The translations under genes were made by a program, and so were the position numbers. Below, one piece after another: positions 1 through 44,332 of a DNA stretch of 44,332 nt. Source of the DNA: an uncultured Lachnotalea sp. (GTDB taxonomy: Bacteria > Bacillota > Clostridia > Lachnospirales > Lachnospiraceae); assembly GCA_947066815.1 (NCBI GenBank), contig CAMSZT010000028.1, forward strand, positions 1 to 44,332, written 5' to 3'. The notes beneath the pieces are model-generated. The model saw nothing but the letters and a program-made list of their open reading frames with translations, did no database searches and was not told where the DNA came from. Numbering within the stretch: position 1 is the stretch's first letter; each line of letters begins with the position of its first letter.

Positions 1-52
1 TGTGGGAGATAGAAAACCCTAAAAAATCATAGTGTTAAAACCTAAAGACGGG
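1..52. repeat. 52-bp terminal inverted repeat, left copy
   Basis: The first 52 bases are the exact reverse complement of 44278-44329. Reading outward, both window ends run into the same sequence, beginning CCCGTCTTTAGG. Identity stops abruptly on the inner side. This is the pattern of a contig ending at two copies of a dispersed repeat, such as an insertion-sequence end. I do not recognise the element, and no transposase is visible in the window. Confidence 0.9.
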
Positions 53-123
53 CCTTCCTACCCCTTTGTGCCGGACGGAGAGGGCGTCCCATAAAAAATA
101 GTAGTTTTTTGTGAAAGTAACGG

Positions 124-152
124 TTGATTAATTTGAAAAAATGCCGTATGCT
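124..152 (+). promoter_or_regulatory. candidate promoter of ftsZ
   Basis: TTGATT (124-129) and TATGCT (147-152) are separated by 17 bp, and an AT-rich stretch follows. The match is moderate and alternative hexamers overlap it. The rest of 53-221 contains no recognisable gene; a short stop-terminated frame near 53-94 could be the tail of an upstream gene, but this cannot be shown. Confidence 0.35.
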
Positions 153-221
153 ATATAAAGTGGAAATATCAGTTTGAAAGGTGTCTCTTTTCGGAACGAC
201 AGCTTGAGGGAGGATAAAGTT

Positions 222-1451
222 TTGTTAGAGATCAGGATGAATGAGTCTGAGAGTTCGGCGAAGATTATTGTGATCGGCGTAGGCGGTGCCGGCAATAATG
301 CTGTGAACCGGATGATTGATGAGAATATCAGCGGTGTGGAGTTTATCGGTGTCAATACGGACAGGCAGGCCCTTCAGCTCTGCAAGGCTCCGGAGACGAT
401 CCAGATCGGGGAGAAGCTGACCAAGGGGCTGGGCGCCGGAGCCAAGCCGGAAGTGGGACAGAAGGCGGCGGAGGAAAGCTCCGAGGACATCGCTGCCGCC
501 ATCAAGGGCGCGGACATGGTCTTTGTCACCTGCGGCATGGGCGGCGGGACCGGTACGGGGGCGGCTCCCGTGGTGGCCGGCCTGGCCAAGGAGATGGGGA
601 TCCTGACGGTGGGCGTGGTGACCAAGCCTTTCAAATTTGAGGGGCGCGCCCGCATGACCAACGCGCTGAACGGGATCGAAAACCTGAAGGCAAGCGTGGA
701 TACCCTGATCGTCATTCCAAATGACCGGCTCTTAGAGATCGTGGACAGGAGGACCACCATGCCGGAGGCGCTCAGACGGGCCGACGAGGTGCTCCAGCAG
801 GCAGTCCAGGGCATCACGGACCTGATCAATGTGCCAGCTCTCATCAATCTGGATTTCGCGGATATCCAGACCGTCATGATCGACAAGGGCATTGCCCATA
901 TCGGGATCGGCCACGGCAGGGGCGATGACAAGGCCATCGACGCCGTGAAGGAGGCGGTCTCCAGCCCGCTGTTGGAGACCAGCATCGAGGGAGCTTCCCA
1001 CGTGATCATCAATATTTCCGGCGACATCGGACTGATGGAGGCCAACGAGGCCGCCAGCTATGTGCAGGATCTGGCCGGGGATAATGCCAATATCATTTTC
1101 GGCGCCATGTATGACGATACGGTGCAGGATGAGGCCAGCATCACCGTGATCGCCACGGGGCTGGAACCTTTTGAAGGCGGCAGTTCGGCTTCTCTGGGAG
1201 CAGCGGCGGCAGCTTCCGGTTTCGGAGGCTTTAAGGCTGCGCCGAAGACGGCGCCCTATCTGTCGCAGGCCCAGACGGGGAAGCCGCAGACGGCCCAGAC
1301 GGTTACGAGGCCAGTAGCGCCCCGCGCAGTGATGCCGAATTTTAACAGCGGAGGGAGCACAGCCAAGACGGGCACGCCCTCCGGTTACCGGGTGCCTGAG
1401 AGCAAAGGCAACATCGAGATCCCGTCCTTCCTGCAGCAGAAGAGGCGGTAA
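222..1451 (+). CDS. ftsZ: cell division GTPase FtsZ
   Basis: FtsZ is the tubulin-like GTPase that polymerises into the cytokinetic Z ring at the membrane. The N-terminal Rossmann start [13 protein letters not shown], the tubulin signature GGGTGTGA, and the C-terminal peptide [12 protein letters not shown] (which binds FtsA/SepF) are all present. The disordered linker of about 70 residues is rich in Ala, Thr and Gly. I chose the TTG at 222 because GAGGGAGG (206-213) lies 8 bases upstream and translation from there gives the usual N-terminus ([11 protein letters not shown]). An ATG at 174 would add 16 unrelated residues and has no good ribosome site. The resulting 409 residues is normal length. 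It lies directly before the spoIIG block, the usual order in Clostridia, and is followed by its own terminator. Confidence 0.97.
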
Positions 1452-1474
1452 GGATTACATAAAGGTCTTTGGCG

Positions 1475-1507
1475 GAGGATCCTGTAAACGGGTCCTCTCT
1501 TCTTTTT
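1475..1507 (+). terminator. intrinsic terminator after ftsZ
   Basis: An 8-bp stem (1475-1482 with 1490-1497, one G-U pair) with a 7-base loop is followed by TCTTCTTTTT. It separates ftsZ from spoIIGA. Confidence 0.8.
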
Positions 1508-1572
1508 AGTGCGCAAGCCCGCACAGAGGAATATGCCTCAGGAGCGGCGTGCATCTGCGCTCTGCTTCGGTC

Positions 1573-1605
1573 GGTGCTAAACGTGTGCCACCGGCACACA
1601 GCACC
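1573..1605 (+). other. strong bulged hairpin in ftsZ-spoIIGA gap
   Basis: GGTGCT (1573-1578) pairs with AGCACC (1600-1605). Inside it, GTGTGCC (1583-1589) pairs perfectly with GGCACAC (1593-1599) around an ACC loop, leaving a 4-base AAAC bulge on one side. No U-run follows, so it is not an ordinary terminator. It lies about 95 bp upstream of the spoIIGA promoter. Function unknown. Confidence 0.6.
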
Positions 1606-1697
1606 TGCGTGGCGAGCAGGGGAAAAGAACCGCTCCCCTACTCGATTCGATGCACTGCAAAAAAAGTCGATAAAATCTGAAGTTTCCCTCTGTCCTT

Positions 1698-1730
1698 TTG
1701 ACAGATTCTGCGGGAAGAATCCTCTATAAT
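1698..1730 (+). promoter_or_regulatory. spoIIG-like promoter with 21-bp spacer
   Basis: TTGACA (1698-1703) and TATAAT (1725-1730) are perfect SigA hexamers, but they are 21 bp apart. The Bacillus subtilis spoIIG promoter is known for the same oddity (near-consensus boxes about 22 bp apart) and needs Spo0A~P bound at the -35 region. Here TTTGACA (1697-1703) differs from the 0A-box consensus TTCGACA at one position, and GTCGATA lies further upstream. Spo0A control is inferred. Confidence 0.65.
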
Positions 1731-1743
1731 AAACTTTGTGAAA

Positions 1744-2868
1744 ATGAATTTATACATAGACGTACTGTTTGCAGTCAATACCTGGATGAACATGGGGCTT
1801 CTGGCCCTAACCGGGAGCTGGTTAAAGTACAGGAGACGGGCCTTTGCCCTGTTTCTCGGAGCGGCGGCGGGCGGAAGCTTTTCCTGCCTTCTGGCGGCGT
1901 TTCCTGTTCTTCCGAGATGGGCCGAGCTTCTCGCGGTTTACGGGGCGGCAGGCCCCCTCATGTGCCGGATCGCTTTCGGAAGGCGGGGAGGGAAGGCTCT
2001 TTTTCGGGAGACTCTTTCCCTGGCGGCCGTCACCGTATTTGCCGGGGGTTTTCTGAGCCAGATCTATCTCCATACCGGGGCCGGATATGTGATGCGGGAA
2101 TTGCTGACGGGAAGAAGCGCGGGGGGCGGAGGACTGCCGGTGCTCCTTTTGCTGGCGGCGGCTTCTTTTTTTGCGGGAAAAGAACTGATCTTCTTTTTCG
2201 GGACCGCGAAAAGAAACCGGGAGACACTTCTTCCGGTAGCTCTCATAAAAGGGGAACGCCGGATCGTCGTGACGGCTCTTCTGGACACGGGGAACCGCCT
2301 TTACGAGCCGGCCACGAAAAAACCGGTATCTGTCGGAGAGGAGGAGGCCCTGCGCCTTCTGTTTCAGGAGGAAGAGGAGGAGCGGGAAGGTTTTTTTCTG
2401 ATCCCCTACCACTGCGTCGGGGGAGAGGGGCTTCTGAAGGGGAAGCTCCTTCCGGAAATGGCCGCCGTCTCGGAGGACGGGAGAGAGACGCCCTTTGCCG
2501 GGGGACCTTTCCTGATCGCCCTCAAAGAGGGCCGGCTGTCCAAGGACGGAAGCTACCAGTTGATCCTGCACGGCGATTTCGCCGGATATACAGCGTCTTT
2601 AAGGAAGAGGAGGAGACACCATGGTTATCAGAGTAGCAGTTCCCAGCAGGTTCCAGTTGAAGATCATTTCCAGCATGCGGGGGCTCCTGTTTTCGAAGAA
2701 GAACGAGGTCCATTATATCGGGGGGAGCGACGTGCTCCCGGCGCCACTTTCGCCGGAGACGGAGGCGGTGATGATCGGAAGGCTGGGCACGGAGGACGAA
2801 AAGGAGGCGAAGGCAGCCCTGATCGAGCACAACCTGCGTCTGGTCGTCTACATAGCAAAGAAGTTTGA
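1744..2868 (+). CDS. spoIIGA: SpoIIGA, pro-SigE processing aspartyl protease (odd 3' end)
   Basis: SpoIIGA is the mother-cell membrane protease that activates pro-SigE. About five hydrophobic segments occupy the first 150 residues ([18 protein letters not shown] at the start). The cytosolic half contains the aspartyl-protease motif [11 protein letters not shown]. The family normally ends shortly after the segment seen here as YQLILH, just before sigE. In this sequence the frame stays open, adding roughly 90 Arg/His-rich residues and overlapping sigE by 248 bp. In another frame TAA at 2600-2602 ends the peptide PDIQRL just upstream of the sigE ribosome site, so a late frameshift (real or sequencing) is likely. 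The ATG at 1744 (or GTG at 1738) has no Shine-Dalgarno and lies 7-13 bases past the predicted start of transcription. Confidence 0.85.
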
Positions 2869-3361
2869 CAACACCGGAGTCGGCGTGGAGGATCTGATCT
2901 CCATCGGGACCATCGGCTTGATCAAGGCTATCAACACCTTCAACAGCGGGAAGAACATCAAGCTGGCGACTTATGCGTCCCGCTGTATCGAAAATGAGAT
3001 CCTCATGTATTTAAGGAGGAACAGCAAGACCAGGCTGGAGATCTCCATCGACGAGCCTCTGAACGTGGACTGGGACGGAAACGAGCTCCTGCTCTCCGAC
3101 ATCCTGGGGACGGAGGAGGACGTGATCTCAAAGGAGATCGAGGATGAGGTGGAGAAATCCCTGTTGAAGCTGGCCATCGAGAAGCTTTCCGAGCGGGAGA
3201 GGAAGATCGTCTGCCTGCGCTTCGGCCTGGACCGGGAGGACGGAAATGAGATGACCCAGAAGGAGGTGGCGGATCTTCTCGGGATCTCCCAGTCCTACAT
3301 TTCCAGATTGGAGAAGAAGATCATCCATCAGCTGAAAAAAGAAATTGTACGATTTGAATAA
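2621..3361 (+). CDS. sigE: pro-sigma-E, mother-cell sporulation sigma factor
   Basis: This is the early mother-cell sigma factor, made as a precursor and cleaved by SpoIIGA. The first ~31 residues form the amphipathic pro-sequence. The mature protein would start in [13 protein letters not shown], by analogy with the B. subtilis site in EVYYIGGS. Region 2 ([48 protein letters not shown]) and region 4 with the helix-turn-helix [16 protein letters not shown] are intact. Length 246 residues is normal. The ATG at 2621 sits 7-8 bases after GAGGAGG. The gene directly follows spoIIGA and is probably cotranscribed from the spoIIG-type promoter at 1698. Confidence 0.96.
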
Positions 3362-3373
3362 ATGTGGTATACT
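3345..3373 (+). promoter_or_regulatory. promoter of the sporulation-block lipoprotein
   Basis: TTGTAC (3345-3350), a 17-bp spacer, then TATACT (3368-3373) preceded by TGG (extended -10). The -35 box lies inside the last codons of sigE, so the lipoprotein gene has its own SigA-type promoter. Confidence 0.6.
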
Positions 3374-3407
3374 GTCTGGGAAAAAAACCAGGAGGAAGCA
3401 GTTTATT

Positions 3408-4109
3408 ATGAAGAGATCCGGCATATATAGACGGACGGCGGCAGCACTGGCAGCGGTATCCTGTATGGTAATGATCCTGGCCCTGGCGGGCTGCGGTTCC
3501 GGGGACGACAGTTCCGGAGGGACGGAGGCGTATCAGGAGTATGTGGTCGGCATCATGGATGCCAACTATCTGGGACAGTATGAGAAATATATGGAGATCA
3601 CCGGCTCCGACCAGACGGAGGCGGAGAGGATCTACGAGGCCAATATCCAGAACTTTGCCCTGGATATGGAGGCGGCCCTCTCCGTGAAGACGGATGTGGT
3701 CACCAAGGGCGTGACGGAACAGTTCATAGTCCTGGCGAGGGATATTTACAGCCAGGTGAAGTACCGGGCGGTGGATGTGGTGAGAGAGGGGGATACCTAC
3801 ACGATCTCCCTGGAGGTGGAGCCCATCGATTTCCGGGAGACGGTGCGGGAACCTTTCCAGACGGCGGTGGACTCCTTCAATGAACAGGCGAGGAACGGGG
3901 ATTTTGACGGATATACGGACCAGGAATATGAGGAGGCCTACGGGAAGGCGGTGGCTGCCGCGCTGGGAACCGGGGTGGAGGAGATGGTCTATAAAGAGAA
4001 GACTACGGTGAAGGTGGTCCTGGATTATGATAAAGAAAACAACGTTTATCTGATCAGTGACGAGCAGATGGAAGCCCTCGACGACAAAGTCGTGCATATC
4101 GCCCGTTAG
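3408..4109 (+). CDS. lipoprotein of unknown function between sigE and sigG
   Basis: The product is a 233-residue predicted lipoprotein. It begins with a positively charged stretch (MKRSGIYRRT), a hydrophobic signal and the lipobox LALAGC, followed by a short Gly/Ser/Asp linker. The rest is acidic and mostly helical in character, with a DUF5105-like look (repeated YxxxMDANYLGQYEKYMEITGS-type segments), but I cannot name the family with certainty. The ATG at 3408 is preceded by AGGAGG (3390-3395), and the lipobox position supports this start. It interrupts the sigE-sigG pair and has its own promoter, so a vegetative envelope role is as likely as a sporulation role. T-rich tracts follow the stop codon (4112-4129) without an adjacent hairpin. 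Confidence 0.85.
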   Translation: MKRSGIYRRTAAALAAVSCMVMILALAGCGSGDDSSGGTEAYQEYVVGIMDANYLGQYEKYMEITGSDQTEAERIYEANIQNFALDMEAALSVKTDVVTKGVTEQFIVLARDIYSQVKYRAVDVVREGDTYTISLEVEPIDFRETVREPFQTAVDSFNEQARNGDFDGYTDQEYEEAYGKAVAAALGTGVEEMVYKEKTTVKVVLDYDKENNVYLISDEQMEALDDKVVHIAR

Positions 4110-4184
4110 TAGTTTTTTTCCTTTTTTTTACGGAAAACTCCCCGTATAAATCCATTTAAATCCGTGCATCATTTTATATAGAAG

Positions 4185-4236
4185 TATGAAAGCAAGCTTT
4201 CATATCTACCTTTATGGCAGGTGCAAGACCTGCCAT
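4185..4236 (+). promoter_or_regulatory. tandem hairpins in the sigG leader
   Basis: Two perfect stem-loops lie before sigG. In the first, TATGAAAG (4185-4192) pairs with CTTTCATA (4197-4204). In the second, ATGGCAGGT (4214-4222) pairs with ACCTGCCAT (4228-4236). Neither is followed by a U-run. They end 18 bases before the sigG ribosome site (CGGAGG, 4255-4260). Leader structure that damps sigG translation is known in B. subtilis, so a similar role is plausible here. Confidence 0.55.
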
Positions 4237-4267
4237 GCAGAGGAAATGATGATGCGGAGGTAAGGGT

Positions 4268-5050
4268 ATGGCTGTATACAAGGTGGAGATCTGCGGGGTA
4301 AACACGTCCAGGCTCCCGCTTCTTTCTGCGGAGGAAAAGGAGTCCCTGTGGGAGAAGATCAAGGCAGGGGACAAGGAAGCCAGGGAGCGTTACATCAAGG
4401 GAAACCTCCGTCTGGTCTTAAGCGTGATCCAGCGGTTTTCCGGCAATAATGAGAACAACGACGATCTGTTCCAGATCGGCTGCATCGGCCTGATGAAAGC
4501 CATTGACAACTTTAACCCGGACATGATGGTAAAGTTTTCTACCTACGCCGTGCCGATGATCGTCGGTGAGGTCCGCCGCTACCTGAGGGATTCCGGGAGC
4601 CCCATCCGGGTCAGCCGTTCCCTCCGCGATACGGCCTACAAGGCCATCTATGCCAAGGAATCCCTGATGAAGAGGAATTCCAAGGAGCCGACCATCATGG
4701 AGATCGCGGAGGAGGTGGGCATGACCAGGGAGGAGGTCGTCTATGCCCTGGATGCCATCCAGAGTCCGGTGAGCCTCTATGAGCCCATCTATACCGACGG
4801 CGGGGACACGCTGTATGTGATGGATCAGATCAGCGATAAGAAGAACAAAGAGGAGCGGTGGGTGGAGGAGATCTCCCTGAACGAGGCTCTGAAAAGGCTC
4901 CCGGAACGGGAGCGGCATATCATCAAGCTGCGGTTTTACGAGGGAAAGACCCAGATGGAGGTGGCAAAGGAGATCGCGATCTCCCAGGCCCAGGTGAGCC
5001 GTCTGGAGAAAAACGCCCTGCGCAGCATGCGGAATTACCTGAGCTCCTGA
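4268..5050 (+). CDS. sigG: sigma-G, late forespore sigma factor
   Basis: SigG directs late gene expression in the forespore. The typical N-terminus MAVYKVEICGVNTSRLP is followed by region 2 (NLRLVLSVIQRFSGNNENNDDLFQ, VKFSTYAVPMIVGEVRRYLRD), region 3 and a C-terminal region 4 helix-turn-helix (AKEIAISQAQVSRLEKNA). Length 260 residues is normal for the family. There is no pro-sequence, as expected for SigG. GGAGGTAAGGG (4256-4266) precedes the ATG at 4268. A possible SigF/SigG-type promoter could lie near GTATA (4144-4148) with CATCATTTT about 18 bp further on, but the match is weak. The two leader hairpins described separately lie between it and the start. Confidence 0.96.
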   Translation: MAVYKVEICGVNTSRLPLLSAEEKESLWEKIKAGDKEARERYIKGNLRLVLSVIQRFSGNNENNDDLFQIGCIGLMKAIDNFNPDMMVKFSTYAVPMIVGEVRRYLRDSGSPIRVSRSLRDTAYKAIYAKESLMKRNSKEPTIMEIAEEVGMTREEVVYALDAIQSPVSLYEPIYTDGGDTLYVMDQISDKKNKEERWVEEISLNEALKRLPERERHIIKLRFYEGKTQMEVAKEIAISQAQVSRLEKNALRSMRNYLSS

Positions 5051-5144
5051 GACGCGGCTTTATCCGCACCAGCCTTTGGAGATCCCGCCTTCATGCGTCC
5101 GGGCAGGTATAAGCATTGCTGCAGCGGCAGGTATCATTGCATAG

Positions 5145-5187
5145 GAAGCCGGCCCTTTTGACGGAATATGTCAAGAGGGCCGGCTTC
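5145..5187. terminator. long hairpin between convergent sigG and yyaL-like gene
   Basis: An 18-bp stem (5145-5162 with 5170-5187, one G-U pair) has a 7-base loop, core AAGCCGGCCC. It lies between the 3' ends of two converging genes, the position for a bidirectional terminator. Neither strand has a strong U-run, so termination efficiency is uncertain. Confidence 0.6.
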
Positions 5188-5222
5188 TGTCAGATTAAAG
5201 AGTTTCAAGAGTTTCGGGCCGG

Positions 5223-7232
5223 TCATCGGCCGTTGTCTGTGCAGGGGAGCCCGAGCTCCTTCAGATCGGTCACAGGCGCGAGGCAGCTCCCGTTTTCGCA
5301 GAGATAATATACCGGCCGGTCGGAGACTGGATAGGAGGCGGTAAAGGGCGCGACGGCCGAGAGGCGGGTTTCATTTTCGGCAGATTTAAAGAGCACAGTC
5401 AGGTCATGGGAGGGATAGTCCTTCAGGTAAGCGGCCAGATCCTCGGGGATCCCGGCCCCGGTGCATACAAGCTCTCTGTGGGGGTACAGGGACCTGGCCA
5501 TGGCTGCCAGGGCGAAGCAGTGGGCGGCGGGATATTTTTGCGCCTCAGCCGCCAGAAAGCGGTCCTGCCTTTCGGCCGCTTCCAGGAAAAAGGTCTCTCC
5601 GGTCAGGAAGGAAAGCTCCGTCAGGACCATGGCGGCGGCCGAATTGCCGGAGGGGACGGCCCCGTCATAGGTTTCTTTTGGCCGGAAGATCAGTTCTTCC
5701 GCATCCTTGGCTGTCATAAAAAAGCCGCCGTTTTCCCGGTCTTCAAAGAGCCCGACCATCTGCCTGGCCAGACGGGCGGCCTCCTCCAGGAAGGATACGT
5801 CGAAGGTGGAGCGGTAGAGCGTGGTCAGAGCCAGCGCATAGACGGCATAGTCGTCCAGCTGTCCGGGGTAAGCGGCTTCCCCGCCGCAGAAGCGCAGGTA
5901 CAGGCGGCCCTCGGGATCCGTCATGTTTTTCTGCAGAAACCGATGCGTGTTTACGGCGGCTTCCAGACAGCGCCGGCTGTCAAAGACCTGCGCGGCCGCC
6001 GCAAAGGCCAGGATGGCCCAGCCGTTCCAGGATAACAGGATCTTGTTGTCAAGGAGGAGCTGCATCCTTGCCTTTCGGTACTGGGAGAGCGCTTTCAGGC
6101 GGGAATCGCCGTTCCTCCAGCCTCCCTCCGCCTGCCCGATCCGGTTCGGGATGTTTTTTTCTTCAAAATTTCCAGTCTCCGTGATGCCGTACAGGCGGCA
6201 GAATTCCGGTCCGTCCTCCCGGCCCAGGAGACGGATCACCTCTTCCTTGGTAAAAAGATAATAGCTCCCTTCCGCTCCGCCGCTGTCCGCGTCCTGTCCG
6301 CAGAAAAATCCTCCCTCCGGGGCGGCAAGCTCTGTGAGCAGGTAATCGGCGGTTCGGCCGGCAATGTCCCGGTATAAGGGGTCTTTGGTGATCCGGAAAG
6401 CTTCCGAATAAGCGGCGAGCAGCAGGACATTGTCATAGAGCATTTTCTCAAAGTGGGGGACCAGCCAGGTCTCGTCCGTGGAATAGCGGGAAAATCCTCC
6501 TCCGATCTGGTCGAAGATCCCTCCGACCGCCATGGCTTTTAAGGTGGTCTCTGCCATGGAAAGGGCATCCGGGAGCTGCTCTTTCTGATACAGTTCCATG
6601 AGGAACAGAAGATTGTGAGGCGTGGGAAATTTGGGCGCCGTGCCAAAGCCGCCGAAGGTTCGGTCAAAGCTCTGGGATAGCAGCCGGTATCCGCGCAGCA
6701 GAAGCTTTCGCTCCGGCTGTCCGAAAGAAGCTTTTTCCGGCTGCCGCAGCCGGGCGGTGATCTGGCTCCCGGCTTCCAGAAGCCTTTTCCGGTCTGTGTG
6801 CCACAGAAGGCTGATCTGCTTTACCAGTTCCATGAATCCGGTCTGTCCATAGCGGCTGGTCTTCGGGAAATAGGTTCCCGCAAAAAACGGTTTCCGGTCC
6901 GGGGTCAAAAAGACAGACAGGGGCCAGCCGCCGGAGCCGGTCATGGACTGGCAGACGGCCATATAGACGGCGTCCACCTCCGGGTGCTCCTCCCGGTCCA
7001 CTTTGATACAGACAAAATCCTCGAGGAGCCTGGCCGCCTCCGGATCCTCGAAGGACTCGTGGGCCATCACGTGGCACCAGTGGCAGGTGGAGTAACCGAT
7101 GCTCAAAAAAACCGGTTTTTCCTCGGAAGCGGCCTTCTCAAAAGCCTCCTCCCCCCAGGGAAACCAGTCCACCGGATTGTCCCTGTGCTGCAAAAGATAA
7201 GGAGATTTTTCCTGCTGAAGATGATTCGACAT
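5223..7232 (-). CDS. YyaL/DUF255-type thioredoxin and (alpha/alpha)6-barrel protein
   Basis: This 669-residue cytosolic protein belongs to the YyaL / spermatogenesis-associated protein 20 family. The first ~165 residues are a thioredoxin-like domain starting [21 protein letters not shown], with the redox motif CHWC in [16 protein letters not shown] (about residue 50). The remainder resembles an N-acylglucosamine 2-epimerase / glycoside-hydrolase toroid, with the family motifs [39 protein letters not shown] and GQDADSGG. Length is typical. The cellular substrate of the family is not established. On the minus strand AGGAAAGG precedes the ATG. No clear promoter is visible in the 256-bp divergent gap before the MATE gene. 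Confidence 0.93.
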
Positions 7233-7435
7233 TTTTTCGCTACCTTTCCTCTCTTAAGATTCGATCTGGAACAGCCATGCTCCCCTTCCGCGCGGAAAAG
7301 AAAGCCTGCTTTCAGTATGCCCCCGGACCGGGGATTTTACTAAGGAAATGAGGGCCCTTCTGGCTGCAGGCATTTCCTCAAAAGCACCTGCTTTCTTCCG
7401 TATTTCCACAAATATCGAAATCCGGAAACTTGCGG

Positions 7436-7464
7436 TTGTAAATTCCCCGGCGCAGTGCTACAAT
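7436..7464 (+). promoter_or_regulatory. promoter of the MATE gene
   Basis: TTGTAA (7436-7441), a 17-bp spacer, then TACAAT (7459-7464) with a TGC extension just upstream. Predicted transcription start near 7471. Confidence 0.6.
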
Positions 7465-7512
7465 CAAAACGGATTTTACGCATAGGAGATGACAAAAGAA
7501 AGGAAAAAGGAC

Positions 7513-8868
7513 ATGTTATTTTCAAACCGTGATCTGAGGAGGCTTTTGATACCGTTGATCGTCGAGCAGTTCCTTTCCGTGCTGGTGGGGATGATCGACG
7601 TTGTGATGGTGGCGGAGGTGGGGGAGGCGGCCGTTTCCGGCGTGTCTCTGGTGGACGCCATCAACCTGCTCCTGATCCAGCTCCTGGCGGCCATGGCCAC
7701 CGGCGGGGCCGTGGTGGCCGGACAGCTTCTCGGATGCAAAAATGAGGAGCGGGCCTGCCATGCGGCGAACCAGCTCCTTCTCGTGACGACGGTGTTTTCC
7801 CTGGCGGTCATGGCCCTGTCACTTCTCGGCAACCGGGTGATCTTGAGCGTCCTTTTCGGAAGGATCGAGGCGGACGTCATGTCAAACGCAAGGCTGTATT
7901 TTTATATCACGGCTCTTTCGTTTCCTTTCCTCGCCGTCTATAATTCCTGTGCCGCCCTCTACCGGGTCATGGGGAACTCCAGGGTGTCCATGAAGACCTC
8001 CCTGGTCATGAACGGGTTAAATATCGGGGGAAATGCCGTCGGCGTCTACCTGCTCCAGGCGGGGGTGGCCGGGGTGGCGGTGCCCACCCTGATCTCCCGC
8101 ATGGTCGCTGCGGGCATCATGCTTTTTATCATCCGGAATGAGAAAAACCCGGTCCATGTGGACCGCCGGCTGCGTCTGGGGTATGAACCGGCCATGATCC
8201 GGCAGATCCTTAGGATCGGGATCCCCAGCGGTATGGAGAACGGCATGTTCCAGCTGGGAAAGATCATGGTGCAGAGCCTGGTCTCCACTTTGGGGACCAC
8301 GGCCATCGCCGGCTTTGCCGTGGCGGGAAACATGGCTACGCTGGAATATCTTCCCGGCATGGCCCTGGGGATGGGGATGGTGACGGTGGTGTCCCAGTGT
8401 GTCGGTGCGAAGGAGTTCGGACAGGTGAAGCAGTATGTGAAAAAGCTGCTGATGTTAAACTATGCCATCCTGATCGCCATCATCCTGGTGATCGATCTGC
8501 TTTGCATGCCCATCCTGGGGATCTACAACCTGACGCCGGAGTCGGCGTCGGTGGCGGCCGGGCTGATCCTCTTCCACGGGTTCGCCATGCTGGTGTGGCC
8601 CCCGGCCTTCCTCATCCCTCATGCTCTGCGGGCCGCCTCCGACGTGACATTTACCATGATCGTCGCGGTATCTTCCATGTGGGTCTTCCGCATCGGCCTG
8701 GCCTATCTGCTGGTAAAGGGATTCCATACGCCGGTGATCGGAGTCTGGATCGCCATGAGCGCAGATTGGATCTTCCGGGCCGTCCTCTTTGTCTGGCGGA
8801 TGTTAGGCGGGAGATGGATGCGCCACGGCTCCGACGAGGAGCTTAAGAAAAAAGAGAGAGGAGCCTGA
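7513..8868 (+). CDS. MATE family multidrug/toxin exporter
   Basis: This is a polytopic membrane exporter of the MATE family (cation-coupled efflux of organic cations, drugs or metabolites). The N-terminus MLFSNRDLRRLLIPLIVEQF and the loop GMIDVVMVAEVGEAAVSGVS are characteristic. Twelve hydrophobic segments fit a 451-residue protein, and the second half repeats the pattern (GIPSGMENGMFQLGKIM). I prefer the ATG at 7513, about 9 bases after AGAAAGG. An ATG at 7489 is also in frame, but its AGGAG abuts the start codon. It has its own promoter and is followed by palindromic sequence. The substrate cannot be told from sequence. Confidence 0.92.
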   Translation: MLFSNRDLRRLLIPLIVEQFLSVLVGMIDVVMVAEVGEAAVSGVSLVDAINLLLIQLLAAMATGGAVVAGQLLGCKNEERACHAANQLLLVTTVFSLAVMALSLLGNRVILSVLFGRIEADVMSNARLYFYITALSFPFLAVYNSCAALYRVMGNSRVSMKTSLVMNGLNIGGNAVGVYLLQAGVAGVAVPTLISRMVAAGIMLFIIRNEKNPVHVDRRLRLGYEPAMIRQILRIGIPSGMENGMFQLGKIMVQSLVSTLGTTAIAGFAVAGNMATLEYLPGMALGMGMVTVVSQCVGAKEFGQVKQYVKKLLMLNYAILIAIILVIDLLCMPILGIYNLTPESASVAAGLILFHGFAMLVWPPAFLIPHALRAASDVTFTMIVAVSSMWVFRIGLAYLLVKGFHTPVIGVWIAMSADWIFRAVLFVWRMLGGRWMRHGSDEELKKKERGA

Positions 8869-8874
8869 TATGGG

Positions 8875-8919
8875 GGAGATATCTCCATGGATGAGAAAAC
8901 GTTTCTTTTCGTTCTCTCA
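8875..8919. other. palindromes after the MATE gene, possible upstream operator
   Basis: GGAGATATCTCC (8875-8886) is a perfect 12-bp palindrome. Next, GAGAAAACG (8893-8901) is inverted as CGTTCTCTC (8910-8918) with one mismatch. The left half, TGAGAAAACGTTT, shares 13 bases with the perfect operator at 9053-9070. The element could be a weak terminator (no U-run) or a second binding site for the same LacI-type regulator. Confidence 0.4.
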
Positions 8920-9000
8920 CAAACAAGAAAGGAAATATTGTAAAAAGTGCACAAAATTAAGCGATAAAATTGAGCATATTTACAAAGATACAAAAAATAG

Positions 9001-9030
9001 TTGACAAAACATGAGACAATCATATATATT
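9001..9030 (+). promoter_or_regulatory. promoter of the Liv-type/sugar operon
   Basis: The consensus -35 TTGACA (9001-9006) is followed by TATATT (9025-9030) with an 18-bp spacer, or by TATATA (9023-9028) with 16 bp. Predicted start is near 9036, about 75 bases before the first gene. Confidence 0.75.
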
Positions 9031-9052
9031 ATTCACATAGGGTTGCGCCTGT

Positions 9053-9070
9053 TGAGAAAACGTTTTCTCA
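9053..9070. promoter_or_regulatory. 18-bp perfect palindrome, LacI-family operator or cre site
   Basis: TGAGAAAACGTTTTCTCA is perfectly symmetrical around CG, the usual design of LacI/GalR-family sites. It also matches 13 of 14 positions of the cre core TGAAARCGYTTTCW recognised by CcpA. It begins about 17 bases downstream of the predicted transcription start, where a repressor would block elongation. Candidate ligands are the LacI regulator encoded at 18759 or CcpA. Confidence 0.7.
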
Positions 9071-9111
9071 TAAAAACACAGCGAACAGATCTATCAAAAG
9101 GAGGAAGTAAG

Positions 9112-10374
9112 ATGAAAAAGGTTTTAAGTGTAATGTTGGCGATGGCGATGATGCTCACGCTCTTTGCAGGCTGCGGCGGGGAGAAGGACAAGCCCGCAGA
9201 CGGCGAGACAAAGAAGGTGGAAGCAGGAGAGAGCAAGGACTCCGGAGACGACGGAGAAAAAGCGGATTCTTCTGATGGCGGCGAGATCACCCTGGCATTT
9301 GTAGGTCCCCAGACCGGCGACAATGCCGAGTACGGCAAGTCCATGAAGGCAGCCATCCATATCGCCATTGACGAGTGGAATGAGAAAGGCGGCGTGAACG
9401 GCCAGCAGATCAAGCTGGTGGACTATGACGATGCCAATACCTCCGAGCAGGCGGCTTCCGTTGCTCAGAAGATCGTGGGCGACGAGTCCGTCAGTGCCGT
9501 GATCGGACATTTCTCCAGCGGCGTAGCCATGACGGCCAGCGAGGTGTATGAAGAGTCCGGCATTGCCTACATAAGCGGATCCGCGGCCCATGTGGACCTG
9601 ACCAAGATCGGCGACTGCATTTACAGGAACAACGCCGTGTATGCGACGGATGCCAACACTATGCTCCAGATCGTGCAGTACCTGGGCCTCAAGAAGATCG
9701 GCATCCTGAATCCCAACAGCGATGCGGGCGTAGCCGTTACCACCGAGATCCAGAATATGATGGAAGCTTACGGCGACAAGTATGACGCGGAACTGGTCCT
9801 GGCAGAGCTCTACGAAGACGGCACCGTGGACTTCTCCGCAACGGTCTCTAAGTTCGAGGAGGCAGGCGTGGAGTGCGTGTACTCTTCCGGCGCCTATGCC
9901 CAGACGGCTCCCTTCATCAAGCAGTACAGAGAGAAAAATAAGGACGTGCAGTTCATCATGTCTGCGGCATGTTTCTCCCAGGAGTTCTTGGAGCTTGCAG
10001 GTGCGGACGCCGAGGGCGTGGTCCTTGGTACCAGCTTCTTCTATGAGAGTTCCGATGAGGCGGTGAAGGCATTCTCCGAGAAATTCAACGAGGTTTACGG
10101 CTCTAACCCCTCCACTTTCTGCGGACAGGTTTATGATGCGACCTATGCGATCCTTTACGCCATCGAGAAGGGCGGTTCCGCAGACCGTGCGGCTATCCTG
10201 GAGAACCTTCCTTCCACCGATTTCCAGGGCGTGACTGGAAAGATCACCTTTGACGAGGAGGGAAACTGCCCGAAACAGCAGGTACTTCTGAAAGTGGAAG
10301 GCGGCAAGTATGTAGAGATCCCGAACGTGCTTAAGAGCCAGACGGATTACGAGAAGGAGCTTGGCGTTCAGTAA
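9112..10374 (+). CDS. Liv-type ABC transporter substrate-binding lipoprotein
   Basis: This is the extracellular solute-binding protein of a hydrophobic-amino-acid-uptake (Liv) type ABC importer, type I periplasmic-binding fold. A signal peptide with lipobox (LTLFAGCGG) is followed by a ~45-residue Lys/Asp/Glu/Ser-rich linker and the mature fold (ITLAFVGPQTGDNAEYGKSMKAA, VIGHFSSGVAMTASEVYEESGI). The ATG at 9112 follows AAGGAGGAAG, and the signal peptide confirms this start; upstream in-frame codons overlap the operator. Family members mostly bind branched-chain amino acids, but others bind amides, urea or aromatics. Its position as first gene of an operon otherwise devoted to sugars makes the usual leucine/valine label doubtful here. 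Confidence 0.93.
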   Translation: MKKVLSVMLAMAMMLTLFAGCGGEKDKPADGETKKVEAGESKDSGDDGEKADSSDGGEITLAFVGPQTGDNAEYGKSMKAAIHIAIDEWNEKGGVNGQQIKLVDYDDANTSEQAASVAQKIVGDESVSAVIGHFSSGVAMTASEVYEESGIAYISGSAAHVDLTKIGDCIYRNNAVYATDANTMLQIVQYLGLKKIGILNPNSDAGVAVTTEIQNMMEAYGDKYDAELVLAELYEDGTVDFSATVSKFEEAGVECVYSSGAYAQTAPFIKQYREKNKDVQFIMSAACFSQEFLELAGADAEGVVLGTSFFYESSDEAVKAFSEKFNEVYGSNPSTFCGQVYDATYAILYAIEKGGSADRAAILENLPSTDFQGVTGKITFDEEGNCPKQQVLLKVEGGKYVEIPNVLKSQTDYEKELGVQ

Positions 10375-10408
10375 GAAAATGCATATGGAAAGCATTTGAG
10401 GTGACGAT

Positions 10409-11284
10409 ATGATTTTAGAGCAGGTTTTAAACGGAGTCATGCTTGGCATGGTCTACGCGCTGATCGCAGTGGGATATTCGCTGGTGTTTGGTATCCTGAA
10501 GCTTCTGAACATGGCCCACGGTTCCATCTATGCCTTCGGGGCCCACATGGCGCTGTTCATCGTATCCATGCATTTCGGACTTCTTCCGGCCTTCCTCTTT
10601 GCCATTTTGACGACGGGGATCATCTCGGTCCTTATGGACCGGATCATCCTGGCGCCGCTTAGGGCAAAGAACGCGCCGAATATTACGGCTTTAATCTCCG
10701 TCATGGGTGTTTCCTATATTATCCAGAACATGATGATGATCATTTTCGACAGCACGAAGAAGACGTTTCCGAAGCTTTTTGACTTCGGAAACGTGACCTT
10801 CCTCGGTGTCACTCTTACAAGCACGCAGATCGCGATGTTCCTCATCGCCCTGGCTTTCCTGGTGCTGCTCACCGTGGTGGTAAACTATACCAAAGTGGGC
10901 CTGGCCATGCGGGCCTCCAGGGAAAATGCCAAGGCGGCCAACATGATGGGCATCGACGTGCGGCGGATCGTGACTTTCACATTCTTCATCAGCGGCATGT
11001 GCGCGGCAGTGGCCGGCGTGCTGGTTTCCGGATATTATCAGATGGTATACAGCACCATGGGGACAGAAGCGGGCTTAAAGGGCTTTTCCGCGGCAGTGCT
11101 CGGGGGGATCGGCGTCCTCCACGGCTCCGTGGTGGGAGGCATCATCATTGGTGTGGCCGAGGCCCTGGCGGTGACTTACCTGGGAGGAAGCTTCCGGAGC
11201 GCCACTGCGTATATTGTGTTGTTTATTGTACTTCTCATCAGGCCTTCGGGACTGTTCGGCAAGGACAATATTGTGAAGGTGTAA
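10409..11284 (+). CDS. LivH-type ABC permease
   Basis: This is an inner-membrane permease subunit of the Liv-type importer, 291 residues with about eight hydrophobic segments. The N-terminus MILEQVLNGVMLGMVYALIAVGYSLVFGILKLLNMAHG is the LivH hallmark, and the region GLAMRASRENAKAANMMGID contains the cytoplasmic coupling helix that contacts the ATPases. GAGGTGACG lies before the ATG. It is cotranscribed with the binding protein 34 bp upstream and pairs with the LivM-type permease that follows. Confidence 0.94.
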   Translation: MILEQVLNGVMLGMVYALIAVGYSLVFGILKLLNMAHGSIYAFGAHMALFIVSMHFGLLPAFLFAILTTGIISVLMDRIILAPLRAKNAPNITALISVMGVSYIIQNMMMIIFDSTKKTFPKLFDFGNVTFLGVTLTSTQIAMFLIALAFLVLLTVVVNYTKVGLAMRASRENAKAANMMGIDVRRIVTFTFFISGMCAAVAGVLVSGYYQMVYSTMGTEAGLKGFSAAVLGGIGVLHGSVVGGIIIGVAEALAVTYLGGSFRSATAYIVLFIVLLIRPSGLFGKDNIVKV

Positions 11285-11296
11285 AGGAGACTGACC

Positions 11297-12343
11297 ATGG
11301 GAAAATTAAGTTCTGTTTATGATTCGTTCGTGGATTTCATCCTTAAGCATAAAAAGATTGTCCTCCCGGTCTTCCTGGTCCTTTTGGCGGTTGTCCCCCT
11401 GGTGATCAAGAGCCAGTATGTGATCCGGGTGTTCTGCCTGATCGGCATTTATTGTATCCTGACCCTGAGCCTGAACCTGATCGCCGGCTATATGGGACAG
11501 TCTTCCATGGGGCATGCGGCCCTCTATATGATGGGAGCTTACTTTTCAGGACTCTTAGGGGCAAAGCTCGGCTGGCCCTTTTGGATCACGCTGGTGTTCG
11601 GGATCCTGGGCGGGGCTCTGGGCGGCCTGATCTTAGGGTTTGCCACCATGAAGCTTTCGGCCGGATATCTCTCGGTCATCACCCTGGCCTTCGGCGAGGT
11701 GGTGGAGATGGTGGTGTTAAACTGGAATTCCGTGACCAATGGGCCTTTGGGCGTTCGGGGCATCCCCCGTCCCAATCTGTTTGGCTGGGAACTGACCCCC
11801 ACCAACGGCGGGTTTTACTGGCTGATGTTAGTGCTGGTCATCGTGGCGGTGTTAGTGAGCATGTGCGTAGTCAATTCCAAATTCGGAAGGGCCGTGCGGG
11901 CCATCAAGGAGGATGAGCTGGCGGCGAAACTGATGGGGGTCCACACGGCGGCCTACAAGGTGCAGACCATCGTGCTCTCCGGGGCCATGGCGGGGATGGC
12001 GGGAGCCTTCTACGCTTCCATGAACCGCTATATCGACGCGGCCACCTTCAGCTTTGACATCTCCATGACGATCCTCTGTATCGTGATCTTCGGCGGGATG
12101 GGCTCCATCCCCGGTATGATCGTGGGATCTGCCCTGCTGATCTCCTTCCCGGAGGTGCTTAGGTCTCTGGCGGATTACCGGTTCGTGGTCTACGGGCTGC
12201 TTTTGATCCTGATGATGCGGTTCCGTCCCCAGGGCCTTTTGGGGGGCCTTAGCAGGCGGCCTTATAAGCTGCCGGCGGGAGTTTCGAGGCCGGGAAAGCC
12301 GGAGGACGGCGGCGGTACAGAAGAAGGGAAGAAGGTGAGTTAG
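11297..12343 (+). CDS. LivM-type ABC permease
   Basis: Second permease of the Liv-type importer, 348 residues. After a basic N-terminus the segment LSLNLIAGYMGQSSMGHAAL identifies LivM. The coupling segment FGRAVRAIKEDELAAKLMGV and the conserved GGMGSIPG follow. The C-terminal ~25 residues are a hydrophilic tail (KPEDGGGTEEGKK) not needed for the fold. AAAGGAGACTGACC precedes the ATG. The next gene starts directly after the stop codon (1343 style abutment at 12343/12344), indicating tight translational linkage to the LivG-type ATPase. Confidence 0.94.
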   Translation: MGKLSSVYDSFVDFILKHKKIVLPVFLVLLAVVPLVIKSQYVIRVFCLIGIYCILTLSLNLIAGYMGQSSMGHAALYMMGAYFSGLLGAKLGWPFWITLVFGILGGALGGLILGFATMKLSAGYLSVITLAFGEVVEMVVLNWNSVTNGPLGVRGIPRPNLFGWELTPTNGGFYWLMLVLVIVAVLVSMCVVNSKFGRAVRAIKEDELAAKLMGVHTAAYKVQTIVLSGAMAGMAGAFYASMNRYIDAATFSFDISMTILCIVIFGGMGSIPGMIVGSALLISFPEVLRSLADYRFVVYGLLLILMMRFRPQGLLGGLSRRPYKLPAGVSRPGKPEDGGGTEEGKKVS

Positions 12344-13109
12344 ATGGCGCTTTTGGAAGTGAAAGGGATCACGAAGGTGTTCGGCGGCTTAAAGGCGGTC
12401 GAGAACGTGGAATTCAAGGTGGATCAGGGAGAGATCATCAGCATCATCGGCCCCAACGGCGCCGGAAAAACTACCATATATAATATGCTGACCGGGGTGT
12501 ACAAGGTGGACGGCGGCGCTATCACTTTTGAGGGGAAGGACATCCACAACCGTCCGCCCAGGGAGATTGTAAAGGCGGGCATTGCGAGGACGTTCCAGAA
12601 CATCCGTCTGTTCCCCACCATGCGGGTCATTGAAAACGTGCTTCTGGGAGAGCATATCAACGTGAAGTATCATTTCTGGGATCTGTTATTCAAGACGCCC
12701 AAATACAGGCGGGAGGAAAAGGAGGCCCACCAGAGGGCCATCGACCTTCTGGAGTCTCTGGACTTGGCCGACGAGATCGACAATTACGCGAAAAACCTTC
12801 CTTATGGCATGCAGAGGAAGCTGGAGATCGCCAGGGCCCTGGCCACCAACGCGAAGCTGATCATCCTGGATGAGCCGGCGGCCGGCATGAATCCCCAGGA
12901 GTCGGAGGAGCTGATGGAGTTCATCCGGTCCTTACGGGAGCGGGGGGAGACGATCCTCCTGATCGAGCATGATATGAACGTGGTCATGAACATTTCCGAC
13001 CGGATCTACGTCATCGACCACGGGAGGAAAATTGCGGAGGGCCTTCCGAAGGAGATCGCGAAGAATCCTGAGGTGATCAAGGCTTATCTGGGAAGTGGAG
13101 GTGCGGCTG

Positions 13110-13129
<20 letters not shown>
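12344..13129 (+). CDS. LivG-type ABC ATPase
   Basis: Cytosolic ATPase of the Liv-type importer, 261 residues. Walker A GPNGAGKTT is at about residues 36-44, the Q-loop lies in GIARTFQNIRLF, the signature is the relaxed LPYGMQRKLEIARAL form typical of LivG, and Walker B is LIILDEPAAGMNP. The H-loop histidine lies in LIEHDMNVVM. A LivG-specific insertion (EHINVKYHFWDLLFKTPKYRREE, split here only for description) is present. Its 3' end overlaps the start of the LivF-type gene by 20 bp. Confidence 0.94.
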
Positions 13130-13832
<703 letters not shown>

Positions 13833-13841
13833 AAGAGACTG

Positions 13842-15404
13842 ATGATGACGAGAAAAAGCAAGAAAGTTTTTCTGATCTGTGATATCATTTCTTCAGGGAT
13901 GAAGACGAGCCTGTTTTCCGAAGGGGGAGAGCGGCTTGCCGAGGCGTACCGCCCGCTTCCCATCTTTCTTTCGGGAAACCGGGCGGAACAGCCGCCGGAG
14001 GCCTGGAGGACCTGCCTGAAGGAGACGGCGGCCGAGGTCCTCGGGAAATATCCGGGCTGTGTCCCCTCTGCCGTGTCCTTTTCTGCCATGAGTCAGGTGT
14101 GTCTTCCGGTAGATGAGGCCGGAAAACCTCTGGGACCGGCTTTTACCTGGTCGGATTCCAGGGCGGAGGAGATCCCCGATCCCCTGGCCGGCCGGTTTTC
14201 GCCGGAATACCTCCACAGGCTGACGGGATTTCCGGATACGGCAAATTCCAGTATCCGGAAGCTGTTCTGGCTGAAGGAGCAGAGTCCGGAGATTTACGGG
14301 CGGACGGCCTGCATGCTCCAGTGTAAGGATTATCTGGCCTGGTGTCTGACCGGGGTCTTTGCGACGGACTATACGGACGCAGCCACCACCGGGGCTCTGG
14401 ACCTGAGGGAAAAGACCTGGTCGGGAGAGGTCACGGAGGGGCTGGGGATCGACCGGAGGAAGCTCCCGAAGCTCCTGCCCTCCCACGGGATCGTGGGGAG
14501 GGTGACCAAAGAGGCCCAGGAGGAGTTCGGGATCCGGGCGGGCACGCCGGTGGTCATGGGGGCGGGGGACAATGTCTGTTCCGCCGTCGGGGCCGGATGC
14601 GTATGTCCGGGGGATGTGTACATGAGCCTGGGTTCTTCTTCCTGGGTCGCGGCCTGTACGGAGGAACCGGTTTTGGACGAAGGCCTTCTGTTTTCTGTCT
14701 TTCCCCATGCAGTGCCGGGACGGTACCTTTCCTTTGTCAATTACCAGACGGCGGGCGTGGTGTTCAAATGGCTGAAAAACGCCGTGTTCCAGTATGACCC
14801 GGAGGGATGCAGGGAAGTTCTTCCCTATAAAAATGTCTATCCTTATACGGGGATGGAGGCCCTGGTGGAAGCGGCAGATCCCGGAGCCGGCGGCCTGATC
14901 TTCCTCCCGCACCTGCTTTCCGGCGATTCCAGCCACAGGGAATCCTTTGCCAGAGGCGCATACCTGGGGCTTTCCTGGGAACACACCAGGGCGGACATGG
15001 TCCGGGCGGCCCTGGAGGGAGTGACCTTTGAGCTTCGGTTTTTTCTGGAAGCGGTTATGGGAGGGAGACGGCCGGAGCGGCTTGTGGTGACGGGAGTGGC
15101 TTCCCATGAACGGTGCTGGCTGCAGATGCTGGCCGATGTGCTGGGGATCCCGGTCTGCAACACAGAGCTCCACGATACGCCGGATTCCGTCGGGGCGGCG
15201 GTCCTGGCAGGATACGGGATCGGTATTTATGAAAACATGGATCAGGCGGACCGGTTCCGGAAATGGGAAGAGACTTTTGTTCCGGACAGCAGACGCCGCC
15301 TGGACTACGAAGCCCTGAACGGGATCTACCGGAAGGCGTTCGGAGCGGTATCAGGCATTTTCCGGGAGCTGGAAAACTGGAGAGAAGGAAGGGGAAAAGC
15401 ATGA
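13842..15404 (+). CDS. FGGY-family carbohydrate kinase, xylulokinase-like
   Basis: This is a cytosolic ATP-dependent sugar kinase of the FGGY family, 520 residues. The catalytic aspartate lies in TWSDSRAEE, the substrate region in LQCKDYLAWCLTG, and the ATP-domain glycines in GAGDNVCSAVGAG, LGSSSWVAA and VTGVASHERCWLQMLADVLG. An oddity is the first phosphate-binding loop, normally DxGTxxxK, which reads DIISSGMK, with Ile replacing the conserved Gly. The protein may therefore have altered ATP handling or function other than as a classical kinase. Its stop codon overlaps the start of the ASRT-family gene (ATGA), linking the two. The sugar could be a ketopentose or a 6-deoxyketose produced by the isomerase downstream. 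Confidence 0.88.
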   Translation: MMTRKSKKVFLICDIISSGMKTSLFSEGGERLAEAYRPLPIFLSGNRAEQPPEAWRTCLKETAAEVLGKYPGCVPSAVSFSAMSQVCLPVDEAGKPLGPAFTWSDSRAEEIPDPLAGRFSPEYLHRLTGFPDTANSSIRKLFWLKEQSPEIYGRTACMLQCKDYLAWCLTGVFATDYTDAATTGALDLREKTWSGEVTEGLGIDRRKLPKLLPSHGIVGRVTKEAQEEFGIRAGTPVVMGAGDNVCSAVGAGCVCPGDVYMSLGSSSWVAACTEEPVLDEGLLFSVFPHAVPGRYLSFVNYQTAGVVFKWLKNAVFQYDPEGCREVLPYKNVYPYTGMEALVEAADPGAGGLIFLPHLLSGDSSHRESFARGAYLGLSWEHTRADMVRAALEGVTFELRFFLEAVMGGRRPERLVVTGVASHERCWLQMLADVLGIPVCNTELHDTPDSVGAAVLAGYGIGIYENMDQADRFRKWEETFVPDSRRRLDYEALNGIYRKAFGAVSGIFRELENWREGRGKA

Positions 15405-15745
15405 AAACATGGTATATTCCGGATGCGTATTATCCGAGCAGCAAAAACGGCGAGTATGTGAGCCATGAGGCCATCTGCTTTCTCAATACGGGGAAAGCGG
15501 ACGCGGCGGTGTCCATGACGCTCTACTTTGAGGACAGGGAGAAACTGGGGGGATTCTCGGTGACAGTGCCGGCGGAGCGGACCGTCCACTGCCGCATGGA
15601 TCAGATCAGGAACCGGGACGGGGTGCCGGTCCCCACGGACACGCCCTATGCGGTGAAGGTGGAGAGTGAGGCAGAACTCACGGTCCAGTACACGAGGGTG
15701 GACACGACCCAGGCACAGCTCGCCATCGCGACGACTATTGTATAG
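15401..15745 (+). CDS. ASRT-family (sensory rhodopsin transducer-like, PF07100) protein
   Basis: A 114-residue soluble beta-rich protein. It shares the distinctive pattern of the Anabaena sensory rhodopsin transducer: ISHE-type VSHEAICFLNTG near residue 27, then YFEDRE, VPAERTVH, a loop with VPTDTPYAVKVES, and the closing VQYTRVDTTQAQLA. In Anabaena the transducer is a tetramer that binds the rhodopsin and can act on DNA. Family analyses have suggested small-molecule, perhaps sugar-related, binding for the wider superfamily. No rhodopsin gene is visible here. The start overlaps the kinase stop by 4 bp (ATGA) with GGAAGGGG upstream, so it is made together with the kinase. A role in sensing or handling the operon's sugar is inferred. 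Confidence 0.85.
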   Translation: MKTWYIPDAYYPSSKNGEYVSHEAICFLNTGKADAAVSMTLYFEDREKLGGFSVTVPAERTVHCRMDQIRNRDGVPVPTDTPYAVKVESEAELTVQYTRVDTTQAQLAIATTIV

Positions 15746-15769
15746 ACGATTGCCTGAACATTGTACAGG

Positions 15770-15896
15770 TAATTGCGAAACCGCAAAACCTGGAAAGGAT
15801 TCTGACGATTGCATCCAGGAAAAGCCCTCCACGGCGCTGCAGGCTTTGGACGGACATATTGGCAGAATATCCTCGACATTTCACGTTTCGCAATTA
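15770..15896. promoter_or_regulatory. 12-bp inverted repeat flanking the gap before rhaA
   Basis: TAATTGCGAAAC (15770-15781) recurs inverted as GTTTCGCAATTA (15885-15896). The left copy is also half of the short palindrome TTGCGAAACCGCAA (15773-15786). The 183-bp gap contains no gene. Two equal sites 115 bp apart fit a looping regulator, while base-pairing in RNA is the alternative. No convincing promoter is visible inside. Confidence 0.45.
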
Positions 15897-15928
15897 TCTG
15901 TGACTATGATATCCTGAAAGGAGGAACT

Positions 15929-17152
15929 ATGAGCGTAGAGAGTAATTACCAGGTAGCCAAAGAACTGTATGCGAAGTACGGGGTCGACACGGATGCGGCA
16001 TTAAAGAAAATGGAGGAGATCCCGGTTTCCGTCCACTGCTGGCAGATCGACGACCTGACGGGCTTTGAGGATTTTAACGCGAAGCTTTCCGGCGGCCTGG
16101 CGGCCACGGGGAACGCGGGCGGGAAGCCGAAGAGCGTGCCGGAGTATTTCGAACATCTGGAGAAGGCCTTAAAGCTGGTCCCCGGGAAAAAGAAAGTTGC
16201 GGCCCACGCGGTCTATCTGGACAACGGCGGCGTCAACAACATTGAGCGGGATCAGATCGAGCCGGAGCATTTCACCCACTGGGTGGAGTTTGCGAAGAAG
16301 ATGGGCATCGGCCTGGATTTTAATCCCACCTATTTTAACCATGCGAAGGCGGAGGACGGGTTTACCCTCTCCAGCTACGACGAGGGGATCCGCCAGTTCT
16401 GGGTGGAGCACGGGAAACGCTGCCGGAAGATCGGCGAGTATTTCGGGAAAGAGATGGGACAGGTCTGCTATACCAACCACTGGATCCCCGACGGCTACAA
16501 GGACATCACCGTGGATAAGCTGGCTCCCAGGGAGCTTCTGGCAAGATCTCTGGACGAGATCTTCGCGGAGAAGATCGATCCGGCCTACAATGTGGATTCC
16601 GTGGAGAGCAAGCTCTTCGGCCTGGGGAGCGAGGCTTACGTGACCGGCTCCCACGAATTCTACAGCAATTATGTGGCGAACCGGAAGAACTGCATCATCT
16701 GTCTGGACGCGGGGCATTTCCATCCCACCGAGGTGATCTCGGCGAAGCTAAGCTCCTATCTGGTGTTCGGACAGGAGATCATGCTTCACGTGAGCCGTCC
16801 TATGAGATGGGACAGCGATCATGTGACCATCCTGGACGACGAGACGAAGGCCATCATGGAGGAGATCGCCCGCTGCGACGCCTTTGACAAGGTACATATC
16901 GGCCTGGATTTCTTTGATGCCAGCATCGACCGGATCGCGGCCACGGCCATCGGCGGACGCACGGCCAAGAAGGCGATCCTGATGGCACTCCTGCAGCCGG
17001 AAGCGGAGCTTAAGGAGGCGGAGCGTGCAGGAAACTTCACGAAGCGCCTGGCTCTTCTGGAGGAGGTCAAGGGCCTGCCCTTCGGCCTGGTGTGGGCGAA
17101 GTACTGCGAGATGTGCGGATGTGAGCAGGATGACTGGATCCGCAAGTATTAA
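15929..17152 (+). CDS. rhaA: L-rhamnose isomerase (also fits L-lyxose isomerisation)
   Basis: RhaA interconverts L-rhamnose and L-rhamnulose in the cytosol, with divalent metals. Strong family blocks are PVSVHCWQIDDLTGFE, QFWVEHGKRCRKI, WIPDGYKDITVDKLAPR, VESKLFGLGSEAYVTGSHEF, CLDAGHFHPTEVIS (metal ligands), VSRPMRWDSDHV and HIGLDFFDASIDRIAA. The 407-residue length is normal. The ATG at 15929 follows AAAGGAGGAACT. In E. coli this enzyme also converts L-lyxose to L-xylulose, which matters here because LyxK- and UlaE-like genes follow and no rhamnulose-1-phosphate aldolase is in the window. A noncoding gap of 183 bp separates it from the ASRT gene. Confidence 0.96.
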   Translation: MSVESNYQVAKELYAKYGVDTDAALKKMEEIPVSVHCWQIDDLTGFEDFNAKLSGGLAATGNAGGKPKSVPEYFEHLEKALKLVPGKKKVAAHAVYLDNGGVNNIERDQIEPEHFTHWVEFAKKMGIGLDFNPTYFNHAKAEDGFTLSSYDEGIRQFWVEHGKRCRKIGEYFGKEMGQVCYTNHWIPDGYKDITVDKLAPRELLARSLDEIFAEKIDPAYNVDSVESKLFGLGSEAYVTGSHEFYSNYVANRKNCIICLDAGHFHPTEVISAKLSSYLVFGQEIMLHVSRPMRWDSDHVTILDDETKAIMEEIARCDAFDKVHIGLDFFDASIDRIAATAIGGRTAKKAILMALLQPEAELKEAERAGNFTKRLALLEEVKGLPFGLVWAKYCEMCGCEQDDWIRKY

Positions 17153-17167
17153 TATGGAGGATATGCC

Positions 17168-18127
17168 ATGAAAACAGTGAAAATTCCGGATACGGACCTG
17201 ACTCTTTCCGGGATCGGCCTCGGAACGGCGCTGGCCGGGATCAAATGGTCCGGGGAAGAGGGAGACCGCCTTCTGGAAACTTATCTGGAGGCGGGAGGCA
17301 ACATCATCGATACGGCCCATGTCTATTCGGACTGGATCCCGGGGGAGATCGCCCGCTCGGAGCGGACCATCGGAGACTGGATCCGCAGAAGAGGGGGAAA
17401 ACGGGATGATTTCATCCTGATGACCAAGGGCGCCCATCCCCGGTTTGAGTCCATGACCACCGGGCGGCTCTCGAAGGAGGAAGTGACCTCCGACCTGGAT
17501 TCCAGCCTGGAAAAGCTGGGCGTGGACTATGTGGACGTGTATTTCTATCACCGGGACGATGAGGCACGGACGGTAGAGGAGCTTGTCGAGACCATGGAGG
17601 ACTTTAAGCGGGCCGGGAAGATCCGCTACTATGCCTGCTCCAACTGGTCTACGGCCAGGATGAAGGAGGCGGACGCCTACTGTGAGAAGAAGGGTTACCG
17701 GGGCTTTGTGGCCAATCAGGCCATGTATAACGCCGGCGTGAAGTACATGGGGACTTATCCCGACGAGACCATGGTGATCTGTGACGAGGAAATGCTGGAT
17801 TACCACAGGAATTCCAGAAACCTCCTGATCCCCTACATGGGCATCTGCGGCGGCTTCTTCCACGCGCTGGAGAAGAAGGGGAAGGAGGCCGTGAAGGACA
17901 ATTGCTTCTGCACCGAGGGAAATCTCAAGGTGGCAGAGGGGCTCTCGAAGCTTTGTAAAGAGAAGGGCTGGAGTATGACCCAGGCGCTCCTGGGCTTCAT
18001 CGCCTCCAGGGATTTCGCCATGGTGCCTCTGGCGGCGGCCAGCAACGAGAAGCAGATGGAGGACCTGACGGCCACGCTGCAGACAGATTTTACGGCAAAA
18101 GACTATGATTTTTTTGACGCTTTGTGA
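17168..18127 (+). CDS. aldo/keto reductase
   Basis: This is an NAD(P)H-dependent oxidoreductase of the aldo/keto reductase superfamily, 319 residues, (beta/alpha)8 barrel. The catalytic tetrad is visible: Asp and Tyr in NIIDTAHVYSDW, Lys in FILMTKGAH, and His in VDVYFYHRDD. The C-terminal cofactor loop (VPLAAASNEKQMEDL) is slightly unlike the common IPG form. GGAGG precedes the ATG, and the gene follows rhaA by 15 bp, so the two are cotranscribed. In this setting it could reduce or oxidise a sugar, sugar aldehyde or lactone of the pathway; the substrate is not evident. Confidence 0.92.
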   Translation: MKTVKIPDTDLTLSGIGLGTALAGIKWSGEEGDRLLETYLEAGGNIIDTAHVYSDWIPGEIARSERTIGDWIRRRGGKRDDFILMTKGAHPRFESMTTGRLSKEEVTSDLDSSLEKLGVDYVDVYFYHRDDEARTVEELVETMEDFKRAGKIRYYACSNWSTARMKEADAYCEKKGYRGFVANQAMYNAGVKYMGTYPDETMVICDEEMLDYHRNSRNLLIPYMGICGGFFHALEKKGKEAVKDNCFCTEGNLKVAEGLSKLCKEKGWSMTQALLGFIASRDFAMVPLAAASNEKQMEDLTATLQTDFTAKDYDFFDAL

Positions 18128-18158
18128 TACAATAAAAAAATAGATCAGGAGGATGACT

Positions 18159-18713
18159 ATGTTAAAAACAGAAAAAAAAGAAGAGCGGGCAATGTATGCA
18201 AAAAAGGATACCTACACCTACGAGGAGGTGCGCCCCCTCATCGAGGCGGCCATCGAGGACCGGGCCAGATATCTGGGATTCTTTTATAAAGTAATGCCGA
18301 AGGACCTTTTTGATAAATATGCCAAGAAAGCCCTCTATGCCTACGGTGAATACAAGGCTCTGGGTCTTGGGTTCGGAAAGGGCAACGAGGGGAATCCTGA
18401 GGGGCTGGCGGATTTCCTGGTGGGAGCCAACGGAGTCGCCAATACGCTGGCGGTGGGCAATCAGGTCCTTGAGAGGGACGAGGAGAGCGTGACGGTGCGC
18501 ATGGAGGGCAAGTGTGCCCTGGTGCAGGGATGGGAGAAAATGGGATTTTCCCCGGAAGAGGTTTCTTATCTCTGTGACATCGCCAGCTACGGCGATTACG
18601 GCCATGCCAACGCGCTGGATCTCCAGGGAACCTGGATTTGCACCAGTGCACAGCCCGGCTGTGATTATTGTGATTTCAAGGTTGAGAAGCTGAAGGAAAA
18701 GACCGTCGTATAA
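18159..18713 (+). CDS. L-2-amino-thiazoline-4-carboxylate hydrolase-family protein
   Basis: A 184-residue protein matching the ATC-hydrolase family (PF14196) in pattern: the central CALVQGWEKMG, LCDIASYGDYGHAN and the C-terminal GCDYCDFKVEK with its conserved cysteine. A founding enzyme of the family opens the thiazoline ring on the way to L-cysteine, but most homologues are untested and the label is often only structural. The ATG at 18159 stands 6 bases after AGGAGG; an ATG at 18153 abuts that site. Its place between an aldo/keto reductase and a LacI regulator suggests it acts on the operon's substrate, or a nitrogen- or sulphur-bearing form of it. That is inference. Confidence 0.75.
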   Translation: MLKTEKKEERAMYAKKDTYTYEEVRPLIEAAIEDRARYLGFFYKVMPKDLFDKYAKKALYAYGEYKALGLGFGKGNEGNPEGLADFLVGANGVANTLAVGNQVLERDEESVTVRMEGKCALVQGWEKMGFSPEEVSYLCDIASYGDYGHANALDLQGTWICTSAQPGCDYCDFKVEKLKEKTVV

Positions 18714-18758
18714 GGTATGTCCCGTTTCCGGGGCATTGTCTGAAGAGGTTTTGTCAAT

Positions 18759-19832
18759 ATGAGGAAAAACGTGGCCAATATCAAGGATGTGGCGGCGGCG
18801 GCCGGCGTCAGCATTTCCACGGTCTCCCGGGTGTTAAACCACTCGGGGAACGTGGATGACGGGCTGCAGGCGAGGGTGAAGCGGGCGGTCCGGGACACGG
18901 GCTACAGTGCCAATCCCCTCGCCAGCAGCTTAAAGAGCGCGAGGCGCAACCAGATCGCCATCGTGATCCCCACCTTAAGGAGAAATTATTACACGGATAT
19001 CATCAAGGGGGTCAGTGAGTTCTTTTATGAGAAGGAGATCATTCCGGTGATCCTGGAGAGCGACGGGGTCTTTGAGAAGGAGCGGGAGCTGATCGCCAGC
19101 CTGGAGAAGCAGTGGGTGGACGGCATCATCCTGATCCCGGGGCAGTATGAGGCGGGGGAGGAATATGAGCGGTATGCCGATTCTTTGAGCGGGCTTACAA
19201 AAAGCGGGACCGGCATTCCGGTGGTCCTCGTGGAGGCGCCCCGGATGAATCCGAAGCTGGATGTGGTGCGGGCGGATCACGAGACGGCCTTCTATGCCAT
19301 GGCGGAACATCTTCTGGAGATCGGCAGGCGCCGGATCGCCTATCTGGGCAATGCCAAGGACGCGCCTCTCTATCCCTTTGCGACGCGGGGGGTGGAACAG
19401 GCTTTTGCGGCTTACGGCCTGACTCTGGAACAAAGATATGTGAAGAACAACAATTATACGGTGCTCGAGGGATACCGTTCCATGAAGGAGCTGCTTGACG
19501 AGGGGCTCTCGGTGGACGGCGTCCTCTGCGTCAACGACCAGGTGGCGGCGGGAGCTTTGAGCGCCTGCCTGGAGCATGGGATCTCGGTGCCTCAGGAGAC
19601 GGCCGTCGTGGGCTTTGAGGGGACGGCTCTCTCGATCGTCACGTCTCCTTCCATCACGACGATGATCGTGCCCCGCTTTGAGATCGGGGAGGCGGCGGCG
19701 AAGCTCCTTCACCAGAGGATGGAGGGGGAGGAAAGCGGGCCGAAGGAGATCCTTCTCAGGGTCCACCTGGCGATCCGGGCTTCCACGATGAATTCGGCCG
19801 GAAAGGCCCTGGACGTGATGTTTTCAGAATGA
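18759..19832 (+). CDS. LacI-family transcriptional regulator
   Basis: DNA-binding sugar-responsive regulator, 357 residues. The N-terminal helix-turn-helix reads NIKDVAAAAGVSISTVSRVLN, followed by the hinge NPLASSLKSA and a periplasmic-binding-like effector domain (IAIVIPTLRRNYYTDIIKG to TSPSITTMIVPRFEIGEAAA). It lies inside the sugar operon, 45 bp after the ATC-hydrolase-family gene. The LacI-type palindrome at 9053-9070, at the operon promoter, is the natural target, which would make the operon substrate-inducible and the regulator autoregulated. A hairpin follows the gene. Confidence 0.93.
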   Translation: MRKNVANIKDVAAAAGVSISTVSRVLNHSGNVDDGLQARVKRAVRDTGYSANPLASSLKSARRNQIAIVIPTLRRNYYTDIIKGVSEFFYEKEIIPVILESDGVFEKERELIASLEKQWVDGIILIPGQYEAGEEYERYADSLSGLTKSGTGIPVVLVEAPRMNPKLDVVRADHETAFYAMAEHLLEIGRRRIAYLGNAKDAPLYPFATRGVEQAFAAYGLTLEQRYVKNNNYTVLEGYRSMKELLDEGLSVDGVLCVNDQVAAGALSACLEHGISVPQETAVVGFEGTALSIVTSPSITTMIVPRFEIGEAAAKLLHQRMEGEESGPKEILLRVHLAIRASTMNSAGKALDVMFSE

Positions 19833-19855
19833 ACAGCTGTGAGGGCGCAGGATGG

Positions 19856-19883
19856 ATTCCCCGTTTGCAGGACGGGGAATTTT
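19856..19883 (+). terminator. hairpin after lacI-type gene, attenuator or partial terminator
   Basis: ATTCCCCGT (19856-19864) pairs perfectly with ACGGGGAAT (19872-19880) around a 7-base loop, followed by only four Ts. It lies 36 bp before the next gene of the same orientation, so it may reduce read-through or stabilise an upstream mRNA end. No separate promoter fits in the remaining gap. Confidence 0.6.
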
Positions 19884-19916
19884 CTGTAAATATAAAAATA
19901 TGAAGGAGGTAGCATC

Positions 19917-21125
19917 ATGGCAACAGACAAGGCGTTGATCCGAAAGACGTTTGACGAAGGGAAGGGCGTGTTCCGCCTGTATCCGACCTTTGTGCCGAGG
20001 CGGTTCGGCAAGGCAGGGCACCGGTTAAAACTCCATCCCGACGATTATTATGCGCTGGGCATCGAGCGGGGCTCCATCAAGGAGCGGTGGTTTTCTTCGA
20101 CCATCGCCGCCAACAACGGCCCCCTGGCGGCTCCCGACGAGGGCATGAGCTATGTGGCGGTCTCACCGGACTCGGACGAGAAATTCACCCTGAAGGAAGC
20201 CATCGACACGCTGGGTGCGGAGATCGTCGGTGAGGAGCTGATGGAGAAATACGGCGGCTGGCCCATGTATTCCAAGTTTTTTGATTTTGAGAATCCCCTG
20301 TTCCACCATGTCCACCTGACCTTCGAGGCGGCGGCCCGGGTCGGGAAGCTGGGAAAGCCGGAATCCTACTATTTCCCCAGACAGTTAAACAATTATTCCG
20401 GGGAATGCAACGCCACTTATTTCGGCTTTGACCCGGACACGGACCCGGAGGACGTGAAGGAGCGGCTGCGCCATTACAACGAAGGGGACACCAGGATCAC
20501 GGAGCTTTCCAGGGCCTACCGGGCGGAGCTTGGGACCGGCTGGTACACGCCGGCGGGGGTCATCCATGCGCCGGCCTCCTGGCTGACCTATGAGCCCCAG
20601 TGGAATTCGGACGTGAATTCCGTCCAGGAGAATGTGGTCTCCGGGGAGATCTATCCCAGGGACATGCTGGTGGAGGAGTGCCCGGAGGACAAGAAGGACG
20701 ACATCGACTATATCTTCGGCCTTCTGGACTGGGAGAAGAACGTGGACCCTCATTATAAGAAGACTTATTTTCGCCCGCCTGTCGTCCATAAAGAGACGGA
20801 GCAGTACGTGGAAAAGTGGGTCTCCTACGCCAACGGCTATGTGTGTGCCAAGGAGCTGACGGTCTATCCCGGCCAGACGGTGACCGTGAAGGATCCGGCG
20901 GCCTACGGCTGTATCTTTGTCCAGGGTCATGGGAGGTTCGGTGTCTTTGACGCGGAGACGGCCACCATGCTCCGGTTCGGGCAGCAGAGCGGCGACGAGT
21001 ATTTCGTCTCGGAGAAGGCGGCGAAGGAGGGCATCGTCATCGAAAACCACAGCAGGTACGAGCCCATTGTGGTCCTGAAACATTTCGGTCCCAACAACCC
21101 GGAGGAGCCGAAGAGCGTGGAGTAG
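19917..21125 (+). CDS. ManA-like cupin isomerase-family protein
   Basis: A 402-residue protein resembling class I mannose-6-phosphate isomerases only in part. The segment LFHHVHLTFEAA and the later GWYTPAGVIHAPASWLTYEPQ look like cupin metal-binding strands (His/Glu ligands). A C-terminal cupin-like barrel contains AYGCIFVQGHGRFGVFDAET. AAGGAGG precedes the ATG. Its start is followed directly by the LyxK-like kinase and UlaE epimerase genes, which suggests an aldose-ketose isomerase supplying the kinase, possibly acting on a free pentose or hexose. The exact reaction is not determined by sequence, and the family is usually annotated only as hypothetical or ManA-like. Confidence 0.7.
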   Translation: MATDKALIRKTFDEGKGVFRLYPTFVPRRFGKAGHRLKLHPDDYYALGIERGSIKERWFSSTIAANNGPLAAPDEGMSYVAVSPDSDEKFTLKEAIDTLGAEIVGEELMEKYGGWPMYSKFFDFENPLFHHVHLTFEAAARVGKLGKPESYYFPRQLNNYSGECNATYFGFDPDTDPEDVKERLRHYNEGDTRITELSRAYRAELGTGWYTPAGVIHAPASWLTYEPQWNSDVNSVQENVVSGEIYPRDMLVEECPEDKKDDIDYIFGLLDWEKNVDPHYKKTYFRPPVVHKETEQYVEKWVSYANGYVCAKELTVYPGQTVTVKDPAAYGCIFVQGHGRFGVFDAETATMLRFGQQSGDEYFVSEKAAKEGIVIENHSRYEPIVVLKHFGPNNPEEPKSVE

Positions 21126-21176
21126 AAAGCCCTGGCTCGGGAACGGACGGGCCGATGGAAAGAATGGAGAATAGCG

Positions 21177-22691
21177 ATGAAATATTTCTTGGGAATCGAT
21201 AACGGGGGAACCTTTGTCAAGGCGGGCCTGGTGGACGAGAACGGAACGTTCGCGGCGGTGGCAAGGGAACCCATTGAGAATCAGACGCCGAAGCCCGGCT
21301 TCACGGAGCGGGACATGGACGCCCTCTGGGAGCAGAATGCGAAGGTGGTGAAGGCAGCGCTTAAGACGGGCGGCATCCGGCCGGAGGACATTGCCGGGGT
21401 CTCCTTTTCCGGCCACGGAAAAGGACTCTACCTGGTGGGGGAGGACGGGCGTCCTTCCTATCCGGGGATCCTCTCCACCGACACCAGGGCCTGGAGCTAT
21501 GTGAAGCAGTGGAAGGAGGACGGCACGGCGAAGAAGGTCTATGAGAAGACCTTCCAGGACATCCTGGCCTGCCAGCCGGTGAGCCTTCTGGCCTGGCTCA
21601 GGGATCATGAGGAGGGCGTGCTGGAGCGGACAAAATATGTCTTTTCGGTCAACGACTACATCCGCTTCTGCCTGACCGGGACGGCCAACGGGGAGTATAC
21701 GAATTTTTCCGGGGCCAACCTGGTGAACCTTCAGACGGCGGCCTATGATCGGGAACTTCTGGAGTATTTCGGGCTGGGCATGGTCTATGACAAGCTGCCG
21801 CCCTTAAAATATTCGGCCGATATCTGCGGTGCGGTGACGGAGGCGGCGGCGGAGAAGACGGGGCTTAAGGCCGGCACTCCGGTCATGGCCGGCATGTTTG
21901 ACGTGGACGCCTGTGGCATCGCCTCCGGTATTTTCGACGAGACGCCCATGTGCATGATCGCAGGCACCTGGAGCATCAACGAGTACATTACGAAGGCCCC
22001 CATCACCAACGGGACGGTTTCTTTAAATTCTATGTTCTGCATCCCCGGCTATTTCCTGATCGAGGAGAGCAGCCCCACCTCCGCGGGAAACATGCAGTGG
22101 TTCATCGACGAGCTTCTGGCGGAGAAGAAGGAGGCCCTTAAGGTGGAGGGGAAGAGCATTTACGACTTTACCAACGAGGCGGTGGCTTCTGTGGAGCCGA
22201 GGGACAGCAACGTGATCTTCCTTCCTTTTTTGAACGGTTCCAACGAGGACGCTCTGGCGAGGGGGAGCTTCGTCGGGCTGACGGATTTCCATGGCAGGGC
22301 CCACATGCTCCGGGCCGTCTATGAGGGGATCGCATTTTCCCACCTGACCCACGTGAAGCGGCTCCTCGCCAACAGGGAGGCGCCGGAGGCCATCCGCCTG
22401 GCAGGCGGGGCCGCCAATTCGGAGGTCTGGGTGCAGATCTTCGCCGACGTGCTCCAGATCCCCATTGAGACGGTGTCCTGCGACGAGCAGGGGATCATGG
22501 GGGCGGCCATGGCGGCCGGGATCGGGGCCGGCGTCTTCGAAAGCTACGAGGCGGCGGCCGGGAAACTGGTGCACGTGTCGAAGAAGGTCCTGCCCCGCCC
22601 CGAGTATGCGGAGGTTTATGAGCGCAAGTACCGGATGTACCGGAAGGTCATCGGCGCCCTGTCCGGCGTGTGGGAGGACCTGAACCAGTAA
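21177..22691 (+). CDS. FGGY-family kinase, L-xylulose kinase (LyxK)-like
   Basis: Cytosolic sugar kinase, 504 residues. The phosphate loop GIDNGGTFVKAGLVD, the catalytic aspartate in LSTDTRAWSYV, and the ATP-domain segments AGMFDVDACGIASG, AGTWSINEY and LAGGAANSEVWVQIFADVLQ are all intact. The NGGTFVKA form is typical of LyxK/YoaC-type kinases rather than XylB. It would make L-xylulose 5-phosphate, the substrate of the UlaE epimerase encoded next. It starts 51 bp after the ManA-like gene, with ATGGAGAA as a weak ribosome site. Confidence 0.88.
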   Translation: MKYFLGIDNGGTFVKAGLVDENGTFAAVAREPIENQTPKPGFTERDMDALWEQNAKVVKAALKTGGIRPEDIAGVSFSGHGKGLYLVGEDGRPSYPGILSTDTRAWSYVKQWKEDGTAKKVYEKTFQDILACQPVSLLAWLRDHEEGVLERTKYVFSVNDYIRFCLTGTANGEYTNFSGANLVNLQTAAYDRELLEYFGLGMVYDKLPPLKYSADICGAVTEAAAEKTGLKAGTPVMAGMFDVDACGIASGIFDETPMCMIAGTWSINEYITKAPITNGTVSLNSMFCIPGYFLIEESSPTSAGNMQWFIDELLAEKKEALKVEGKSIYDFTNEAVASVEPRDSNVIFLPFLNGSNEDALARGSFVGLTDFHGRAHMLRAVYEGIAFSHLTHVKRLLANREAPEAIRLAGGAANSEVWVQIFADVLQIPIETVSCDEQGIMGAAMAAGIGAGVFESYEAAAGKLVHVSKKVLPRPEYAEVYERKYRMYRKVIGALSGVWEDLNQ

Positions 22692-22722
22692 GCCAAGTGA
22701 CAGAATCATAGAGGAGTGTGCG

Positions 22723-23583
22723 ATGTACAGTTTACATAAAACGCCCATGGGCATTTATGAGAAGGCCCTTCCGGGTAGCTTTACCTGGAGGGAGAAGATG
22801 CTGGCGGCGAAGGAGGCCGGGTTCGACTTTATTGAAATCTCCGTGGACGAGTCGGATGAGCGTCTGGCCCGCCTGGACTGGGATCTGGAGATCATAAGAG
22901 AACTCAGAAACCTGATGGATGAGACGGGCATTACCTTTCCCAGCATGTGCCTGAGCGCCCACCGGCGTTTCCCCTTCGGGAGCAAGAACCCGGAGACGAG
23001 GAAGAGGGCCTACGAGGTCATGGAAAAGGGGATCCTTCTTGCCAGGGCGCTGGGGGTGGGCTGCATCCAGCTTGCCACCTACGACGTGTATTACGAGGAT
23101 TCGGACGAGGAGACGAAGGCTCTGTTTTTGCAGGGCATGAAGGATTCCGTGGCCATGGCGGCGAAGGCCGGGGTCATCCTGGCCATGGAGATCATGGACA
23201 CGCCCTTCGTGGGCACCATCCTCCGGGCAGCCCATTATCTGCGGGAGATCCCTTCCCCTTATTTTAAGATCTATCCGGATATGGGAAACCTGACGCAGTT
23301 TTCCGGCGACCCGGAGAGCGAGCTGGAGCTCGGCCTTCCGGAGATCGCGGCCATTCATGTGAAGGAGACGAAGCCGGGAGTCTTCAAGTGCGTGCCCTTC
23401 GGGACGGGGACGGTCCGGTTCGCGGATCTTTTCCGAAAACTCCATGACCTGGGCTATGCCGGGCGGTTCATGGTGGAGATGTGGGCCGACACGAAGCGGA
23501 CCTACACCATGGAGGAAGCCGTGGCGGAAATCCGGGAGGCCAGGGAGTTCGTCCTGGACAAGATGGCGAAGGGCGGATATTGA
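22723..23583 (+). CDS. ulaE: L-ribulose-5-phosphate 3-epimerase
   Basis: UlaE/SgbU interconverts L-xylulose 5-phosphate and L-ribulose 5-phosphate. The N-terminus (HKTPMGIYEKALPG) and SMCLSAHRRFPFGS are very like E. coli UlaE. The four metal ligands of the TIM barrel are visible: Glu in LAMEIMDTP, Asp in IYPDMGN, His in AIHVKETKPGVFK and Glu in FMVEMWAD. Length 286 residues is normal. GAGGAGTG precedes the ATG. It is the last gene of the operon, before a very strong terminator. No AraD-type 4-epimerase is in the window, so completion to D-xylulose 5-phosphate would need a gene elsewhere. Confidence 0.95.
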   Translation: MYSLHKTPMGIYEKALPGSFTWREKMLAAKEAGFDFIEISVDESDERLARLDWDLEIIRELRNLMDETGITFPSMCLSAHRRFPFGSKNPETRKRAYEVMEKGILLARALGVGCIQLATYDVYYEDSDEETKALFLQGMKDSVAMAAKAGVILAMEIMDTPFVGTILRAAHYLREIPSPYFKIYPDMGNLTQFSGDPESELELGLPEIAAIHVKETKPGVFKCVPFGTGTVRFADLFRKLHDLGYAGRFMVEMWADTKRTYTMEEAVAEIREAREFVLDKMAKGGY

Positions 23584-23602
23584 TCCCGCAGACAGTCCGA
23601 AA

Positions 23603-23652
23603 CAGGGGCGGATGTGGCTCGTAGGAGCCATATCTGCCCCTGAAGTTTTTTT
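23603..23652 (+). terminator. strong intrinsic terminator closing the sugar operon
   Basis: An 18-bp stem (23603-23620 with 23625-23642, two G-U pairs) closes on a GTAG tetraloop and is followed by AAG and seven Ts. It is one of the clearest terminators in the window. Confidence 0.92.
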
Positions 23653-23690
23653 ATTCAAAAGAAGTAAGGGCGGAGATCGCAGAAAGCGTC

Positions 23691-23862
23691 TATGTTTCAG
23701 CCGGGGTCTGAAAATTTTGGGAGAAAGCGAAATATGTGTAGACCATATGGGACGGTATCCGGTCATCAACCTGACGCTCAAATCGGCGAAACAGCCGGCC
23801 TTTGAATCGGCATACAGAAAGATGAGGGATGAGATCGCAGAAGAATGGTTTTGGACGGGTTA
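23691..23862 (+). pseudogene. fragment of a PF09820-type AAA-ATPase
   Basis: An open stretch encodes SRGLKILGESEICVDHMG followed by RYPVINLTLKSAKQPAFE, and then an Ala/Arg/Glu-rich helix. This is the recognisable early part of the AAA-ATPase-like/PD-(D/E)XK family common in gut anaerobes. The start (P-loop) and some 450 C-terminal residues of the family are absent, and the frame stops at 23860-23862 just after a junction near 23845. Nothing is likely to be made from it. Base composition is more AT-rich than in the flanking operons. Confidence 0.65.
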
Positions 23863-24027
23863 GATCTATCCAATGAGGATGTCAGGCTGTTTGCAGTTGA
23901 CAGAGACAAAAATGGATATGCGCAGATCAGGAGGATAAAGATTTCACAGGAATTGATCGATGAGGGACAGCCCTTGTCGAGACTTTGGATCAATGGAAGG
24001 CTTGGAGGTGTACCGGATCTCATATGA
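23845..24027 (+). pseudogene. C-terminal remnant of an AAA ATPase, defence-type
   Basis: The frame encodes about 60 residues (LSNEDVRLFAVDRDKNGYAQ, then IRRIKISQELIDEGQPLSRL) that resemble the end of AAA_15/OLD-like ATPases. It ends in the TGA of an ATGA overlap with the next gene, the usual arrangement for an ATPase followed by a TOPRIM/DUF4276 partner. All upstream domains are missing. Assignment is by pattern and context only. Confidence 0.45.
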
Positions 24028-24228
24028 GAAATATAGGAATTATCTGTGAGGGACCAACGGATCATATTATTTTGAAAGAGATCGTAGACAGGATAACAGG
24101 TGAAAACAATTACTACATACTGTTACAGCCGGAACCGGATCTGGCGGGTGAATATGGGAATGGCTGGAAAGGAGTATGGAAATGGTGCGCAGATCATGCG
24201 GCGATCAAAGAAAAATTTATGAAGGGTA
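24024..24228 (+). pseudogene. truncated TOPRIM/DUF4276-like protein
   Basis: The ATG at 24024 overlaps the stop of the previous remnant. The product starts MRNIGIICEGPTDHIILKEI, where the EGPTD motif fits the first metal-binding strand of TOPRIM/DUF4276-type proteins that partner AAA ATPases in putative defence modules. After about 68 residues the sequence switches abruptly, near 24228, to short-chain dehydrogenase sequence in another frame, so the gene is cut off. Confidence 0.55.
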
Positions 24229-24761
24229 TTGAATCAATTCACCGAATTTATGAAGGACGACTGGGACAAGATCGTCTCCGTGAATCTGGAAGGCGTGTTT
24301 CACGGCACTCAGACCGCCGCGAACTATATGAAACAGACCGGCGGAGGGGTGATCCTGAACGCTTCCAGCTTTGCTTCCCTGATCCCTCATGCCAACGGTG
24401 TGATCTACGCGGCGACGAAAGCGGCCGTATCCGGCATGACCAGGAGCACGGCGGCTGCCCTGGCACCTTGGGGGATCCGCGTGGTCGGTTACATCCCCGG
24501 CATGATCCAGACGGAGATCAGCGCTGATTTTATCGATGCCTACCGGGAGAAATTTACAAAAGATATCTCCCTTGGAAGGATCGGGGTCCCGGAGGATCTC
24601 GCCAAACCGATCGTGTTCCTTTCTTCTGAATGCGCGGGATATATTTCCGGATGCGACATTCAGATCAGCGGGGGGGGGGATTCGCGGCGCAGGATTGTTC
24701 CATGAGCTGGCGCATGAAGGCGGGTACGGAAACCTATCGAAAGGAGGGGGAGACGCCATGA
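24229..24761 (+). pseudogene. short-chain dehydrogenase, 5'-truncated and frameshifted at a G10 tract
   Basis: The C-terminal two thirds of an SDR oxidoreductase. WDKIVSVNLEGVFHGTQ, the catalytic Ser in NASSFASL and the YxxxK pair in VIYAATKAA are present, but the N-terminal NAD-binding TGxxxGIG half is missing. A run of ten Gs (24670-24679) shifts the frame so that translation ends at 24705. With nine Gs the product would continue SGGGFAAQDCSMSW and end at TGA 24759-24761, overlapping the next start by ATGA. This restored coupling indicates that nine Gs was the ancestral state. Confidence 0.75.
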
Positions 24762-25534
24762 AAAAGATCCTTGTCTCGGCTTCTCATTTTGACACTCTGT
24801 GCCGGGAAGCGTGGAACTATCTGGAAGAGAATGGCTATGAGATCATTTTTGATTCAAAGAAGGAGTTCCCGGGCTGTACGACGGAAGAACTGCGGACACG
24901 GAACGACCTCGGCGAGATTGTCGGAGCCCTGATCGGGCTTGACGATTATCACGATGAGGAAAAATTCAGATTGCTGCCGGGCCTCAGGGTCATCGCGAAA
25001 TTTGGCGTCGGAGTTGACAATATCGATCTTGGCCTGTGCACGAAGTACGGGATAAAAGCCGTCAATGCGCCCGGACAGAATTCCAACGCGGTTGCGGAGC
25101 TTACCATAGGCATGATCGTCGATCTCCTCCGCCAGGTCACGTTTCTCCACAAGGCCATGACGGAAGGCAGGTGGCCTCGTCTGATCGGAAGTGAGATCAA
25201 AGGGAAGACGGTGGGCCTTCTTGGTTTCGGCGCGATCGCGAGACTGGTCGCAAAGATGCTGACAGGGTTTGACTGTCAGGTCACTGCTTATGACCTGTAT
25301 CCGGATGCGGAAGCGGCGAGGGAGCTTGGCGTTACGCTTACGACCTGGGAGGAGGTGGTCACGGCCAGCGATATCGTCAGTATCCACATCCCGGCGACTG
25401 CTGAGACTTATCATATGTTTAATGGGGAGACGATCGTTTCCATGAAAGACGGAGCCTGCCTCATCAACTGCGCGAGGGGAGCGCTGATCGATCTGGACGC
25501 GCTGGCCGATGCCCTGCTTTCCGGAAATCCGGTC
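24758..25534 (+). pseudogene. D-isomer 2-hydroxyacid dehydrogenase, 3'-truncated
   Basis: NAD-dependent hydroxyacid dehydrogenase of the phosphoglycerate dehydrogenase type. Visible are FGVGVDNIDLGLCTKYGI, NAVAELTIGMIVDLLR with the first catalytic region, the NAD loop LLGFGAIARLVAKML, and INCARGALIDLDALADALLSG. Homology stops at about residue 258, before the conserved LDVxxxEP segment and the catalytic His, so about 55 residues are lost. The frame runs on with unrelated sequence to 25594. AAAGGAGGGGG precedes the ATG. With the SDR before it, it forms a piece of about 1.3 kb cut from another catabolic operon and truncated at both ends. Confidence 0.8.
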
Positions 25535-25650
25535 TGTCTGCACCTGTGCGGTGGAAATATTTTATTCTGTCTTCGTCAGGAAACAGCCATTTGAAGCAGA
25601 CGGATGGAAACCTTCAAACGTACAGGTGTTTTTTACTATATATAGGAAGA

Positions 25651-25690
25651 AACGGAGACCGATATACAGAATATGGGGCTCCGTTTTTTT
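25651..25690 (+). terminator. intrinsic terminator before the surface locus
   Basis: AACGGAG (25651-25657) pairs with CTCCGTT (25679-25685) with a long inner loop that can pair further, followed by a run of Ts to 25690. It isolates the surface-protein locus from the scar upstream. The rest of 25535-25726 holds no gene I can support. Confidence 0.65.
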
Positions 25691-25726
25691 GGCTGCGAAA
25701 ACCTGAAATCTGTTCCTTCTGTTCGA

Positions 25727-25755
25727 TTGACAAACGTTCCCTCAGATAGTACAAT
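25727..25755 (+). promoter_or_regulatory. consensus promoter of the M60 peptidase gene
   Basis: TTGACA (25727-25732), a 17-bp spacer, then TACAAT (25750-25755). Predicted start is near 25762, giving a leader of about 97 bases. No obvious operator is seen. Confidence 0.8.
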
Positions 25756-25858
25756 TTACATACTCACTTGTTTTTGAGGGGATTGTTTTACTAAATTTTA
25801 CCGGCTCTGTGACGGATTTTCATCTGTGCCGGAAGAATAAAACAGGAGGATGGAAGGT

Positions 25859-28800
25859 ATGAAGCGGGTTTTGGCATGTCTGCTTTCCCTGGTTCTCATG
25901 GCCCTGCCCTGTGTGCAGGCTTATGGGGCGGGGGCCGGGCTGGAAAGCTCCCGGGAAACGGCGGAGAGTTCTGCGCCGGAGACGAAAGGGACGGAGAGTG
26001 TTCCGCCGGAGACGGATGAGACAGAGGAAACGGAGACGGAGAGTGCTTCGCCGGAGACGGGGGAGAGCGGGACGGAGACTGTTTCGCCGGAGACGGGCGA
26101 AGCGGAGACGGAGGAGCTTCCTTCGGAAACGCGGGAGCCGGAGTCGGAAGCCGCTTTAGACGGCGGGGAACAGAGAGCGGTCCCGTATGACCCGAAGGAG
26201 AGCGGCCAGGTCCGCGTGGACATCTGCGAGGGTCTGATCTTGTGGGGGGAGACGGCGTTTGCGGTCTCTCTGACGGGAGCGGACGGACAGACCAGGACGA
26301 AGACGGCGGTGCTCCCGGCATCTTTGGGGGACGGCCGTCCGCAGGAGGTTTCGGCAGTGTTCGAGGGGCTTTCGGAGGGGAGTTATGCGCTCCGGATCGA
26401 AGCCCCCGGTTTTGCTGTCCATGAACAGGAGATTGCCGTCAGGGGCTGGGCTTCGGTGCTGGAGTTTTCTACCGGTTATCGAAACGGCTATGATTACGGG
26501 ACGAAGTTCCATCCCGGGGTCCTGCTTGCCGGGGACGTGGACGGAGACGGGCTGGTCGGCAAAAAGGATCGGGAGGCCCTCGTGGACGCACTGGATGCGC
26601 TCAGATCCGGGGGAAGCGTGCCGGACGGCCTGGTCACGGACTTAAACCGGGACGGTCAGACCGATCTGACGGACCTGGAGGTGTTTGCGAAATGTTATCT
26701 GCCGGAGGGCGGAACGGACAGCTATGGGGACACCATGCTGGTCCCGGCTTCGGCCATCACGGCGAGATGCAAGGCGGGGACGAAGCTCACGGGGAATCTC
26801 TCTGCCCTGCTCACGGGGGAGGAGTCCGTGACTCTGGCGGGGGGAGGTCCGATCTCTGCGGGCAGCCCCGTCTCCCTGGAGTTTGAGTTTTCCGAGAAGG
26901 GCGAGTTTCCCGTGGAGGGGATCCTGATCGGCGGTGCGGCGGAGAATCCCATCAGCCAGATGGAGGTCGCCGTGGACTATGAGGCGGAGGACGGGTCAGA
27001 GCAGAGTTTTTCCGTGCCTGTGGCGGAGGGGGTGGACTTCCTCCTTGCCAGGGAGAGCGTGCAGGTGAGCCGGGACGGAAGCGGGACCATCTGCATCAAC
27101 CTGGGTTCCCAGATCGCGGTGAAGCGGGTGACCATCACCATCACGGGGATGAAGAATAACAACAACCTGGCGGAGATCTCCAAGGTGGAATTTGTAAACG
27201 ACATGGAAAAGCGGATCCCGGAGCCTAAGATGGACGTTCCGGAAAATCTTTCCGCAAAGGCGGGAAATAAATCCTTCACGGCTTCCTGGAGCCCCTGTGT
27301 CAACGTGACGGGCTATGAGGTCCTGGTGGAGAGCGAGGGCATGGCGGAAAGCCGGTTCGTGCAGGGGAACAGCCTGGCGGTCTCTTCCCTGAAGGAGGAA
27401 AAGCTGGTCAACGGCCAGGAATACACGGTGAGGGTCCGGGCCACGAACGGCTCCTGGAGGAGCGGCTACGGCTCTCCGGTGACGGTGGTCCCGAAGCCGG
27501 GAGGAAAGCCGGACGCCCCGGACGGGGTGAGCGCCTTGGGGAAATACAAGAGCATCGACGTGTCCTGGAAGGACATGGAGGACACGGATTCCTACAATCT
27601 CTATTACCGGGTTTCCGGCACGGATGCTTATGAGACGGTCAAAGAGATCGAGGGGAACCGGACGACGATCTCCGATTTGGAGAACAAGACGAAGTATGAG
27701 CTTTACGTGACCGGCGTCAATGAGTTCGGGGAGAGCGGACCCTCTCTCACGGCCTCTGCGACGACGGAGGACCCGGACCCGGCCGTCATGCCGAAGTTCG
27801 GTCTGTTAAATACCGGGAAGGAGGGGGAGGCCGGCGCCCACGTCGCAACCGCTTCCATCAAACAGGGGAGCATGCAGGAGAGCCCTCTGGACACGGTTTC
27901 CGGCACGGCCTGGGGCACGGTGGATAAGGATCCCGGTTCCTATTATTCCTGCGGGACCTGGGATACCGGCGGCTATAACGCCATGGGTGGAAACCACGGC
28001 CTGTTCTATGAGTTTGACCAGGAGTACAAGATCCAGTATTTCGCATTCCAGGAGCCGGCGGTCCAGGGGACGGGCTACGGTTATGCGAGAGTCCGCTGGT
28101 GGGACGGGAACGGGACGGCTTCGGAGGCGAGCTGCCAGGTCCAGAGGAAGACGGACGCCGGGGGACGGGTCTATTACCGGGTCAGGATCCCGCAGGCGAT
28201 CACGGCAAAGCGGATCCAGATCGGCCTTGCCAGATATGTGGCCAGCGGTACCGTCACGGTCTCGGAGATCTATTTCTACCATTATAATTCCCTGGAGGAC
28301 GACATTTTCGCCCTCTACACGGACGATCTGCACACGGTCCTCAGGGACGACGTGACCCAGGGGACCATCGACGACCTCCGGGCGAGGATCAACACGCCGG
28401 ATCCGGACTGCGGGGAATATCATCCTGACCGGGAAGCCCTGGAGCGGGAGTTAAAGACGGCGGAGGACATTTTAAATTCCAGGCTGACGGTGCCTGTCGA
28501 GGTACATAGCCAGATCACGACCAACGATGCGAATCTCGGCTTCGGGGGCTTAAATGCGTGGCAGCCGCTTGGCGTGACGGCGGCGGCCGGGGAGGAGATC
28601 ACGGTCTACGTGGGGCATCCCTCCAAGAGGACGGGGGATTCCACCAACGTGCAGCTGGTGGCGACCCAGTACCATGCGGAGTCCGGCTCCATGTTCCGGC
28701 AGGTGGCGAACCTGAAGATCGGCAGGAACGACGTTACCGTTCCGAAGCTCTGGTCCGTGGATGCGGAGTCCGGCGGCGCCCTGTACGTCCAGTACACGGG

Positions 28801-31261
28801 GAGCAATGCCGACGACCGGTATGCGGTGCGGGTGAGCGGCGGAGCGGCGGTGCCGGTCCTTGACCTGTACCAGGTGGAAGACGGCGCAGAGCGGCAGAAG
28901 CGGGCGGAAGCCTATGTGAAGGCCCTGGATTCCTATGTGGCAGATATGGAGGCCTCCCACGGGACGCTTCATAAGAACTCCGACAACAAAACGGTCCAGT
29001 ATGACTATCAGCCTGCAAACTGCATTTTGGGCGCTTCCGACATCCTGTCGGACACCATGCTGTTCTCCCTTCCGACGCCCCAGATCCTTACCGGGCTTGG
29101 GAGCGGGACCGTTTCCGACCGGGCCGCAAAGCTTCTGACCTCCGTGGGCGCCATGGAGTCGATGATGGATCTGTTCTATCAGCACAAGGGGCTCAACGAG
29201 GCGGCCACAGTCACCCTGTCGGACGGCAAGGTCGTAAAGGATACCAAAAACAGTTATCCGTCCAGGCACTTGAACATCCGGTACCAGCGGATGTTTGCGG
29301 GGGCCTTCATGTACGCCTCCGGCAACCACATCGGCATCGAGTGGAATGAGACGAAGGGCATGGTAAACTGTGGTTCCCTCCAGGCGGACGGGGACGGAAA
29401 ATACAAGAGCGGCAACTATTTCGGATGGGGCATCGCCCACGAGATCGGCCACTGCATCAATCAGGGGACTTACGCCATTGCGGAGGTCACCAACAACTAC
29501 TTTGCGGTGCTGGCTCAGGCGAAGGATACCAACAACAGCGTCCGCTTTAAATACGAGGAAGTTTACAAGAAGGTGACTTCGGAGACGAAGGGCCGGGCCG
29601 CCAACGTGTTTACGGCCCTTGGCATGTACTGGCAGCTCCATCTGGCCTACGATCAGGGCTACAACTTTAAAACCTATGCGGATCCGGCAAAACAGTTTGA
29701 CAATCTGTTCTTTGCCAGAGTGGATTCCTACGCCAGGGGCGGAAAGACGGCTCCTGCGCCGAAAGGCGTGGCCTTCAAACTGTCGGGGGATCGGGATCAG
29801 GATCTGATGCGGCTTTCCTGTGCGGCGGCCGGGAAGGACCTGCTGGAATTTTTCGAGCGGTGGGGCATGACGCCGAACGACGACACCATCGCCTATGCGG
29901 GGCAGTTTGAGAAGGAGACCAGGGCCATCTACTATGGGAATGACGAGGCCCGCGTCTACCGGCTCCAGGGAGGAACGAGCAGTCTGGATCCTTCCGGTAA
30001 AACCCAGGCGGTGGGGGAAGGAACGACGGCGGTGATCGACAAGACGAGGGCCAACCAGGTGAATCTGACGCTGGCGGCGGCATCCTCCATTCCGGCCGCC
30101 GACGTGCTGGGCTACGAGATCGTGCGGTGCGTGACCTCCGGCGGAAAGACGGAGAAATCCCTGGTGGGCTTTGCCACGGACGGGACTTTTGAGGATTCCA
30201 TTACCACCATGAACAACCGGGTGGTGACCTACGAGGTGACGCTGGTCGACAAGTACCTGAACCGGTCGGCGGTGAGGACGCTGGATCCCCTGAAGATCGA
30301 ACACAGGGGAAATATCGCGAAGGACGGCTGGACGCTCACCACAAACGGACTGACCGCCACAAATGTGGAAGCGTCGGCTCCGGCGGATGAAGAGGATCAA
30401 GAAGATACCTGCGGCCCCGTGGCAGAAGCGCCGATCATGAAAGCGGCGGATAACGATCCGGCCACGGTTTACACGGGAAAGGTCGGGGCCGGCGCAGAGG
30501 TCGCCGTGGACTTCCATAAGACCCTGACGGTGGCCGGCATCCAGTATACCGCGGGCGCGGGAACGGCCATTGCGGATTACAGCGTGTCGGTGCTGGGGAC
30601 GGACGGCCAGTGGAAAGAGGCGGCGTCCGGAACCTTCGGAAGCGGCAATGGGGAGACGGTCTACTTTGCAAGAGAGGGGAATGTGGCGTATCATGACGCT
30701 TCGGCCCTGAAGCTTTCCATCCGGGGCCAGAGTGGAATGGAGATTTCCATCGGCGAGCTCGACGTGCTGGGTGTCACCGGGGACAACGTGGATTTCTACC
30801 GGACAGAGGACGGCATGCCGGCGGTCGGGAAGCTCACGGCGGATTATCCATACGGAGACCGGGCGGAGGACGTGATCCCGGCGGGTTCCGTGATCTTTAC
30901 CGGGACTTACAAGGGAAATCCCGCCTACAACGTGGTGCTTCTCTATGACCAGGACGGAAACATCCTCGGCGGCACGGATGCGGACGGGAGCCTGAAGGCG
31001 TATCAGACCATCCTGGCGCCTGAGACAGATCAGGACCAGCTTGAGGACGTGTCGGACGGAACCTGGATCTACTGGGTGGAACCGGAAGACTTGGACGGAC
31101 TCTCCGGCGTCACGAAGGTGCGGGCGGAGCTCTACCGGGTGGACAATGCTTTGACCAACGAGGGCCAGAGGATGGTCAGCGATTCCTTCTTTGAGACTTA
31201 TCCGGGGGTGGAAAACCTGCCGGACATCACCCTTGGCGGTGGAGCGGCCGGCGGAAACTAA
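25859..31261 (+). CDS. secreted dockerin-bearing M60-like zinc metallopeptidase
   Basis: A 1800-residue exported protein. In order: signal peptide (1 to ~23, ending AYGA); a Thr/Glu/Ser/Pro linker with SPETGE repeats (~30-100); a beta-rich segment; a dockerin with two perfect calcium loops, DVDGDGLVGKKD (226-237) and DLNRDGQTDLTD (261-272); a beta domain; two fibronectin-III-like domains (~455-640); a discoidin-like domain (~655-790); an M60 region with HEIGH at 1194-1198 and the distal Glu ten residues on at 1209, matching the M60 HExxH(8-28)E motif; and a C-terminal discoidin-like (CBM32-type) domain (~1480-1650) plus a last beta domain. M60 enzymes cleave glycosylated mucin-type proteins. 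It has no C-terminal anchor of its own; the dockerin presumably docks it on the protein encoded next. ATG 25859 lies 9 bases after AGGAGG. Confidence 0.9.
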   Translation: MKRVLACLLSLVLMALPCVQAYGAGAGLESSRETAESSAPETKGTESVPPETDETEETETESASPETGESGTETVSPETGEAETEELPSETREPESEAALDGGEQRAVPYDPKESGQVRVDICEGLILWGETAFAVSLTGADGQTRTKTAVLPASLGDGRPQEVSAVFEGLSEGSYALRIEAPGFAVHEQEIAVRGWASVLEFSTGYRNGYDYGTKFHPGVLLAGDVDGDGLVGKKDREALVDALDALRSGGSVPDGLVTDLNRDGQTDLTDLEVFAKCYLPEGGTDSYGDTMLVPASAITARCKAGTKLTGNLSALLTGEESVTLAGGGPISAGSPVSLEFEFSEKGEFPVEGILIGGAAENPISQMEVAVDYEAEDGSEQSFSVPVAEGVDFLLARESVQVSRDGSGTICINLGSQIAVKRVTITITGMKNNNNLAEISKVEFVNDMEKRIPEPKMDVPENLSAKAGNKSFTASWSPCVNVTGYEVLVESEGMAESRFVQGNSLAVSSLKEEKLVNGQEYTVRVRATNGSWRSGYGSPVTVVPKPGGKPDAPDGVSALGKYKSIDVSWKDMEDTDSYNLYYRVSGTDAYETVKEIEGNRTTISDLENKTKYELYVTGVNEFGESGPSLTASATTEDPDPAVMPKFGLLNTGKEGEAGAHVATASIKQGSMQESPLDTVSGTAWGTVDKDPGSYYSCGTWDTGGYNAMGGNHGLFYEFDQEYKIQYFAFQEPAVQGTGYGYARVRWWDGNGTASEASCQVQRKTDAGGRVYYRVRIPQAITAKRIQIGLARYVASGTVTVSEIYFYHYNSLEDDIFALYTDDLHTVLRDDVTQGTIDDLRARINTPDPDCGEYHPDREALERELKTAEDILNSRLTVPVEVHSQITTNDANLGFGGLNAWQPLGVTAAAGEEITVYVGHPSKRTGDSTNVQLVATQYHAESGSMFRQVANLKIGRNDVTVPKLWSVDAESGGALYVQYTGSNADDRYAVRVSGGAAVPVLDLYQVEDGAERQKRAEAYVKALDSYVADMEASHGTLHKNSDNKTVQYDYQPANCILGASDILSDTMLFSLPTPQILTGLGSGTVSDRAAKLLTSVGAMESMMDLFYQHKGLNEAATVTLSDGKVVKDTKNSYPSRHLNIRYQRMFAGAFMYASGNHIGIEWNETKGMVNCGSLQADGDGKYKSGNYFGWGIAHEIGHCINQGTYAIAEVTNNYFAVLAQAKDTNNSVRFKYEEVYKKVTSETKGRAANVFTALGMYWQLHLAYDQGYNFKTYADPAKQFDNLFFARVDSYARGGKTAPAPKGVAFKLSGDRDQDLMRLSCAAAGKDLLEFFERWGMTPNDDTIAYAGQFEKETRAIYYGNDEARVYRLQGGTSSLDPSGKTQAVGEGTTAVIDKTRANQVNLTLAAASSIPAADVLGYEIVRCVTSGGKTEKSLVGFATDGTFEDSITTMNNRVVTYEVTLVDKYLNRSAVRTLDPLKIEHRGNIAKDGWTLTTNGLTATNVEASAPADEEDQEDTCGPVAEAPIMKAADNDPATVYTGKVGAGAEVAVDFHKTLTVAGIQYTAGAGTAIADYSVSVLGTDGQWKEAASGTFGSGNGETVYFAREGNVAYHDASALKLSIRGQSGMEISIGELDVLGVTGDNVDFYRTEDGMPAVGKLTADYPYGDRAEDVIPAGSVIFTGTYKGNPAYNVVLLYDQDGNILGGTDADGSLKAYQTILAPETDQDQLEDVSDGTWIYWVEPEDLDGLSGVTKVRAELYRVDNALTNEGQRMVSDSFFETYPGVENLPDITLGGGAAGGN

Positions 31262-31280
31262 GGCGGCAAAGGAGTAAGAG

Positions 31281-32258
31281 ATGAAAGGTTATTTACGGAT
31301 ATTGCGTGAGATCAGGGGGCGGGCGGTGAAAACCGCCGCCGTCCTCCTGGCGGTGCTTGTATGCGCCCAGGCCCTGCCGCTTGTCAGCCTTGCGGCAAAG
31401 GGGGCGGTGGAATTTGAAGAGGGGCAGGGAAAGGCCCTGGTGTCCATTGTTCTGGAGGGAGACGAGGGGGCGAAGAAGGGCGCCACCTCCCTGGAGCTCG
31501 GGCTAAAGGTCACCTCGGGGGAGATGGCGGAGCTTGCGGTCTCCTTTGCCTTTGACGAGGGCTTGAGCGGAGGGCGGGTGGCGGAATTCCGCTATCATCC
31601 GGACACGGGGATCCTGAATCTGTACGTGGCCGGGGAGACTCCGCTCTTTGCGGAGGATTCGGCAGCCCTGACCCTTGGAACTGCGACGGTGGAGGGCGCC
31701 GTGGCCGGCATCAACGTGGTGGAAAACTCCCTGAAGCTTTCCGGAAGCGGCATGGCGATCGAGAATGTTACCATTCAGGCCCTGGCACAGGACGTGCCGC
31801 TGATCGATCAGCCCGCAGACGGGACGGTGGACCGCTCCAGGCTTGAGGAGATCCTTAGGAAGGCGGCGGAATACAGGGAAGCCGATTATACGCCGGAGAG
31901 CTATGCCATCCTGGCAGAAGCCATAAAAGCGGCGGAAGCGGTCCTCGGCAGGGCAGATGCGACCCAGGAGGAGATCGACGAGGCGGTCCTTCTGGTGGAA
32001 AACGCCATCGGCTCCCTGGTGGAGAAGGCTTCGGCGAGTGGAGGGAATCAGCCGTCACCTGGCGAAAACCAGGTCCCTTCCGGCGGGAAGGGCGGAGGAA
32101 CCGGGACCACGTTAAAAAAGACGGATGACACGGACACCGGCGACAAGACCAACGTGCTTCCCTATGTGCTGGCGGCAATCGCGAGTGTCGCCGTGCTGGG
32201 AGGGATCGCATTCTCCCAGAGGAAGAAGTTTGGAAAAAAACGAAAATCAGAAAAGTAG
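31281..32258 (+). CDS. membrane-anchored protein with cohesin-like domain and FIVAR repeat
   Basis: A 325-residue surface protein with a signal peptide (1 to ~39, ending SLAA). It has a beta-sandwich of about 130 residues with cohesin-like character (SLELGLKVTSGEMAELAVSF, TGILNLYVAGETPLFAED, then LTLGTATVEG). A FIVAR three-helix repeat follows (~184-247: YTPESYAILAEAIKAAEAVL, QEEIDEAVLLVENAI), then a Gly/Pro/Ser linker and a C-terminal hydrophobic helix NVLPYVLAAIASVAVLGGIAF with a basic tail. No canonical LPXTG is present (only TDTGDKTN), so it may simply be membrane-held. It starts 19 bp after the dockerin peptidase with AAAGGAGTAAGAG, in the same transcript. The cohesin call is by pattern and by pairing with the dockerin; the FIVAR and anchor calls are firmer. 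Confidence 0.72.
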   Translation: MKGYLRILREIRGRAVKTAAVLLAVLVCAQALPLVSLAAKGAVEFEEGQGKALVSIVLEGDEGAKKGATSLELGLKVTSGEMAELAVSFAFDEGLSGGRVAEFRYHPDTGILNLYVAGETPLFAEDSAALTLGTATVEGAVAGINVVENSLKLSGSGMAIENVTIQALAQDVPLIDQPADGTVDRSRLEEILRKAAEYREADYTPESYAILAEAIKAAEAVLGRADATQEEIDEAVLLVENAIGSLVEKASASGGNQPSPGENQVPSGGKGGGTGTTLKKTDDTDTGDKTNVLPYVLAAIASVAVLGGIAFSQRKKFGKKRKSEK

Positions 32259-32321
32259 CGGGGAACGGAGAACTTTGAAATCTTACGCCGGGGGACACGG
32301 GGTCTCGGCTGATCAAGCTGG

Positions 32322-32347
32322 AAACGCCGGTGCCTTCCGGGCGTTTT
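32322..32347 (+). terminator. terminator after the surface locus
   Basis: AAACGCC (32322-32328) pairs with GGCGTTT (32340-32346), extendable through CCGG with a bulge, and four Ts end the element. Its strength is moderate. Confidence 0.6.
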
Positions 32348-32454
32348 GTCAGAAATTAGTCTCATTTAGTTGAATTCAGACCTTTTTTGTGATAAATTAG
32401 GTTATATTCAAAGGGTATTCTTTAACGCATGCGCTTTGGGCTGTAAAAACAAGG

Positions 32455-32481
32455 TATAATATATTTCCATAATATGGAAAT
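32455..32481 (+). promoter_or_regulatory. -10 box and 19-bp palindromic operator of the ibrAB-like pair
   Basis: TATAAT (32455-32460) is perfect, while the -35 region is poor. Three bases further on, ATTTCCATAATATGGAAAT (32463-32481) is a palindrome with 9-bp arms about a single central base. It covers the predicted transcription start. A weak -35 with a symmetrical site at +1 suggests tight or regulated expression. The regulator is unknown. Confidence 0.6.
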
Positions 32482-32504
32482 TCGGTCTATGTAGGTGAAT
32501 TCAA

Positions 32505-33836
32505 ATGAGACGAGAGTATTTGGAACAGGACGTGTACGAGGCCCTGCAGGAGCGGCTGAAATTTATTTTTGAGGAGTTTGAGAACATTTATCTCTCCTTT
32601 TCCGGGGGAAAGGACAGCGGATTGCTTTTGAACCTGGTTTTGGATTTTCAGAAGAAGCATTACCCGGAGAAAAGGATCGGAGTTTTCCATCAGGATTTCG
32701 AGGCCCAGTACACGGTGACGACGGAGTACGTGGAACGGACTTTCGAGCGGATCAAGGACGAGGTGGAGCCCTACTGGGTATGTCTGCCCATGGCCACCAG
32801 GACGGCCCTCAGCAGCTATGAGATGTACTGGTATCCCTGGGATGACACGAAGCAGGAGATCTGGGTCAGGCCCATGCCGGACAGGGACTACGTGATCAAT
32901 CTGGAAAACAATCCCATGACGACCTACCGCTACCGGATGCACCAGGAGGATCTGGCCAAACAGTTTGGCCGGTGGTACGGCGAAGCGCACGGAAACGGGA
33001 GGACCGTCTGCCTGCTTGGAATGCGGGCGGACGAATCCCTGCAGCGTTACAGCGGCTTTCTCAATAAAAAGTACGGCTATAAGGGGGAGTGCTGGATCAG
33101 CCGGCAGTTTAAGGGGCTGTGGTGTGCTTCTCCCATGTTCGACTGGTCTGCGGAGGACGTCTGGCACGCAAACTATCTGTTCGGATACGATTATAATCAC
33201 TTGTACGATCTGTACTACATGGCGGGGCTCAAGGTTTCCCAGATGCGGGTGGCCTCCCCCTTCAACGACTATTCCAAGGACGCATTGAATCTTTACCGGG
33301 TCATCGACCCGGAGATATGGGTGAAGCTGGTGGGCCGGGTTCAGGGGGCCAATTTCGCCTGTATTTACGGAAGGACCAAGGCCATGGGCTACCGGAACGT
33401 GACCCTGCCGGAGGGCCATACCTGGAAATCCTATACCATGTTCCTGCTGGCGACACTTCCGAAACGCTTGCGGGAAAATTATACGAAGAAGTTCAACTCT
33501 TCCATTGAGTTTTGGTATAAGACGGGGGGCGGACTGGACGAGGAGACCATTCAGGAGCTTCTGGACCACGGTTACAAGATCCGCAGGAACGGAGTTTCCA
33601 ATTATACTCTGAATAAAAAATCCAGAATCGTGTTTCGTCAGAGGATACCGGACGATACCGACGACATCCGTTCCACCAAGGACATCCCAAGCTGGAAGCG
33701 GATGTGTTATTGCATTTTGAAAAATGATCATATCTGCCGTTTTATGGGATTTGGCATGACGAGACAGCAGCAGAAGCGGATCGACATGATCAGGCGGAAG
33801 TACAAGAGTGTGGAGGAGATGGATTATGGAGTATAA
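32505..33836 (+). CDS. IbrA-like PAPS-reductase-family protein (DUF3440)
   Basis: A 443-residue cytosolic protein. The PP-loop SFSGGKDSG at about residues 31-39 marks the adenine-nucleotide alpha-hydrolase / PAPS-reductase fold. The family blocks GVFHQDFEAQYTVTTEYV, WYPWDDTKQEIWVRPMP, LLGMRADESLQRYS, MFDWSAEDVWHANYLFGYDYN and FACIYGRTKAMGYRN match the DUF3440 proteins typified by IbrA. IbrA, with IbrB, activates immunoglobulin-binding surface-protein genes in an E. coli strain; its chemistry is unknown. TAGGTGA precedes the ATG. The 3' end overlaps the IbrB-like gene by 11 bp. It is transcribed separately from the surface locus upstream. Confidence 0.88.
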   Translation: MRREYLEQDVYEALQERLKFIFEEFENIYLSFSGGKDSGLLLNLVLDFQKKHYPEKRIGVFHQDFEAQYTVTTEYVERTFERIKDEVEPYWVCLPMATRTALSSYEMYWYPWDDTKQEIWVRPMPDRDYVINLENNPMTTYRYRMHQEDLAKQFGRWYGEAHGNGRTVCLLGMRADESLQRYSGFLNKKYGYKGECWISRQFKGLWCASPMFDWSAEDVWHANYLFGYDYNHLYDLYYMAGLKVSQMRVASPFNDYSKDALNLYRVIDPEIWVKLVGRVQGANFACIYGRTKAMGYRNVTLPEGHTWKSYTMFLLATLPKRLRENYTKKFNSSIEFWYKTGGGLDEETIQELLDHGYKIRRNGVSNYTLNKKSRIVFRQRIPDDTDDIRSTKDIPSWKRMCYCILKNDHICRFMGFGMTRQQQKRIDMIRRKYKSVEEMDYGV

Positions 33837-34368
33837 GAGTCCCGCATATCATGTGATTCCGGTTCCCATCGAACAGATCCGGCCCAATACCTACAATCCG
33901 AACACGGTGGCGCCGCCGGAGATGAAACTGCTCTACGACAGCATCAGGGCGGACGGCTACACCATGCCCATTGTCTGCTACTACAGCCAGATGGCGGAGT
34001 CCTACATCATTGTGGACGGGTTCCACCGCTACCGGGTCATGCTGGAGCATCCGGACATCTACGAGAGGGAGCACGGCATGCTGCCGGTGTCCGTGATCGA
34101 CAAGCCCATCGATCAGAGGATGGCGAGCACCATCCGCCATAACCGGGCAAGGGGCAATCACGACGTGGACCTGATGAGCAACATTGTGAAGGAGCTTCAC
34201 GAGCTGGGCCGTTCCGACGCCTGGATTTCCAGGCACCTGGGCATGGACAGGGACGAGATCCTCCGGTTAAAGCAGATCACCGGACTTGCGGCGCTGTTCA
34301 GGGACGTGAAATTTGGGAAGGCCTGGAGACCGGTGGGGACGGAAGAGATGGACGACGATGATGAATAA
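33826..34368 (+). CDS. IbrB-like ParB/Srx-domain protein
   Basis: A 180-residue ParB N-terminal-domain protein without plasmid-partition context. IPVPIEQIRPNTYNPN starts the fold, and IIVDGFHRYRVM corresponds to the nucleotide-binding GxxR motif of ParB proteins. RNRARGNHD-type sequence and a helix-turn-helix-like end (SDAWISRHLGMDRDEILRLKQITG) follow. The ATG at 33826 follows TGGAGGAG by 7 bases and lies inside the end of the IbrA-like gene, giving an 11-bp overlap and coupled translation. This IbrA-IbrB pairing is conserved in proteobacteria; ParB-like proteins can bind or hydrolyse CTP or act as nucleases, so a nucleotide-dependent partner role is inferred. Confidence 0.86.
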   Translation: MEYKSPAYHVIPVPIEQIRPNTYNPNTVAPPEMKLLYDSIRADGYTMPIVCYYSQMAESYIIVDGFHRYRVMLEHPDIYEREHGMLPVSVIDKPIDQRMASTIRHNRARGNHDVDLMSNIVKELHELGRSDAWISRHLGMDRDEILRLKQITGLAALFRDVKFGKAWRPVGTEEMDDDDE

Positions 34369-34379
34369 GACCAGTAACA

Positions 34380-34412
34380 AAAAACCGGATACGGATGCGT
34401 GTCCGGTTTTTT
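34380..34412 (+). terminator. intrinsic terminator after the ibrAB-like pair
   Basis: AAAAACCGGA (34380-34389) pairs with TCCGGTTTTT (34402-34411), ending in a run of six Ts. The flanking A-run makes it potentially bidirectional. Confidence 0.88.
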
Positions 34413-34521
34413 GCATACGTTGACGCAGGGGTTTGTTTATGGCATTCTGCATAATGTATTTTTTTGCAGATTGTGCAAAATGACGGGTACAGGCGAAATT
34501 TATTTTTTTTATAAAATAGTA

Positions 34522-34573
34522 TTGACAAAAAAACGCTCCTATATTATCATAACAATATAGAACGATATAGAAC
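34522..34573 (+). promoter_or_regulatory. promoter of the fructosamine operon with ATAGAAC operators
   Basis: TTGACA (34522-34527), a 17-bp spacer, then TATCAT (34545-34550). The direct repeat ATATAGAAC occurs at 34555-34563 and 34565-34573, exactly one helical turn apart, over the predicted start point. CTATATT (34539-34545) and AATATAG (34554-34560) are also inverted. TAGAAC recurs in the promoter of the GntR gene at the far end of the operon. Confidence 0.7.
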
Positions 34574-34624
34574 AAGCAAAGACAACAGGAAACAATTAAA
34601 ATTCACCATATAAGGAGGAACAAC

Positions 34625-35641
34625 ATGTTCAATTTCAATGTACCCAGGTATGAGAAGGTAGTCAGTGACGCGATTGCGCTCCGCCCCCAGATTGAGGCAG
34701 CGGTGGACAAGATCTGTGAAGAGGGATATTCCAATATCTTCTTCATCGGCTGCGGCGGAACCTACGCCCATTCTCTGCCGATCATGTACTGGCTGGACAC
34801 GGAATCTGCGAAGGTCGAGGCCCATTCCGTGATTGCGGCAGAGTTCATGGCCATGGGGCACAAGGCATTCTCCAAGGATTCCGTATGCGTGTTCTCCACC
34901 CGCTCCGGCAACACGAAGGAGATCGTGGCCGCTGCGAAGTTCTGCAAGGAGGCGGGCGCGCGGACCCTGGTCTATGTCTCCAATGACAACACTCCCGTAT
35001 GTGAATACGCAGATTACAAATTCTTCAGCTTTGCGGAGGACGACTGCCTGTGCGAGGCGATCTACACCTACATGTACACCGTGGTCGGCAGGTTCCTCAA
35101 GAACGCTGGGGAGTTTGAGGATTACGAGGCCTTCATGGGCGAGTATGCGAAAATCGTGCCTTACCTGTTAAAGGGCAAGGAGCTCTACGAGGACCGGTGC
35201 GCAAAGATTGCCGCAGATTTAAAGGACGTGGATTACCACATGGTGGTCGGCTCCGGCATGCTCTGGGGCGAGGCCTACGACTATGCGATGTGCATCCTGG
35301 AGGAGATGCAGTGGATCAAGACCAAGTCCATCCATGCGGCAGAGTTCTTCCACGGGACCATCGAGCTGTGCGAGGAGGACACCTCCATCTTCCTGTTCTA
35401 CGGCGAGGATGAGACCAGGCCGCTCATGGACCGGGTGGACAATTTCGTGACCAAGGTCTCCAAGGTGATCAACAAGTTCGACACGAAGGAAGTGGAGCTT
35501 CCCTTCAGCAAGGCGCTGTACCGGAAGATCGTGTCCCCCATGGTCATGTACGCAATCACCGAGAGGCTTTCCTGCCACATTGAGAAGGAGCGCAACCATC
35601 CGCTGACGACCAGAAGATACTATCGCCAGATGGAATATTAA
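34625..35641 (+). CDS. SIS-domain deglycase, FrlB-like
   Basis: A cytosolic sugar-isomerase (SIS) domain protein, 338 residues, like FrlB, which splits fructoselysine 6-phosphate into glucose 6-phosphate and lysine. First SIS domain: NIFFIGCGGTYAHSLPI and the phosphate-binding loop in VFSTRSGNTKEI. Second domain: VVGSGMLWGEAYDYA and AAEFFHGTIELCEED, whose glutamate corresponds to the catalytic Glu of FrlB (GEFRHGPLEI there). The end TRRYYRQMEY matches FrlB's RRYYGGLVEY style. AAGGAGGAACAAC precedes the ATG. It is the first gene of the operon, with FrlD- and FrlC-like genes downstream supporting an Amadori-product substrate. The amino acid attached to the sugar cannot be told. Confidence 0.87.
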   Translation: MFNFNVPRYEKVVSDAIALRPQIEAAVDKICEEGYSNIFFIGCGGTYAHSLPIMYWLDTESAKVEAHSVIAAEFMAMGHKAFSKDSVCVFSTRSGNTKEIVAAAKFCKEAGARTLVYVSNDNTPVCEYADYKFFSFAEDDCLCEAIYTYMYTVVGRFLKNAGEFEDYEAFMGEYAKIVPYLLKGKELYEDRCAKIAADLKDVDYHMVVGSGMLWGEAYDYAMCILEEMQWIKTKSIHAAEFFHGTIELCEEDTSIFLFYGEDETRPLMDRVDNFVTKVSKVINKFDTKEVELPFSKALYRKIVSPMVMYAITERLSCHIEKERNHPLTTRRYYRQMEY

Positions 35642-35664
35642 TTTTAGATCAAGCGGGGTGACAT

Positions 35665-36582
35665 ATGGCAAGGCTAGTTGGAATCGGCGACAATGTCGTG
35701 GACCTGAATTATACCACCGGGATCGCATATCCGGGAGGAAACTGTGTGAACGTGGCGGTCTTTGGAAGGATGCTTTCCCACGAGACCGCCTACGTGGGGA
35801 AGATTGCGAAGGACCGCTGGGGAGAAGTGATTCTCCATGCGGTGCGGGAAATGGGAGTCGACGTCTCCCGGTGCGAGATCGAGGAGGGGGAGACCGGGCG
35901 CTGCGGCATCCACCTGACGGAGGGCGACCGGAAGATCGTGGAGGAAAACGATGCGGGGCTGGTGAAGGAAAGGCCCCTTCGGGTCACGGAAGACCTCCTT
36001 ACATACATCCGGACCTTCGACATCGCCCATTCCAGCTGCTACAGCCATATCGAAGGTGAGTTAAAAAAGATAAAGGATGCGGGAATTCCCCTGCTCTACG
36101 ATTTCTCCGACGAGTGGACGGCGAAGACCCTGAGGGAGATCTGCCCGGACATCACGGTTGCGTTCTTCTCCGGCAAAGAACTCCTGGAGGAGGAGCTCAA
36201 GGGGTATCTTTCGCAGTGCGTGGACGAGTACGGCTGCGAGCTGGCGGTCACGACCATCGGCGGACGGGGAGCCATCGTCTATAACGGGAGACGTTTCTAC
36301 ACGAAGAGACCCTACAATTACGGCGGGTCCGTGGTGGACACGACCGGGGCGGGGGATTCCTGGATCACGGCGTTTATCTGTACGTTTTTTGACAACAGAA
36401 ATTATCTGGAGCTGCTTAGGGGTAACTCGGAAGAGCATTTTGTGAGGGAAGAGGACATTCACGACATGGAGGATTGCCTGATTGAGCACTGTATGTGCCA
36501 GGGGAATCTTCTGGCCAGGAAGAACTGCATGGTGAAGGGCTCTTTTGGATACGGGGTGACATTTGCAGAACCGGAAATGTAA
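35665..36582 (+). CDS. PfkB-family kinase, FrlD-like fructosamine 6-kinase
   Basis: A ribokinase/PfkB kinase, 305 residues. The N-terminus (LVGIGDNVVDLNYTTGIAYP, GGNCVNVAVFGRM) closely follows FrlD. The C-terminal catalytic motif DTTGAGDSW includes the base aspartate and the anion hole, and YDFSDEWTAKTL recalls the AFDFSDKWDSP segment of FrlD. It would phosphorylate the imported Amadori compound at C6 for the SIS deglycase encoded 23 bp upstream. The C-terminus is some 40 residues longer than in E. coli FrlD. GCGGGGTGAC is the ribosome site. Confidence 0.87.
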   Translation: MARLVGIGDNVVDLNYTTGIAYPGGNCVNVAVFGRMLSHETAYVGKIAKDRWGEVILHAVREMGVDVSRCEIEEGETGRCGIHLTEGDRKIVEENDAGLVKERPLRVTEDLLTYIRTFDIAHSSCYSHIEGELKKIKDAGIPLLYDFSDEWTAKTLREICPDITVAFFSGKELLEEELKGYLSQCVDEYGCELAVTTIGGRGAIVYNGRRFYTKRPYNYGGSVVDTTGAGDSWITAFICTFFDNRNYLELLRGNSEEHFVREEDIHDMEDCLIEHCMCQGNLLARKNCMVKGSFGYGVTFAEPEM

Positions 36583-36597
36583 GAGGGTGGTGAAAGC

Positions 36598-38088
<1,491 letters not shown>

Positions 38089-38089
38089 G

Positions 38090-39070
38090 ATGGGGACAAG
38101 TGAAAACAAAAAAGACAATCCAATCAAAAGGCTTTTGAATAACCCGAATTTTAGGTCTTATTCGGGAATCATCCTGGTGATCATCGTGGTCTGCGTTTTT
38201 ATGAGCTTCAGAAGCGCAAACTTCATGACCCTGAACAACATTAAAAATATTTTGCGTCAGATTTCCGTGTACGGCATCCTGGCCTGCGGCATGGCCTTCG
38301 CCATGATGACGGGCGGAATTGACCTGACGGTCGGCTCCACGGCCGGCGTTTCCGGTGCCATCGTCGCCAAATTTGTCACGGAGATGGGCGTTCCGCTGGC
38401 GGCAGCCATTCTGGTCGCCATCGTTGTCGGCGGCCTCATCGGGCTGATAGACGGAACGGTGATCGCCTACACCGGAATCCCGCCCTTCATCATGTCCCTC
38501 GGCGTCCAGATCATGCTCCGCGGCGTCTGCTACCTGATCACGGCCGGCAAGCCCATCGGGAACCTGCCGGAGAGCTTCCAGTTCCTGGGGCTGGGCAACA
38601 TCTTAGGGGTTCCCACGCCCATCTATTTCATGGTCATCACCTTTGTCATCGTGGCGGTCATCCTGGCGAAGACGTCCTTCGGACGTTCCGTGTATGCGGT
38701 CGGCGGCAACTACGAGGCGGCCCATCATTCCGGTATCAATGCGAAGCGGGTCCTGATGTATTCCTATATGATCAGCGGTCTCTGTGCGGCCCTGGCCGGC
38801 GTGATTCTGGCGGCGAGAAATGCTTCCGCACAGCCCACCGGCGGCAATACCTTCGAGACGGAAGCCATTGCGGCCTGCGCCATGGGCGGCGTATCTTTCA
38901 GCGGCGGCAAGGGGGCCGTGCCCGGCATTTTCTTCGGCGCCCTCCTGATGGGCATCATCAACAATGCCATGAACCTGATGTACATCGACTCTTACTGGCA
39001 GCAGGTGGTGAAGGGCATCATCATCGTGGGTTCCGTCCTCTACTCCATCTACAACGGACGGAAAAAATAA
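38090..39070 (+). CDS. Rbs-type sugar ABC permease
   Basis: CUT2-family membrane permease, 326 residues with about ten hydrophobic segments after a short basic start (KKDNPIKRLLNNPNFR). Family marks are MTGGIDLTVGSTAGVSGAI, GTVIAYTGIPPFIMSLG, FGRSVYAVGGNYEAA with the coupling region, and GGVSFSGGKGAVPG. The ATG at 38090 comes one base after the ATPase stop codon, with AAGGAGA inside the end of that gene. A tandem palindrome GGCGCCAAGGCGCC lies in the 52-bp gap after it, a possible mRNA-stabilising stem before the highly expressed binding-protein gene. Confidence 0.94.
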   Translation: MGTSENKKDNPIKRLLNNPNFRSYSGIILVIIVVCVFMSFRSANFMTLNNIKNILRQISVYGILACGMAFAMMTGGIDLTVGSTAGVSGAIVAKFVTEMGVPLAAAILVAIVVGGLIGLIDGTVIAYTGIPPFIMSLGVQIMLRGVCYLITAGKPIGNLPESFQFLGLGNILGVPTPIYFMVITFVIVAVILAKTSFGRSVYAVGGNYEAAHHSGINAKRVLMYSYMISGLCAALAGVILAARNASAQPTGGNTFETEAIAACAMGGVSFSGGKGAVPGIFFGALLMGIINNAMNLMYIDSYWQQVVKGIIIVGSVLYSIYNGRKK

Positions 39071-39122
39071 CCTGGTTTCACGGCGCCAAGGCGCCATCAC
39101 AAATAAAAAGGAGGATTTTTGT

Positions 39123-40169
39123 ATGAAGAAAAGGATTTTGTGTGGACTGACGGCGATGGCCATGGCGGCCGCCTTACTGGCAGGCTGCGGCGGCTCCGAC
39201 GACAAGAAGACGGAAGCCCCAGAGGCGAAGACGGAGGCCCAGAGCGAGGCGTCCCAGGCGGGAGCCGACGCGGTGACGGAGGCGGTCACCAAGGCTGACG
39301 AGGCGGGCGGCGACGGGGATTACACCATCGCCATGATCACCTACTCCCTGGCAGAGGAATTTGGCGTGGACGTCATTGACGGCGCCCAGGCAAAGGCAGA
39401 CGAGCTGGGCGTGGAGCTGGTTTACATGGATCCCGCAGGCGACATGCAGAAAGACATTTCCATCATGGAAGACCTGATCAGCCAGGGCGTGGATGCCATC
39501 TGCATCGCTCCCGTGGATGCGGATGCCATTGAGCCTTATATCGACCAGGCAAGAGCAGCTGGTATCGTGGTGGTCAACTGGGATATTGAGACCCAGGCTG
39601 AAGTGGACGCTAAGGTGCTTGACAATAATGCGGGCGGCGGCGCTATGGATGCGGATTACCTGGTGGAGAAGATGGGCAAGGAAGGCAAAGTCCTGATCGT
39701 GTCCGACCTGGAATCCGTGACTTCCACTTGGGAAAGGATCCTTGGCTTTGAAGACAGGCTGAAAGAGATCGCCCCCGATATTGAGATTATCGAGCAGCTT
39801 TCCAGCGGTACCCGTGACACCCACCGCACCACTGTGGAGAACATGCTTCAGGCGCACACGGACATTACTGGCATCTTCTGCCCCGACGGCGACCGCACCC
39901 TGGGCGCTTACGTGGCCTGCGAGGCCAACGAAAGACAGGACGTCCTGATCGTGGGCTATGACGCCACCCCGGAGCAGAAGGAGATCATGAAGAAGGACGG
40001 CGCAGACTGCAACATGATCGCAGTGGTAGACCTTCATCCCAAGACCCTCGGTTCTGTGTCCCTGGAAACTGCCTACAAGATCCTGCAGGGAGAGACCGTG
40101 GAAGCCGTACAGCAGTCTGAGATTTCCCTGATGACGGCGGAGGCAGTGGTAAACGGCACCTATGAATAA
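39123..40169 (+). CDS. Rbs-type sugar-binding lipoprotein
   Basis: Extracellular solute-binding lipoprotein of the CUT2 importer, 348 residues. Lipobox AALLAGCGG, then a ~45-residue Ala/Glu/Lys/Thr linker, and a type I periplasmic-binding (Peripla_BP_4) fold: FGVDVIDGAQAKADELGVEL, DAICIAPVDADAIEP, VVVNWDIETQAE, and hinge TGIFCPDGDRTLGAYVA. AAAAGGAGGATTTTTG precedes the ATG. It presumably recognises fructoselysine-like Amadori products or psicoselysine from diet or host protein glycation, but the ligand cannot be read from sequence. Confidence 0.93.
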   Translation: MKKRILCGLTAMAMAAALLAGCGGSDDKKTEAPEAKTEAQSEASQAGADAVTEAVTKADEAGGDGDYTIAMITYSLAEEFGVDVIDGAQAKADELGVELVYMDPAGDMQKDISIMEDLISQGVDAICIAPVDADAIEPYIDQARAAGIVVVNWDIETQAEVDAKVLDNNAGGGAMDADYLVEKMGKEGKVLIVSDLESVTSTWERILGFEDRLKEIAPDIEIIEQLSSGTRDTHRTTVENMLQAHTDITGIFCPDGDRTLGAYVACEANERQDVLIVGYDATPEQKEIMKKDGADCNMIAVVDLHPKTLGSVSLETAYKILQGETVEAVQQSEISLMTAEAVVNGTYE

Positions 40170-40190
40170 GCTTCGGAGGAATTGAATGAG

Positions 40191-41045
40191 ATGAAGTTTT
40201 CTTTCCTGACGTATCAGTTTGCAAGGTATCCCCTGGAATACTGCTTTCAGATGGCGAAGGAATATGGCTTCGACGGCGTGGAGGTCTGGGGAGCCAGGCC
40301 CCACGCCTATGCCTGGGACATGAACCAGGCGGCCATCGAAAAGGTGCTGGGCTGGAAGAAGAGGTACGGCGTGGAAATTTCCATGTTCACGCCGGAGATT
40401 CTGGCCTACCCCTACAGCCTGACCTCCGCCAGCAAAAAGGAGCGGGAGGAGACGGCGGCCTACTTAAAGCGCAGCGTGGAGACGGCGGCGGCCCTGGGGA
40501 CGGACAAGATGCAGATCACGGCCAAGCATCCCGGATACGGAAGAGACCGGGAGGAGGTCTGGGAAATCCTTACGGAGGGCGTCGGAGCGCTCTGCAAGCG
40601 GGCGGAGGAGGTGGGGGTGGACATCATCTTGGAGTCCTTGTCTCCCTCGGAGGGCAACACCATCACCTGTGCGGACGACATTGCGAGGCTGCAGAGGCTG
40701 GTGGGAAGCAGGGCGCTCTGTACCATGATCGACGTGGTTCCCCCCTTTATTGCCAACGAGCCCTATTCCGAATACTTTGACAAATTAAACGGGACGATGA
40801 AATACGTCCATATCTGCAACAGCGACGGGGCCACGGAGTTCCATTCCCAGTTGGACGATGCGGCCGGAGTCCTCCCCTTGGTGGATTTCATGAGGATTTT
40901 AAAGAGGAACCATTATGACGGCTGGTGCTCCACGGAGCTTCTGGCCCCCTATTTCAGAGACCCGGAGCTCTACCTGTCCCAGTCCATGCGGGCCATCGAC
41001 AGGATCTGTGAGGAGGCCGGGATTGACAGAGAAACCTTTGCATAA
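40191..41045 (+). CDS. FrlC-like fructosamine 3-epimerase (AP endonuclease 2 fold)
   Basis: A sugar-isomerase/epimerase TIM barrel, 284 residues. GFDGVEVWGARPHAYAWDM corresponds closely to the YDGIEIWGGRPHAFAPDL segment of E. coli FrlC, which interconverts fructoselysine and psicoselysine. Metal-ligand segments are visible: Glu in IILESLSPSEGN, Asp in MIDVVPP, His in YVHICNSDGA and Glu in WCSTELLAPYF. I chose the ATG at 40191, 10 bases after GGAGGA (40175-40180). A TTG at 40182 would leave the ribosome site only one base away. Together with the FrlB- and FrlD-like genes this fixes the operon as an Amadori-compound pathway. Confidence 0.88.
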   Translation: MKFSFLTYQFARYPLEYCFQMAKEYGFDGVEVWGARPHAYAWDMNQAAIEKVLGWKKRYGVEISMFTPEILAYPYSLTSASKKEREETAAYLKRSVETAAALGTDKMQITAKHPGYGRDREEVWEILTEGVGALCKRAEEVGVDIILESLSPSEGNTITCADDIARLQRLVGSRALCTMIDVVPPFIANEPYSEYFDKLNGTMKYVHICNSDGATEFHSQLDDAAGVLPLVDFMRILKRNHYDGWCSTELLAPYFRDPELYLSQSMRAIDRICEEAGIDRETFA

Positions 41046-41079
41046 TTACGCAGTTTCCGCTGCGCAAATTTGAATTATG
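41041..41079 (+). other. two-tier hairpin between frlC-like and deoC-like genes
   Basis: CATAATT (41041-41047) pairs with AATTATG (41073-41079), and inside CGCAG (41049-41053) pairs with CTGCG (41060-41064). It overlaps the upstream stop codon, has no U-run, and ends just before the AGGAGG of the next gene. It is a possible mRNA processing or stability element that separates the two halves of the operon. Confidence 0.45.
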
Positions 41080-41095
41080 CATGTAGGAGGTATCT

Positions 41096-41782
41096 ATGAA
41101 GAAGTTAACAGCAGAAACCTTTGCACATATGGTTGACGGCGCATGCATTGCGGCTACCATGTCTTTTTCTTCCCAGAGGGATCTGGCGGAGGCGGCGAAG
41201 AAGTACGGGTTCGCCCAGGTGTACGGATTCGCTTCCTACTATGACTATCTGCTGAAAGAGCTTGCCGGGACGTCTACCGGCGTCGGCGGCGGGGTCGGCT
41301 CCTCCCTGGGGGCGGGGACGGAGCGGACCGAGGTCAAGGTGTTCGAGGCGAAGACCTACATGGATCTCGGCTGTGACGAGATTGACATGTGGATGAACAT
41401 TGCGGCCCTCAAGAACAGCGAGTTCGACTACGTGCTGAAAGACATCCAGGCGGTACGGGCTGCGGTGCCTGCGGGACACAACCTGAAAGTCATCATCGAG
41501 CCTGCGACCCTGACGGCGGAGCAGATTGAGACGGCCGTGAAGCTGGTGGCAGAGGGCGGCGCGGACTTCGTGAAGGCCGGAACGGGCTTTGTGGGTCCCT
41601 GCACCCTGGAGCATGCGAGGCTGATGCTTCGGGCGGCGGACGGAAAGCTCAAGGTGAAGGTCTCCGGCGGGATCCGGGAGCTCTCCGTGGTCAAGGAGAT
41701 GTACGACATGGGCGTGGACCGCTTTGGCATGGGCGTGGCCTCCTCGGAGAATATCATCCGCCTTTTGAAGGAGGAGGAGTAA
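41096..41782 (+). CDS. divergent deoxyribose-phosphate aldolase (DeoC-like)
   Basis: A class I aldolase TIM barrel, 228 residues. The catalytic set of DeoC is kept: Asp in DEIDMWMNI, the Schiff-base Lys in ADFVKAGTGF and the second Lys in KVKVSGGI. The substrate side is changed. The usual N-terminal IDHTLLKP is VDGACIAATMSF, and the phosphate-binding end, normally GxSxG-like, reads DRFGMGVASS. It may therefore cleave something other than 2-deoxyribose 5-phosphate. TAGGAGG precedes the ATG. It overlaps the ribosome-site region of the FGGY kinase that follows, so kinase product and aldolase substrate may be the same compound. Confidence 0.82.
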   Translation: MKKLTAETFAHMVDGACIAATMSFSSQRDLAEAAKKYGFAQVYGFASYYDYLLKELAGTSTGVGGGVGSSLGAGTERTEVKVFEAKTYMDLGCDEIDMWMNIAALKNSEFDYVLKDIQAVRAAVPAGHNLKVIIEPATLTAEQIETAVKLVAEGGADFVKAGTGFVGPCTLEHARLMLRAADGKLKVKVSGGIRELSVVKEMYDMGVDRFGMGVASSENIIRLLKEEE

Positions 41783-41791
41783 GAAACCGTT

Positions 41792-43294
41792 ATGATACCA
41801 TGCATTCTTGCCCATGATCTTGGAACCTCCGGCAACAAGGCTTCTCTGTTCGGGACGGACGGAAAGCTCCTTGACAGTGCGGTCGTGCCGTATTCCCCGC
41901 TTTACCCGAAGCCGGGCTGGGCGGAGGAAGACCCGTGGCAGTGGTGGCATGCGGTCTGCGAGGCGGCAAGGACGGTTCTTGAGCGGAATCCGGGGGTTCT
42001 TGTGGAAGTGGTGGCAGTGTCGGGACAGATGATGGGCTGTCTGGCCCTCGACAAGGACGGTGTCCCTCTGGGGAACAGCCTGATCTGGTCTGACGCCAGA
42101 GCGGAGGCGGAATGTGAACGGATTACAGGGCGGCTGACCAGGGAGCGGTATAACCGAATCACCGGGCAGCCGCCCAGTGCGTCCTACAGCCTGCCGAAAA
42201 TCCTGTGGCAGAAGGAGCATGTGCCGGAGCTCTATGGGAAGGCTTACAAATATATCCAGGCCAAGGATTTTATCAATTTTATGCTGACGGGAAGGCTCGT
42301 CACGGATCCGACGGACGCCGCCTACACCATCGCCTACGACATCAGCAGGCAGGACTGGTCCGACGAGGTCCTGGAGTGTGCAGAAATCCCCAGGTTCTTG
42401 TTCCCGGAGGTGGTCCCCTGCGAGACTATGATCGGAAAAGTGACAAAGAAGGCTTCCCTCTCGTGCGGGGTCCCGGAGGGGACGCCCGTGGTGGCCGGGG
42501 CCGGGGACGGTTCGGCCGCCCACCTGGGGGCGGCCTGCACGGAACCCGGGGACAGTTACCTCTGCCTGGGAAGCTCCACCTGGCTGGTGACGGAGACGGA
42601 GCGGCTGATTTTGGACCGGGAGGGGCGGATGCAGTCGGAACCCCACGTGATACCGGGCCGGTACGTGTATCTGGGAACCATGCAGACGGGAGGCCTGGCC
42701 CATTCCTGGGCGAGGAGCCGGATGTCCCTGCCGCCGCTCTCCTACGGGGCGATCGAGGAGCTGGTCCTTGAAAGCCGGCCGGGAGCGGGGGGAATGCTCT
42801 TTCTTCCTTACTTGATGGGGGAGCGTTCCCCCTGGTATGACCTGCGGGCAAGGGGAGCCTTTCTCGGCCTGCGCCAGGAGACGGCCCAGGGGGATTTTTA
42901 CCGGGCAGTCATGGAAGGGGTCGCATTCAACCTGAAACTCCTGCTGAACGTGATCGAGCAGGATACGAAGGTGGAAGAAATCGTCCTGATCGGCGGAGGC
43001 GGAAAGAGCCATGCCTGGCGGCAGATCCTTGCGGACGTGTTCCAGAAGACGATCTGCATTCCGTCCAACGTGGAGGAGGGAACCAGCATCGGAGGTGCCC
43101 TGATCGCAGGAGTCGGGGTGGGAATTTTTCCGGATTACTCGGTGGCGAAAGACTTCTTGCAGATTGCAGAAGCGGTGGAACCGAACCTGGAGGCGGCCGC
43201 CCGCTATGAGGCCATGTGCCGCATTTTTGAGGATGCCTACGGCTCCCTGCGGGAAATCTCCCACAGGCTTTCGGCCCTCTCCGGGGAGGAGTGA
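41792..43294 (+). CDS. FGGY-family kinase, XylB-like
   Basis: Cytosolic sugar kinase, 500 residues. The phosphate loop AHDLGTSGNKASLF, the catalytic Asp in LIWSDARAEAE, and the ATP-domain segments AGAGDGSAAHLGAA, LGSSTWLVTETE, GMLFLPYLMGERSPWYD and IGGGGKSHAWRQILADVF are all intact, as in xylulokinases. It starts 10 bp after the aldolase, whose last codons supply GGAGGAGGAG. Last gene of the operon. In a fructosamine cluster a second sugar kinase is unexpected. With the DeoC-like aldolase it may form a separate branch for a ketose released or co-imported. Confidence 0.9.
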   Translation: MIPCILAHDLGTSGNKASLFGTDGKLLDSAVVPYSPLYPKPGWAEEDPWQWWHAVCEAARTVLERNPGVLVEVVAVSGQMMGCLALDKDGVPLGNSLIWSDARAEAECERITGRLTRERYNRITGQPPSASYSLPKILWQKEHVPELYGKAYKYIQAKDFINFMLTGRLVTDPTDAAYTIAYDISRQDWSDEVLECAEIPRFLFPEVVPCETMIGKVTKKASLSCGVPEGTPVVAGAGDGSAAHLGAACTEPGDSYLCLGSSTWLVTETERLILDREGRMQSEPHVIPGRYVYLGTMQTGGLAHSWARSRMSLPPLSYGAIEELVLESRPGAGGMLFLPYLMGERSPWYDLRARGAFLGLRQETAQGDFYRAVMEGVAFNLKLLLNVIEQDTKVEEIVLIGGGGKSHAWRQILADVFQKTICIPSNVEEGTSIGGALIAGVGVGIFPDYSVAKDFLQIAEAVEPNLEAAARYEAMCRIFEDAYGSLREISHRLSALSGEE

Positions 43295-43314
43295 GGAATT
43301 TCCCCACGTTGCCT

Positions 43315-43336
43315 TATAGCCGAACTATAGCCGAAC
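43315..43336. repeat. tandem 11-bp direct repeat
   Basis: TATAGCCGAAC occurs twice head to tail (43315-43325, 43326-43336) in the gap between the converging kinase and gntR genes. It may be chance or slippage; no function is suggested. Confidence 0.7.
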
Positions 43337-43364
43337 TGATCTATTCTGACAGAAAACCAGGAAG

Positions 43365-43404
43365 AAAAGCCGGGGATTTCGCACTATTTTTGCGGTGCGA
43401 GGCC
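43365..43404. terminator. bidirectional terminator between kinase and gntR
   Basis: AAAAGCCGGGG (43365-43375) pairs perfectly with CCCCGGCTTTT (43393-43403), with an inner CGCAC/GTGCG stem. The A-run on one side and T-run on the other serve both converging transcripts. Confidence 0.9.
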
Positions 43405-43419
43405 CCGGCTTTTTGGCGT

Positions 43420-44145
43420 TTAAAAATAGAATTTCATGTTCTGCGTGTTGTAGAGCTGGCTGGAGAGGAAGGAGGGGGAGCCGTCCAGGGCGGCGTGGGA
43501 GTCCCGGAACAGAAGCAGCGGCGTGCCGGATTTGATGTTCAAAAGCTGGCACTCGTGGGTGCTGGGGAAACAGGTCTCCAGAGTCCGTTCCGTCACCGTG
43601 AACTGGAAGTTGTGTTTCTTTAAGATGGCAAAGAGGGAGCCGTTGAGGTCCTCCTCGAACAAATAGGCGAAACCGGGCGGATAATGGTTGGTCTCGATCA
43701 TGGTTGGATTTCCGTCAACGCTGCGGAGCCGCCTGGAACGGATGAGCTTTGTCTGGGGGTCGATTCGGAAATAATGCACCTGCTTGTCAGTGGGAAAAAC
43801 CCATTCGATGGATAAGAGCTGGGTAAAAGGGGTTTTCCCCGCAAGGATGCAGGAGCGGTTGAAGCCGATGGCGTCGTTGGCGGGCTGGGAGATCGAGGGC
43901 TGTGCGACGAAGGTGCCCTTCCCCTGAGAGCGCACCAGGAGCCCGTCGTCCACCATCTCCGCAATCGCCGTCCGGACGGTGATGCGGCTGACACCGAATT
44001 CGTGCATCAGAGCGAGTTCCGAGGGAAGGCGGTCGCCCTCCTGGAACTTTCCACTGGTAATCTGTTCCTTTAAAATAGCCAATACCTGTTTGTACATGGG
44101 TATATTGCTGTTTGGATTGATGAGAGCTGCATTGTTACCGGCCAT
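43420..44145 (-). CDS. GntR-family regulator, HutC/FrlR type with UTRA domain
   Basis: A 241-residue regulator. The winged helix (residues ~15-80: MYKQVLAILKEQITSGKF, then LPSELALMHEFGVSRITVRTAI, and the wing SQGKGTFV) is joined to a UTRA ligand domain (~95-235). UTRA regulators usually sense sugar phosphates or amino-sugar products, and FrlR controls frl genes in other bacteria. It faces the operon it presumably represses. AAAGGAA precedes the ATG on the minus strand. Its own promoter contains a TAGAA/TTCTA palindrome between the -35 and -10 boxes, and the same half-site TAGAAC is duplicated at the operon promoter at 34555-34573, consistent with joint control. Confidence 0.9.
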   Translation of the reverse strand: MAGNNAALINPNSNIPMYKQVLAILKEQITSGKFQEGDRLPSELALMHEFGVSRITVRTAIAEMVDDGLLVRSQGKGTFVAQPSISQPANDAIGFNRSCILAGKTPFTQLLSIEWVFPTDKQVHYFRIDPQTKLIRSRRLRSVDGNPTMIETNHYPPGFAYLFEEDLNGSLFAILKKHNFQFTVTERTLETCFPSTHECQLLNIKSGTPLLLFRDSHAALDGSPSFLSSQLYNTQNMKFYF

Positions 44146-44189
44146 GATTCTATTCCTTTCTATTGCCCTAAAGAGGTATCATTATCCAT

Positions 44190-44218
44190 ATTGTATCATC
44201 TTAGAACATTCTATTCAA
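44190..44218 (-). promoter_or_regulatory. gntR promoter with operator in the spacer
   Basis: On the minus strand TTGAAT (44218-44213), a 17-bp spacer, then TACAAT (44195-44190). The spacer and last -35 base hold the palindrome TAGAATGTTCTA (44202-44213). Binding there would block polymerase, which fits autoregulation. Confidence 0.65.
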
Positions 44219-44277
44219 GCGGAGGATTCTCTTAAGCTTCCGCATTTTGCGAGAATACAGGAAGGAAATCGACGAAA

Positions 44278-44329
44278 CCCGTCTTTAGGTTTTAACACTA
44301 TGATTTTTTAGGGTTTTCTATCTCCCACA
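44278..44329. repeat. 52-bp terminal inverted repeat, right copy
   Basis: Exact reverse complement of positions 1-52, with three further bases beyond it at the window end. The region 44219-44277 between it and the gntR promoter shows no gene. Confidence 0.9.
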
Positions 44330-44332
44330 CTC

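What the first reader, a model, noticed from the sequence alone, without database searches (positions are those of the whole stretch)
25859..32258. Self-contained dockerin peptidase and cohesin-like anchor pair
A secreted M60-type metallopeptidase with two textbook dockerin calcium loops and no anchor of its own is followed 19 bp later by a membrane-anchored protein with a cohesin-like beta-sandwich and a FIVAR repeat. This looks like a minimal, two-gene, non-cellulosomal docking system that would hold a mucin-type protease on the cell surface. Non-cellulosomal cohesin/dockerin contacts between glycan-active enzymes are known in Clostridium perfringens. An anchor gene paired one-to-one with an M60 peptidase is, as far as I know, not a described system.
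Basis: partly seen in the sequence, partly recalled or inferred. Interest (0 to 1): 0.8.

Follow-up and report, generated by a model that had tools for sequence, protein, structure and literature searches.

The report
Mucinase-type enzyme and its docking partner
A bacterium makes a secreted enzyme of a mucin-cutting family that carries a docking plug, and right next to its gene lies the gene of a membrane-tailed protein whose outer part is predicted to look like the matching socket; the two genes stay together in dozens of related bacteria, so the pair probably holds the enzyme on the cell.

The parts
25727..25755 (+). promoter-like TTGACA-17-TACAAT upstream of the M60 gene
   Evidence: 11 of 12 consensus positions; a consensus match only
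25859..31261 (+). M60-type metallopeptidase gene, 1800 aa, predicted secreted, no recognisable anchor (an alternative ATG lies at 25850)
   Evidence: hydrophobic N-terminus and no C-terminal membrane helix; ribosome site AGGAGG 25844-25849
26201..26479 (+). Ig/transthyretin-like domain immediately before the dockerin (X-module-like position)
26516..26719 (+). dockerin; calcium loops at 26534-26569 and 26639-26674
27236..27487 (+). fibronectin type III domain, best stretch (a second stretch also matches)
   Evidence: PF00041 59.8 bits, 2 stretches
29306..29866 (+). M60 catalytic region; zinc motif HEIGH at 29438-29452
   Evidence: PF13402; motif
31281..32258 (+). anchor gene, 325 aa
31398..31781 (+). 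cohesin-fold domain of the anchor (residues 40-167)
   Evidence: AF2 model m50887d7c2f70, nine strands, pLDDT 69, pTM 0.66; Foldseek and VIA matches to cohesins
31860..32018 (+). FIVAR-like repeat (residues 194-246)
   Evidence: PF07554 27.2 bits, cut-off 29.2
32154..32210 (+). C-terminal membrane helix followed by a basic tail
   Evidence: mean Kyte-Doolittle 2.19 over 19 residues, tail RKKFGKKRKSEK; hydropathy only

Best explanation
A dedicated two-protein display system. Shown: gene 1 encodes an M60 peptidase with a hydrophobic N-terminus, no recognisable anchor, and a dockerin behind an Ig-like domain; gene 2, 19 bp downstream, encodes a membrane-tailed protein whose N-terminal domain is predicted to have the cohesin fold; the two genes are kept together, or fused, in nearly all relatives found. 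Inferred: both are made from one transcript and exported; the dockerin, folded with calcium, binds the sheet of strands 8-3-6-5 of the cohesin-like domain; the FIVAR-like repeat and linker act as a stalk and the membrane helix holds the complex at the surface, so that an O-glycoprotein (mucin-type) peptidase works at the cell. In other species the same socket is carried by other tails (sortase motif, choline-binding or CWB2 repeats), so the socket is the constant part and the attachment the exchangeable one.
Against: No binding data and no model of the complex. The anchor model rests on 3 sequences (best pLDDT 69, the five models 57-69) and no Foldseek E-value is below 0.001. Profile-profile comparison with 24 cohesins gave 3.4% probability, and the same cohesin profile scored the M60 pre-dockerin domain higher, 5.5%; a profile of the domain found no PDB chain of note. 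Mirror-tree: r=0.63 for dockerin against anchor, the lowest of seven M60 segments; the pre-dockerin domain was highest, 0.74. With all strand residues counted the conservation difference is weaker (p=0.03). In the three fusions whose N-terminus can be read the enzyme keeps at least one dockerin loop although the socket is in the same chain, which a simple tether does not predict. About ten of 35 anchors show neither a C-terminal membrane helix nor a recognised wall-binding module, ending for instance in fn3/Big-like repeats (counted on the assumption that the groups do not overlap).
Confidence: 0.7

Rival explanations
1. The downstream protein does bind the M60 enzyme, but through another face or another part of the enzyme (for example the Ig-like domain before the dockerin); the dockerin serves another partner, such as a different cohesin or another surface protein.
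For: The mirror-tree correlation is highest for the pre-dockerin domain (0.74) and lowest for the dockerin (0.63); fused forms keep dockerin loops; classical cohesins exist in 83 of 200 genomes of the family.
Against: The window's own genome has no PF00963 match at E<=10, so no classical partner for the dockerin was found there; dockerin and cohesin-fold domain occur together throughout; in known type II complexes the X module and dockerin form one unit (recalled), so the two readings may be one.
Confidence: 0.16
2. The anchor's beta domain is a carbohydrate- or mucin-binding module on the related jelly-roll, and the neighbour is a substrate adhesin that only works alongside the peptidase.
For: Cohesins share their jelly-roll with some carbohydrate-binding modules (recalled); sequence profiles do not recognise cohesin; about ten of 35 anchors have no recognised attachment.
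Against: One CBM3 row among the 50 Foldseek rows shown (4c8x, prob 0.54) and none among the 50 VIA rows; it would not explain why the M60 proteins of other types lack both dockerin loop and partner.
Confidence: 0.09
3. The two genes are a conserved operon without physical contact between the products.
For: Adjacency alone does not prove contact; no specific coevolution signal.
Against: Four fusions and the match of a dockerin on one side with a predicted cohesin fold on the other.
Confidence: 0.05

Closest known systems
Type II cohesin / X-dockerin cell-surface attachment of cellulosomes (e.g. Clostridium thermocellum, Acetivibrio cellulolyticus; PDB 2b59, 4u3s, 5g5d)
   Same: Surface-bound cohesin fold as socket; dockerin preceded by an Ig-like module as plug; the top Foldseek rows for the anchor model are type II cohesins, and X-dockerin chains of such complexes are rows 2-5 for the M60 N-terminal model.
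   Different: There the dockerin sits on a scaffoldin loaded with enzymes (recalled); here it sits directly on one enzyme, near its N-terminus, and the socket is encoded by the next gene. The X-dockerin resemblance is loose (TMq 0.26-0.31, rmsd 8.9-10.8; rank 1 is an unrelated human protein). By VIA the anchor model is closest to type I cohesins. The sequence is outside PF00963.
Clostridium perfringens cohesin (X82) / FIVAR-dockerin contacts between glycan-active enzymes (PDB 2ozn, 2vo8, 2w1n, 2jh2; function recalled, partly as told in PMC12997984)
   Same: Non-cellulosomal, single modules, host-glycan context; C. perfringens cohesins are among the fold matches and the dockerin profile finds 2jnk/2ozn.
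   Different: There cohesin and dockerin are on enzymes and FIVAR is next to the dockerin (recalled); here the cohesin-like domain is on a non-catalytic anchor and FIVAR is on that side.
Limousia 'mucinolysome' (PMC12997984; abstract, outline and passages seen)
   Same: Cohesin-dockerin display of mucin-active enzymes, including peptidases, in a gut Firmicute; an anchoring scaffoldin.
   Different: Multi-cohesin scaffoldins with many dockerin enzymes; the main text has no occurrence of 'M60', 'one-to-one', 'adjacent' or 'operon'.
M60/PF13402 peptidases and O-glycopeptidases (PMC3267712, passages seen; PDB 7jfs, 5kdj matched)
   Same: Catalytic family, mostly exported, many binding modules.
   Different: PMC3267712 lists dockerin in 2 of 415 M60 proteins, marks the Clostridium and Bacillus sequences of a figure '?-anchor', and has no occurrence of 'cohesin' in its main text.

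Membership tests
Peptidase M60 (PF13402) | profile score above Pfam cut-off | tested here: met
   44.4 bits v 25.8
Peptidase M60 (PF13402) | HExxH zinc motif with downstream E | tested here: met
   HEIGHCINQGTYAIAE
Peptidase M60 (PF13402) | cleavage of O-glycosylated protein | not testable with these tools
   needs enzyme assay
Dockerin type I (PF00404) | two calcium loops in tandem | tested here: met
   loops at residues 226-237 and 261-272; both intact in 35 of 37 relatives, window included
Dockerin type I (PF00404) | profile match | tested here: met
   window protein borderline (16.3 whole protein, 22.3 segment, 23.4 with neighbouring stretches; cut-off 22.9); 34 of 37 segments E<=0.01
Dockerin type I (PF00404) | binds a cohesin, calcium-dependent | not testable with these tools
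   no complex modelling or assay available
Cohesin (PF00963) | profile match | tested here: not met
   no match at E<=1; no PF00963 in own genome at E<=10; not among the 17 families matched by 35 anchors at E<=0.001
Cohesin fold | nine-strand sandwich superposing on solved cohesins | tested here: met
Cohesin fold | dockerin-binding face on strands 8-3-6-5 (recalled) | tested here: inconclusive
   outward residues there more conserved, p=0.007, 5 of 126 strand sets; all strand residues p=0.03
FIVAR (PF07554) | profile score above cut-off | tested here: inconclusive
   27.2 v 29.2 bits, E 6e-6; 9 of 35 anchors match at E<=0.001
Cellulosome / mucinolysome | scaffoldin with several cohesins | tested here: not met
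   one cohesin-fold domain in the anchor, one place in the own genome by the anchor profile, no PF00963 there; a divergent scaffoldin could escape these profiles
X-dockerin dyad | Ig-like X module packed on the dockerin | tested here: inconclusive
   Foldseek rows 4wi0_B, 4u3s_B, 5k39_B, 5g5d_B but TMq 0.26-0.31; VIA lists only folds like the Ig-like part

The most novel reading that the evidence does not exclude
The anchor domain founds a new cohesin family, unseen by Pfam, that has evolved with one enzyme family as a private plug and socket for displaying mucinases on Lachnospiraceae. It is one instance of a wider layer of binary cohesin-dockerin gene pairs in these bacteria, which my searches did not find described (13 of 21 sampled loci with classical cohesins also have a dockerin-loop gene next door). 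In species where socket and enzyme are fused and a second dockerin is added, the protein may clamp on itself or link head to tail into mucinase fibres.
Probability: 0.4. Interest if true: 0.82.

Novelty: new variant of a known kind. Interest (0 to 1): 0.68.

Why it matters
As far as I know, how Gram-positive bacteria without cellulosomes keep mucin-cutting enzymes on their surface is largely open. A conserved two-gene plug-and-socket for one peptidase family would answer it for that family, give a small new cohesin-dockerin pair for protein engineering, and make a testable prediction about where the activity sits: on the cell rather than free in the mucus. It would also show that cohesin-dockerin logic is common outside cellulosomes in a scattered, one-to-one form that profile searches miss on the socket side.

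Tried and rejected
Sequence search for the anchor domain: PF00963, PDB profile search and hhalign against 24 cohesins out of 30 loci, 6 being dropped for length or stops, all failed to show cohesin; only the predicted structure did. hhalign of the anchor against eight other segments of the M60 proteins was lower still (best 1.4%), but the cohesin profile itself scored one of these segments, the pre-dockerin domain, at 5.5%.

A first run of the strand-conservation test had a register error of two residues (p=0.005). My first M60 table filtered on the wrong column and was redone.

Mirror-tree: no specific dockerin-anchor signal. Viral contigs: none of three scans found a relative. VIA did not list X-dockerin chains for the M60 N-terminal model; that is no evidence against it, since the dockerin part of that model is poor.

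Domain hits without an M60 gene beside them, all weak: G098:C24 (17.6 bits), G520, G740 and G411 (E 0.0015-0.009; flanks L132-L135). Of the first eleven N-domain places, L068 and L069 had no M60 (9 of 11 did); L068 turned out to be a classical cohesin. Considered and rejected: chance adjacency (37 of 37) and a sortase-anchored peptidase (no motif in 38 of 38 M60 rows).

Full report
Observation. The window lies on contig C28 of a 3.44 Mb genome. Gene 1 (25859-31261) has a hydrophobic N-terminus, an acidic Thr/Glu/Pro-rich stretch, an Ig-like domain, a dockerin, fn3 domains and an M60 catalytic region with HEIGH, and ends without a membrane helix or sortase motif. A near-consensus promoter-like site lies at 25727. 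Gene 2 starts 19 bp after the stop, with its own ribosome site and no + strand promoter-like site in the gap, so co-transcription is likely but inferred.

The dockerin is real. For the single protein Pfam is borderline, but aligned with relatives the two loops are intact in 35 of 37 and one loop in 2 of 37 (L071, L109); L070 is cut by its contig end. The G042 gene is split over two contigs; its N-terminal piece, read apart, also has both loops. Of 37 segments 34 match PF00404 at E<=0.01, and the family profile finds cellulosomal dockerins and a C. perfringens hyaluronidase dockerin segment in the PDB (2jnk/2ozn).

Distribution. A search of 200 genomes of the family with the anchor returned mostly FIVAR matches plus some to the N-domain; of eleven such places fetched, 9 had an M60 gene beside or fused. 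A profile of 12 N-domains (A1) matched 30 of 397 genomes of the family, 27 of 334 genera, and 7 of 391 class-level genomes including the window's own. Of the 32 places listed, 31 are beside or fused to M60; the exception is the weakest (17.6 bits). Of six non-own places, three are (G652 fused, G688, G689); the other three are the weakest. Over all loci in hand, 37 of 37 with the domain at >=19 bits have an M60 homologue adjacent on the same strand (33) or fused (4); one of the 37 (L006) is a near-copy of the window and one (L108) shows only the end of the M60 gene at a contig edge. L134, at 14.7 bits, has none.

The converse test. PF13402 finds 22 M60 genes in 200 genomes of the family. Fifteen are in genomes with an A1 hit. 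Of the other seven, three (G179, G192, G029) have a dockerin M60 directly followed by a divergent anchor (11.5 bits at E 0.0019, 59 and 63 bits with an extended profile); four (G100, G110, G054, G140) have no dockerin loop by pattern and no anchor match better than E 0.5 in the flanks held. So 18 of 18 against 0 of 4 (Fisher 1.4e-4); dockerin loops were seen in 17 of the 18, the N-terminus of the G158 protein being cut off. The four are other M60 subfamilies, so this shows that the two traits travel with the subfamily rather than being independent.

The tail is exchangeable. Of 35 anchors, 17 have a membrane-helix-like segment within the last 80 residues, one of them with LPKTG; Pfam finds FIVAR in 9, choline-binding repeats in up to 7, CWB2 in 1 and the LPXTG family in 1. 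About ten show no recognised attachment and end for instance in fn3 or Big-like repeats. In three fused proteins the socket is followed by a C-terminal dockerin (L070, L071) or, by eye, a dockerin-like end (L113), and the two of these genomes that were in the search (G098, G158) hold PF00963 cohesins, in G098 one on a membrane-tailed 332-aa protein. A constant head with changing attachments is what a display socket should look like; the ten unexplained tails count against it.

Interface. On the model, outward residues of strands 8-3-6-5, the face that binds dockerin in known cohesins (recalled), are more conserved than those of the other sheet (p=0.007), inward residues are not (p=0.37); 5 of 126 four-strand sets, this one included, do as well. 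Inward and outward were assigned by hydropathy, and strands 5, 7 and 9 are ambiguous; over all strand residues p=0.03. The mirror-tree test over 32 pairs gave no specific dockerin-anchor signal: the dockerin had the lowest correlation of seven M60 segments.

Context. Classical cohesins occur in 83 of 200 genomes of the family at E<=0.001, 71 over the cut-off. Of 21 such loci that I picked from that list, mostly with frames under 800 aa (20 fetched, plus L068), 13 have an adjacent same-strand gene with a dockerin loop: 13 of 35 adjacent ORFs against 4 of 150 non-adjacent ORFs. One (L068) is a cohesin-FIVAR-membrane-tail protein beside a large protein with dockerin loops. So one-to-one pairs appear to be a wider theme, of which the M60 pair is one branch with its own socket family.

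Literature. Seen: PMC12997984 (abstract, outline and passages), PMC3267712 (passages), PMC2914790 (one passage, on a Butyrivibrio whose secreted polysaccharide-degrading enzymes have no dockerins and which lacks scaffoldins). Other papers only as search listings with the starts of abstracts, in capped lists (one search returned none). None of these describes an M60 peptidase with a dedicated cohesin-like anchor; the library lacks most subscription papers, including structural work on C. perfringens M60 enzymes that I only recall.

Verdict. Ordinary parts in an unusual, conserved arrangement. The fold prediction, the dockerin, the strict linkage, the fusions and the exchangeable tails point the same way; the missing piece is binding.

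Noticed in passing
L068, L196-L203, L208, L210, L211, L214: Binary cohesin/dockerin gene pairs with classical PF00963 cohesins: 13 of 21 sampled cohesin loci have a dockerin-loop gene next door.
   Followed up: partly
L070, L071, L113, L129: Fusions in which the cohesin-like domain sits towards the C-terminus of the M60 protein; L070 and L071 end in a dockerin, L113 in a dockerin-like segment by eye.
   Followed up: partly
L120:3946-9294 with L119 from the same genome: A second M60-anchor pair in genome G281 whose peptidase has no HExxH but keeps dockerin and anchor, while the first pair is intact.
   Followed up: no
L002 (own genome, contig C30, about 11190-11321): Another protein of the window's genome ends in a dockerin-like pair (DVRGDGVMGLGQL / DINGDGTIGLGDL); no PF00963 cohesin was found in the genome, so its partner is unknown.
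   Followed up: partly
window 32505-34368: DUF3440/PAPS-reductase-like gene followed by a ParB_N-like gene just under its cut-off, the layout recalled for IbrA/IbrB.
   Followed up: no
window 34625-38085: SIS-domain and PfkB kinase genes resembling fructoselysine-6-phosphate deglycase and fructoselysine kinase, followed by a monosaccharide ABC-transporter ATPase; these best matches are below NCBIfam cut-offs.
   Followed up: no
window 24229-25594: Possible gene remnants upstream of the M60 gene: a short-chain dehydrogenase lacking its first ~87 profile positions and a 2-hydroxyacid dehydrogenase cut short at its C-terminus.
   Followed up: no
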